NCBI GenBank assembly: GCA_029959195.1
Contig: CP114117.1
Location: forward strand, 2,666,001-2,730,000
DNA from: Dictyophora rubrovolvata
Taxonomy: Eukaryota; Basidiomycota; Agaricomycetes; Phallales; Phallaceae
DNA: 64,000 nt
Direction: 5' to 3'
This document shows, one piece after another, positions 1 to 64,000 of this stretch. The notes beneath the pieces were generated by a model, which had not been told where the DNA came from, made no database searches, and saw only the letters and a list, made by a program, of their open reading frames with translations. The position numbers were made by a program, and so were the translations under genes. The stretch's first letter is position 1; each line of letters begins with the position of its first letter.

Positions 1-351
1 AATGCCATTGAGCCTAAAATTGCTAATACAATACGGGTACCAGTTGTAGCACGAAATGTGCGGTGAGAATACATCCTGTGGTATCCAATGGTTATACTAG
101 AGTCGAACATGAATTCTCAAAACGGAGGCTAGCGAGGAAAGAAAGAAAAGGATTCACCCAAACATTGAAAGTTGCCATAAGGCGAATGCCAGAATGAGTG
201 TGTATGTTGGGACTTTTTTGAGCGGAGACACGTATAAAACACCATAAACGGCCAGTAGATGTGTTCCGATAAAGAAGATGCTATTCGTCCACCAAATGGG
301 AGGATGGCTCAGGCTGTTCGACTTCAAGTTTCCTGAAGGAAGGGATTGCAT
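1..351 (-). CDS. OLE1: Delta-9 acyl-CoA desaturase, 5' part (runs off left edge)
   Basis: N-terminal part of a stearoyl-CoA (delta-9) fatty acid desaturase, the ER membrane di-iron enzyme that puts the first double bond into palmitoyl- and stearoyl-CoA. Exon 1 starts at ATG 351 and encodes about 65 residues, including IWWTNSIFFIGTH and a hydrophobic run ending WQLSMFG. A 61 nt intron (97-157, GTGAAT...CTCTAG) follows. Exon 2 reads ITIGYHRMYSHRTFRAT, which holds the first histidine box HxxxxH (HRMYSH) that binds iron. The frame stays open to the window edge, so the later histidine boxes and the fused cytochrome b5 domain usual in fungi are not visible. A TATA-like CTATATAG lies 84 bases upstream. 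Family assignment is firm; the rest of the gene is unseen. Confidence 0.93.
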
Positions 352-1350
352 TGTTTCTGGGTTGGATGAAAAGTGGGCTGTTTTTGAATTTGGAGGTGGT
401 GTGACATGCTAGATTCAGAAATAGGATTCCGAGACTATATAGCACTTGCGTCATCAGCTATTCTTTAAGAAAACTGATATTAATTAGACGAGTTACGAAC
501 TCGGGGTAATAGATACACCTATTATTCTCACACACAGACTCAGCCAAGACGAAGACATTACGCAACTCAATGCAATGCGCGTATACATAATACCCTCGAG
601 ACTCGACGCTCAGTCTGGGCGCCGAACGGAGCCGAAGTAAATGAGGTGCGTGCCAGTGGATTCCGTTGGTTCCTGAACAGGACGCGCCTGACTGATTTCG
701 AGGCAATTACCGGCGTACGGCATGACAAGCCCGCGAGAATCTCACCCAGTCCGAACAGCCGCTGAACGCTGTTATCAGTTATCAGGTTGCCATTGGCGAC
801 TTCGACATCGTACAGCCAGAACACCTACGAATACCCGGACAAAGGATGTATACCGATATCGCTTTTGCGGTTGAGATGAATTTGAGGAAGATGCTGTTCA
901 ATGGCGGCGTTATCTCAAGCTATAATAGACTCCAGCTCCAGGTCCAAGAACGGTAGCAGAAGGGGCGAGGTTGACCGTGACCTGGCTGAGGCAAGGCACC
1001 AGAAGAGAAGAGGTATGTACTAGGGGTGGATAACCAGACCACGTCGGCCCTTGAATGTCTCCTCCGCTATGCATACTTTGCTGTCAGACTCAAAAGACCT
1101 GCCAGTAACGCACATATTAACAAGCAGAGGTGAGGGGCAGGACGTCTAAAATACTAATATGAACGAAGCAGGGGTGGGTAGTAGTCGCGGAATCTGATTA
1201 ACTAGAATATATACATTATGTAATTAGCGCTGGTAAATCAAAGCGTTTGTCACTCGTATACTTACAACACTCAGGAATTGCCCCCCCGATTTCTGACATC
1301 AGATGGAGAGAATATCGATGAGGCGCTGCTTACCTGTTATGTAACGGACA
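352..1350. other. Intergenic; no gene recognised
   Basis: Only short overlapping frames without recognisable domains or a consistent splice pattern. The first 100 bases hold the desaturase promoter. Nothing else can be supported. Confidence 0.5.
435..442 (-). promoter_or_regulatory. TATA-like box of the desaturase gene
   Basis: CTATATAG lies about 84 bases upstream of the desaturase ATG at 351. Spacing is plausible for a fungal TATA box with a short 5' UTR; the assignment rests on position alone. Confidence 0.35.
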
Positions 1351-1707
1351 TTATACATAGTAGGTCCCAACCTTTTTCAGGTACCTATAATTGTATTGAT
1401 CACAGTCTTCCGTACTACTTTGACTATTGATCTGTAGACCATGAATCGCGATGAGCCAACATCGAGCGTCTATACCTCGTGCCAGCGCACTAATATAGCT
1501 TACAAAAGACTTCAAGAGTTCTTTTCTTGTGTTTGCATCGTTGATAACTGGAGGACTCTTCAAATGAAGAGTTTTTTTGGGGTGTTGGAAGTTACCGGTA
1601 TAAACTTGGGTGTCTAGATCCGAATCTCTGCCTGGCTGGTAAATAGCTTGTATCAAGCCGAAGCCCTTAATAGAATCAGGATCGCGTGGGACAAAACAGA
1701 CAAGCAT
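1351..1707 (-). CDS. Unassigned ORF, 118 aa
   Basis: An ATG-started open frame with fairly even composition (MLVCFVPRDPDSIKGF at the start) and no family I recognise. A second frame over the same start region, with an ATG a few codons upstream, reads MFQAFYIACLSVLSHAILI, which resembles a signal peptide, so the true frame is uncertain. A GTAAGC...TATAG pair inside could be a very short intron. It lies downstream of the glutathione transferase gene on the same strand and could be non-coding. Confidence 0.2.
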   Translation of the reverse strand: MLVCFVPRDPDSIKGFGLIQAIYQPGRDSDLDTQVYTGNFQHPKKTLHLKSPPVINDANTRKELLKSFVSYISALARGIDARCWLIAIHGLQINSQSSTEDCDQYNYRYLKKVGTYYV

Positions 1708-1835
1708 GCAATGTAAAAGGCTTGGAACATATTCAATTTCTTATTACAATACATGAGAGCCTAGATGGACAGGTGTGCTTCTGTATTCTCAAGTCTCGCT
1801 TTCAACTTCTGGACTGAGGAGCTGTGCCTACCACT

Positions 1836-3055
1836 TTAAGAAGGTACCGCCAAACCGCTTTGCACAGCAGGTCTGGATTTAATCCGTTCCAGCCATGCCT
1901 TGACAGAAAAGGTAGGTTAATACCACTAACGAAAATGGAACCGAACTGCACGATTTCCATACCTGAATGTTAGGATATTCGCTCATATCGATCTCTGCGT
2001 TCTTGCCAACATTAACCCTATCACAATATTATTGATAAGCCCAGGCCCTCTAACAATAAATGATCTTACCAGGGGCTGCATAATACTGTTAGACGCATTT
2101 AAAAGAGAAAAAGGCAAGGAGCTTACAATGTTTTTATATCTGCGATGGTGAAACGGTCTCCGACGAGATATTCACGACCTTTCAGCCGCCCTTCCAATAC
2201 GGAGTACAAACGTTTCGTTTCATCCTGTATTGGTATTCCAATTAGCCTCCAAACAGTAGAACCAAGCTTAGGGCTCAAAGCCACGAACAAAGTAACGTTT
2301 AATTGCATAAGGAATCGTTTCCGGTGCATATTTTTTGAAATGGTGCCTATTTCAAAAACCTGAGTTTTCTTTCTCCTGCTTGTTATAAATTGTAGACACG
2401 TACAGCTGACCTTGCCTGGAAAAGACCTTTAACGAATTGAACTAAGGACAAAAAGAAATCACGATTACTCACATCGGTCCAACTCCTCCATGAGCGAAAA
2501 ACAGCCATTGAAGGACTTCACTGTAAAGTTTGGGTTCCTTCACGGGATCGTAGGACAATTTATGTTCGGGATCATAATGCTGTCCAAGATCTGCCATCCA
2601 GAATGAGCACAACTATAGAACAGTGATTTAGGAAAGATCATCGACATACATAGTAAGATTGCTGACGTCTCAAATACAGCAAAGTCGCCATTCTTATGAT
2701 CGACGATAGCAGGAATACGGCCTATGGTAACACAACGTCTTAGAAAAAGAGAAAGTTTCATCGCATAAGGTTGGTAATATAGTACCATTGGGATTGATCT
2801 TCAAAAACCATTCGGACTTTTGTTCGTTCTCTTTGAAAGAGATTGAACGTAGCTCGTCTGAAATTCAGAATTTGAGAACCACGCCTGCACTGCAGCCCGA
2901 GAGAAGTAACGCACAATCAATATTAAGTTCACTCAGAGTGACAGATATAGGGTAACCTGAGCATCGTGTAAATGCACACGTTCAAGCGGAACAACGAAAG
3001 AAAAGACCTCACCATTTGGTGTACTAGCGGTATAAAAAGTAATCGGTTTCGACAT
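1836..3055 (-). CDS. Glutathione S-transferase, Ure2p-like
   Basis: Cytosolic glutathione transferase of the fungal Ure2p/GTT class, which conjugates or reduces with glutathione and is often expanded in wood- and litter-decay mushrooms. The start is MSKPITFYTASTPNG; after an intron the frame continues YPISVTLSELNIDC, the thioredoxin-fold N-terminus. Later exons give ENEQKSEWFLKINPNG, then RIPAIVDHKNGDFAVFETSAILL with the glutathione-binding cis-Pro and E-[ST] motifs. The helical C-terminal domain shows GREYLVGDRFTIADIKT and ends KAWLERIKSRPAVQSGLAVPS before TAA at 1836. About six introns are needed and all joins inspected keep frame, so it looks functional. An in-frame upstream ATG at 3151 would add a basic, Ser/Leu-rich leader, but it lies only about 17 bases from the TATA box, so ATG 3055 is preferred. 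Confidence 0.88.
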
Positions 3056-3167
3056 GATAGTTGATAAGAAACGAAGTTTCGACAATGAATTGATTCTGCT
3101 GCTTGCAATCGGACTCCTACAAAAGGTTAACCCGAGGGACTGAAGAAGCATCCGCTACTCGTGGTAC

Positions 3168-3175
3168 TTTTATAT
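3168..3175 (-). promoter_or_regulatory. TATA box of the glutathione transferase gene
   Basis: TATATAAA on the minus strand, about 113 bases upstream of ATG 3055. Its closeness to the upstream ATG at 3151 suggests transcription starts after that codon, which decides for the shorter protein. Confidence 0.5.
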
Positions 3176-3743
3176 ACGCTGTCTGTGATATGACGATATG
3201 TCCTGAAGCGTATGAGAAAACACCATGACGAAAAAGTTTGGGCTGGGTAAATGAATATCATGGGAAGGCGCCCTTCTGACCAATCGACGTTGATGGAAGA
3301 TCTGCTCATATTTATTGTATTAGTGAGATTTCCCCATGAACGATCAGTAGTAGGTAGGTTTTGAATCTAGATTATCAAGCAATTAGTAATATTCGGAGGA
3401 GGCTTGATAATCGACATATTCATCACCGCAGTTCAGCTGACATGAATCACCTACATTATATTGAGAACTTTGGAAGCTTGAAGGTCGAGAACATCGTTTC
3501 CTTGGTGGTACTAGACTTGTACTAGACTCGGAATTGATGACCGCGCGCAAGATGTCGCCATTTCGGTCCCGCCTTGCGTGCCAGCCTGGGAGCGCTCAAG
3601 TCACGAACAAAAGTAGTCAAGCTATTCAAGACTCGATCTCTCATATGTATTTCGTTCAAAATGAATCTTCGCTGAGCGAGCACTTACGGCACCCAATTAC
3701 AGGTTCAAATTTCTCAAAAACAAATGTTACGCATAATTTATTT

Positions 3744-4529
3744 CTAATAGTACAGAAATACAAATGATAATTTTAAGTGGTCTTCCATTTCAAAAATCAC
3801 TACTAGATAACGCATTCAAATACGAAGCCAGGAGTCAAGCCCAAACCAAGCACTTACAAAGACTAAAATAAAGTGATAGATCATCAATTAGTAGCCAAAA
3901 ATCCATAGACAAGACCAAACACTTACAACTCTCTGACAAAAAGGACAGAGCGATCAGTGTTACATAAGTGATGCATCTTATAAAACGTCCTACTTACGTT
4001 CCTCTGTGATTAAATAAAAAAAAATCAGATAAAAAGTAGACGTTCACAGCATCCTCTTAACTCACGGTTTGTATTTATACTAATAGGCAACCCCAAAACT
4101 ATTTAACAGAGCGTAATCAGATTCAGATTACAGTAAGCGTTTATAGCACCATCGAACACACTGTTTATATTGTCATCGGGAAACTGGGAACTTGCTAATC
4201 AACGTAAGTACGTTGTGTCTCTCGTTTGCCTAGAGAGACAATATACTCACATCTACCCCTTTTGATATCCGTAGAGACAAATGATAAACTAAGTATCGTT
4301 ATTGATTGATTGTTCACTTTTTCATTCTCACCAGCAATTTCTAATCAAAGTACATAAGTACGTTTCAAAATGAGGGAGTTAATGCACTCACCATCCTTCG
4401 CAACTGTAAAATCCATTAAGCAAGGGCATATAAATCCAAAAATTGTACATCCGTACCGAGAGAAGGGGAAACAGAGAACAACAGCATTGAGAAGAGAGCA
4501 GCGAAGAAAGCGGTGTTAGCGGATTGCAT
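3744..4529 (-). CDS. Secreted small protein encoded by a string of micro-exons
   Basis: Exon 1 (4457-4529) starts with ATG and encodes 24 residues typical of a signal peptide (MQSANTAFFAALFSMLLF, then SVSPSL). It is followed by GT-AG introns separating tiny exons: 4392-4403 (12 nt), 4332-4340 (9), 4251-4258 (8), then further blocks 4066-4079 (14), 3998-4003 (6), 3927-3932 (6) and 3858-3862 (5). Most end at a strong GTGAG or GTAAGT donor and follow a TTAG or CAG acceptor, with introns of 51-73 nt. The first four exons join in frame as SLVAKDEIAGVD. Beyond this the structure is uncertain: a short reading ends at a TAA near 4165; a long one using a 3 nt exon gives 64 residues ending at 3744; another uses 4150-4160 and adds DCVRC. 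I recognise no family. The signal peptide and tandem splice signals make the gene likely; the exact protein is not settled. Confidence 0.55.
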
Positions 4530-4622
4530 GTTGGGTCTCTAAATTTTAATACGAAGGATGTGGGTGACAGTAGATATTTGAGAGCTCGGGATGAGTGAAG
4601 TATGTAGGTTGTTTGAATGTTG

Positions 4623-4630
4623 TTTATATA
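4623..4630 (-). promoter_or_regulatory. TATA box of the micro-exon gene
   Basis: TATATAAA on the minus strand, about 95 bases upstream of ATG 4529. It supports real transcription from this side. Confidence 0.45.
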
Positions 4631-4639
4631 TATTTTCGA

Positions 4640-6968
4640 GCCGACTGTTAATGACCTCTCTCGAAACGTATTCTACCTCTGAGCGTCATGATGTTGTTCA
4701 GCTGAAAAGACCTCCCGAAACTTGCACTGGTTTACGGACCTGACTGTAAAGCATGTTTAAGTTATCCGCCCCCTTTTTAGTAAGGGCTGCTCTAAGCATA
4801 AGTAACAGTCTGGAACGGTGAACTTGGGGGTTTCGAAATGCATTAGACGATAATGTGATAGGTTGGTATTACTTTGGCCATAAAGAAAAAATCAGTCATA
4901 TTGTATTCTGCAAACGAAAAAGACATTACATCGTTTTACAATTTTGCGACCTTTACAAGCTCTTCAATGCGTATATTATTTTGCAAGGAACCTGTTATGA
5001 TGGAGGTTTGATTACGGCAAAAGTCTAAAAATGATTGTATGCCGTCAACTTTTGAAAACCGTCCAACCTATCGTTTGAAATTGAAAGAAGTCAGTTAGAA
5101 CAAATACAGGAATGATGAAGAATGCAACTTCAGTACGGTCATATTGTCATCGCAAATTACGGTATGAATAATATTGAGCCATATGTGTGAGGTAGAGTCA
5201 AGGCCCGTTTGTTAAAAGTAGGGCATCATGACATCCCAGGTATGTCAAAGGGATACCGGACCCTCACCAGCACTACATGTTCCGAAGAGGCGCGAATTCG
5301 CAACAAACACGGGTCTATGTCGGGCCTGGCTATGTACTCACTACTCAAGTGCATAGGGACTTGCGACCCTGTGGCGTTCTTGCACGCTCGTGTGTGGGTA
5401 AAAGCTCGTCTCTTAATCCGATTGTAAGCAAAAACACAAGCGATGGTTAAGGATGTATACTTTTGATGCGCTGAACTCGGCCAAAGCCTCCATTACTAAC
5501 CGGAACGGACCCTTTCGATTAGAAACAGCTTGATCACTTGAAAAATCGGTAATTAGGAACCAAGGCACTCACTATAAACTTTGGCACTGTTGATCAAATT
5601 TACGGGCCTTTTTTTGTTAGACAACCAGTTGAAGCGTTCGAATTAGTGACTCGAAGAACAATAATGGTTCTTCAAAGGGTATTCTAACCCAAAACTCTAC
5701 ATGTTGGTTGCCGTTTATGAACCTGTTTAACAAAGGATCAGCCAAAGTTGTTGTATAAAAAACCAGAGACTCGGGTATTTGATTCCCACAGGAACAGGGT
5801 CGGAAGTTGAATAATAGATAACAAAATAGATTTAATATAATATATGGGATTAGATAATTGGACGAAAAGCATAACTGGGATGAACAGCGTCAATGACCGA
5901 AATTTGCCCATTCGTTTTCTCGCCCAGGCGATCTCTGCCTGCGGCCATACAATTCAATCCCTAAATGGAACGCATCTGGTTGATTTGGGAAAAATCAGAG
6001 TGGTTTCGAGTGATACAATTCAAAATTCACAGGTCAGAGTGTAGGGATCGCGGGATATCGAAAAGCGTGATCAATTATGATACACCAGTTAATCGGTAAT
6101 GAAACGAGTTGAAAACACCAGCCCTGGTCAGTTTGGAGGTAAACGTAGTACGGGATTGAGAAACATCGCAGCGGCAAATGAGCAAACCTCACTTCCCTGA
6201 ACATCATCCACGGGCGTAAAATTGAGTATGAAGTTAATGAGCCGAACTTGACGCCTTTTTGCCAGATGTGAACAAATAGTCTTCCGGGTCAAGACAGGAA
6301 CCAAGTTCATCTCCTGTGAACCACACCGTTTTTGTTTTTGTTTTGTACAAAATAAAAGCGCTTACGGAATCTGTTTACGACTTGGGCTACTTTTGAACCG
6401 GTTGACTGTCGTGCGGTGCCTGTTAGCCCACGAATTATTCTCAGCCGAATTTTTGGCACCGGTTCTTCTAAAAAGAATCAATGTTATGGGCTATCATTTA
6501 AGTCACCTCATAACCCGAAAAAGAATTCATCCTCAAGCAAGTAGGTCGAGCATGTCGTGTAAGTATATCATGCTAAAGTTGTGACTTCACATGAGTCACA
6601 TTAGCTGACATAATGTGGTCCGACTCGTAAAAAAAACTCTTCAGCTCAACTTTATGATTCTCATAAATTTCAAGATATTAACCAGCCAAGACCATTAATC
6701 AACTGGCCATGAAACCCGCGTGAAAATTCAAACAACAAGGTGGTTCTTTTACTTGATTATACCCTATTTAATGCATGCCAGCCTAGGTGCACTAGCGGTG
6801 CAAAAAGGTTGATCGGAATCCGTAATCAGATCTTTTCTGTCCAGGATGGTCGACTAATTCTTGTTTAATTTTTACTGGCGTCTGTCCAAATATCCCTTTA
6901 AGAATCTCTTCTTTGGCCGGTTTCAGAATGTTCTTCAATCATTGAGGCGTATCCTCTGTCTTTGTCTT
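4640..6968. other. Intergenic; no gene recognised
   Basis: Over 2.3 kb with only short unrelated frames (longest about 70 codons). It ends with the promoter and 5' leader of the lyase gene. No repeat or RNA gene was recognised. Confidence 0.5.
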
Positions 6969-8792
6969 ATGACCAACTACTGTCATCCCCTCTTGTCTAT
7001 TTTCGCCTGGTTTCAACTCGTCACTGCTGTCGTTAGTTATACAAATGTCTTCATTGATCCAGATTTCGTCCTTGCCCAAGACTTACCTGACTATACTTCG
7101 GAAGCCAGAGCAACGATAACCCATTGGGCGATACAGCTTGCATCGCAAGGACCGTGGAGTATGTTTACCTTCTTGCATTTCATGTCTATGGTGTCTATGT
7201 AATTAAGATTGATTCCAGCTGTTATGAACAAAACTGTCACACCACCTTCTGGCGACAAGCATGACTATATGAGTTGGGCTCCATAGTAGGTCATTCTGTT
7301 CCCTTGATCTACGATCTCACGCCGAACTAGTGCCTGGCCCAACTGTACTGGGGTCAAAAACACAACTGAATTGACCCCCGAGCAAAGTACGCTCATCCCC
7401 TTTATTACATGAGCATTTAATAGAAAGGGCCCTTTATGTACAGCATGGGTGACGTGTCCTTATTATGATCGCGATGGTGCTTTTAATCCGGACGGACGGT
7501 TAATCGATGATATTGGTGCATTCCAAAATCTCGCAGATGCTGTCCTTTATAATTCCTTAGCATGGGCTTTTGCTGGAAGACCAACCGCTTTGTTCGCGGT
7601 GAATGTGGGTGCGTATTTTTTCCCTATTGTTCACGTTTATATCAACATTAATGACAAATCAATCAGTGAAGTTTCTTAAGACATGGTTCTTAGACCCGGC
7701 TACGAAAATGAACCCTAATCTGAATTACGCCCAGATGTTCAGAGGGCCAAAAGGACAGATTGGAAGGCATACCGGTGTTCTGTTAGTGTTGATTCATTGT
7801 CAAACATGTCGTTGACGTCTGGTGCCTGATTTTAGAGATTTGAAATGTTTCACCAAGATAATTTCTGGGTTGTTAATACTTAAACAAGGAAATTGTGTCT
7901 TATGGACGCAAGACTTGGATGACCAGTTCACCACGTGGGTGACGGCATACATTAACTGGCTGGAAACCGCTCCTACAGCCCTCATTGAAAGTCACGCATC
8001 AAAGTGAATTATTTCTCATCGCCACCATTCCTTCAAAATTAATGGCCTTGAATTATCATTTTAGTAACCATGGTTCCTTTTATTATACTCAATTGGCGTC
8101 CCTCAAACTTTTCCTTAATGACACAGCCGGTGCCTTGAACGCTTCTACCACCTACTTTCGTAATCAATATGCGGACCAAATCATTGCCAACGGGGAGCAG
8201 GTAATGCAATGATAACCATTGAACTTTCGGCACGTACTAAGGCAAGATAGCCTTTTGAGAGCGTCCGAACCCGACCTTATCATTATCGTGCCTATAATCT
8301 TTGCGCAATGATAGTGAGTTGTAACTTACGCCCCCGGAAAAGAAAGGCCACCTAATGTTAAATAAAAAACATCAGACTAACGCGCACATCCGACAATATC
8401 TCAACAAATCATCAAATGTCTGGAATTGGAAAACCAGAGAAGGAGCGACTATACACACGGCTTTGAACTATGCCATGACCATCTCGCCCAATCTCACCAA
8501 CGAAAGTTCTCACATTGCTGAACTTTTCCCGGACGTTGCTGCTGTTGCTGCTGTATACGGCGATGAGTCAGGGCGGTACGCCGATTTTTTACGGCTTGGA
8601 GCACCGCAGTATACGAAGCAGCCGTACTACTTTTGGTACCAGCCGAGACCGACTAACACTACGAGCACCACCCCATCACCTACTTCTGTGTCATCTTCCT
8701 CTAGAAATTCTCCTTTACTAGCATTTTTTAGAATGTTTCTCTTATTGAACGTGATACAGGGTCTGCTGCCTCTGGGTCTGATTTCATTGTGA
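6969..8792 (+). CDS. Secreted alginate-lyase-like polysaccharide lyase with GPI-like tail
   Basis: Member of the alginate lyase superfamily (PF05426, alpha/alpha-toroid fold), enzymes that cleave uronic-acid polysaccharides by beta-elimination. Exons read: 6969-7158, 7219-7285, 7331-7386, 7444-7608, 7667-7781, 7836-8003, 8065-8200, 8251-8313, 8376-8792; all joins keep frame. ATG 6969 opens a signal peptide (TNYCHPLLSIFAWFQLVTAV). Family blocks follow in order: VTPPSGDKHDYMSWAPY, WPNC, CPYYDRDGAFNPDGRLIDD, KTWFLDPATKMNPNLNYAQM, GQIGRHTGVLD, NNHGSFYYTQLASL, RTRPYHYRAYNL. The conserved Asn-His pair and Tyr-rich segment are candidate catalytic residues by family analogy. The tail is Ser/Thr-rich followed by a hydrophobic end (LLLNVIQGLLPLGLISL), fitting a GPI-anchor signal, so the enzyme may sit on the cell surface. 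The substrate, possibly a glucuronan, cannot be read from sequence. Confidence 0.85.
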
Positions 8793-8978
8793 TCGATTAT
8801 TCTTGTTTTCACGTTCAACTATCCGTCGTCGATATGTAGTGAGATTTTCTTATTGAGCTTCGACATCTTGTATATTAGTGAGAACTGGAATTGTGACGCG
8901 TCATCGTCACGACATTTCTATATTTTTCAGGAGCCAATCCCTTAGCTCAGGCTTTTTTATCTTTTTACTTTATGAACG

Positions 8979-11900
8979 ATGATAAAAAGTTTCCAAACGT
9001 TCAGAAACGCTTGCGATACTTCCACAGAAACCTTTGGGAAGTTGGAATCCCTCTACAATTTAGCCGTAAGTCCACCTAATCATCGGCTGCAATCCTCTCA
9101 GGGTCCATCACGCCGTACCTCCAAAAACTGGTTCATACTTTTTCCTTTTGAAACAGCTGAAGGGCGAACTAACGACGCTCTCTGAATCTCAATTAAATGA
9201 CTTTGAAATTATCTTTTCTCAGAAGATAATCGCTTTCTATGAGACCATTCCAGATGTTGCGCTGACTTTCGTTGCGTCTTTCATAACTGAGCTTTTCAAG
9301 CGACGATTCTCAGCTCATGCGAAGAAGAAGAAGAAGAATGATCGCTATATGTCATCTCTCCAACTTGAGCCATGGGAGCACGTCTTGCGTGTGATCGTCA
9401 TCGGTTTAGAGGTATACGCACGTTTGTTTGCAATACGCATTACATTGATGGCTTGTCAAGGCATACTCAGCGTCGCATCCGCAAAGTAGGTTTCTCTGCA
9501 GCTCTGAACTCTTGTGAATATGCATAAAACTTCATCTTTAGAAAGTTCACAGCTAGGAGAATTACTCTACAGGCCACTATTCGGAATACTCAGTTCAACT
9601 GCTGGTTTAAAGTTCTCGATTCGTCTTAAAATCGAGGTAAAATACTTTCAAACAGAACTGTGGGGAATTCATTATATTGTGAAAGATTTTTGGCTTCCTT
9701 TCTGATCTCGCGGAATCGTCACTGGAAAATAGAAAGCTATTAAGGGAGAGGTATGTTTTAGGAGGGTACGTAGATGAACTTGATCGATCTTTGAGGAGAC
9801 TCATTTTGTCACAGGCCCCGTTTAGGGATGCTAATCTCATATACAAACGGTATTTTCTAGCTATTCACCCGACTTTTGTCTGACAAAACGAATCGAATAG
9901 AGTATCTGGTCTTGGTCATCCTCCTCCAGTTGTTGGAAAGTATGATATCGGATAATGAAGATGAAGACGCAGTAATGGATATAGGAAAAGACGTGTTTCA
10001 AAATCTGAAGATCAAAAGATCTCTAAAACAGGCGAGCCCTAAGCTAATAAAGATTTTGCAAGAAGCGGGAAACACTGCGTGGGATTTGGTAAATGCGAGG
10101 CCGGTCGTCCTCTTTCAGTTTGTCTTGATTCCTTTTTCTAGACTGCTGATCGCTTGATTCACGCAATGGCGACTGACGGAGAAAAGTAAGTACAAGATAC
10201 TACCGGCTTATGCTGCCTCTTACATTTTGCGCAGACCAAAGCCATTTTTGCTTGCATCTTCCCAAATAAGGGCCAATGACAAAACCTTCTCACATCCCGA
10301 AATGCTTCGACATATATATATGGACAACGGTGCTTTTATTGTCAACGTTGAAGATGAGGTATATGTGCAAAGGGCATGGATATGCTTCCAATCAATAGAC
10401 TTATGCTAGCACTTGAGCAGGGCGGTATTGATTGCTTGGACATCGGCTTTAAATCCATGGTTTCAATGAGTTTCAGAGAAATTCCAGGTATGTATGCGTG
10501 ATAATCCACATGATTTCCCGCCCCCGCTTCTCTTTTTGTTTAGTTTCGTCAAAGGCTGAAATATCGCTGAGCCTCTCTTCTCCTCCAATGATGGCCACCG
10601 AGGCGGTTCCGTCTAAAACAAGTAGTTATGCAGTCATCTTTGACATCAATCTTGCCGATCTTGAGAAATTCAAAGATGCTCTCAAAATTCGTGGCTTAGT
10701 GAGCGGTTTGATTTCTAATCTGTAGGCTGTTCGATGCAAACAATACTTGATTCAGGACAAGCTTGTGAAAGGAGTTGCGCCCCGACCCCGAGCCAAACAA
10801 TCAGTAGCTAGCCAGCCTCTGAATCTGAATAATATATCGTGTATTTCGTTGGAGGTATGCTTTCTGTCACTCCCGAACATCAAGGCTCAGTGTTTGTATA
10901 GGAAAAGTCCCTTGCAGTTGAGCAGTGTATGTACATACATATAATAACCTCACCCTTCTTTCACCCTAATTGGTTGTCTTTTTTAGTCTATCGTACAAAT
11001 ACCCCGGAACCGATGGTCTCTCACAAAGGAGCGATCCGCGAGGAAACGGACATGACTGCATTTACCAGCAATATTAAATCGACATCATCCCCTCCCAATC
11101 ACTTAATTGACAAAGAGTGTCTGAGGCCTTTGAATTTTGCGCATGAAGTTCAGGCATCTGTTGGAGGGTTATTAGCAAACAACCATGGTATATCCATATG
11201 TTGTCCACCATCAGAGAGTTTTCTTCGCTAAAAATCATGCAGGTAATTATAACGAACCAAAAACGCTACAAAATTCGGACAAGCTAGCCAAAGATGCTCA
11301 TAGATCGATGCTCAAACGCAAAAGAAATACCGCAGAAGTTGATGGAAGCAATTCCAAGTCCAAATCTAACGAGAATCATTATTACAATTCACAACTTTTG
11401 ACGAAGAAAGCCCCGATCTCGACCAAAAAGTATAAGGCACGTCGTCGGGTACTGAGTTCTGCGGAATCATCAAGCTTCGAGGATGATATGATTCCTCCGG
11501 CAAGTCCAGTCCGTATTAACGACTTCAAACCTTTGATAAAGCTTAATACGGATCGACCTGATCGCTTGATTTTACCCACGGCCTCTAAGACGGAGGGAAA
11601 GACTTTGAAAGCTGTCCCTACTGATCCCTCAATTTTGGGCAAACCACGACCCAAGGTGTGGGTTTTGATTCCACTACGAGATACTGAGTTAAAATGTCCT
11701 AGCCGAAACCTAAAAGAAGAAAGGTAATAGAAGAGTCCGATTCAGACGAGTTTGAAGAACCTCCTGTACTACTCAAAAAGACCCCTAACGAGGTGACTTA
11801 TCATCCATCATACCTAAATTCTTATCTCATACGCCATATAGAAAACGACTATCACAAAGCCAATATCTCCAGAAAACCAGCCATATACTGCCGCTGAGAA

Positions 11901-13317
11901 TGATATGAACGTTTATAAATCCCCGACACCTCAAACTACTATTGTCGAAAAACCTGCAATTGCTATGCCAATCGTTGTAGAAGCCTCTTCCCCATTCAAA
12001 GTCAAAGACTCTGAACTGGGATTTCTCAATGATGAAGAGCCAGCGCAGGACGTAGAGATGGATATATCTGAGAAGCTGAATGCATTCAATGACTCTGATC
12101 GTGATGATGATGATAAGAGTATTTTACCTCTACGAGCAAAACGTCATGTTCAGGACTCAGTGAACGTCGGTTTGACTTTGGGTCACGAGCTACCTCGGGC
12201 TCAAACAAAGGTTGCGTTTGAGCTTCTTTTCGCGTAAAAATTATTTATCATCAATAGATTTCTCACACGGAGACCAAAGTCATGCCACCATTAAAGTCTG
12301 CTTTGAAAAGTGTTTCGCGTTCGGAGTCCAGTGTCATCGATTTAACGCATCTCGCGGACTCTCCGAAAAAGAACGTCGGAAAGCTTCTTGAGTGCGTTCC
12401 AGAAGCACAAATTCAATTCAAATCCTATCCTGTCCACAACACCCTCGATAATAATGATTTTGATATGAGATTAACCGATACATCCAATACCTCAAGGATT
12501 ACCGCCCAACTGCCTACTGTAACTTTCAAAGAATACCCTGAAAAAATTAAAGATCGTTCTATCGATGTCTTTAGTGGGCATTTCGTCAGCGGACTTGAGG
12601 CAAATAAAGATCCTCATTCTACAAGACTGCCTCCAACTCCGCCTTTTGAAAACGCGTCCAGAAGAACTTGTAAAGAAACTCGTTGTGCCTCCCAAATAAT
12701 TGACAATTGTGCACCCCGTTCTAAAGGTTCGAAGTTTGTATCAGAGGACGTGGAGTCTAGTTCTTTGCAAGAGGGGATTCTGACCCCGGAGCAGAGATTA
12801 GTAAATGTGCGTATCGCTTTCTTAATGTCAAAGGCCTATTAATAGGGTGAATCAAATTACAGGTACTGAACAGGATACATGAGGTAGGTTAAATGACTGT
12901 CCATGATACAAAACTAAAGGTGAATTGTAGACCATTGTCGAAAATCTAGGCAAGAAGATCAAGGGAACAAGTACTACTGGAAATGCTATATCCAGAAAAT
13001 TTCGTCTGTATGCTGCTGAAGAGTTAGAAAAAATGCTTCAAGAGAGGTATGTTCTTCCACTTAAGTAGCTTCTTTAGACCTGACTGACTATTTGCCTTCT
13101 AATACGCAAATCAAGTATAAAACATCGTCAAAACATGGTAGTTCTTGAACATAAATACGGTACCTACCACAAAAATCTGAAGGTAGGGTTGGAAGAGATT
13201 AGAAAATCGAATCAAGAAATCAAGAAAACGCTTGAACAGGTGGTCCAGGATCATGATACTTTGAGTCTTGTGAGGAAGATGCCGGCTAGACTTGCTCCCC
13301 GTCCGAAGTTTCTGTGA
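8979..13317 (+). CDS. Large multi-exon protein, candidate meiotic chromosome-axis (SYCP2/Red1-like) protein
   Basis: A chain of plus-strand exons from ATG 8979 (MIKSFQTFRNACDTSTETF) to TGA 13317. The N-terminal part is helical and repeat-like (SQLNDFEIIFSQKIIAFYET, then PDVALTFVASFITELF). Next comes a beta-rich segment (FSHPEMLRHIYMDNGAFIVN, MSFREIPVSSKAEISL) ending in a helix (IFDINLADLEKFKDALKIRG), like a PH-type fold. A long disordered Lys/Ser/Pro-rich linker (about 11200-12800) contains basic runs (KYKARRRVLSS) and acidic SDSDEFEEP. The C-terminus is a coiled coil (LNRIHETIVENLGKKIKG, then EIRKSNQEIKKTLEQVVQDH). Armadillo-like region, PH-like domain, disordered linker and terminal coiled coil is the known layout of axis-core proteins (SYCP2, Red1). 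That match is by architecture only. One or two internal exon borders are unclear, and it could be two adjacent genes. An alternative is an unrelated nuclear scaffold protein. Confidence 0.5.
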
Positions 13318-13558
13318 ACATTAATATGTTGTAAATCGTGTTTCTCAGTCAAAATAATTAGATTTCATCTCTTGAAATGTGTCTCAAGAAAATTCTCATC
13401 AAGCCATAGTATCTCAGGGCCCCTCCCACTTGTGATCCCAACTGCCACTATAAAACTTTATCATCGTATAGCAGAACATGTTCGAAGATCGATTTTTATC
13501 ATGAAACACCTAAGGACAGCTCGAAAATTTTATCTGTAGAGTTTTCAAAGTATATTCT

Positions 13559-13784
13559 TTATTCGATTTTTGAAAGGTCGCGCGTGAGGTTATAACTTCC
13601 AGATATAGGATCCCTTTCGAATGTCCAATCGGAAACGTCTCGTAATGGCCTTAAATCCTGGGTCCAGAATGGACTGGCATTCGTCTCCTCAATCGCGCCT
13701 CTCAGAACGTCACCTTCAGCATACCCTGAGGTTATGAATGCCTGTAGAATAGGAAAAAACTGCGTGCTAATGCTGGATTTGTCC
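13559..13784 (-). pseudogene. Isolated 3'-terminal exon of an unidentified gene
   Basis: After the acceptor TTTTTTGTAG at 13785, one frame stays open for 74 codons to TAA at 13559 and reads like real protein: FFPILQAFITSGYAEGDVLR, then PFWTQDLRPLRDVSDWTFER and SYNLTRDLSKIE. The composition is unlike chance ORFs and the acceptor is good. No convincing coding exon was found upstream on the minus strand, so this is either a relict or the last exon of a gene whose other exons are very short. I do not recognise the family. Confidence 0.35.
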
Positions 13785-15141
13785 CTACAAAAAAGGCATG
13801 AGATAGCTCAACAGCTGGGTTCAGAAGGAACTTTTGATGTACCCGATATCGGGAAACATGACAAGAGGTGTCGGTCTCCGTTTTTCATCAACATAACCTA
13901 ATCGATGTCAATGAAACTTGTTGTTCGAAAGCTACTAGTAGTACTAGGGAACCCACCAATTGCGAAATCTACTATTATTCCCGTTTTGTTCTCAGCAGTG
14001 ATGAGCTGTACGCTTTGCGTTTCCGGGGGCTACACACGCGATGTTGGGTATACGAGTGATACAAATACTGGAAATCACGGCGAAAATGCCTTACGGTGAA
14101 CGTGAACCCTGATCCTTGCTGCACGAGGGCTGTTCGTTCACCAGGCTATCATTGTTTGTCGACGACGTTAGTGTAATTAATAACTCTCGTCTAAGCTGAA
14201 AACGCACAGTGATCTCTACCCATATAGTCGGCCTAATGTTGGTTCCGTTGTCGACCTGAGGGTTTGCGACCAAGAGCCTGTTTCTTTCCAGTTAGAGCTC
14301 GCTGAAGATAATGAAATGTGCACACTGGTTTATATAAGTGACTTCGAGGAACTCGTTACCTGTGGCGCAATGCGCGCACAGCTCAAGGTTATTATATACC
14401 ATATTATCATCAAAACATCACAATCGGCTTTTGCAACGAACCTTCACCGGTGAACAGGGCCGTTCTAACAACAATTTGGGGGTGGTAAGTAACGAGTAGG
14501 AAAACATCGGGGAAATCGTGAGCATTACTTCCAATTGATCGAGAATTGGGTCTTAAACAGCTGCTTAGGATCGGGAACTTGAAATGACAACACAAGGTTG
14601 ACGGGTTTTTTCCCAATGTCACCACTGGTATAGCACATACGGGTGACTGAAATCAGAATATGGACTAAGGACCTCAAGACGAGGGTTGGACGGTTGGACC
14701 TACCGTCGGATATTTAGTTGTCTTCTGTAAGCCGTCATTGTGGTTTAGTGCAACCTGTATAGCATGAAAGTGATAGCTAACAAAGCTGTTTTTAAACATA
14801 CGTGGAATTGGAATGGAGCAATTACCGGCCCGACCTTGTAATAGAGCGCTAACCTCTGCCGTCGGTACATGTCAGTATATTACACGTGCGAGGCACTAAC
14901 AACGTATCAATACATATTCAATATATTGCCTGACGTGTGGCATTGCAATTGCATATATTCATGTGTACAGATGTGTCAGTTTCCGGTAAAAGCAACGTAC
15001 ATATTCGTCAGGGTTACTACTCTCTATTTGAGTGAGGCATAATCGTGGAAAAAAATTCTTGATTGTTCCTCGCCATAATGGGTCTCATATTCTCAAAGTG
15101 AAAGTTAAGGTACAAGCATAGGTTTATGAAAGACATTCATA
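13785..15141. other. Intergenic; no gene recognised
   Basis: Short frames on both strands without family motifs or consistent splice joins. The 3' end of OTU1 is at the right border. Confidence 0.45.
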
Positions 15142-16447
15142 TCATGAATATTCTCCAAATTGAACATGACCCGTTGCACTCGCGTGTTCCCGCGCTTCTT
15201 TTTCACCTTTTAAACCTTTACCGCAGATCTGTATACGCGAGTTAATGCTATTTACCATACAAAGTAGTTAGGACCCATACCTCGCACTTCAACAAAAAGG
15301 TCGTAGTGTTGGTATACTTCTTTTGCTTACGTAAATTCCAAGCCAGCTCTTTAGCGGCTTCAAGAACAATTTGGTTATAGACCGGGAATACAGTCTCATG
15401 AAAATCAGAGGGTGCTCCTGGAGTCGGTGCAAAAGATGTTGCATCGTAGTGTATGCCGGAATATAACAGGATTGCCCGATTGGGATAATTTGAGCCTTCC
15501 CCGAAACGGTCAACTCGGCCAGTCTCAACGTCAACGGAAGCAATTTCAGTGCGATAATGGTCGGCGAAGATAGCAAGCTCTAAGAATAATTGGGGGCTTA
15601 GCTTGAGATGGCTACACATTGACTTTACCTATGGCTCCGCCCCATGAGTTAGGCCGTAGTATCGTTTGAATATATTCTTCGCGGGGTCGTCTAGATGAGG
15701 TTACCATAAAATAGAAAAGAGATGAACCGCTAATCACCCAAGAAGCACGTCAGAATACACATCTGGATTGTCACGTATACACTGAGCAGCGACTGCGAAG
15801 AAAGGACCGTTGAACTGAGAACTTCTCTTTTTGAGGTAAACACGTACGTTGTCGTAAGCGAGGAGCGACACTCATATCTTGCTCAAAGACCACGCCCACA
15901 GAGGAAAATAGGCATGAATTGTCATCTGGAACGACCTGGAGAGAGTTTAGATCTCGATACAGCAAATAATTGGAATGTGGACATACGCGATGAACAAGCA
16001 CACCACCTTCCATATGGACATAGTCATCCCCTAAGGCCTGTCGTCCCATGAGGGGGTCTTCGTTCTGTGCTTTGGGAGGATTGACACCACTAGCAGAGGC
16101 AGGTCCTCCAATGGGACGCGGGGGACTCTGCGTTATTTCTCTATTGGTACTTTCCCTTACAATGAGCTGATCGCCTTTCTTGATACCAAGTGAACTAACA
16201 GGTAGTCCGGGTATTAAAGTCAGGGAGTTTGGGGGATATCCGGCTCTTACTATTTTAATAACAAAGCACCATCAGCGAAAATGTAGCAGAGACATCAAAC
16301 AGAGTACGTACGATCTTGCAGAGATGGTGGTATGCCAGTTGTAGCAAGTATGACTTGCTGTAGATCGGATATTTTCACACTATCGCTATCTAAATCAATT
16401 TGGATTGTCGATACGCCTTTCGGATGCCTCAACCGTACGGAGTTCAT
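15142..16447 (-). CDS. OTU1: Ubiquitin thioesterase OTU1 (YOD1 family)
   Basis: Deubiquitinase of the OTU family that works with the Cdc48/p97 ATPase in ER-associated degradation. Exon 1 (16312-16447, ATG 16447) encodes the UBX-like domain that binds Cdc48: VRLRHPKGVSTIQIDLDSDS, continued by LRAGYPPNSLTLIPGLPVSS. The OTU domain carries VPDDNSCLFSSVG with the catalytic Asp and Cys, REEYIQTILRPNSWGGAI, IASVDVETGRVDRFGEG and YSGIHYDA with the catalytic His. The last exon, after an intron with donor GTATGG and acceptor at about 15191, completes a C2H2 zinc finger: LKCEICGKGLKGEKEAREHA then TGHVQFGEYS and TGA at 15142. All family parts are present and in frame. The start lies 166 bases from the divergent GAA1 start. 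Confidence 0.93.
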
Positions 16448-16613
16448 GTCGATGTGGTTGAATCTCAGGAAATGTCTCCAGCTTGAAATCCCATCGCGTC
16501 ATCATGTGGGGACGTCTGCCAGCGCTTAGGCGGAGCCTGAACACTCAATTTGTAAGCTTGGTCACTTCATTCCTTTCGGGCTTTTCCGAGTCGTTTTAGC
16601 GCTAAACAGACTG
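16448..16613. promoter_or_regulatory. Shared promoter between OTU1 (-) and GAA1 (+)
   Basis: The two start codons face away from each other with only 166 bases between, so this stretch must hold the core promoters of both genes. No TATA box is evident on either strand, consistent with housekeeping expression. Confidence 0.6.
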
Positions 16614-19008
16614 ATGTTGGCCCGACTGCGTGCTCGATTCAGTGGCTCCAAAGAAGAGGCTTTAGCCAAACGATTTCAAAGGAGACAAAAAGTATTCGAC
16701 AAGATTTATGAAGCTGTATCATATCTTAGGTAATCGGTAGTTTCATACACTGGCCTCATCCTCATTTGACAGCCCCCTAGGATCGTACTATACGTGACTG
16801 GTTTTACATGGATGCTCCTCTTACCCTCCTCCTTTCTCGGAAGGAATATTTACATTGATGAAAATGCGTTACAGCCTGCACAAGTGTGTTTGCTCCGTTT
16901 TGTCTTTGTCCGTGGTTGATTTTTTTGTTAGGTCAACACGTATTGGTCCTGGGACGAGGTTCATATTGCAGATAGGTATCTGGATCAGCTAGAAGATTTA
17001 TATCAGCGGAATGTATCCTATACCGAGTATATCTACTAATTTCTTACAAATACTCTTAATATTCTTATACGTCCTTAAAGGAGGGCCGAGTTCTTACGAC
17101 GCGAATTCCTCGCTGAAGGGTTACCGTCCGAAACGCAATCATACACGTTTGAGTCACCACTTGGGGTAAGTCCATTGGCTTATACTTTTAAACTTGCCAT
17201 TCATAAATATAGTCTTCTACGGGCACGAACACACATGCAGTTTACTCCGCTCCCCGTACTGCAGGTACAGAAGCTATGGTGATAGCCGCATCTTGGACAA
17301 GTATCAATGGTGATCCTAATTTACGTGGTATCGCCACGGTACTTGCTTTAGCTCGATATTTGAAGCGTGAATTATTTGACATGATTTTCGGTTACACGTC
17401 TAAACCATTCCTTAGGGTACTCTTTATGGGCTAAGGACCTCATCTTCGTCATTAGCGATGGCTATCTGGAAGGCATGCAAGCGTGGTTATCAGCTTATCA
17501 TGGAATTCATCAAAATAGTGGGAACATTCGGGTCAATTGTACTGAATATAACCTTGACCTATATTAGATCTTCGCGTCGAACCATTGAAGCTTAGCTCTG
17601 GAGTCATTTGGACCGCTCTAGCGATCGATTATCCAGGACACTCGTTCTCTCACTTGGGTATTTTTTATGGTAAGCGGTTTTGGCCCTGAAATGCTGGCCT
17701 GATCAATTGCTGTCTAGAGGGGTTAAATGGACGACTTCCAAATCAAGACCTCATGAATAGCGTGAGCGTGATTTCTTCACATACCGGACGCGTACCCTTA
17801 ATCTTGTACGATAAACCGGACGAAGTGTTAAGGGACTTCTCAGAGGGGACTTTTTCGTTTTTTACACCTTCATGGGATATTTTGAATTATTTCATTCGCG
17901 CGCACCGTATGCTTCGACATTTCAATTATCAGTATGTTGGAAGACCGAGTGGAATTCATGGTCTCTTTCATCCGTAATTTTTTTTACATGGTTTCCATTT
18001 ACCGTCGTATGCCTAAGGTCATAACCAGATATCGAATTGATGCTATCACACTATTTGCTGTTCCTGCGACGGGTCCTCACGGTTTTCATACTTTGGGACG
18101 GTCAGTTCGTTCACAAACACCGAATCTATCCTGATCTTTAAATCTTCATAGCATCGTAGAATCAAGTTTAAGGACGATGAACAATTTATTAGAACGACTG
18201 CATGCTTCATTCTTCTTTTATTTTCTATCAGGCCCAAACTCATTTCTGAAAATCGGTGAATACTTGCCCAGCGTTATCATTATTAGCACAGCAATTATGT
18301 TTGGGGGTTTGAAGCTTTGGGTAGATGCAGGATGGGTAGTTAATGTGCCATCTATGTCGTCGGAGAAAGAACCTCAGGTAAATCCCAAAAAAATGAGGAC
18401 ACGCCGAAGAAACGTGTTTCTGCCTCTTGGAATTGTAATCTCCACACATATAATCGGAGGATTTATTTTCCTCATAGTAACAAGCTCGTGGTTCTCCCAA
18501 TTCCAATTCGTTCGTCCATTTTGTTTCCTTTGACGTCTTATGAACCTGACAATATCTCTAGACTGGAACTTCATACTTGCCCATAATCCCCGCTTCTTTG
18601 ATCATTCTGAGCTGTTTATCCGGGCTATTGACGAATGAAGACTTCACAAACCAACATCTCAAAGCAGCTCCTCTCCATCTTCTTCTCAAATCGTTCAATC
18701 TCTGTCTGTCATCAACAGTTATATCCGTCACGTCCGTCCTCAACTTCTCCCTAGCCGCATACCTTGCAATTCTTCTCGGAATCCCCTTATCCCTCTCTTC
18801 TCCTACAAGATCATTACCAATGAAGGTAATAAAAGCTTTTGCTTATTATACTCTGTTGTTTCCTGTCTGGCAAATTTTATCTGAGAAGCCGCTTTCGCCT
18901 GTACTTCTCGAGTGGCAGTTATTAGGCGTTTGGTTTGCTCCATTCATGTGTATTGTATACCTTCCCTTAGTTTTTCAGGCGATGTTGGTTTGCATGTTAG
19001 ACAATTAA
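16614..19008 (+). CDS. GAA1: GPI transamidase subunit GAA1
   Basis: Subunit of the ER GPI-transamidase, which attaches GPI anchors to proteins; GAA1 has an M28-peptidase-like lumenal domain thought to handle the GPI lipid. ATG 16614 begins MLARLRARFSGSKEEALAKR; a first membrane segment follows (IVLYVTGFTWMLLLPSSFLG), then NIYIDENALQPAQVNTYWSW typical of GAA1. Lumenal blocks: RREFLAEGLPSETQSYTF, APRTAGTEAMVIAASWTSIN, YSLWAKDLIFVISDGYLEGM (M28-like core), ALAIDYPGHSFSHLGI and RIDAITLFAVPATGPHGFHT. The C-terminal half has several membrane spans, including FLPLGIVISTHIIGGFIFLI and, in the last exon, LNFSLAAYLAILLGIPLSLS. About ten exons; TAA at 19006-19008. Joins checked at the M28 core and the last intron keep frame. 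Confidence 0.92.
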
Positions 19009-20779
19009 ATGTATATACGTTAATTGATTAAAAAAACACCTGTGCTATACGCCTCTCGTAATCAAAGTAATATATACATATTTGAGCATACTTATATGCT
19101 GCAAAACTGAGCAGATTTTTGGACTTACTGAACCAGCATTACGCAACCTTGAACACCGGTATCTTGTGACGTTGTCGAAGATGGAGAAGGAGTCTACAAA
19201 CCTCCATGTATGATTGACAGGCACCCAAAAACTCGCGAGATGACGCCTGACAATGCCGAACTGCGTGCTCGGAGGTATAAGACCCTGGGGTGCCAGGTTC
19301 GTCCCATTAAAAAAAAAGACTTTTGCTACAGTGACACGACCTTCATGTAATGTTAAAATACACAAGTTTCTAATATTTCATACTGAACTGCTTAAATGCA
19401 CGTACATAAATATATGTACGAAGAGCCTGCTATCGTTATAAAACCACCCTTGGCAGATAAACGACAATGAGCTTTCCGACCGAAAGATATATCGAGCCGT
19501 TTTCTTTGTTCATCGGATAGGATTAATCACACCTTAGGCCTTAACCATGAGGCATTGACAAATATATGCCGGCCCGGGACTCGTAATATTACGCACACGC
19601 ATGTATTTCCTGCTCGGAAGTCAGATCCGGTATTTTTCTTTGTTTTCGAACTTATAAATTGTTTGCTTGTGAGTCGTTAGAAAAAGAGGTAAAGAGAAGC
19701 TTGAGTTCTTGCACCCCCGTCTAACTCTCTCACCTCTCTGTCGTACGACTTGTTTCTTCATCGATGTCTCGCAAACGGTTGCCCGAACATACTCAAGCTA
19801 GGGATGGTACCCCTGAGGGGGGCAGTTGACCAGGCCAGAACTACGAGTCGTCAATGCATAGTTCAACGTATGATGAAATATCTTTTAGCCAGTCGTGACG
19901 GACCAAGAAAGAGTCGACCAATAGTCATCTGATGGACAGCGTCGGTAACAGTACTTCGCATTGAATACATCCAAACCGAATGGAAGGATCCACTTCCAGG
20001 GGGAAACTTATTGGGAGTCCACAAGCGACATAGACATGGGATTGTGCCGTTTGAAAAGTGCTTGTCCTAGGACCGACACACCTCCCCGAAATGAATCGTA
20101 CGTAAACGGTACAAGGCAAGACTTCTCCAGCCCACATTCTCGACACCAATGCTTGGCTCAGTTACTCACTAGTACGCACTGCTGTCCACTGCGATGCACC
20201 CGCTTGCCTCGCACCACATGTTATTGAATGAGGAGTCAGGACGGCCCCTTCAAAAAAATGAAACTAAGCACTCCTTCCTCCCTATAAGTACACCCAAAAT
20301 CGTCTCTTTTACCTACCGATACCCACTGATCTCCTCCATCCGCGTCAGACCACCCCCAGACGGCAGATATACTTCACTCCATCTATATCACAAAAAAATA
20401 ATCGCAACGCTCTGCTTTTATTTGAGGAAATGACGACCAGATGTACTTAGAACGTGAAGAATTCCTTACCGCAAGGAGCATGAAGAAAATCTGAAAAAAG
20501 GGGCGAGGCGGCTTTGTCGGACTTCAAATACGGCCAACCGGCTCGGTATGTATCTAAAGCAGAGATAAACCGGAATTCGTTTTTAGAGTCTAAGCGCGAT
20601 CGTAGATAATTCAAGAGACACGCTCGTTGATCTTGTCTATAAGTGACGTAAGTGTTGTTTTCCTCCTTGAGTTTTATCGTGCTTTCATGGCAATATTTTA
20701 TTTTATTTTATTACACGTGTCTTATCATATTAAAATCCAGGGAAATCGGTATAAATATATATCGTACTACTAACTAGTA
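19009..20779. other. Intergenic; no gene recognised
   Basis: About 1.8 kb with frames no longer than about 105 codons, none with family motifs. It separates the 3' ends of GAA1 (+) and the membrane protein gene (-), so parts are their 3' UTRs. The right end has small direct repeats of actagt. Confidence 0.5.
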
Positions 20780-22384
20780 CTAGTACGTTCGTTCGCCCTC
20801 TTCCACGATACCTGGGAACCCCAACGAATACTTAAACCGATAAAAAGGCATCCTCCGAAATCCAACAACAAACCAATTATGTAGGGCGCAGACCGGCCAA
20901 GCAAGAATACAGAAAAAAACAAACACCGGAAGCGCAGCACCGGCAAACGCCACATGAGACATCAAAAAAAGAAAGGTCCCTCCTCCATTACCCATAATAT
21001 AATTCACCAACACCTCAAAAAACGGGACCCAGCAGAAGATGAGTGTGAGGAGTTCGACGAGTGCCCATGGTGCGGCGAAAGGGATGTAGAAATAGAGGAT
21101 TACGAAAGGGTTTTCGTCCCAGTTTGGGTTTCCTTGGTAGTTGAAAATCGGGCACAAGATGTACTCTGGTGGAGGTGTTTTGGCTTTTTGTTTTTGGAGT
21201 TGATGGAAGGTGATTGCTATTTCGTAAAGGTATGGATCTGAGGGAGGTGGTGCCTTGGGGGGGAGGGATCGGAACGGTCGTGGCTCGGTTGGTTCGGTGC
21301 TCTCCTTGATCGGGGGAAGTGTTGAAATTGAGGAACGGGTCCTCGAACGACAGGGCTTTGACGATCTAGGAGAATAAGGCGAAAACGGAAACAAAGAAAA
21401 TGCCGTGCTTTTACACGATGAGGGGGTTAAGCTGTTTGACTGATTTCCAGTCGAATTGTCTTGATCAACATCAGTCCAAAAAAAATCGCCGGCTTTATTT
21501 TCCGAATCAATCAACGATTCAGAGCTCGAATACATCGAAAACGGTTTGTCGGAAAACCGACTTAAAGTTGAACGTCTCGCACGTTCAATCTTCCACATCC
21601 GTCGTTCAAACTCTACCCCCGGTGGGCCTCTGGCTTTTTCACTTTCAAACAACTCCGACGTCCACATTTCACCGGGTCGAGGAATTCGTTCCTCCCCAAC
21701 AGTTTTTCGTTTCCAGAACTCTACACGGAGTAAGAAAGGGGAAGAAGGTGAGCGTAAAGGTGGGTAGCAGTACGATTTGCATGGGGATATGGGAGGTGGC
21801 GTCGGAACAGCCTTTGAACGGCTTTTAATATGACTCTTGAATAGTTTGATAGTAAGGACGTGAGGGAGAAAGCGAGTGAGAGCCTGTTGCATCATTGTCA
21901 TTTTCTCTTTTCTAGATTTACGCTTACGCGCAGCTTTGACTTTGGCTTGGGTTTCAATCCAGGTTTTAAATGTTGAAGGTGGTTTTTTCTGGGATTTTGA
22001 TTTTCGACGCCATCGCGTTTTCCATTTCCATTTCTGTTTCTGTTTCTGGGGGGTCGGTGTTGGTGTTGGTGTTGGTGTTGGAAGCAGTCGCGTTTGCCGC
22101 TGCCGCTGTCGATTCTGATTGAGCAGGGGCGAGGGAGGGGGTCGTTCGCGCTCACGTAGTGGCGTTCGTGGAGGTGGTGTGCTTGGCGGTCTGGAAATGC
22201 GTAGGGTTTTTCCAGACTCGAGCAGCCAGTATTCGTGTGATCCTTCAGGATTTTGGTCGATTAGATTGACTAAAAGTCTGGTTGGATAGGTCGTGGTGGT
22301 GGGAAGACGGGGTATAATGTCTTCTGTAGCAATGAAAGTGAGTTCATCAAAGTTTCGAAACACGACGTCGGTTGGGCGGGGCAT
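20780..22384 (-). CDS. Orphan basic, proline-rich protein with C-terminal membrane segments
   Basis: A single uninterrupted frame of about 534 codons from ATG 22384 (MPRPTDVVFRNFDELTFIAT) to TAG at 20780. The frame is open further upstream but has no ATG there. Residues 1-60 look folded. Then comes a Pro/Arg/Lys-rich disordered stretch with a TPTPTPTP repeat and basic clusters (KWKWKTRWRRKSKSQKKP). The C-terminal 120 residues carry two or three hydrophobic spans (VILYFYIPFAAPWALVELLT, TFLFLMSHVAFAGAALPVFV, FCILAWPVCALHNWFVVGF). It is probably an integral membrane protein with a long cytosolic tail. I know no family. The lack of introns is unusual here. A TATATAAA at 22521-22528 supports the chosen start. 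Confidence 0.6.
   Translation of the reverse strand: MPRPTDVVFRNFDELTFIATEDIIPRLPTTTTYPTRLLVNLIDQNPEGSHEYWLLESGKTLRISRPPSTPPPRTPLRERERPPPSPLLNQNRQRQRQTRLLPTPTPTPTPTPQKQKQKWKWKTRWRRKSKSQKKPPSTFKTWIETQAKVKAARKRKSRKEKMTMMQQALTRFLPHVLTIKLFKSHIKSRSKAVPTPPPISPCKSYCYPPLRSPSSPFLLRVEFWKRKTVGEERIPRPGEMWTSELFESEKARGPPGVEFERRMWKIERARRSTLSRFSDKPFSMYSSSESLIDSENKAGDFFWTDVDQDNSTGNQSNSLTPSSCKSTAFSLFPFSPYSPRSSKPCRSRTRSSISTLPPIKESTEPTEPRPFRSLPPKAPPPSDPYLYEIAITFHQLQKQKAKTPPPEYILCPIFNYQGNPNWDENPFVILYFYIPFAAPWALVELLTLIFCWVPFFEVLVNYIMGNGGGTFLFLMSHVAFAGAALPVFVFFCILAWPVCALHNWFVVGFRRMPFYRFKYSLGFPGIVEEGERTY
22056..22081 (+). repeat. GTTGGT microsatellite encoding a Thr-Pro repeat
   Basis: Tandem ggtgtt units within the minus-strand membrane protein gene; translated on the minus strand they give TPTPTPTP. 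Such units often vary in copy number between strains. Confidence 0.8.
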
Positions 22385-23437
22385 GACTAGTATGTTAAAT
22401 CTATTCACGTTCGTGTCAATACAATCCTCCAAAAGTATAAAGCGAATTTGATTTACTTTAAGGAATGAATTTGGAGCGAAAGTTCTCAAGGACACCCTGC
22501 CGGAAAGCTAGCCAAAGCATTTTATATATGGAAGGAGGAATAACGTCCGAGTTCATGCATCCGTGCAATTGTCCACTTTGGGATACTTTATTTTTAAGAT
22601 CATGTCCAAACTTGACAAAGGAACGTATGCTGGTCTTTCTTTATTATCGCCCCTTGGCATCAGGGTCCAGAGTGGACTGTTGGATAGGACACGAATGACT
22701 CGGAAGAGCAAGCCTATGACATGAGTCCATATGACTTCTCGTCACTCTGAAAGTCCAGTGTAGAACATAACTATAACTCGAATTTGACGATATACTCATT
22801 TTCTTTGCCCATATATCCATGTTCAAACGTTTCCCGAGTTCAGACGATGGATGTCAACAAACGAAGGTTAGCGATTACAAATTTGATTTACATAACGATG
22901 GCCGTCATGACCGTGAATGAACAAAGGAGTCGGAGAACGCCCAGAGCCTGGAGCAATGCCAGAGAAAGGAAACCGACGAGATAAGTGATCGATGTAAATA
23001 CGAACATTAGGTTTATTTTTATATCACTTGAAACCTTTTATTTTGAGTTTGCTGGATAATATCATCTCATTAAATAATAGAGTCTCTGTGGTAGCCGTTG
23101 TTGAATCGTAGGCCCTCCAGGCTCCTGCAATCATTGTGAAACCGTATATCGTTGGATTATGCTGGTAGCAACTTGAAGTATAGTATGGTCATATATCTTC
23201 GTTGGATAAGATTCTCATACTTGAATTGTTACACAACTTTTTCGACTTCTAAGGTCCCCTTCAATACATGCAACCAGTGTTTGCGTAAGATCTTTTGCTA
23301 AGCAGGAGCTGATCGGACTGCTCCAGAGCGCCAGGAGCTATTTTCCGTTTTACTGATGGCAAAGTTCACGGGGAAGAAATGTTAAACACGGTATTTATAT
23401 GGCCATGGTATGAACACATTAAACTAGCGATGTGAAG
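22385..23437. other. Intergenic; promoter on the left, no gene recognised
   Basis: The left part is the promoter of the orphan membrane protein gene. The rest has frames of up to about 77 codons without recognisable motifs. It ends at the target duplication of the solo LTR. Confidence 0.45.
22521..22528 (-). promoter_or_regulatory. TATA box of the orphan membrane protein gene
   Basis: TATATAAA on the minus strand, 137 bases upstream of ATG 22384. It argues against any start above about 22495. Confidence 0.4.
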
Positions 23438-23637
23438 TGTCGCAACTAGCGGTTAGGGTTTAGATAGAACTTATTATTTAGTGCTCGAAATATAAAGCTT
23501 TATATACAAAATTATAAATATGAAAAGGTGAAAACTAACTACCGGGATTTATAATATTTTACTAAGACTTAACTAATGCGTCGTCGCCGACGACGCAATA
23601 TTAATTTGACTGTTAGCCGGCGACTCCGATACCAACA
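23438..23637 (-). mobile_element. Solo LTR, copy 1 (200 bp)
   Basis: A 200 bp block that, read on the minus strand, begins TGTTGG and ends CGACA, the TG...CA ends of an LTR. It is flanked on both sides by the same 5 bp, TGAAG (23433-23437 and 23638-23642), a target-site duplication. The same sequence recurs inverted at 47704-47896 with a different 5 bp duplication. No internal element or second LTR lies nearby, so it is a solo LTR left by recombination. Inside are a TATATAAAG promoter-like site and a 19 bp palindrome, GCGTCGTCGCCGACGACGC. Clear similarity between copies and intact duplications suggest a fairly young insertion. Superfamily (Ty1/copia or Ty3/gypsy) cannot be told from the LTR alone. 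Confidence 0.88.
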
Positions 23638-23647
23638 TGAAGCTGCG

Positions 23648-24205
23648 CTACTCTTCCTCGGGACTCTCAAAAATAGTACTCAATCTATTCTCCGAGGAGG
23701 ATCTCTCAGACTTCAAAATATCAACTAATCTTTCTTCGGCAATAGCCAACCATTTTAAAAGATCATCAATTGTTCTTCCGAGTTCTGCATTCGCCTCCTC
23801 ACGCGATTCTGTTCGGGATATCAGGCCTAAAGGTTTAGTCGCATCTGTTTGAGAACTGGGAGCTTCATTGCCCCTTCCAGGTATCAAATGCTGGTCTAAT
23901 TCAGTTCGGGGTTCGTGTCCAGGAGTGTGCACCGATGGTGGTAAACGATCCAATCCAGGCAACGGGACCAGCTGAAATATTACTAATAGGAAACTAAATG
24001 TTATTGACAGAGAACTCGAACATACCTTTAGTGTATCTTTCAAAGATGGTATCTTCAGACCACTATTACCAACATTATTTTCACTCCTACTCTTAATAAC
24101 AGCATTAGTTTTAGGAGCTTGCGTTGGAGTGGCGGTAGCGGTGATCTGTCTTCCGTTAGTCGTTGTGGAACTATGGTTAAGTGAAGGGAAAGGTGATAAA
24201 GACAT
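23648..24205 (-). CDS. Small protein of unknown function
   Basis: Two exons from ATG 24205 (MSLSPFPSLNHSSTTT) to TAG at 23648, with one 54 nt intron at 23972-24025 (GTATGT...TTTCAG), giving about 167 residues. The N-terminal half is Thr/Ala/Pro/Ser-rich and probably disordered. The second half reads LVPLPGLDRLPPSVHTPGHE and ends in a charged amphipathic helix (IDDLLKWLAIAEERLVDILK), possibly a coiled coil. No family recognised. The intron is well formed and the frame is continuous over it, so this is probably a real gene. The solo LTR lies ten bases past its stop codon and so forms or replaces its 3' UTR. Confidence 0.6.
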   Translation of the reverse strand: MSLSPFPSLNHSSTTTNGRQITATATPTQAPKTNAVIKSRSENNVGNSGLKIPSLKDTLKVCSSSLSITFSFLLVIFQLVPLPGLDRLPPSVHTPGHEPRTELDQHLIPGRGNEAPSSQTDATKPLGLISRTESREEANAELGRTIDDLLKWLAIAEERLVDILKSERSSSENRLSTIFESPEEE

Positions 24206-24881
24206 AATTTCAGCTTAGTATGTGGATGAACTTGAGTTCAATTAAATATTGTCCAGGGAATAAAAAGTGCTGCGTGGTGTTAGGGGACGACGTCCGAGTC
24301 GTCCGAGTTACATACAATTGCTTGACTATAATTTTAGGACGGTGCGATAACAGTAAAAGTAGCTTGTTTTACCTGCCTTCTGTTTTATTGTATCTTTCTG
24401 CGAACGCAACCCGCCTCCCCCGGCTTCAGACCTCATGTTTCAACCTCTATGAAGCGGTTGGTTCTGTAAGAATATAAGCCAGACGTTTGTGTTCATTCGC
24501 TTCACTTGAACCTTTGGCGTTCGGACGCAATTTCGAGATACAATATATTGCGGATCCGGCATTTTTTGACACGTCTTTGGATCCATCGCGTTATGAGGCT
24601 CCGTGTTCGGCATAACTATAACAATCGAGTTCAACCCACTTAGAATATGGTGCTTATGGGGCCTTTGTTTTTGAGCACCTCGGTCGTCCATCGCTAAAAC
24701 CAATACAATACAGACAGGAGATACCCATCGAAGCGAAATCCGTGATAATCAGCAAGGCATTCCTATCCGGAGCAGAATCGGCAGAGCTGGTTTAGACGGA
24801 CTGAACAATGTCATCGTCGTCCGGAATGGCTCAGTCGGAGATTCCCACAAGCGCGCGCCTGGTCCGCCACTCCCAACACGA
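24206..24881. other. Divergent promoter region between the small protein gene and FRG1
   Basis: 676 bases between two outward-facing start codons. Short frames only; no gene recognised. Confidence 0.5.
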
Positions 24882-25861
24882 ATGGCCGACGATCGCGTTC
24901 GCAGCAAAAAACTCGTCTTCAAAGGAGATAACGTAAAGAAAAAGAAGCGAAAACACAAGGAAGAAGCTACGGGCGGGGACGACCAAGGAATTGACCCGCA
25001 ATCCTGGGTGCAGCCTGAAAATCCTAACCAAGTATACGGCCCAACTTTTATCGTGCACCCATCGTCGCCGCCAGTATGTATAACGTACGATGCTACACGT
25101 TCTCGGATAATGTTGCATGCCCTTCACCTCGAACCCGAAAAGCCGCTGTTGTCTGCGGAGCCTACAGAGATCCCGCAAGTTTGGGTTGTAACTCGGGTAG
25201 CGGGTGCGGCAACTATCAACTTACGGACACCAGAAGGGAAATTTCTATCGTGCGATGCGCATGGGATAGTTAGTTCTGATCGTGAAGCGAGAGGACCTCA
25301 AGAGGAATGGACGCCGGTTGTTCTCGACGACGGGATGCTTGCGTTTCAGAATGTGTATGAGAAGTATTTGTCTGTGGATGAAGTGGCTGGTGGATCACTT
25401 GCACTGAGAGGGGATAGTGACACCGTTGGTTTTGGAGAACGATTCTGGGTCAAAGTTCAGCATGAGTATAAACTGAAGGCTGGGGAGGAAGAACGCAAAA
25501 AGGTTGAAGGTGAGACTAAGAAAAGGAAAATCGATGAGGAAGAGACAAAGTAAGTTCAATGATATTCATATGATTTCTCGATCGAGCATGCTTATCAAAA
25601 TTCATAGTCGAATCTATCAAACGTGGGGAGCCGGTCGTAGCGTTGTTTCTTCAGGAGATAAAGTTGAGGTATGTTACTGCTCAGCGTCCCACAGAGCAAA
25701 GTTCTCGTTTTTATTAATTATACACAGCTTAAGAAAGCAAGAAAAGAAGGTCGACTGTCTGAAGCATTACTTGATAGGAGATCGAAGTTAAAAAGGTTAG
25801 TCAATTATCGTCCGCAGAAGTGCCTTATTCCTCATAATGTTGTAGTGATCGTTTCTGCTGA
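24882..25861 (+). CDS. FRG1: FRG1 homologue
   Basis: FRG1-like protein, a nuclear actin- and RNA-associated beta-trefoil protein found with spliceosomes. Exons: 24882-25549, 25608-25668, 25728-25795, 25846-25861. The start MADDRVRSKKLVFKGD is followed by a basic nuclear-localisation run (KKKKRKHKEE). The trefoil core includes WVVTRVAGAATINLRTPEGK, FLSCDAHGIVSSDREARGPQ, EEWTPVVLDDGMLAFQNVYE and KYLSVDEVAGGSLALRGDSD. The C-terminus gives ELKKARKEGRLSEALLDRRS. The last coding exon is only 16 nt and supplies the ending SDRFC after KLK, matching the family tail. All four exons keep frame. The stop lies 94 bases from the convergent SAM37 stop. Confidence 0.93.
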
Positions 25862-25955
25862 AATACTGTATTATATTCCACTCGCTGTATTCTTGAATGC
25901 CCCTTGTTATAATGCTATGATTGAATATATGATACAAGCCTTCGGGTCTACTGTC

Positions 25956-27402
25956 TCAGGCTTCTGCTGCCTCCACCTCTGTTTCTGTTTCCGCTTCAAC
26001 TGCGGCTTCTTCATCTTCTTGTACCGGCTCTTGCTCTCCCACTTCCTCCGATTTTTCTTGCTCCTCTTCATGAAGAGTATTTGAAGTGCTCGCTTCGGTT
26101 GTTTCAGGAGCGTTTGGTGCTTGCGCTTGGTTATTCACGACAACAATCACGATCCTTTGCAATCTCAAGACCGCAAAATAGCTAACGGCCGTCAAAGCTG
26201 TCAGAGCATACCAACCATACCGATACCTTCGGAATTTCTTATCTTCTTCTGTTTCGAGATGGTCGGTCAGGAGGTACCTTTCCAAGCTCTTAATCGAGTT
26301 TCCCATCACCTGGAAGAAGTTGGGACCTTTGGGTTCTGCTATGCTTGGCGGTGGGTTTGATTCTGAGAATGCTAGGGCGTGCACCCGGGTGGCATGGACG
26401 ATGAGAGAAGGGTATGAGGCTGTTAATAGATCTTTCAATACTGGCTCTGGTAACGGCGCAGCGCCTAACAGGAGTATACGAGAGGCTAAAACGAGATCGA
26501 TAGTAGAGGGTCTATGTCACGAATTAAGCCATGGACATGATTTCAACTTGAAAGTTGCCATACCGATCCCCAAATATGAAATCTTTATCTCGAAGCAAGT
26601 TGGCTAGAATATCGAGGACGTGTTTCGCCTTTTCGTGTAGCTTTAGAAGAACGGCGCTCGATGAGATAAATCACGGGTAAAGGGAAATAGCAGCTAGTGA
26701 AATACGATACCTGTGCTTTGTCAAATGTTTTCTTGACTGTCCGTTTATATTCTCTTGTCATTCGGGTGTGATCGAATGATTTTTCAAGTTTTTCTTCTTC
26801 TTTAACATTAACATGCCAAAGACCAGCAGCTTCTAATCGCGGTTTATAAGAGTCTCGAATCCGTCTCGGGGCATAATACCGCTGTGGAAAAGGCATCATC
26901 GAAGCCAAGGTTTTGTGCATGAGTTCATAATTCGGTTCGAGGACATACAGCGAATGAGCCTATATGGGATGGGTGTTAAAATAATTGAGAGTCAGATGCA
27001 GCGCACCACGAGATTGCCAATTTGTCCTTCAACATAAGCTCTCCACGCAGGTATTTGTGAACGATCCCGACTTGAGAATTTGTCGTCAATAGCTGGATTT
27101 ATGGAGGGTAAAGATTCGTCTTCTTCTCCGTCGTCGTCGTTGGACAACGTTAAGAGTTCGACGGTAAGTGATTTTAAGTAGGAAATGATGGAAGGAACAG
27201 AAGAGACGACCACTTGGCTGTGTACGAGATATGGCAAGTGCCCATCTGGTGAAGCATCCAGATCTGTGGTTTCGACGACTGAGTATCTCCCTGGGCAGGC
27301 TAGTTGGAGGAATAGGATTGCTTCAATGCAGCCCACGTCTATTGAGGGTAGGTTCCAACGACTTGGCCAGACGTATAGTGTTAAAGGCGTTGTCGATGTC
27401 AT
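25956..27402 (-). CDS. SAM37: Metaxin-like mitochondrial import/assembly protein SAM37
   Basis: Outer-membrane protein of the mitochondrial sorting and assembly (SAM) complex that inserts beta-barrel proteins; it has a GST-like fold. The first ATG is 27402 (MTSTTPLTLYVWPSRWNLPS), since the frame above it lacks an ATG. Metaxin motifs: IDVGCIEAILFLQLACPGRY, DLDASPDGHLPYLVHSQVVV and PAWRAYVEGQIGNLV. Exon 1 is 27007-27402; after an intron it resumes AHSLYVLEPNYELMHKTLAS, then PQRYYAPRRIRDSYKPRLEA. A later exon has HVLDILANLLRDKDFIFGDR, and the last includes STIDLVLASRILLLGAAPLP. Near the end is a membrane span (YGWYALTALTAVSYFAVLRL) followed by a very acidic Glu/Ala tail. All joins keep frame. 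The start is head-to-head with AP endonuclease 1. Confidence 0.87.
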
Positions 27403-27706
27403 TGAGCAAGATGAATTTTGCAAGTTACAACTTGGTCAAGCTGAAGCATTGCCGCCTTCCCGCTCTAGTTGCGTGACTGTAGAGTTGTCACGCAGACTGA
27501 AGGTTATGGTAGTATATCATTATTCACAATTTTTGGTCTTGTTGAATTAAGATCATCATCTCTCAATGATTGCTCTAATAATCTATACTTCTTCAAAAAG
27601 TTCGAAAATTTTGACCACTTGGACCGCAGTGAACGCGTCCAGACACGCCCATAGACACTCACATCAGCCAACACTCTACCAAAGACTCAGTTCACACTCT
27701 TTCTCA
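27403..27706. promoter_or_regulatory. Divergent promoter between SAM37 and AP endonuclease 1
   Basis: 304 bases separate the start codons of SAM37 (-) and APE1 (+). No clear TATA box on either strand. Confidence 0.5.
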
Positions 27707-29097
27707 ATGCCTCCCAAACGCACACCATCCAGCTCAAAACGTAAAGCCGTATCATCTGAAAAAGATATTTCAGACTCGGATACACCCAAACACTCCACAA
27801 AAAAGGCAAAAAAGTCTACCAAAGAACCAGTGTCAAATGGACAGCCCAATAACACGGTGCTTCCTGTAAATCATTTACTCAACACAACTTTGAATGTATT
27901 ATTTATCTTTGGATTAGGTTACAATATCATTTCCAGAAAAGATAAAGGGAGCGACACGGATTTCTTCGTGGAATGTTTCGGGATTACAGGCAGCCATGAA
28001 AAAGGTTACCTGACCTCAAGTTTGAGCCCTTTTGAATATATTTCTCAAGTTTAACTAGGGATTTGACTCTTATGTCAAAGCTGAAGACGCTGACATTCTG
28101 CTTTTGACCGAAACAAAGGTACGTTTACGGGTTTATGTAAACAGTGACCTATATAAATTTGTCGAACAGGTTAACGAGAAGCCTTCCAATTTTCTAGCAA
28201 CGTTGTACCCTTATCAATATTGGTCGATATCTGCTACAAAAGGATATGGTATGTTTGGGAATAACTCTTCGTTTCGGGCTATTAATTTTCTTCTTGCAGC
28301 GGGCACCGCGATTCTCTGTAAACATAAGCCCCTCAGCGTAAAACTTGATTTCTCTACGCACCCAGAGGGTGAAGCAGCTGCCAAAGGACGCTTGGTGGTT
28401 TTGGAATACTCCACTCTATGGATAGTTGGAACTTATGTACCTAATGCGGGTCAGAACCTCAAGGTCGGATTGGTATTTTTCTCTACTGATAAAGTCTAAC
28501 GGCGTGTTTTCAGAATATAGACTACAAAGTTGCCTGGAATGATGCTTTTGCCAGCTATTTGTACACACTGAACAACCAAAAACCGGTGATTTGGATGGGT
28601 GATATAAACTGTGCTCCCACTCCGCAAGGTTTTTTTGCTGCAAGATTCTGAGGTTATCGATCTCAGTCCGCTAATATCTTGATTTAGACTTGTCCAATTC
28701 CAAATCAAATTGGAATAAAACTCCTGGTCATACACAAAAAGAAGTCGATGGGTTCAACAAGATATTGGAATTATCTCCTCCCGATTTGGATAGCGCAAAG
28801 ACTGAGGAAAACGGGAAACTTGTTGACGTGTGGAGACAAACGCACTCCGACTTGAACCATTATACCTACTTTTCTTATAGATTCCGATGCAGAGAGAAAC
28901 GGATCGGGTGGAGACTTGATATGTGTGAGTCATAATTTGTTATTTAATGCATAAATTTACCTTGCGAATTAATTCTCCCATTAGTTCTTGCCAGTGAAAA
29001 ACTCTTGCCTCGTGTCAAGCTATGTGAAATTCGAAGTGAGATTTATGGTGCCTCAGATCATTGTCCAATAGTTCTTGAAATAGAAGGAGAATTATGA
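27707..29097 (+). CDS. AP endonuclease, ExoIII/APE1 family
   Basis: Class II abasic-site endonuclease of the exonuclease III family, which nicks DNA 5' to abasic sites in base excision repair. ATG 27707 starts MPPKRTPSSSKRKAVSSEKD, a basic disordered nuclear tail. The catalytic domain begins ATRISSWNVSGLQAAMKK and continues AEDADILLLTETKVNEKP, which holds the metal-binding Glu. Then come AGTAILCKHKPLSV, YSTLWIVGTYVPNAGQNL, KPVIWMGDINCAPTP (catalytic Asp and Asn), NHYTYFSYRFRCREKRIGWR and finally YGASDHCPIVLEIEGEL with the catalytic Asp-His pair, TGA at 29095-29097. Several short introns; joins examined are in frame. Complete and probably functional. Confidence 0.92.
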
Positions 29098-29694
29098 ATT
29101 CGTTACGGTATTCTCCTATTTCTGTATTTTACATGGATGTGTCTCCGATAGTAATGCAATGATAACAGTGGTTTCTGATCAATCTATCATTACCTGGCCC
29201 ATCGATTGCCAGCTGACGGAAGGATTTGATCGTCTGAGTGGCACGGTGACTATAAAGGCTCCTTTTCTTCTTCTGCCATCATGACGTCTTCTCGTTCACA
29301 ACATGAGGGCCACCAACCGGGCTGGTCACTAATTGGCTTTTACTTCTCCTAACTTATCACTCGCAATTCTTTGCGCGTCTCTTTATAGGAACTAGAGAAC
29401 TAAATACATTATGCTAACCTTTAAATTCACTTTTAGAATGAAAAAAAATGTGACCCCTTTATCGACTTAAGCATACAAGAAGTCTCTACAAATTACTTGG
29501 ATTAATTACCCAACTGCTCGATTAGTTAGTTTACTAGCAGTAAGTCGATTCTTTCACTTTCCTCGGAGGTTCAATTTCTTTTATGCACTAGTAGAAATTG
29601 CCTTACCACATTTTGAGCTGATCTTACGCCCACGTCGAATGATTCCATACGCAAAATAATAAATAGGGGCAGTGGACGAAAAAACGTATCTCTA
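29098..29694. other. Intergenic; no gene recognised
   Basis: About 600 bases, AT-rich towards the right, no ORF of note. It must hold the 3' UTR of the endonuclease gene and the promoter of the next gene. Confidence 0.5.
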
Positions 29695-31065
29695 ATGGCA
29701 CTGTCAATTGACCCATCTGCCTTATCTCTAGATGATGAACTGGAGTCTTTCCCCCAGCGTACAATTACAGGCAGACGACCTCAACAAAACCAGCGTGTTC
29801 AGAGGATTATGGATGCGAAAGACAGCACGCTGAATCCAATTCTTACTCCTAGTGCTTTGGTCAAACTGAAAAAGTTTCAATTAACTCTTACTCTATTGGT
29901 CAATGCGCTGATTTTTTTTCTTCTGTAATAGATATTTACCCGTAGGAACGTGGGCGGTATGTTCATATCAATTTTTGAGTTAATGTAGTAAATAATAATA
30001 CGGCTTCAAACAGACCTTCACCGCCCTCGAATCATGGGCCTTTAGTATCAGGTACGTTCTGGTAGTCAATTGCTCCTCAGATTGTCAATGAATATCTTTT
30101 TTAAGTCCGGATTTACCGCCTTCCACCCCAAGGAGCAATTGCAACGTGGACCAACATGATGTTCTTCTGGCCGTCCTGATTTTCTCATTTGTCTCGGCCT
30201 TTTCTTCCGTATTCGTACAGTCATTTAAGTACGATCCTTCTGGAGGGTACATTATATACCCACCCCCTAAAGGGTTCACCGTCCCGACTTGGATTACTGA
30301 CCCGCATACGGAGGTCAAATTCCCAAGTAAGACAAGGGCTGGACAATATTTTTGGCCAGTGTTCGACAATTCAGGAAATTTTGTTTATGACCAGGCTCGA
30401 GGTTTACAAGTATTTCTTTTGAAGGATGGAGTTACAATTGAAGTTGGGGATCATATTCCATGGTATATACCAAACTTTGTCCCTCAGGTGCGGCACCGGC
30501 TTTCCCGAAGACCGTCATAGAGAATAATTTCCTGTGTCGTTTCTAGAGTAAAAAGCCAAAAATTCCGAACGAAGAAGCACCTAGCACTATTAACGTAACT
30601 GAAGGAAACGTTGCTACACCCCACTTGAAGCCATATTGGAGAGGATCAATAGTTGGAGTCAAAGGAGCGAAATACTACCTCGATTTCCATGGCAGCGTGT
30701 GGGGCCATGCTTTTCTCAGCGCCTTGGCCTTTGGGACCCTTTCGTTGTTTTCTCCCGAGGCGAGTTATCATTTTTTCTTGTCACTTCGTCAATTAGACAC
30801 TTTCTCTTAGGTTAGTAAATGTTTGTACCCCCAGGTCTCTGATTATGTTCTTTCGGCTATTCAAACTGGCCTTCTGCTTATTATTGGGGGAATTACGACT
30901 ATGGTAATGAAAGACGATACCGTGGAAGTGTCGGAGTTTTTTGCGCAGCATTTTACTGTGGTCGCGGAAGATGAATACGAGGACATTCCGCTGGATCTTC
31001 AGGCTGTAGTCGAACGTGTCGCCTGGGTAAAACGGATGTCTGCGGATAGCTTGGCAGCCAGTTAA
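29695..31065 (+). CDS. Membrane protein of unknown function
   Basis: Multi-exon gene from ATG 29695 (MALSIDPSALSLDDELESFP) to TAA 31065. After the first exon the frame continues YLPVGTWA, TFTALESWAFSI, then DQHDVLLAVLIFSFVSAFSS, a hydrophobic span. A folded segment follows (KYDPSGGYIIYPPPKGFTVP, RAGQYFWPVFDNSGNFVYDQ). The C-terminal half has more hydrophobic stretches (GHAFLSALAFGTLSLFSPEA, VLSAIQTGLLLIIGGITTMV) and an acidic-to-basic end (VERVAWVKRMSADSLAAS). It is probably an organelle or plasma-membrane protein with three or so spans. I know no named family. Introns are well formed and in frame, so the gene is credible. Confidence 0.7.
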
Positions 31066-31269
31066 CGATTTTTGACGACTATATAATGTTTAATGTCTAA
31101 GATTCGATTTTTTGATGCGTTGTTAGTTCTATAAACAGAGTGTAAATTTTTGGTCAATGGAAGCTGATTTCAAGAAACCGCCACGTTACGGCGCGTGACT
31201 ACGCGAAAGGGACGCCACCGAACACTTGTGATTTTGTTTGACAAACCTGCTGTTCCGCATTTTTTCTCA

Positions 31270-34200
31270 ATGGTGGCAGGTTCTAAACGTCGCAAACCTA
31301 TTGTCAAGGGTCTTGCCCCTGGAGAGCGCATCAAACGTGATAAGCTCAACGGCCGGGAAGGAGAATACTCTCAATGGGGCTGGATCAACCACATAAAGGA
31401 CCCATCTTTGATTACCACGGAACATATATTGACATCATACGGATTCCTTGACAAATTACGAAAACCTGTATGCAAGAACAAGTGGACGAAGTTGAAAGAT
31501 GCTAGCAAGTCTGCTGACGAACCGACTACTGAAGGATCAGTCAAAGACTCAGTGCGTGCTACGGACAAACCCAAGGACGGAGAGGATATCATTGTTATCG
31601 CTAGTGATGATGAAGACCTAGCGACATGCGACAAGAAAAAATGCAAAGAGAACACCCACTGTCTTAATTACCTGGGACAAGCTAAACTTGAGAATGAACG
31701 TTCGTCATCCCCTTTCTCCATTTCTACCACCAATGTCTGAGATTTCATACAGAGGCATCCCTGAAACTATACTTAGAGGCTTCAGAATTGGAAGATGATC
31801 CTTTAGAAGAAATTCGGGATCCTGATCTGCCAGTTGGTTTGAAGGTAAAGTTGCTCACTATTCTCCTATCATTCCTTATCGTTCAACTTCAAGCGTAGAA
31901 CCTGGGAGCGACATGTTACGCAAATGCCTTCATTCAGGTTCAGTTTTGATACCATAGACTACATACCTGCTTTCTAAAATTTGATTTACACAGGTTTGGT
32001 TTCAAGATCTTGCCTTTCGCAATGGTGTCTATCGATGTATACCCCACCATGAACAAGGGGAGCCACTTGAGGTTGGTTCACGACACAATATTTATTTCTT
32101 ACTAACGGTGATCACAGAGCTCGCCTATCTTTCAATTACAAGTAACATTTGCAGCTCTGCAGGAGGGTGCTCAGAACGTCTTCAATCCAGTTAAATTAGT
32201 GGAGAGTTTAAAGTTGAGAACATTCGAACAACAGGATGCGCAAGAGTAATTTGATCACCATGTTCTTACGATGCTGTTTCACTCATCATTTTCCTAGATT
32301 TTCCAAGCTCTTTATGAGCCATCTCGCCACAGAGTTTGACAAACAAGCCGTGCCGTCCTTGAAAACACTTATATCGGATCAAGTCGGTTTTGTATCATGT
32401 GCGGATGTTTTCGCTTGGCTTATTTCCAACAGTTTGAAGGACAACAGTCATACGGCACAATGTGCAAAAAGTGCAAACAAAAGTCGGAGCGTGACTCGAG
32501 TTTCCTAGAGCTCGAAGTCAGCCTCGAGGTAGTTGACTTTCTCTGTCGCCTTATATTCTCTTTTACTTACGATACCTTCATAAGTCTAACGGAAACAAGC
32601 TGGAAGACCGCATTGAAGCGCTGTTGCAATCGGAGGAGTTGACCGGTGACAACAAGTTGGTGACAAGTTGTGCAACGTAACAGTAGCTGAACCCGTTGGC
32701 TTGCTTATAGATATTATTGTACAAAATGTGATGGTTTACAAGACGCCGTTCGTTATACAAAGTTGCGTCGATTGCCACCCGTACGCTTCTACTTTTTTCT
32801 GTCCCTTGGTTGTTTCTAATACATTAACTAGGTTCTCCATTTCTCCGTACTACGTTTCGTCTTCGATGTCTCAACTTTAGAACGCAAAAAATCTAAATAT
32901 GCCATCGTGTTCCCTCGATTATTGAACATGTCACCTTTCTTGGACACTCAGAGATCGGAGCCAGCCCTAGTTCCTTCTAAACGAGGGCCTCCCGACGCGC
33001 TGTCAAAGGATGACGCTTTGTATGAATTACGCGGGGTTTTGCTCCATAAAGGAGCGTCAGCCTATCATGGTCATTACGAAGCGCAGGTTTATGACGGAGA
33101 GTAAGTATGCAAACTTTAAACTCTTAGACTATCCTCAACTACAAGATTACAGAAAAAAGCAATTTTACCAGTTCAACGACGAAGTGGTGACTGCAATATC
33201 TTCTTTACAAATTCATAAGCCTACAGCTGACGAAAAACTGCCAAGGTATGCATGCCAGCTTGAGACTCTTCAATAACTCATTAACCAGCGGACAGTGCTC
33301 GCCGAACATATTCACGGAAGAAGCGACGCATAGACGATAGTGATGTCGAGGTAGACAGGTACATATCGATATCTATTATTTCTACATTGTTTATAGGTTA
33401 CAACAGTTCTCCCGTGAATGGTCCAGCTGATTACACGTCTTCAAAAGACGCCTACATGCTCATATACGCCCGTCGCCAAAAGGTATCAACTTCTACCGAG
33501 TCCGTACCTGGACCACAGGCACCGGCTCTCGATAAAGTGGCGGGACTGAATCGTCAATATGAAGAGGCATGTAATACATACCTAAAGAAGTGAATTCGAT
33601 TCTGATGTTATGGAGAGAAGAGGTGCTAACGGTGTTTCGTTTTAGGAAAAAAGAGCTTGTCAATAAATTCAATTTGATGAGAACGCAGAAGCAAGATATT
33701 TATCGTAATTGGAACATTGAGGATTTGAAAGAGGTATTAGAAGTCATTGTCATTGGTTGCATTGCTGAGTTTTAAGGTTTCAGGACTCGGCGGTTGTCAG
33801 TCGAAAAGCGCTTGAAGCCTGGCTTTCTCATGGTCTTGAAAAGGCTGAGGCGACGGAAGATTCGGAAAAGGAGTCATCACGAGACAAAACAGCGGGTCAA
33901 GATGAAGGGACGAAGACTCCGACAAATGAAGACGAAAACAGCTCGGTGTCTTCCATTGACGATTTGGATCTTCTTGCTGAAAGACCAACTAAAACTTCCA
34001 ATATTAATGCCACCGCCCAAGCCACCAGAGATTTTGTGCTGGACAATCTCTCTATTCAGTGTCCACATGGCGCTCTGGATCCCACGAAAGCGCATGAAAT
34101 GAAGCGCATTCGATTGGTAGATCTTTTGCTCGTGCATATCGATCACGTCTGATTCTTGATGTAGCGCGCCTTTCAAGATATCACAAAGCTGGGCTTTACG

Positions 34201-36155
34201 TTTAAACCCGAGTTCACCATTGAGGATGTCTGTCATCCATGCGTCTTACAGGCCTTTGATGGTATAAACTTCCATTTCGATGACATGTAAGATTACTCAC
34301 TCTTTTTATTAGAGAAACGATATACTATAGATCATGCTGAGCAAATCAACCTATTTGAAGAGCTTAACGAGTCTTCGGAAGACTCTCGAGGTTCATGGAT
34401 CTCCAAAAGCTGGCTTCGTGGTAAGGTTTCTTCCTTCTTTATGTCCTTTTGATCTGACTTCTGTACAATTAAGATTGGAAACAAATGAAACCAAAAATGC
34501 ATATTCCTGGCGAAAAAGATCCCCATCCCGAAAGCTTCGATTACGTAGAACATGTCAAATGCCCCCATGGTCAGTTGTCGCAATCCTCAGCTTTACGGAG
34601 TTGGATCAATGAGGATGTAAGTCCGATTATTTTTGCTTTTTCACATGACGAGTCCCGAAAACGTTTTCATTCCATGTGAAGGCGTGTACTTTTCTCAAGA
34701 GCTTGTTCTTTGAATGGAAGCCGGTCATGGCTTCGTCCGACGAGATGCCTGACTGCCCCAATTGCGAAGTTACAGCGGCAATATCAAAGGAGAATAGACA
34801 AGAAATGAAACAGCGTGTTGACAAAGAAAAGGTTTGACCTTCAAAATCAATATGTATTTCGACATGACACTAACATGACCGATCTTAGGACATCTTCAAA
34901 GTACTGCTTGCATCGACATTATTAGCAGCGCAGCCTGAACCTGTCCTTGAAGTACGCCAGGCATTGATTGGCGCGGATTTCTTCCGCAGGTGGCGAGCGT
35001 GGATTAGTCGACCTTACGACAAATCCCGACCGGAAACTGTTGATAACTCATGGCTTTTGTGTCAACACAACAAATTGTTAGTAGACCCATCTTTGAGTCA
35101 AGACCTTGGAACATCCGTTCTTTTGATATCTCTAGAAGACTGGGAGAATTTCATGAAACTGTAAGAGTTTGATTTATCAATCTTATTAATTGTACATTTG
35201 GCTTTATTTTCTTTTTTCAAGATACGGAGGTGGACCTTCTCTAACCTGGGTTGCCCATAAAGAACCATCTCCAGATCTAGATGCATCGACACATGTAGAC
35301 CTCGACGACTATGTAGACTACGAAGTTTGTCAGGAATGCCGCCATAAAAGGTAAAGCAGAATTCTTTCTAGTCTTGTCTCCTGTGTATTCAACCTGTTCA
35401 TAACTTATCTATTCACATTAGACTTGTCGACTTCGACTCGGCTGTTCTATCGATCCGCCTTTGTCTAGAAGGTATGGAAAAGGAAAAAGGCAACAAATTA
35501 GTCAACGGCAATATTCACAAGGAACCTATACTATCGAGAGATAGAAATCCTTCTGAGAAACGGCCTCAGCCGTTGCGTGTTTCGCACAGACTCCGGGATT
35601 CTAATCGCAAAATCAGGATCAAGGAAATCGTTGTACGTAAAACGATGACGGTTAAAGAAATGAAGATGGAGGTAAAGCGTTTTAAACAAAATATACCTTT
35701 TGTTATTTCATAATCAAATTATTTTTCTTTTTTAGATCCAGGACGCGTTTAACATTCCGACCATTTGCCAACGGTTATTTATGCGCGGTAATGAACTGAC
35801 AGATAATTCTGAAACTGTTAACTCATTGGGCATTTTGGCGAATGAAACACTGGATTTGAAAGAAGATAAAGAAGTCATTAATTTGGATTCCGACGTTGAC
35901 GTGGATTCACAGGGTCCGCCCACGAAGAAGCGACGAGAAGAAGGTCGTGCTTTCGGTGGAACTGTGTTGAGTGGGGACGTTAAACGGACAGTAAAACCAG
36001 ATGTTAATGGCGTTGACGATGAACAGGTCACCGCCAAACCTTCTTCTCCAGAAGCGACGACGACAACACTAACCGAGAAGCATTGTCCGATGTGTACTTT
36101 TATAAATCCTCTAGATGTCCCTTGTTGTATAATGTGCGAATCACAGTTAATTTGA
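31270..36155 (+). CDS. Ubiquitin carboxyl-terminal hydrolase, USP48-like
   Basis: Large ubiquitin-specific protease (peptidase C19) resembling USP48. ATG 31270 starts MVAGSKRRKPIVKGLAPGER; the frame above has no ATG. A conserved N-terminal segment (YSQWGWINHIKDPSLITTEH) and CDKKKCKENTHCLNYLGQAK precede the catalytic core: NLGATCYANAFIQVWFQDLA (Cys box), FEQQDAQEF, GTMCKKCKQKSERDSSFLEL and KYYCTKCDGLQDAVRYTKLR (zinc-binding Cys pairs), and YHGHYEAQVYD (His box). Downstream come helical and DUSP-like parts (CQHNKLLVDPSLSQDL in frame), a ubiquitin-like segment (IVVRKTMTVKEMKMEIQDAF across an intron) and a C-terminal RanBP2-type zinc finger (HCPMCTFINPLDVPCCIMCE). The gene has well over ten introns. 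Active-site residues are all present. It converges with the next gene. Confidence 0.9.
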
Positions 36156-36831
36156 TTTTTCTTGGCTTTGTCTTCTTTGGGAGTGAAACAATCGGAACAA
36201 AAACAAATAAGTATAAAGTGTAATGTGTGCGGGGTGGAACAGGAAGAGAAATTTCTAGTTTTCTTTCTACGATTGAATGATGGTTCTTTATACAATGTTT
36301 AGATCATTAAGATAAATGCCATTTTGTACCATGATACCCAAAAATGGAGGGGGAACTGGAAAGAGGTGAAAAGGGAGGGGGGCTGTAGGGGTGCGGTCCG
36401 GAGAAAAGGGGAAGAAAAAAATGAAGGAAACAAAACAATGAACTATCTAAATAAAATGGGATATGGTAATGGAAGTTGCAAAAAAATACAAAGAGACGAG
36501 ACGACGTTATGATAATAAAGCAGCAAGCAAACACCGACATTGACGCCTGATAACCATACTGAACCGAAGCAAGCGAACCAGCGGACAACGACCAACAACC
36601 AGCAACCAACAACCAACGTAAAAACGCAAAAAGAGGACAGAAAAAGAGAAAGGATGGGAAAGAAAAAAAGTTCACATAAGTCCAGAGGAAGAAAAAAAGG
36701 AGGAAAATGTAAGGCATAAAAAGACAATTTGACAGGAAGAGAGAAAAATGACGAGGGGTGAATAGTGAGGGAGGAGGAAGGCTTATTCTCGACTCGGAAT
36801 GGAGGAAAAGAAGAGATGTGTTGGGGTGTTT
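36156..36831. other. Convergent 3' UTR region, purine-rich
   Basis: 676 bases between two converging stop codons. The plus strand is rich in A and G runs (gaagaaaaa type), giving meaningless low-complexity frames on the other strand. Probably 3' UTRs of both genes. Confidence 0.55.
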
Positions 36832-39800
36832 TCAAGAGGATGTAATATCGTTCATGGCATAGTCAACTTGAAAGCCCGACATGTCAACATCTTGAAAGGA
36901 TGGGTCAAGTGAATTGGGAGGCATCGGCACGACGCCAACATTAACGCCGACGCCATGCCCGTGTTGGACTAATGAAAACGGAGGTGGTACAGCGGGGGTA
37001 GTAGTAGTGGCAAGCAGGGGTGGTACAGTGACAGAAACGGCCATAGACTGAGTATTCTGTTGAATAATAGTCTCAGCTGTAAGCATGACATCAATAGGGG
37101 ATGCCGTCGTATCCGTCATCTCTACCGCCTCGGCAACAGCCGACTTGGTCGTCGTCGATACCTCCTCCATCGTCACAACAGGAGTATTGAGATTTTGAAG
37201 ATCGTTCAGCTCCGAAGCGCTCATCATACTACCAATGCCACCATTAGTCGTTGACATTTGAAGAATTGTGGCAGCTGCAGAGCGATGATGATCGGCAGCC
37301 ACCTTGTGCGCGGCACAAATGACAACTTCCGTACCCGCGCGAGCGAGCGACGCTGCTTCTGCTATCTGTGTTTGATCCATATCTTTCGCTTCTACTAACG
37401 ACTCGACGTCGAATTCGTCGTTGGCGCCACCGCTTCCGCCGTGTTCTGCACCGGAGGAAGGGGAATGCTGCCCAGAAGCAATTGTCATGACTTGGTTCAT
37501 TGCGTGCGCTGTGGAAGTGAGAACTTGTTCTTGTCTTGTAAGCGAATGTTGAATTTGAACTTGTTCGGCGTGGCTGGAAGCTTGGACCGTGTATGCTTCT
37601 AGTGAGACAGCTTTGATAGCTCTAGAATAAAAAATTGTATCAACGGCTAATAGTGACAATTTTGTGTGCAGCTTACTCTGTAACCACAGTCAAGGCATCC
37701 TGAAGCGCTGCAGGAGCTGATGTGGGAGCAGCAACGGGTCTAAATATACCATATTGACATGTGTTTTTAAGCACGGACCAGACAACGACTTGAACAGCAG
37801 AGCAGTATACTGACCTGGTAGACCGCAGTGAAGTCGATGTATCCGAGACACGCATTTCATTTGCAATCGAAGGTCTTCGAGGTCCTTGAGCCGACGGCGG
37901 CATGCCAGATGACGAATGGAATGACCCGGAACCTTCTCGAGTCAGTGGTGCAACTGATAAGAAGTACGTCTGAGATAAAATCGTCTCCTTTCCTTCCTAA
38001 GAAGCAAAACACTTAGTAGGTATACCACACCCAGGAAAAAAAGGATATCGATAAATGCATTACCAACCTTGGCTTCAATGATAAACTCAACGCTCTGCGC
38101 ATCGGGACCCGGGGTGCCAGACAAAGTATCTCCATTCTCATTCCAGCTTAACCAAGAAGGCAAACTAGGGCTGGTAAAGCACAGTGTTTGCTGGTGATGA
38201 CCATGGTGACTAGTGTTATGATGGAGATTACTTCTGGACGCCTGCGGGTCCCAGACACGCGGGCGAAACTGCCATTGCATCCCGATATAGGCTATATTGG
38301 GGAACGTTCCTGCTATTTTGCGTTTAAAAGGACGGAAGATCCATTGACCGCCTGCAGTCGCTCCGACCTCCCCGCCAGAGGCCGTGGTGGTGGTGATAGT
38401 GGCGGCTCCGGCTCCATCAGCTGGTGTGCATTTTCGGGCGTCAATGTTCCATATGTGATTGCCTTTTGATTTGGCTTTTTTGCCATCTTCATTGAAGCGG
38501 GATATATAGGGGTTTGTCCAGAGGTAGTGGCGGACCTGTGTGTGGATGAAAAGAAAAAGAGGGTAGTGGATGGTGTATGATGGATGGATAAATGACGTAT
38601 AGTAGAAGATAAAGCGACAAAAAAACGAACCTTTTTCATGGGAATGAATTCATCGGTTAATCCTTGTTTCGCGAGCTTCAGAAAAAAGGGTGTAAATGAA
38701 CTTTCAGTGACTGGGAGAAGAAAAAGGCGCCAGGAAGCCATTCTTCCTCCCTCTTGACTCGCATTACTCACCTCTTCCAAAAACCCGTTGGTAAAAGCCT
38801 GTATTCGGAACTTAAAAGGTCGAAAATCACGCGACTCATCCAAGCGCTGCATCTTCTTTGCCATGAGAGGTTGATGTATTGGCTCGCCTTTGTTGTCTTT
38901 CGCGTCCACTAACAACGGAAACCGGCGAATTGAGCGGTGGATCAGGAATTTACAAAGGCAAAGACAAAACTTACAATCTGAACAAACCATATTCATGAAC
39001 TCGAAAAATATACGATCGACCTCAGCCTTTAGTTCAGGTGAAAGATCGTTGTTTTGATGAGCCGTTGAAGCGAAAGAGTCTGTTGCGCGACCACCAACAG
39101 TACTACTTTCAGTACCAGCACCAGCACCAGGAACGGAAACACCATGCAGCCGACCAGGCGAGTCTTCCCTCTCAGAATCCGGTGATGACGACTTTGTAGA
39201 ACTCGAAGGCGGAGGAGGGACCTCAATACTCGAAGAAATTGAACCTGAGCCTGCAAGGACACTACCGACGCCGACGTCGACACCAGTTAAATCGGCTTCA
39301 GCAACGGATGTTGTAGCAGCAGGAGTTGACGTCGACGTCGCACTCGTATTTGTAGAAGTAGCCGTATCCGAGCTCCCAGTGGACGAAAGTAAATCAAATG
39401 ACGAGAAGCTGAGTGCACCGGAGTGGGAGGCGCTTCGGGTTGGACGGGTGAGTGGGGGTGCTGAGTGTGATAGAGGAAGCGTAGAGAGGCTTGGATTTGG
39501 GTGACGGAGGTGAAAGCGGGGGTGGTGATTTGCGGGGTTGGTGTTTGTGGTAGTAGTGGTGGTTGTGATGGCTGTGTTCGATGTCGTTGTTGCCGTGGTG
39601 GATGCGACTGGTATTGGAGATTGAAGACTTGAATCAGCACCGGCTTCTGCAGGTTCATCGTTCATCGTTGCTGTTGTTGACAGAAAAGAAGAGTGGACAG
39701 TCGGGATATGACTGGTCGAAAGCGAATGTGTATGTCCGAGCAATAATGGTATCTGATGTTGTTGCTGTTGCTGTTGCTGCTGCATAAGATTCAGCTGATG

Positions 39801-41262
39801 CGCCAGTGCCGCATTTGAAATCGGTGTATTGCTGCCATTGCCGCTATTACTGCTACTACTCAGACATAGATTTAGATTTGAGGATAAAGATTCTAAATTT
39901 GGGTGCGATGCAATCCGAGGGAGCGGTGCTAGCCCGTGTGTACGAGGATGTTGGTGTGCATGCACATGCGAATGAGGATGAAACCCTGAGGCTGATGGAT
40001 AACTATTGGAATGGACAAATTGAGGAGGGATTGCGGGTTGGAGAGGTAATAACGGAGGAGCTGATGGTGGTACGGGAGCTGGAGCGGCCACGGAACCAGA
40101 CGACGAAGACGAAGGCGCTCCACTCGCAAACGAAGCAGCAGCAGCAGTAGCAACACTAGCGGTAGCAGTGGGAACAGCGGTAGCAGTCAACAACGACACT
40201 AATAACGGTTCTTCTTTCGGCTCCAGTTTGAGAGATTTCACCACAGCCCGATCATTCTGTGGGGATGCGCAGCGTTTACGTGGTCCGTCTTCCAGGGCTG
40301 TTGGCACCGCTGAGGTACTACCGCCCGTTGTCGTCGAAGGTAGAGAAGGTATTAATTGAGGCACTGTCCCGCTTAGGCTGGATTTGCGCGAATTTGATGA
40401 GGATGATTTTTTGACTCCTGTCGGGGATACACGTTGGGATGGGGGTTGAAAGTGATATGGGTGGTGGTGATGTGTGCTATGAGTGTGTGAGTGTGAGTGC
40501 GACGGAAGAGGATGGGATTGATAAGAGTTAGAATGAGAATCGGTCGTGAAAGACGTTAAGGGTTTAAGTCCTGGGGGAGAGGGCTTTGAAGAGACAGGTG
40601 ATGATACGAAGGATATAAGGAGATCTACTACGGCTTTTAGCTCGGCTAGACGTTGTTTCCCGTCTTGACTGCGAGATTGGGCGAAAGCGTCACGAGCATC
40701 TTGAGTAGTTCGCATGACCCTATTATATACATTTTTGGTGATAGAATCGAACCTTCAGAAAATTTCTGGTTTAACGGACTCACTTCTCTAATAGATTGTC
40801 TACAACGACGGTTTTTGGAACTTGTGCTTCTCCACCGGTTGTTAACAAGGAGACACCATTGCTATGACTCTGAGTGTGATTCTGAGTAAAATGACCGGAA
40901 GAAGAAGAAGTAGCTGTAGTGCTCGCTGGGGTGGATGAACTCGAAAAGGAGAAAAGAGTCTGCTTGGGAGCACTTGCAGTCGCGGATGCTGTAAAATCGG
41001 TCGTAGAGTATGGCAAGAGATGATCCGAATTAGAAGCCGTTGTTGGTGTGGAGGTTGTGGTCGTGACGGTGGTGGATAAAGACTGCCTTGAGAAATGGGG
41101 AGGATTGAACATGTATGGCGTGGCTGCGGTCGTCGAATCAAGAACGTCCACCGACATATGGTTAAGGACGTTATTTAAGTTGGCAGATAATGCAAGGTCA
41201 ATGTCATGATGGTTAATCGACGATGTTGTTGACAAATTATCGATATGAATAGGAGATGACAT
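36832..41262 (-). CDS. Large Ser/Thr/Gln-rich protein, probably a nuclear regulator, with He_PIG-like motif
   Basis: Multi-exon gene from ATG 41262 (MSSPIHIDNLSTTSSINHHD) to TAA at 36832. Exon 1 ends DNLLEK and splices in frame to VMRTTQDARDAFAQSRSQDG. A very long exon encodes Ser/Thr/Pro/His-rich disorder with poly-Gln (39756-39783), many (T)n and (S)n runs, and KRCASPQNDRAVVKSLKLEP. A conserved core then reads SPELKAEVDRIFFEFMNMVC, DESRDFRPFKFRIQAFTNGF, QGLTDEFIPMKKV, HYLWTNPYISRFNEDGKKAK, GNHIWNIDARK, WIFRPFKRKIAG and GMQWQFRPRVWDPQ. The core is followed by LPSWLSWNENGDTLSGTPGP, close to the cadherin-like He_PIG/Axl2 pattern. The C-terminal part is Ala/Thr/Gln-rich. Low-complexity tracts resemble fungal transcriptional regulators, but no DNA-binding domain was recognised. 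Role unknown; gene reality is firm. Confidence 0.72.
39756..39783 (-). repeat. CAG/CAA repeat encoding poly-Gln
   Basis: Mixed CAA/CAG units on the minus strand inside the large nuclear-type gene encode a run of eight Gln after LNLM. A likely variable microsatellite. Confidence 0.85.
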
Positions 41263-44200
41263 TATCGCTGACGCTGAGGGGGACGTTGGCGACGAGGAGC
41301 ATGGGCCACCCAACAGCGACACGGACTAATTGGTTTCTTCTGCGTTTTAGTTGGAAACCGAAAAAATATCAAATCTTTTTGAAAGCAAAATCGTTAAGGG
41401 AGGTGGTGATGAAGGGAGTCGTATTATTACTTTAAGTAAGTAGTAGAAGTGTGTACAAGAAACGGGCGGACTCAGCTTATTTTCGAAGACCGCGCGCCCG
41501 GAGATGGTCTTACCGCGAGATTCTTGAAAGAATATATAATAATAATATTTATTATTACTAGTGTTTTATTATTTTATTTGAACTCTTTTCTTTTTCTGCT
41601 ACTATTGCCAGTCAAAAAACGCGGAGGATTCGCATGATGATTGTATCATGATCTCAGGCATACTGTAATAATAATAATAATTGATGTTCTATAAAGGAAA
41701 TGGCACGAACAAGGCCAAAGTTGGAAATGAAAACAATGATGAATCTGCTTCTTCAAGTCTAGAACATTTGAGACAACGAGGAGGAAAGTGCATGATATTA
41801 CGCACAGTTCAGGACGGTAAACGACGGGTACTGGCCCTGTGCAGTGTCGACGGAGCCAATGTGAACGACTAACGAGGGCGAGGTGAGTTGCACATGCCAC
41901 GCTATCATGATATATAATATATGATAATATATGGTATATATCCTATATACTATAGGATGTAATTATAATTATAATTATAAATGCAATGTCATACCAATCA
42001 GATTTGTGTTGAAAAGGAACTCCTTATTACTTGACCCGAGGTATTCTAAATATCTCAGGAGGTCAACAACGTCGTCACCGGTCTTTCAGGTCAGCTTTAA
42101 GCGTTGCACGCCGTATAGCTGATCGCGACCCTGACTGAAGGCCCAGGGCGGAAATGGTAGTCTGAGCCAATTCATTTACACTAATATCCCACAACATCAC
42201 TAATACACTGGCAAATATTTGTCAAGCCATATTTTCATATCACCAGATTCTTTCAGCTTCCTTTCTTCTATCTTCTCTACCAGGAGTATTCATCGGGCTC
42301 GGTAGTGTTTTAGGTGTTTTTGATCGGACATGCAGGCAGGCCTAGGTACGTACGTGATCGTGTAGTATCATCTACACACATACTTACACATGCAAAATAA
42401 CTCTTAAATTGCTAGCGAAAACGGAACAACGCTTTGGAATTTCGGATTTCTCACGCAAGACCAAATCATTGAATGTTTTGGGCCCACCAGTTTCCCACAC
42501 GAGCTCAAGCCCAAGACATTCGGAGACAACCGTCATTCACATTGAACAGTATTGAACTTGCTTTTGACATCGGAAATTTGCATCACAGATAGCCTGTGAT
42601 AGCCTATGCGTGTTGCACTGCAGTACGTATCATGTGCGTACCTACTCAATTTCATCTTCTGACGGCGCGATTCGCAGCAAACTAAAAAAAGAACAAACCT
42701 GTAACTATCTAGCCAACCCATGCGTACACATTCATAACATGAACCAGGGACTAGAACAAAACCGAAACGAAGTCGTTATCACGCCAACGCTTATACCAAT
42801 GCCGTTCAACCTACATGTGCTCATCTTGAGTCCAGGCGTATACGGACAAACCACTACTCAGTCGGTCTAACTAATCTAAAACTTTACCCCCGCATTCCGT
42901 TTCGGACGTTACTGCTAACCTGAACGTGAACAAGTCATCATGGCATCATGGCATCATAAAAAAGAAGACTCGAGAGACATCGATGACAACATAAGAATTC
43001 AAAGAACACACCGACCTAATTGAAATGCTCTTCAATTATCCCCATTCGGTCCTTTTTTCCTATTGGTTTCTCGGTCAATCAGGAGACCATTATTAATAGA
43101 TTTTATTGGAACAAGATTCCCAGACGGTATGGGTTTAATTTTGGTACGTGTCTGGAAGAAGGGTCAGATGTTCATTCACCCACCTCCTCAGTCTATTTTT
43201 CTTTTCCTAAATAATGGGTAAAACGCTACCATATTGCAACTAGACAACGCAACACAGCTTTCCATTCCGAATTCGTAGATTAATTATCTAACCGACTCCT
43301 TTTGAAAATAAATCTCTTCTGCATGCTACGTACGATGCGTATGCACAACAAAAACATATATGTACGTACACATTCTATGTTCAGGTTCGTTTACGGCCGA
43401 GATACTACTGCATACCTCGAGAACACGCTTGATGACAATGACAGCCTCGTGTTTTTCTCGTGTCGACGACATACGACATACCGCTCATACAACCTACCAT
43501 TGGCTCACCGTAATTACATAACTAGCCTTCGCTCCCTCGAAATGAAATCACCCATCGCGATGTTAAAAAATAAAATGACTACCTGCCACATACATACTTA
43601 ATAAGTATGGGTCTAGAAGTTCCAAATTTCAAATTAGGTCTTTAATCTTCTGGCTTGTGAGTAGCCTTCTTTTTTTATCGTACTAGACTTACATCACTGT
43701 CACCGTCATATTCCATATAGCTCAAATAACAAATTCGAAAAAACGCATCTCTGCAAGTTACCCGACACCGGCGTGGGCAAGGTGGGAGTTTAAGTCACGG
43801 TTCCCCGCACTTCCCTTCCATTTCGTCAGCTCGCATACGCCTCCTCATGCCTTGTATCGGTGATCATGAATAACAGCCATCATCACGCTTTACTTCTTCC
43901 GGTATTAGCCCACTATATTTGATGACTTGATTTTGATTTGCACGCCAGAATCCATCGAAGTGAAGAAGGCTTGCAAAAAGGAAAAAAACTTTTTTTAAAT
44001 TAGCTCAATTGACCAGTCATTAACCCAGATTCATGGATGATAGTATTGTCATTACTGAAGATGCTTGAGAAACAAAGGAATGGGATTACGCTCTCTCCCA
44101 AGATCCGGAATGATGGAATGAGAAGAACAAGGTAATATTGTTTGTCCTTTCACTCGTTTCAAACTTATAGATATTCATTCAGTAAGAAAAATAATTCATT

Positions 44201-44351
44201 GTTCCCTTTCGGCCACCGAAATGAAGTGATTATAGTCAAATCACTCGTCCAGTTATTTGATATTGACGCTGAGTGCCCTCCTAGGTGTAAATATATGATC
44301 AATATCGATCAGTACGCTGATTATCCGAATCTGGACTCATTTGTTTGCCTG
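41263..44351. other. Gene-poor stretch; AT-rich repeat near 41.9 kb
   Basis: About 3 kb without a supportable gene. At 41650-41680 and 41905-41980 there are AT-rich runs, including repeated taataa and attata units that can fold back. The rest has short frames only. The left 150 bases are the promoter of the large minus-strand gene. Confidence 0.5.
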
Positions 44352-44585
44352 CTATGATCTGAAATTACTATTGGCGGCACCGGCGGCCGTTCTTGAATTC
44401 ATGTCTACCATGAACTTTTTGTCATAAGTGCACGAGCTTATCGAGGCATTGATATAGAGATTTATGCGGCAGGCGACAATCCAAAACATGGCAAAGTATA
44501 ACAAAGAGTTGCCACCATAGGTATTATCCACCGAACACTGGCGAAACACTTCTGTCAGGGCCGGAGAAGCTGGCTGCTGGGCCAT
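44352..44585 (-). CDS. Possible small gene, 77 aa
   Basis: A frame from ATG 44585 (MAQQPASPALTEVFRQCSVD) to TAG at 44352 with one hydrophobic segment (NSLLYFAMFWIVACRINLYI) and three Cys. An ATAAATA box about 35 bases above the ATG is suggestive. No family recognised and no splice support, so this is only a candidate. Confidence 0.2.
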   Translation of the reverse strand: MAQQPASPALTEVFRQCSVDNTYGGNSLLYFAMFWIVACRINLYINASISSCTYDKKFMVDMNSRTAAGAANSNFRS

Positions 44586-44841
44586 TCTTCCTGACACTCG
44601 CGCTTAGTAAATCCCCCTATCGGTATTTATCCGGCTGGTCTGAGGGGCCTTATATTTAATATTCCCACTCAAAATTTGAAAATTCCAGAGTTCTATCAAT
44701 GTATGCCGATCAACTTGCGAAGGAGAAAACAGTAAAAGTTATTTGATCAGAGTTTCTCCCGAGTTCATGTCCAAAATTACGCCAAAATGATGATTATTCT
44801 TAGTGCTGATAGATAATACGGAAGAATAACTACACTTATAA

Positions 44842-45111
44842 TTATAGCTCTAGCTGTCCATAGGACAAGGGGACTTGGACGCTATCGCTGTGTTCATAGG
44901 CAACTTGAGGTTGAAGTGAGGCTGCAGCCCAATTTTCAATTACCTTGAGCGTACCTGTAAATAGGAATTTAATAACAGTTCGTGCCAGAATAAGATAACG
45001 TAAGGACCAACCTTTTCCTAGAGGCAAGGCTCGGTTTCTGGTTTTCAGCCTCAATTTATGTATGTAGCTACTAACATTTTTTGGATCTGGGGACCATGAT
45101 TCTTTCCGGAT
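44842..45111 (-). pseudogene. Two 3'-terminal exons of an unidentified gene
   Basis: After an acceptor CTAG at 45112 a frame reads RKESWSPDPKNVSSYIHKLR and continues over a GTTGGT...TTTACAG intron as LPLGKG, TLKVIENWAAASLQPQVAYE and HSDSVQVPLSYGQLEL to TAA at 44842. The join keeps frame and the composition is protein-like. No upstream exons were found, so it may be a relict. Family unknown. Confidence 0.3.
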
Positions 45112-47703
45112 CTAGACTTTAGATTCCAGACCAGCTCAATAGGCCTTGTTACACGGACTTATTAATTAGTATATGTGCTATGTAGCAATTTTCGGGCTTA
45201 TTGTGCTCATCATCATCATGAAGCCGACAGGCTCTCGACATGCCGAAGTCGAGACTAAATAATATTAAAGCTACTGTCATTTTGGCGGAACACAAATCAC
45301 CTCACACACGCAGACGTGAGGTCCAAAGTTAGTTCAAAACTCAAGGTGACTGTGCCTTGACAAGATCCCCGTTTATCACCAAACTTGGCAACTCCCAGTG
45401 GGTTTTTCATCATGATCATGCAGCCATGAAAACCAAGGGAATATATAGGAAAAATTCAGGGTTTGGTGTTTATTATGTATGTGTGTAGATAATGTTCTAG
45501 GTAACAGTTAGCGTGCCGCATATATCACGCCTTTACTCATTACTTTGCAAGGAGGCCGACTAAGCCGCCACGTCAGCCTGAAATTATGGAATCCACGCAG
45601 GTCTTAACCAATAGCCTAATAACCTGGTATCTGTGTTATATCATGCATATATTACACTGCAGCAGCCTGAGCATATGTACAGCGTTACACCTTGTACTCC
45701 TCATGTCAAACAACCCGGTCAGAATTTTCGGCATTTTAGTAGCCAAAGCAATTAGGCACAAAGAAAAAAAGATACCGGAGACTTATTATTTGTGTCTAGC
45801 TTGGTCAGTTTCCGGTCAATTGCACGTGTCTGACCCTGGTAGCTGTATCGCCTGCCACGACCATATAGAAAATAGCCACATAATTAATGACAAGACCTCG
45901 TTACAGCTGCAACCGACATATTCGGTAACCATTAACCATTCCAGTTAGGTGGTAGCACCGGGCTAATAGAACCTTTGATGATATCGATGTTATCTACATC
46001 GGCACCAAACTTCATATCGATATTCTTTTCTTGAAGTCAGGTTCAATTCTGCTTGGAGTCCCCATTACCATAAACGATAAGCAAAAAGAAAAAAAGAAAA
46101 ACGAAAGTAAGAAGACACATCACATTGCTGTCCCCTTGAAAATATATTAGTATTGAATTCTTCTTCACATACATACAATTATTTCCTTTCACGTTTTTTC
46201 CTCGTGAAGACCCTGGCGTCATAAACTTCTTACTGCATTGTGACTTTTGAAGAAAAAAAATAGATGATGTGCTAGAATCGTACTCACATGCGTTCGCCGC
46301 CATCTGAACGTTGTCTATTTCACAGGCTCGGGTTCAGGGATATAATTCAAGTTCGACCCTGCACCTTGGCACATAGTATCCATTGTGAGTAACCTTCGAA
46401 AATATGCTGCCGTAAGACATGGCCCACGATCAGGATCTAAAGCTTAAAGAGGTGAACAATGCGATTGAGAGCTGCAATCTTATTATTATTTATATCCTGA
46501 ATTGGTGGACGAGCTTGAATTAAATCGATGCAGTGATGATTTCACTGTAGATCGATAAAAGACCAGCACTGTTGAGACGGGTGGTGATATTGAAAATTAG
46601 ACGTATTGCTGCCGACGCCATGGTCTCGACTCTCGACTCAATTCGAAATTGAAGAAATAGGTAGAATTCGGTGAGTCGCTTAGAAGTTATTGAGCAAATT
46701 TCAAAGAAGAACAGCGAAAATTTTTCGTTGTGCAATTGAATAGGGACAGGAAAATGAAACATCTGACCGCGTGGACGGGCACTTTTAAACAAACCCTGGG
46801 CATGAAACTTTTCACTACTAGTATGCGATTTTGAGTTGAAAACACAATGATGTAAAGTTGCCATACCATCATGCCAAGTCGGTCCTATGATCCCACAATA
46901 TTACGCAAATATTACGATCGATGTGGCTGTTCGGAGTTTGCACAATGCTGAACTCGAATTCTCTGCTTCCGAGTCAGTTTCTAGTACCGACTTCAAGCCC
47001 CATTAGGCCTCACTGCTCAGGGTCCCGCTAGCACTTATTAAGGTTGTCAACCTGGTTTCAAATTGTTGAAAGAGATACAATTCACTTCCGGTAATTGTAT
47101 TCAACCCAAAATCAAGAACGGATTGGTTAGTCTGCCCGATTCAAATATCAGAGTACGCCGTTTCAACACCATGTCCGTTAGTCGTCGGGTGTACCAGGGC
47201 GTACCTCGGATCAATAGAGTGCGGGCCATCCGGCATCCTTAGGCTTATACTGAGATGCCGGTGGTTGAGGTGGTTGACAACGTTGAACTTTGGTTGAACT
47301 TTGAAGCAAATATCGAAGTTTAATATTCCTTTTTTCTGAAAGAGCACTGACTCTGACTGAGTAAGCCTGTTAGTCAAAGCGCATGACATGTTGAAGATTT
47401 AAGACTACAAACAGACATATGGTGACATGGGGCAACTGTACAGTTTCTTAAGCAATTATTTATTAATTAGGGTATTACTTCATGGATCTCCCTGAAAAGG
47501 ACTCCCGAGAATGACTGGTGAGTGAAGCATGAAACGACCGTCGTTTTCAGTGACACTCCTCCTGCTGACATCGAAACGGACAGCGAAACGGCCTACTCTG
47601 ACGCCCCCTATTGAAATTAGAGGGAACATAGTACATGCGCATTGTACTTTAGAGGTTTCTCAAATCGAAGCACGCTTACCCAAGGTTACCTTATGTTACC
47701 CTA
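45112..47703. other. Gene-poor stretch; no gene recognised
   Basis: About 2.6 kb with frames up to about 120 codons, none with motifs or credible splicing. It ends at the target duplication CCCTA of the second solo LTR. Confidence 0.45.
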
Positions 47704-47896
47704 TGTTGGTATCGGAGTCGCCGGCTAACAGTCAAATTAATATTGCGTCGTCGGCGACGACGCATTAGTATAGTCTTAGTAAAAATATTATAAATCCCGG
47801 TGGTTAGTTTCCACCTTTTAATACTGTATATAAAGCTCTATATTTTCGAGCACTAAATAACAAGTTCTAACTAAATCATAACCGCTAGTTGCGACA
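47704..47896 (+). mobile_element. Solo LTR, copy 2 (193 bp)
   Basis: Same family as the block at 23438-23637, in opposite orientation. It begins TGTTGGTATCGG, ends GCGACA, and is flanked by the direct 5 bp repeat CCCTA (47699-47703 and 47897-47901). It shares the 19 bp palindrome and a TATATAAAG site, which gives the sense strand as plus. No internal domain or partner LTR is seen. Clear similarity to copy 1 and intact duplication point to a relatively recent burst of this family. Confidence 0.88.
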
Positions 47897-50334
47897 CCCT
47901 ATTAAGATATCCGAAAGACTTCAAATTCTAACTCGAGCTTCGAGTTCCAAAAAAATCAGCTCAACGCCATCTCATTGTTTGAAGGTTCATTGCCAAAAAT
48001 TAGAAGCTCCGAAATTTCCGGACAAATAGTGCTAAATACTGCTGAGGTTCAAGTAGTACAGTATGGAGGCAAAAGGAGCAGGCTGGATATACAAAGAAGG
48101 TAGGCTAATTAAAACGACGTATCTTGATAGATACTGGTCTCTGGCCGAGTCTGGCGAGTCATTGTTCAAGAAGTATACCCCTCAAAGATTGGATTATCAG
48201 TGTCCAACGTATAATAGGCATTAAGCTCCGTGCCCTCGCCAACTTTAATTGATGCCAGACCCCAATATATTTAGACTCTGAATTGACAAAACTTTCGTTT
48301 GTGGGATTATACCTGATTACACTTGATCATACCAATATAAGTATTTGGTAGAAGATAGATATTCATGTCCCGACCGTCCATGTTTCCGACGTACTGCATT
48401 TTATCGTATGTTAATAACCAAATCAAAACTAATGACGTGACAAAAACGAACAAAGAGAACAGATCTGGTTTACCCGATCTATATGACGGCAGGTTTTTTT
48501 TCAGACGTTCCTTATCATGTGCACTGATATCTGTAGATAAGAATGAATTAGGCTGTGAATATAGTGGGAACAATTTTAATGAGTGAAAGGAATAGACAAA
48601 TCGATGTCGGAGCCCGTCAGTTATAAGTTACAGATTCAAAACCCCGCTCCTTCTAGTGGACTTTTTTGCGATGATCACGATTCTCATCCTATTTTGAAGT
48701 GTTCCTGGTGCGGGGTCTAGAAAGGCCTATTAATTATTAAACCTGTTTCAGGAAGGTGGACGAACTGTGATAGTGTTTGAAAATAAGTCATCCCATGACA
48801 CCGGTATGACTTTAGCTCTGGGTTAATAAAATACTGCCAGATATGCCTTCAACGGATCGTATTGACTTATAAGTAAATATAAAGGGAATTAATTAAATGA
48901 AGGTCACGTTGTGTAGGATGATAAAGTACTTGCACGCAGCATACTGCCTTATACTAATATTAGTATGGCTCCGGAGTGATCCGCGCGTTCAGAGATAAAA
49001 TCAGAAATCGATGTTTAAGGTACAATCTTAAATGTTTTCCAACTTATCCAGTCAAAGGAGACGAGTGTTCGGAACGGTTGGCATCGGGGGATCCGGACCT
49101 TGGTTTGCCGAACTTAAAAGCTTCATCGGGAATTTCAGTATAACCTATATAAAGAGTGAATTCGATGTATTTGATAGGAAAGGTAGCTTGGACCAAAAAA
49201 TTACAGAGGTTATTCCTAGCTAGGCTATAGATTGTGCATCAGAGGATGAACTGAACTTCAAACAAGCCAAATACTATGCCATTAATGGGTCGCCTGGCTT
49301 CGAGTGCCTAAACGATGTAGAACACTCTGAGATACTTAAACCTCCATAAATGAACTTCGGAAGGAACTTACCCGTAGCGTCATGTGGTACCTAAAACGAA
49401 GTGTATAGCTAGAACGATCATTCACAACATTTTAATATTAATGAAAACGAACCGGGTGCCCGGCGTACGTTGGTGTACGTGTCTGCACCCAAAGCACATA
49501 CACAAAGATGAGTGAAAACTTAAACTGGAGGCTTATGAGGGTTGAGTTGAGCCCGCTCAGTATGTTAAGCTCGATGTAAAATGAGTGGGCTGGCAACCAC
49601 TTGGTTCAAGTTCAACCGCATTCTATTAGTAGCCTTTTGTTTTGGCGTTTACGACTGTTCCAGACTTGAGACCGAGCAAAACCGTTTTGCTGTTATACAT
49701 GCAATTTGATTCGACATCGGCGCTGTACGATCCGATGAAAACATAATATTTGCCCGTAAAGCATAATAACCTATTAATAGGAAGGCGAATCATGAAGGAG
49801 ACGATAACCATGAGATTCGTTGGACTCACATAATATACATCAATGGACGAAGTAGACCGATCCGTTGCACACAACCGTTCCAGGACAACTAGTCACGACA
49901 CACGGACAAGGTCTCCATCATGAGGCCTTGAGGCTCCATCGGTACACCGTGCTAAACTCATATTTTCAAAGATATATCTCAAACGAAGAGCAGTGACGCA
50001 AGTGCCATGAATCAACGTGATATGAGAGAGATCTTTAGAGCCATTGCCTCCCCCCCCTTTAAGCTTTATCATCAGCTCTCAAACTTTTCCATTGTTGGCT
50101 TTGTCCGAGTCTCAATACCAAAAAACCAACACCATTCTCCCAAACCTCTATCATCCTTACCCTTTGTCCCGTCTATGAATTTCGCCATAATTAGTGACTT
50201 GACAATTCGACCGCTGGATCTTTGACTCTAATCAGTAGTGCGTCGGTTTAAGAAAAAATCAGGAACAGCAACACGATATACTCTTTACTGTGCTCCGTGT
50301 CTCAAAGAACTCTCGTTTGTGCGCATCTAGTACA
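47897..50334. other. Gene-poor stretch; no gene recognised
   Basis: About 2.4 kb of mostly AT-rich sequence with short frames. One 38-codon frame at about 48605 (MSEPVSYKLQIQNPAPSSGL) ends in CSWCGV but stands alone. Nothing firm. Confidence 0.45.
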
Positions 50335-51850
50335 TTATAATAATTCATCGCCGCCTTCCGTTTCACTAAGCATATGAGCAATCGGCGTGTCCATGTCATA
50401 GCCCAATAGGTTAGCCATCATCGATGCCTTTCTTTTCGGTCGCCTATAAGCTATCGGTTTGAGAAGATGATCCACTACATCCTCCATTGTGTCAGCTCCG
50501 CCGAACTTTGAATCTTCCCGCTGAACACTTGGTGTATCCGTCCATTACTCAAGTCTTCATTGTGCATCCGATTGCGTCTTAAAAAAGGGCTCGACTCTTG
50601 CGGCTATGTTTAATTGCTCGCTAGTATTGCCCATTGCCAATGCATTCACTTTGTCGGCTATGGGCCAAATACCTTCTACCATCTGCTCCTGAGTCTGGCA
50701 GATTTTGACAACTTCAGTTGTCAAATTGGCAATAGCGGACGTGAGAGCAGTGTCGCAAGATTGAGCCTGATCAATGCCAACCTTTTCTTCGTTTATTCCT
50801 TCGACTGAAGAGTTGAAAGAGCGCGCCCGACCTTCGACTTGACAAGAGGTCTTGACAGGATCCTGCTCGTCGCATCGATCCGACCGTTCCTTGCGTTTTT
50901 TGCGCAACGGCTCCCAGGACCAGGACTTTGAAGGTTAGATGACTATGTATCAACGTTAAGTTAGAAAGACACTCAGGCTATTATACCGAGTCAAGTTCTT
51001 TTCCTAGATCTGGGTATTGCTCTGGAAGGGTGTCTAGCTGTTCCAGCTCCCGAACCTTTTTCCTGTCTAGTTCCTTCTTCGTCTCGTTATACGCTTTTTC
51101 GTAACATTCCTGTAAACTTGTAATGAACTCTCGACTCGCGTTCTTTGCATAGGTTCGTGGCAGATGCCATCCAGGATGATTTCGTCATTATCGTGGAATA
51201 CACAGAGTCTTTTATGGCTAACAGCCCAATCGACACGTTCATCAAATGTTTTGAGCACACCATAGATGACAACAAAAGATGAAAAACTCGACGCAGCAAC
51301 GACGCAGACATTTTACTGTAGGCGTCGTACGTGTTTGTCACTGTCACGAATGTGTCACGCGATTAGTTCCCTCGTCTAGATTTGGCTCCGCGATAGATTA
51401 CCAAGCATATTACCAAGCAATGTCTTTGCCCTCGTAAGCAAATCATTCATTCTGCCAATCTCATCATTTAGCTGTCTGAAAGCAAAAGTTACGTTCCAAT
51501 CGCGACAGATGTGATTCACTTCTCCGGAGTGATTGCCCAATTGAAGGCTCCGGGCTGAGTCAACATGCGCCACGAGCCTCCACACAAATTCTCCTAGCGA
51601 GCTGGGTTCATCTATCTTTCTAGCTACCTTGAGCCGCAATACTCGAACGGACATCAATTATGCACATGCTTTCCATGTGTCGGAAAAAGTGCTTTGTAAT
51701 TTTTTTTAGATCCTCCGACGGCTTCCACATATGTCTTTCTTGATACATATCCGGCCACTTTTCACCGTACTTGATTGCGTAAGTCCTATATAAGAGCTGC
51801 GGTTGCTGTCTGTTTCCCGCCCTCATTGAGAAGATGTCCTCCAAAAACAT
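50335..51850 (-). pseudogene. Decayed or unresolved multi-exon ORF cluster
   Basis: Several protein-like blocks lie in order on the minus strand: RTYAIKYGEKWPDMYQERHM, FVWRLVAHVDSARSLQLGNH, DWAVSHKRLCVFHDNDEIIL, LTSAIANLTTEVVKICQTQE and, last, VVDHLLKPIAYRRPKRKASM, then GYDMDTPIAHMLSETEGGDE, ending at 50335. They do not form one clean gene model; several frame changes remain that I could not explain by introns. The topmost ATG (51850) overlaps the start of the oxidoreductase gene on the other strand, which makes that start doubtful. Family unknown; it could be a host gene or element remnant. Confidence 0.3.
51787..51794 (+). promoter_or_regulatory. TATA box of the FAD oxidoreductase gene
   Basis: TATATAAG 40 bases upstream of ATG 51834, a normal spacing for a fungal TATA promoter with a very short 5' UTR. 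Confidence 0.5.
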
Positions 51851-53283
51851 TGTGATTATAGGTGGAGGAGGTGCAGGTACTCTTTCTTCGACGTTATGAA
51901 TTCATGTGATATCATATGACCCTTTTCTCTCAAAGGCGTTGAGCTAGCCATAGCACTCTGGCCAAAACTCGCCTCGACACAACACTCCTTAACGATACTC
52001 ACCGACAAGGAATATTATCCGCACTACATTTCATCCCTGCGCACCATATCTGCGCCAGTCGACGACAAAGAATGGACGGACTCGACATTTCTTTCCCTTG
52101 ACCATTTTTTCAAAAAGGGTGGTAACGGGAAGGGGAAAATTGTGTTTGGGAAAGCTACTTCGATACAGTACGATGAAGGCGAGGGTGGCAAGAAAACTGG
52201 AAGTGGGCAGGTGATTACTGATAAAGGTGACTCGGTTCCTTTTGACATCTTGGCTATTGCCACCGGTGCCAAGTGGGGCGCGCCCCTGGATTTTGGACCG
52301 ACAAGGCAGGAGGCGTTACAACAGGTTAAGGAGTGGCGAGAGAAGATTCGGGACGCGAAAAGTATTGTTATTGTCGGCGGTGGCGCTGTTGGAATAGGTG
52401 CCTTGCTTTTTATTGTATTCTGAACCATGACTGATTTTGTTCATCAGAATTATGTGGTGAAATACGGGACCAATACCCGGTTTGTGTCTGTTTTTTCCCT
52501 TCGCTTAACAGGAGCATTAACACGGAATGCAACGTAGTCAAAACCGATAACACTAGTGCACAACCAACCACTCTTACTCAATTCGGTTTATCCTGAGAAA
52601 TTCCGTCGTGATCTGGCTACTCGTCTCGCGAAGCAAGATGTCCGCGTTATACTCGATGACTCCATCAACGTCGAAGAGCAACAACAGCGCGCAGCCGGAA
52701 CGGAGGCTGTCACGAAGAAAAACGTCCGCATTGAAGCCGACTTATTGGTAAGCCGTAGCACAAAAATAGAAAACCAATTAAGCCCCAAATTTACTGATTG
52801 TACTCAAAATTAGATATCAGCCAGAGGCCCAACTCCGAACCCAACCCTCCTAGAGACTCTAGACCCCAAACCGATCACATCATCAAATCATGCCGACGTG
52901 GAAGCGACATTCCAGCTCAATGGACACCCCACCATCTTTGCACTCGGGGACGTAATCAAATGGGAGAAGGAAATCCCACAAAAGACGAAACATCCCAGAC
53001 AGGCTGCTCATACTTCTAAAAATATTATGGATATGTTGAATGGGAAGAATCCTACAGCCAGGTATACGTCTAGTTTCGAGAGTATATTTATTACTATTGG
53101 GAAGGTGCGTAGAGGTTTATTTCACTTTTCCTTCAGAGATACCTAAAGCGTTTTCCTTTTTAGAAACATGGTGCCGGATATGTTGATTTGTTATGGGGTT
53201 TGAAAGTCGGCGATTGGATGATTAGCAAGGCGAAGGGAAAAGATCTCTTCGCGTCCCCCATTAAGAAAGCGTTGGGCTATTAG
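51834..53283 (+). CDS. AIFM2/FSP1-like FAD-dependent oxidoreductase
   Basis: Pyridine nucleotide-disulphide oxidoreductase of the AMID/AIFM2 type, NAD(P)H:quinone-reducing flavoproteins. ATG 51834 starts MSSKNIVIIGGGGAGVELAI across an intron, an FAD-binding GxGxxG. Next come DKEYYPHYISSLRTISAPVD, VPFDILAIATGAKWGAP (the ATG motif) and a second nucleotide-binding loop, SIVIVGGGAVGIELCGEIRD, across another intron. Then VHNQPLLLNSVYPEKFRRDL, ISARGPTPNPTLLETLDPKP, PTIFALGDVIKWEKEIPQ (the GD motif closing the FAD site) and QAAHTSKNIMDMLNGKNP. It ends KHGAGYVDLLWGLKVGDWMI and IKKALGY, TAG at 53281. All joins keep frame and both dinucleotide sites are intact. It converges with the terpene synthase gene; no functional link is shown. 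Confidence 0.9.
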
Positions 53284-53751
53284 GGTGCTTTGTCAGGTAT
53301 CATATTTTCTCCTTAATTGGATGTTTGTTGCTTTATTAGTCTTTCTTGGATCCGCGAAGAGGTTATTATTCAGTCCCCGATATGGTTTAGTGAATACCTA
53401 CTAATTACATAGCTAAGATATTCCTTCTTTTTTCTTTATATGTAACACTTATATATTATGTTACGTGACGCATACCCATTTATCCCCATAAATGCCATTT
53501 AAATGAATTGTGGTGTAGATGGAGAGCCTTTCGTTTTGAAATTCGGGGCGAAATTCTAAGTTTCCGAGGCTCGTTGCGCGACTATTAAATCATGAAGATA
53601 ACAAAACACGCTCCAGACCGCAGTACAATAGTATAAAGACGACGTCAAATTTAGTCAAAGAGGAACGTAATGTACAGGAGATATCTAACAATTGTCTAAC
53701 TAACAAATCTAACGAACGAAAAACCTAAAACCGACCGATCCAGGAATAGAA
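53284..53751. other. Convergent intergenic region
   Basis: 468 bases between the oxidoreductase and terpene synthase stop codons. No ORF of note; AT-rich, fitting two 3' UTRs. Confidence 0.5.
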
Positions 53752-55085
53752 CTAAACACTCGCGCTGGTGGTAATAGTATGGAGCCTTGGAAGGAGCTGT
53801 ATCCGACGTGTGCTCTGTACTTGCCGACCGGCTTTACCAAAATATCGTTCGGACTACAGTAATTCAAAAATAAAAATAAAAATCAGGATGACACTGACAA
53901 GTGAAGGTAGTAATACATACCTCAAAGCTCCAGGAATCGTTGCCTCGAACCCAATTAGCCAAACTTTGACAGTAGTCATGAATGTCTCTGCGAGAACGTT
54001 CGGGTAGGCCGAGTGTGACGATTGGAATATTGTGCCACTCTTTTAAAAATTGATTCAAGAGGCGCTCGTGGAGGTCCTCAATTCAATTTATGCCATTCTG
54101 AATATCTGTGTTGAGTTCATGCATGACGATCGTGACTAGGTTGTGGGTGTCATCGCCTTGAGCCTGCCTTTAAAGAGCTTGAATAATTGAAACTGTGTTT
54201 ATAAGCGAACTAATACTCACTCTCGATTATACGAGCATAGATCGTTCCCAATGATGATTAAATCAATGGATAATTGGCCGAGTTTCTCGATGACAGGATG
54301 TCTCATAATATGGTTGGGGATGTTCATGTACATCTCATTCAAAGCGAATGAGGATTTTGCTCCGATAGTTTCCCGACGGACTTGAAAATAGCTTTCAATG
54401 GTGCGAATGTGGTGAGCCACTCTGTCCTCAGCCTGTTCGACGACGGCATCAAGGTAGGTTCGGAAGGTGCTGATGAAACGGTGCTGTGCTATTGGGGTCA
54501 TTCTACATATTGCATTCGCCCAAAATCTGGTAAAAGAGTGAGATCGAGTCAGTAAATTTTGGCTGGGAACATTCAACGTACTGACGAGCCACTTCGCCCC
54601 CAACCCATTCACCTTTTGGCCTCGGAATGCGTGGATGATAAATTGCATTCATAATTATATTTGCTTGAGTTCGTACTACGTCAGCAGTTGCTTTGTCCGT
54701 GTGCTCGTCGATTACGAAAAATAAATTCATTAGGTCACAACCAATACGACAGCCCTCTGAAGAAAATAAGAATAATAATTTATTTGGGGAGAATGGCTTT
54801 TGAACCTTTGTCAAGAGATGGGTAAGCCATTGATGCTAACAGGCCTTTCGGTAGTGAGTTATTATGAGAAAAAATGATACTCAGCATCAACTTACTGAAG
54901 TCGCACTTGTTGAATGCCTCTTGAGCGGATTTATCAAATGCGCCAAAGGACTCGCACCATCCTGAGGATTCAGCTTTGCATATATCATAATAAGGATTGA
55001 TACTTCGCGGCCAGGGCCAAGAAGCCAAAGTATCAGGAATGTGAATGAAACGGGGTTGAACAGGGCGTAATATTGAATTTTGCAT
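53752..55085 (-). CDS. Sesquiterpene synthase with one in-frame TGA
   Basis: Class I terpene cyclase of the mushroom type, which converts farnesyl diphosphate to a sesquiterpene. ATG 55085 begins [20 protein letters not shown], then [15 protein letters not shown]. Exons rejoin as [31 protein letters not shown], with the metal-binding motif DEHTD, then [26 protein letters not shown]. Further: [40 protein letters not shown], and the second metal site NDLCSYNRE. The next exon continues [20 protein letters not shown] and holds a TGA (near 54085) where relatives have Trp before IEDLHERLL. The frame is otherwise open through [15 protein letters not shown] and the C-terminal SERYF to TAG at 53752. 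One G-to-A change would explain it: a recent null allele or a sequence error. A clean TATAAAAG lies 44 bases upstream. Product unknown. Confidence 0.88.
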
Positions 55086-55128
55086 GAGCACTTGTTTTTG
55101 GTGGGTTGGTTAATAGTGATGCACTCCT

Positions 55129-55136
55129 CTTTTATA
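55129..55136 (-). promoter_or_regulatory. TATA box of the sesquiterpene synthase gene
   Basis: TATAAAAG on the minus strand, 44 bases upstream of ATG 55085. Confidence 0.55.
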
Positions 55137-56619
55137 AGGACTGGGGTAGTACCGCTAGTTTCGGGAGTTTTAAAAAGTGAAAAACGCTGAATGTCAAGTT
55201 GGGCAGCAATAGAACTTTGTTTTCGGATTTATCAATTTTTTGAGTGAAAGAAACCGGACACCGTAGTGCGTAGAGTCAGCTCGACGTAGCAACTGAATAG
55301 TGTATTAGCATTGATTAGTAAATAGGTGCCACCGTTAGTAACGGATATCCTTACAAAGCCCGTCTGATAACGATTATAATTCATTCTCAGGTGAATATAA
55401 TTTGAGTTTTGGTCGTAATGACGGTGGGGTGTTGAGTTCTTTCGTACCGATACGGAACGAAATCTTTGTAAATGTGTGCTCGCCGAGTCGCAAAAATCCC
55501 AGGTATCGTGACAATAACGTCGCACTTGATTTCCATAATCAATCCGCTGTCCTTGCTTTAAGCAGATTAATTTTGGGTTTTTTGAAATAAATCGAGTCTT
55601 CGGTCTAGGTTGGCGCCGGGCACTGGTGTCCGGGTCGACAAGGCGTTTAGAGGGACCCTGGTGGTTAAATGATTGGTGAGTAATTGCCGTGTTCGTGAGA
55701 TACTCGATGAGTACTCTCTCTCGAAAGCACTGATCCATCGGTATGGTTTGGATTCTAGCAGTGTTTTAGTGTTTGTAGCAGCAGGTAAGCTTGAGCGCCG
55801 AGTTTCTCTGTCTAATGGGCTCTGGGACCGACGTAAAGCCTGGGACCCTGGGGAAACACAACATATGAACGACCTTTAAATCTGAAGCTGAAGAAACTTC
55901 GTTATTGATGACCACGAAAGTAATTTGACAACCGTACTAGTAATAATAGAACAGAGCCCATCCGAATCAATTCTCTGAAGGGAACCAATTTGAGGAATAC
56001 ACGACGATCATCTATTCTTTAATCCAATTCCATTAATCTTCCTACAAGGCTAGGAAATCTGGTGCATACCCTGTCAAGGTTGAAGGCGTTGAGCTTGTGG
56101 TGCAGTCTAGCACTGTCGGAAGTCGCCGAGAAGTGTCTTCGGCTATATGAGCTCCGCTTTATTAAATTGCCGAGATTGCATTATGTAACTTCAGGAAAGT
56201 GTCGCTCTGCAGCGCCAGCCAGTTCTCAAGAGAGTTTGGCTCGAAAGACGGCCTAGCCAATTATCATCGTACAGGCGTCGACAGCGCCGTTCTGAATTCA
56301 TTACCTTTCGGCGGTTCTCCCTCGGTATTCGGCAGCTTCCAAGGCTTTCCAAAGGCTTTCCATAGTTTAAGGTTTGGAGCACAAAGGGTCTAGACCCGTC
56401 TGATCTAATTAGAGGGTGCTTTCAAGTATTTGTTGCTCCAAAAAAAAAGAGGCCTCGTCGACGATTTGTGTGGGCTGTGTATATATGTATGTACGTTTGT
56501 TGATCATATTTCCTCCTTTCACCCCTGCCACAACGACCTCCACAACCAACAGGTCTTCCTCTCTCATTCGCACAAACCTCCTGAAATCTTCTGAGGTCTC
56601 TTCTCGCTGGTAGTAGTAC
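55137..56619. other. Intergenic; no gene recognised
   Basis: About 1.5 kb. A 168-codon minus-strand frame at 55232-55738 is Arg/Asn/Ser-rich without motifs and looks like chance. A leucine-rich stretch near 56060-56230 (SRLKALSLWCSLALSEVAEK) could be an LRR scrap. The right end holds the promoter of the F-box gene. Confidence 0.4.
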
Positions 56620-58692
56620 ATGCTTATATCAACCCTTCCTGATGAAATCCTCGATTTAACATTCAAACAACTCGTCCCCCCATTTCGATCCGAAGCACTG
56701 ACAGAAGTTTATGTCTTCGATACACCTGTCCATCTACTTCGCCTTCGGCTTGTTTCGAAGCGCTTTTGTCATATTGCGACACCTCTCGCATGGAGAAGAG
56801 TTCAACTGAAAATTTCGGGCGAAGAGATTGCGGAGACTGTGTTGAAGGGTCGTCCGTGGTGGAGTGCTCCGAGCGCGTCGACATCGCAAAATGGTGGCAC
56901 GGTGTACTCAATACAATTCGATGAATCCCCGGAGGAAACCTTTAACCGCCCCTCTCCCTTTTCCTCCTCATATCATATCATTTCAAATGGACGCAGTCTC
57001 AATTCAAACCCCATTGAATCACATTGTCCCCCCTCACCACCTCTTCAGTTTTTATTTTTCCAGGGCCGTCCCAAGTTGGCTGCTCACGTTCGGGTCTTGT
57101 CGTTAATAATAAATGTGGAACATCAAATTGAAGGTTCTGGATCTGGCTCTGGATCTGGACCTGCCTTTGAATTTGATTCCGAGTCCGGACTTGTCTCAGC
57201 GTCTGGTGGCTTCAGCTTCGCGCTGCATGAAGATATTGAATCAGAGTCAGACTCTGCATCTGGGAGCCATCACTACCTCCATAGACGTAATAGCACTACG
57301 TCATCGACGATGGCAACCACGGCACAGCGCTCTTTCACAGCTTCTACTCCCAGTCCCACCGGGTGTCTAAAATATGTTCTACGCGCAATAACAAAAGGGA
57401 TGTCGAACCTCCGAACTGTTTTCGTATGGGACGCAGCAACACCTACAGTCACATCATTTGCTACACAAGCCGAGATATCACCAAGCTGTGCTACAGCAGG
57501 CGGGACGCTCGCGCAGGAGGTCATTTCTTTGTTCCACCGCTCCCGACTTATAAAAGTCCTTAGTCTAAGAGACGTGGATGGCGCTGCTTTTTCAACAAAA
57601 CCTGATTGTCATGACGACTACCCCAGTCAGATCGTCTCAGGTTGTAATCCACTGATGCTGGCACACCCCGGCCGCCAGTCTTACCAGGGACTTAAGATGC
57701 TCCATCTCTCTAATGTACAACATCCCGCCCAAATTATCTCATCTGTCGCTGCAGGAAGTGCATTAGAGGTTCTCAGTCTCGAAGTTGCGGGATCAACCAG
57801 CGGCAGTGTCAGTAATAGAAGTAATAACACCGAATCGACTCCTCCGCCGACACTCCGCGATCTACCTTGGTCCACGCTTAGAGAGGTCTCATTGTTACAT
57901 TGCGCAGACGATGAAGACTGGTATCATTTTCTAAGTGGATTTCAGGTACGTAGTTTCTCAGTGATTTCAATCTTTTCACTCACGGATCAATTGTAAATCT
58001 AGTCATACCAATCTCAAAGTCTCCCAAGCCCACTAATAGAGCTCCTAATCGGCGATCTTTCAGATCTGGACCAGTCTCATTCTCACCACACACACGGCAC
58101 CGGCAGCAGACTAACCCATCTTCTCACAACCTTCCAACTTCAACCTCTTACAAAGTTAACCCTCTTCACTCTTCCCCGCCTGACCCCTCTCACAAGTTCT
58201 CGCATCGTCCATGCCTTTCCAAACCTTCGAAGTCTAACTATTCTAACGGAGAACGAGCTCGCGCCATGGCAAGGCGGCACGCTAGATGATTATGCAAGGA
58301 TTCTTGGGTTTTTACCGTACCTTGAGACATTGGGGTGGAATAATTCACATCTTCTACAACCTTTCTCATCAGTGGACTTCGAGTCTAGTCACAATTTGGC
58401 GGCGTGTTATGCACGCTCAGTCACTGCGCTTGTTAGACGTGCTAAACGGCTCAAATGTGTCAAATTTATCAGCGCGGCTGATGGCGTCGTTGATAGCGTC
58501 TTCATTACCACGAGGAAAAGCAAGAGTCATTTCCGGAATCCTCCACTGCTACCAAATGAACAGTATGATCCGCAGACCGGATCAGGTCAGCTTGAACAGC
58601 AACGATTATCACTAACCGTTAAACGGTCTAACAAAGCGGCACTGCATACATCGTCTTGGGATACGACCTCGGTTCGGTTCGATGATATCTAA
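56620..58692 (+). CDS. F-box protein with probable leucine-rich repeats
   Basis: Substrate adaptor type protein for SCF ubiquitin ligases. Two exons, 56620-57945 and 58003-58692, around a 57 nt intron (GTACGT...ATCTAG); the join reads FQ/SYQSQSLPSP in frame. ATG 56620 opens MLISTLPDEILDLTFKQLVP, the start of an F-box, continued by LLRLRLVSKRFCHIATPLAW. A Gly/Ser-rich insert (GSGSGSGSGPAFEFDSESGL) and a Ser-rich stretch follow. Leucine-rich segments come after: KYVLRAITKGMSNLRTVFVW, RLIKVLSLRDVDGAAF, LKMLHLSNVQHPAQIISSVA, ALEVLSLEVAG and LREVSLLHCADDEDWYHFLS. Exon 2 adds LTKLTLFTLPRLTPLTSSRI, FPNLRSLTILTENELAPW and LRGFLPYLETLGWNN-like repeats. Target unknown. Intact. TGA at 58690-58692. Confidence 0.8.
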
Positions 58693-60184
58693 TTCTAACT
58701 CGTTAAACGCTTTCTTTTTCCCCACTTTTCTAGCTTTATCGCTATTTAACGCTTTTGTTTGTTTTGGTCTTATTGCTCAACTGGTATTCCCGACCCTTTC
58801 CCTTGGGATCAAACTTCGTTTTGTCTTCGTTGCTCCTCGACTTTTATTTTTGGGATTTGCCACGGGTGTCATAAAGTCTCACTTACATTTTCTTTCGGTT
58901 CTTGGTTTCTTTCGCTCACTTAGGCTCCTTTGGCTGCACTTATCTCGGTTTTACTTCGGTTTCTATCGCTCTCAGATGCGCGTCATGAATCCAGATGACC
59001 GCATGATTCATCCTCAGCTTGTTCTCCATCGCACATCTTCTCCTTGCCCATTTGTCTTCTTTTTTCCTCCTATCGCACCTCCTTATAAACCATAATCCTT
59101 CATCTCACTCTTTCTCCCCGGCCTCGTACGTTTGAACACCCAAACTGTTTTTCCTTCCCACATTCACGTCCTATCCTAACCTCAACATTAAGTACGCAAC
59201 GCACAGGATTTACATCATTTCACGCACAGTCAACCATCATGATTTCTTTTCTTCCATATCCATATCCATTTTCGATACTCAATCTCTATCGATGGCTCAT
59301 CCCTCATAATTCTCATTTTGTGCGGTGGGGGACAATTTGGCTTACTCTTTTTTACCTTTTTCTGTTCTATTTTGGCTTCGATCTGAATCCCTAGTCATGA
59401 TGATTTCTTAAACTGGGTCTGGGTTATAGTTATAGATACAAGATAGATTGACGTATTTTTTTATATATCCACTAATGTTATTACGTATATCTGAGTCGAG
59501 CAGTCGATATATCAATACATGTGTACCTATGGAGATTCCGGTCAGAGTTTTTGTTTGAATCAATGCGCAACCAAAGATCTGGCAGAAAACTGATTTTTGA
59601 AAAGTAACATGCGGTATATTCAATGATGTTCCATGTCGTCACGATAGATCTAGAGGCAGATGTGAATGAAAATAAAGTTAGCATCTTTGAGTTTTGACAC
59701 TCCCATCATCTGGCACGGTCTGGGAGAGTTGAGGTTTTGGATTTAGGGCTTAGCGCTTAGGCCTTAGGGTTTAACGTTTAATGTTCGGATGAGCGCCAAA
59801 GCGATGCTCCGACAGACCTAGAGATTGATACTTATCCGCCGTGCCACTAGATGACGATCACACTATTGATACATATATGCGTGATAACCATTTCATTAGA
59901 AAAATATTGTGAGATGTGCATTAATTCAAGAAATAAGCGCATGAATCATTTATTCACATTGTTAACCTATATATCAGACAACAGTGACCAACCTATGTTC
60001 ATGAAACTATAAAGAATTCGAACGTGGAGAAATCGTGCATTGGGTTAAAGCCCCTTCTTTCAAGCCAGTGTTGATGGCCATCGTATTTTTTGGCTTCAGG
60101 CGACATGGGCTTATCAATCCGTTCCTGCAAATCCCTATAGTAATTGGCCGTGCGCCCATAAACCTGGGTTATAAATTCTATCTC
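58693..60184. other. Intergenic; contains a short telomere-like tract
   Basis: About 1.5 kb. The first 400 bases are T/C-rich, probably 3' UTR, and give low-complexity frames. At about 59730-59780 there is a run of degenerate ttaggg-like units. No gene recognised. Confidence 0.5.
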
Positions 60185-61790
60185 TCATCCTATAACATAC
60201 ACCGGATTTTGGGATAGAGCCAACAAAAAAGCGGCGACTAGCACCGCGGACTTGACGGGCATGCAAGTGGATGGACTAGTTGAGACGTCAACGATAGTAA
60301 GAAACGGGAGTAGCATTTCGTTGAACGCATTTGGAGAATTGAAAACGAGTTCGGAGATAAAGCCAGAGATCTGGGATGATTGGGAGATTATCCAAAGGCA
60401 TTTGTAAAGGCTGTGTAAATTCGAACGGCCTGTATCATCGTTTACGTATATATTGAAGCCAAGGGCTTGTACACGGGGAGAGTATCTTACAAATAAACCC
60501 AATACTTCTGGAAGATGGAAAGGTTCGGATGTGAAAACTTGGAGTACGCGCCAGGCTGTAGGGCCTTGTCGGCTGCGGACAAGTTCGGTGTAATTATCGA
60601 AGGTCATCTTCACCTGGAAACAGCGTAATTTCAGGTAGGCCAGCCTAGAGCATCCAAGAATCGGGCAGAGACAGGACCATGGTATAACTGGTACTCCGTC
60701 CATTTTTGCTTCTCCTAGTGCCAAAAACTCCAGCTCTGGGCATTTGTTCGCTATTGTCGCGAGAAGGTCAAAGATAATACCGCGGGGTGCTTGGGACATA
60801 CTCCAGCGAAGAGTCCTCAGCGATGAAACGGAGAGCTTGGAAAAGAAATTGAAAACCGTCATCGGCAAAGCTTCTGCACTGAAGGCAGCATGATTGAGCG
60901 AATGAAATTCGTTGAGTATATTGCCATTCTGAATGGTGGGCCCGCCACGAACGACTGCATAAAATGGGAATGTACTTTCGCGATAGACTTCAACCCTGGA
61001 TAGATTTTTTGTCTGATATAGCCTCTCTAACGTCTCTTCTGCGACTAAAACTCCGGGCAGCGCGACGGATATTAAACTTCGTGAAAAAGTTGTCAAAATG
61101 TTGAGAAACGGATCCAAATTTGGGGATGGTTCATCGAGTTGGGGAGCTCCAAGTTGGTTTATGTCGAGGTGAAAAACCCTTAAACTCGACAGTCGGGTCG
61201 TCAATGTGTTAGGTATACGATGGAACCACTGAAACTCGGGGCCGAGTTCCCATTCCTGGAGTAAGAAATATTCCAAGTTTGGAGAAATCAATCTGTCAAT
61301 GAACCCAAACTTTAATTCGTCTGTTCCGTGCCATTCGAGGACACGACTGTAACATTCAGGGAATTTAAAAGTAGTCTAGAGTGTCTACATCCAGGCCTTG
61401 GCATGAATCCGGTAAAAGTCTTATAGCGTCCCAGGTGCCAGAGCATACCAATTCTCTAACATCGCTGGTATACTCGAAAAATCTTTTCCAGGTCTTGTGT
61501 GTTGGAGCAGCTAGGAAATTCGCATGGTAATACTGAGAATCCAAAAGCGGTGTAACATTATCAGAATCAAGAATCTTACGTAGTCATAGGATGAACTGGG
61601 AAGTTTAGTTGTTTCCAACAGGCCCAACGCGCGATTGAGATTTATGCTCCTCCACAGAAATCGCTTAGAAGCCCGGAAAAAAAGTTATTGACCCGAATGG
61701 TTTGGGCTAGATCAACCAGGGGGAATGATGAAAGAATTTCATCCACTAGCTCATGAATCTTGAGGACTTGGTAAAGATGGAGGAATGCTG
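60185..61790 (-). pseudogene. F-box/LRR gene, probably damaged near its start
   Basis: Minus-strand gene with an F-box start LKIHELVDEILSSFPLVDLA, then QTIRVNNFF, and, one frame over, RASKRFLWRSINLNRALGLL. The shift falls in a run of seven T (about 61678-61684), so one missing base would explain it. After that SSYDY/YYHANFLAAPTHKTW/...TSDVREL/TTFKFPECYSRV joins well over two introns (GTAAGA...CTCAG; GTATGC...CTCTAG). The main exon then runs open to the stop at 60185: LISPNLEYFLLQEWELGPEF, SSLRVFHLDINQLGAP, LRTLRWSMSQAPRGIIF, CPELEFLALGEAKMDGVPVI. These are LRR-like repeats. No ATG is found in frame above the F-box, so the start exon is missing or hidden. It is either a young pseudogene or carries a sequencing error. 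Confidence 0.65.
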
Positions 61791-61799
61791 TTTTCAAGA

Positions 61800-62805
61800 G
61801 TACGGCTTGAAGACTTTATTTGCCTTTCGTCCACCTGTCTAATCGCTTTCATTGGACATTTGGATAATACTCTACATAATGTTCATGAGGACCGGTTTTC
61901 AATTATGTCCAGTAACGTTCAATACTGATAGACACAAAGCTCCTCACAGCAATTTGAATGGACCATAGAGATCGATTGACGGGTGTCGTACAAGATAAGT
62001 TCATTGAATCACAACCAAAGCAATAACTTTTCGAGGAAAGAAAGAGGATCAGAACAACAGTTATTCATTCCATGGAAAACATTGATTCACTAACGACAAG
62101 TCGTATTGTCAGTCGTTAACGAAAAAGCCTGCAATATCAGAGCCCACCTAATGCGCAGCTTGTCTTTCGCATAAAAACCATAGCGACATGGAGCATTCGT
62201 TGGTTAATAAATTGTTTTCCTAAAGCTTGTAGCCTTGGGAAATGACTTTGTTTGGCTGTTGAGATAGAGGATTAATCCTAAAGACCATACTATCATATTA
62301 GTAGTGACATGGATCCGTTGGTCGTTTTCCTTGAAAGTCGTCTGCTGGGATAGGATATAATCCGACCATTCTCAGTCATAGAAGCTGTGCTCCTGTTCAA
62401 TGCCGCCAAGATCAAAATTAGGGAATCTAAATATGCCCCCGCTAGACGGCGAGACACCGACACCCGAGTCGACAGGAATGAAGTACGTGTTGGGATGGAA
62501 GTAAGGGATTAGATAAAAACGAGTGGATATAAGATGATCCGCACCCCAAATATGCCAACTGGGGATGTATACTCAGCAAAGAAGCCTCTCTTATCATTGT
62601 GTGTTAGCACAAGTTAAAAATAACATTATATTCCAATTCGTGATAAATATAGTGAGAAGGTGTCCTTATAAACATGCTGCAAAGATACTAAAGCGGGATG
62701 AAGCGTTAGGTGATTTAATAATTAAGTGGGAGTTAAAAGTCCGTCCAATGCTGGGAACGCAGCGATCAAGGGCTAGAAAAAAAAAATGTTGGACCGGGGA
62801 TAAAA
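61800..62805. other. Intergenic; no firm gene
   Basis: About 1 kb. One short frame at 62400-62482 (MPPRSKLGNLNMPPLDGETP, then TPESTGMK) ends at a GTACGT donor and could be a first exon, but no second exon follows convincingly. Confidence 0.4.
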
Positions 62806-64000
62806 TCAGGGGTATTTAAATGAATATACCTGCATATCTTGTAAAGTGAAAGGACAGGCAAAACTGACGCTTCCGCTAAAGGGAGGTGAAACGGTGATAC
62901 CAATAATCGAAATTTTGATCTAAACCAAAGACAACCATCAGCATCCAAAAGACAGCAGAACGGAGAAAATCGCAACCGTAATCGTATAGTCAACATCCAG
63001 ATTCGACTTGGGAATGCCAGGTACGAAACCGCATTTCTCAGCAATATCTTTCAGTACATCTCCGTTCGGATCGGCGGCTTCCGAGTAACCTAACATGAAT
63101 GGGAAGGTAAAAGAAGTCTGCGCTTGACTCTTAAAATCGATGTTGTCCTCCTCTCCACCTCCTATCTGGGTATTGTTGATCGGATAGACGAGGGTGGCTT
63201 TGATGGCTTTGAGCACGACGTTGAAAAAATTTGGGTTCCTTACGCTAAGAAAATTTTTTGATAAGCATGGAGACACCTTTTGGTACAAGTCGGCTTACGA
63301 AATGTCGAGTCCTAATGATACATTCAAGGAGTTACTTGATGATTGTATCTGGGCATGGCTATGGGTTTCTGTGCAAGCTTGAAGAAGGTTACACTTACAG
63401 TGTTGGAATCAATGGGCGCGAGACCATCGAATGTGACCTCCGGAGGACGGAGGAACTAAGTAAAAACAGGACTTAATCTAACGTAAATCCAATCGTTGGA
63501 CAATCGTGCGGACTTACGATAGCGAGAGTTAGTAAAATACTGACGACCAGCAACACGACCGACATTAAACTACAACAGAAAAAGCGACCGATACAACTCG
63601 GACGGCTCCCCTAGCAAATATATAAGTATAGCTATCAGAGAGAGGGAGATAGAACGAACAAACACACCTTTGTCCATAAATTACCGCGATGATCCTGTCT
63701 CCACATCCTCAAGTCACCAGTAGATCTAAGAGAGAGACAAGTGTAAAATGCCAGACAACAATGACAAGGAAAGAAGAATCTGAGAGTGAGAACATACTTT
63801 GGAGGAGGGGCAAATGGGTCAAACTCGTCTTTGGCAGCAGCGTCAGGACCACCACTACCATGGAAGGCAGGGCCCATATCCATAGACTGATCCATCGACG
63901 GATCCATATCATACGGCTGGGGCTGGGACATGTGTGTATGAGGAGGGTACGTGTTATCGTACATGTCATATCCTCCTCCTCCTCCTCCTCCTCCTCCAGC
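62806..64000 (-). CDS. LEA-2 (NDR1/HIN1-like) membrane protein, 5' end beyond window
   Basis: Fungal single-span membrane protein with a C-terminal LEA-2 beta-sandwich. The frame is open to the right edge with a poly-Gly run before YDMYDNTYPPHTHM. The cytosolic tail reads QPYDMDPSMDQSMDMG and DEFDPFAPPPK/STGDLRMWRQDHRGNLWT. After an intron comes CIGRFFCCSLMSVVLLVVSI then LLTLAI, the membrane span. The LEA-2 part follows over short exons: FLRPPEVTFDGLAPIDSNT, IQSSSNSLNVSLGLDIS, VRNPNFFNVVLKAIKATLVY, GGGEEDNIDFKSQAQTSFTF, IAEKCGFVPGIPKSNLDVDY and IKISIIGITVSPPFSGSVSF. It ends ACPFTLQDMQ with a stop near 62806. All joins keep frame. Role unknown; such proteins bind lipids or act at membranes. 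Confidence 0.82.
63971..63998 (-). repeat. GGA trinucleotide repeat encoding poly-Gly
   Basis: Seven or more GGA units on the minus strand at the window edge encode glycines in the N-terminal tail of the LEA-2 protein. The repeat may continue past the edge. Confidence 0.85.

Follow-up and report, generated by a model that had tools for sequence, protein, structure and literature searches.

A likely family of secreted-peptide genes with a micro-exon layout in the genome of the fungus Dictyophora rubrovolvata

Here, we describe a locus of D. rubrovolvata that likely belongs to a small family of paralogous genes for secreted peptides, in which the coding sequence behind the signal peptide would be divided into mostly frame-neutral exons of 3-45 nt in a layout resembling that of the schistosome micro-exon genes (MEGs). 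The gene lies on the minus strand of the window, by which we mean the whole 64,000-nt stretch analyzed (C1:2666001-2730000 of a 28.24-Mb genome in 11 contigs), and three full-length paralogues are designated B, C, and D. A first-pass annotation of the window had read the locus as a secreted-peptide gene split into micro-exons with a MEG-like layout. This reading is backed by paralogues with matching exon sizes, by the conservation of splice sites, and by the position of the stop codon, which three genes share at one splice junction. A search for paralogues with the same layout found them in the same genome. Judged from the sequences, the observation is real in its core and largely holds, with an exon list in need of correction.

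Behind the 73-nt signal-peptide exon, the minus strand carries a string of strong donors, each a few bases past an acceptor (Table 1). There are 34 GTRAGT sites on this strand of the window (64 kb), and six of them fall within positions 3744-4529; on the plus strand, taken for comparison, the densest 786-base stretch holds two. The gene extends over ~730 bases from the ATG to the stop codon, and its introns are mostly 48-75 nt long. The signal exon (4529-4457) and the seven GTRAG donors (4391, 4331, 4250, 4065, 3997, 3926, and 3857) are exactly where the first-pass annotation had placed them, and the first four exons of its list join in frame, as it had claimed. The sizes it gave to the small exons (12, 9, 8, 14, 6, 6, and 5 nt) all correspond to possible AG/GT cuts, but from the third of them onward the list is wrong. 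The 8-nt exon corresponds to the last 8 bases of a stretch homologous to the 21-nt exon of the paralogues, where the homologous acceptor is TG and not AG, and the 14 nt form only the end of a 33-nt exon, as seen from its counterparts in C and D. This part of the list was discarded, since it would place the last three exons in a reading frame that conflicts with the one common to the paralogues. The intron range of 51-73 nt had to be given up as well: the intron between the 8-nt and 14-nt exons of that model would be 171 nt, and the last intron is 114 nt when measured to the acceptor picked in this analysis. Downstream of the micro-exon gene, an ORF on the minus strand (window 2126-2428; start near 3054 read by eye) matches the C-terminal domain of glutathione S-transferase (Pfam GST_C).

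Table 1. Predicted features of the window gene, its paralogues, and a desaturase with a very short exon (plain numbers are window positions)
Feature	Position	Strand	Support or remarks
Window gene, internal exons of the model		minus	12, 9, 45, 33, 6, 6, 5 nt
Exon 1, 73 nt, ATG and putative signal peptide MQSANTAFFAALFSMLLFSVSPSL, donor GTACGG	4457..4529	minus	homologous signal exons at five other places
Micro-exon, 12 nt, phase 1 on both sides	4392..4403	minus	12 nt in 4/4 full-length models
Micro-exon, 9 nt, phase 1 on both sides	4332..4340	minus	unit similar to that of the 9-nt exon in paralogue C
Probable relic of the paralogous 21-nt exon, 27 nt here	4251..4277	minus	alignment to paralogues
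Exon, 45 nt, phase 1 on both sides, weak donor GTGCTA, boundaries uncertain	4150..4194	minus	spelled-out model
Exon, 33 nt, acceptor gttaaatag	4066..4098	minus	homologous to the 33-nt exon of C and the 30-nt exon of D
Micro-exon, 6 nt	3998..4003	minus	6 nt in B; zero length in C and D (AG/GTAAGT)
Micro-exon, 6 nt	3927..3932	minus	6 nt in B and D; 3 nt in C
Micro-exon, 5 nt, phase 1 to phase 0	3858..3862	minus	5 nt in 4/4 full-length models
Stop codon TAG directly past the last acceptor (ctag/TAG)	3800..3802	minus	corresponding junction: TGA in B, TAA in C
TATA-like element TATATATAAA, ~100 nt upstream of the ATG	4623..4632	minus	read by eye
Paralogue B, full-length	C2:184620	minus	pattern and similarity; internal exons 12, 15, 21, 30, 6, 6, 5 nt
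Paralogue C, full-length	C2:186553	plus	pattern and similarity; internal exons 12, 15, 21, 9, 27, 33, 3, 5 nt
Paralogue D, full-length	C3:259495	minus	pattern and similarity; internal exons 12, 15, 21, 27, 30, 6, 5 nt
Truncated copy E	C3:388015-388481 (L053 4016-4482)		signal exon and last micro-exon region kept
Distant relative F	C5:715666		shares the signal exon, has its own small exons
Desaturase with a 5-nt exon	L068 (C1:2660800-2663000), about 1340-1170	minus	

A pattern of one micro-exon between strong donors occurs at 127 places genome-wide (the matches listed cover C1-C8) and at 197 in the reversed control, so single patterns of this kind mean little. A pattern no commoner than in its control is also what would be expected if GT and AG motifs had fallen into line by chance behind an unrelated ORF. 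Against this reading stand the scores of whole chains, which lie above those of all shuffles, as described below, and the paralogues with their matching exon sizes, and we give it a negligible probability. Consecutive pattern matches formed chains at two other places, and one more similar match was found; DNA and protein similarity searches confirmed these places as paralogues, the counts being lower bounds. The sample comprises four full-length members in one genome. In the truncated copy E, other sequence takes the place of the middle part, and some of the splice sites have changed. A signal-peptide similarity search for more members returned only the known ones, with the window gene itself absent from the five matches of one search. 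A pattern containing the 5-nt exon matched five places genome-wide, namely, the four full-length genes and one desaturase, and none in the control; it was modeled on the family genes and hence is no independent test. Separately, a repeat beginning GTAAGTTAATTAG mimics the micro-exon pattern and accounts for 22 of the listed pattern places (e.g., C1:724851, C2:179067, and C4:2008562). Gene structure and a peroxidase-like ORF, judged by eye, point to a basidiomycete, and the best match of a methylase-family search resembles, by eye, a housekeeping enzyme.

Whole chains of exons were scored using general donor, branch-point, and acceptor consensus sequences, with a scorer that ignores the reading frame and allows exons of at least 3 nt. 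The top-scoring chain of the window reached 29.7 bits and comprises exons of 22, 33, 6, 6, and 5 nt; the best on the plus strand scored 6.1. None of 150 dinucleotide shuffles of the window (both strands) reached 29.7 (mean 9.8, highest 17.3), nor did any of 2000 shuffles of positions 3501-4700 (highest 18.8). The frame-blind scan was also applied to both strands of 36 genome pieces (229,591 bases), which had mostly been fetched for a pattern match and of which at least two overlap. Among the 25 chains of at least two micro-exons listed for these pieces, the top ones were those of B (37.0), the window gene (29.7), and C (26.9), and more than three micro-exons were found in only three chains, all of the family. 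In the chain of C, the scorer puts a 4-nt exon where we read one of zero length, as exons below 3 nt are disallowed. D was recovered in two parts (17.0 and 11.6), and the fourth-ranked chain was the desaturase (17.6).

The gene models were built from the alignment and from spelled-out exons and were chosen partly with the frame in mind. In these hand models, all introns except the last are in phase 1, every internal exon apart from the 5-nt one has a length divisible by three, and the internal exons of all four genes begin at codon position 2. In the four models, 57-64% of the coding length lies in internal exons of 3-45 nt. Since the exons divisible by three have a common phase, skipping of any one of them would keep the frame. 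In silico, subsets of the multiple-of-three exons could be skipped without creating an internal stop in 64 of 64 cases for the window gene, 64 of 64 for B, 128 of 128 for C, and 56 of 64 for D, and exon-skipped variants of the predicted genes are possible. Past the 5-nt exon, a stop codon comes immediately behind the next acceptor in the window gene, B, and C, and the frame-blind scorer picked the identical final acceptors in these three genes; as a background rate, a stop directly follows YAG at 165 of 3171 sites in the window. In D, the last acceptor of the frame-blind scan has no stop after it, and a stretch matching the end of C (tttag/TAATG) is present beyond an insertion of ~1,258 bases in the last intron. 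The peptides, read in the family frame, end in QEQSFF (window gene), DENIFF (B), DKF (C), and DQF (D). The insertion in D (L033 about 3500-4757, C3) ends in CTAG after a short hairpin and looks by eye like a small Helitron-type element.

When a frame-aware finder that starts from no hand-chosen exons was used, the 33-, 6-, and 6-nt exons of the window gene appeared in all five best models, and four of the five had the complete 33-6-6-5-stop end. Further upstream, a 38-nt exon, which ends at the relic stretch 4251..4277, and a 22-nt (or 33-nt) exon replaced the 9-nt exon, the gap, and the 45-nt exon. The 9-nt exon was dropped, a 4-nt exon replaced the 12-nt exon in two of the top five models, and the exact hand-built model was absent from the top five. 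In the other genes, the finder preferred one 42-nt exon to 12 + 15 nt in B, a 3-nt exon in place of 15 + 21 nt in D, and a 6-nt exon in place of 36 nt in F, and the hand model of C, which includes the zero-length exon, ranked third. We consider the middle exons of the window gene uncertain. In the relic stretch, the acceptor AG is replaced by TG and the donor GTGAGT is intact; in the family frame it would read VSTDIKRGR, and the corresponding exons of the others read VPAHIER, VPADVEG, and VPTNVKG. The relic exon is probably skipped in the window gene, leaving a 137-nt intron, and the 45-nt exon probably precedes the 33-nt exon. The change of AG to TG, the weak donor GTGCTA, the disagreement of the best frame-aware models with the family layout in the middle part, and the truncated copy E, in which decay has happened within the family, would all fit a window copy that is a former family member losing its exons, with an unreliable middle. 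A decaying copy would hardly be expected, at ~54% intron identity to B, to have kept 24 of 28 splice letters, an open frame, and the stop at its junction, and we regard decay as rather unlikely.

In six of the seven comparisons tested, the splice letters are better conserved than the introns (p 0.0003 to 0.0032); these seven are among 12 directed comparisons, which share sequences and are not independent. Between the window gene and B, the matching splice dinucleotide letters noted above (four more face gaps) compare with 225 of 415 positions in the intron bodies (p 0.0007). Between C and D, 32 of 36 splice dinucleotide letters match, which is no significant excess over the introns (p 0.07). 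Exons are slightly more conserved than introns, with 88 of 142 positions versus 225 of 415 for the window gene and B, and 166 of 192 versus 425 of 550 for C and D. That introns are nearly as conserved as exons might point to a non-coding host gene, in which the tiny exons would be waste and the introns would carry small RNAs. An Rfam search of four loci (one per full-length gene; 14,038 bases) at E up to 1 gave no match, the signal peptide and the stop position are conserved, and introns that are mostly 48-76 nt long could hardly accommodate snoRNAs; a host gene of this type is therefore very improbable.

Introner-like transposable introns were considered and rejected. Whole-gene DNA searches with C, the window gene, and B as queries found family places only, so the family introns are not a common repeat. 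Intron pairs within genes exceeded z 3.5 in 5 of 121 cases and z 4.5 in 3, compared with 8 and 2 of 396 pairs of a family intron with another intron, the control introns being taken from scored chains and not from proven genes (an earlier run of this test: 4 pairs). The 9-nt exon unit of the window gene matches that of C better than all 300 shuffles. Tandem duplication of exon-intron modules in the family is suggested by such sequence likeness, but suggested only. An excess of amino-acid change was looked for in the paired exons of C and D (signal, 12, 15, 21, and 27 nt), where dN was 0.07 and dS 0.12. For the signal exons of the window gene and B, the values were 0.29 and 0.77, and their last three micro-exons have two silent and five replacing changes, too few to judge. 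Diversifying selection is unsupported by these counts of silent and amino-acid changes over the pairable exons, which are few data.

All four models have a hydrophobic N terminus (best 15-residue hydropathy 2.12-2.66 in a hydropathy scan). The peptides of C and D contain LysArg, a possible processing site. A Pfam search with five family peptides at E up to 1 matched no family. Here, we propose a course of expression based on the gene models. A TATA-type promoter probably drives a short pre-mRNA, from which about 8-9 introns, mostly of 48-75 nt, would be removed. Short introns are recognized as units, and exons too small for their own recognition can be kept. Splice sites would presumably be paired across each short intron, and with this pairing, exons of 3-45 nt would survive. 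The product would be a precursor of 56-65 residues, consisting of a signal peptide and an acidic, cysteine-free peptide of ~35-44 residues. Frame-neutral exons may be lost, shrunk to zero, or skipped without breaking the frame. Transcription, splicing, and secretion are features that we infer from the gene sequences, and a role of the peptides in signaling or in contact with other organisms is a guess based on the gene layout.

In C and D, the position of the first 6-nt exon of the window gene and B is occupied by an acceptor joined directly to a donor, with nothing in between. Such an AG/GTAAGT followed by another micro-exon occurs at two places genome-wide, C and D, and at 19 in the reversed control. 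For C as well as D, each of the five best finder models uses the zero-length site, although any extra site adds to the finder's score. A frame-neutral exon loss may have left a recursive splice site here, or else the entire stretch would be taken out as a single intron of 130-137 nt. In animals, recursive splicing at zero-length exons has been described for large introns (PMC5126111 and PMC2773006). The AG directly before a strong donor in C and D resembles the animal sites, whereas the introns there are large and the site predicted here lies in a gene (C) of <1 kb. The step from 6 nt to zero length between paralogues provides a natural test of the spliceosome on exons of 0-6 nt with very short introns.

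A fatty-acid desaturase ~8 kb from the window gene also contains a very short exon. The 5-nt exon TGGTG lies in the conserved histidine-box region and joins the stretch QGSIK-WW-CLRHRLHH, and the frame breaks without it. The joined fragment matches Pfam FA_desaturase (E 4.4e-8) and aligns with a solved acyl-CoA desaturase (4ymk) with no gap across the 5-nt exon (E 1.1e-23). Therefore, protein homology indicates that splicing of very short exons takes place in ordinary genes of this genome. The P450 genes of Phanerochaete chrysosporium contain exons as short as 6 bp, and introns of 45-55 bp are frequent in them (PMC1184071). Those micro-exons are scattered in long enzyme genes, whereas here they make up the whole gene behind the signal peptide. 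Micro-exons in such ordinary basidiomycete genes favor a reading in which the family is the same, but dense intron gain has produced its tiny exons as a neutral by-product, with constitutive splicing and one peptide per gene. The phase 1 symmetry would then mean frame-neutral change in a short secreted peptide, and this is compatible with the structural claim. The lack of an excess of amino-acid change in the family agrees with it, as does the rarity of coding exon skipping in Schizophyllum commune, where PMC5034255 gives skipping as ~1% of coding-region events in the main set; a looser set in the same source has 1,527 skipping events inside coding regions. Other facts speak against a neutral by-product: among the 25 chains listed from the 36 pieces, the long ones were confined to the family, and an exon acceptor has been lost in the window gene, another in D, and an exon has shrunk to zero length in C and D. 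Because all these changes are frame-neutral in the hand models, the absence of exons is at least tolerated. On balance, we lean slightly toward the neutral by-product. An independently arisen fungal counterpart of the schistosome MEGs, in which secreted peptides would be diversified as frame-neutral micro-exons are duplicated, silenced, shrunk, and skipped, with a zero-length exon that works as a recursive splice site, is an unlikely reading.

In schistosome MEGs, as predicted for the present family, a signal peptide is encoded at the 5' end and most of the coding length is in very small symmetrical exons. The organisms are a flatworm and a fungus, and the likeness is one of gene layout; membership of the family in the schistosome MEGs is not likely. 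The bicycle proteins of aphids carry two CYC motifs, in contrast to the family peptides, none of which (0 of 4) has a cysteine. Bicycle genes are fast-evolving putative effector genes whose many internal exons are unusually small and nearly always begin at codon position 2 (PMC9168663), and the small internal exons modeled for the present family start at the same position. Bicycle genes have on average ~17 exons, compared with 9-10 here. No description of a fungal class of micro-exon secreted genes was found in the open-licence literature, judged mostly by titles and the starts of abstracts. If transcripts confirm the models, micro-exon secreted-peptide genes would have arisen in fungi too, in addition to flukes and aphids, and, if this is true, the layout itself would seem to be favored where secreted peptides change fast. 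Gene finders and protein databases easily miss genes of this kind, and for this reason catalogues of fungal small secreted proteins may lack a class. As a minor observation, two near-alike neighboring gene copies at C4:2088788 and C4:2093094 (L034) have, by eye, many small exons, one of them of 9 nt.
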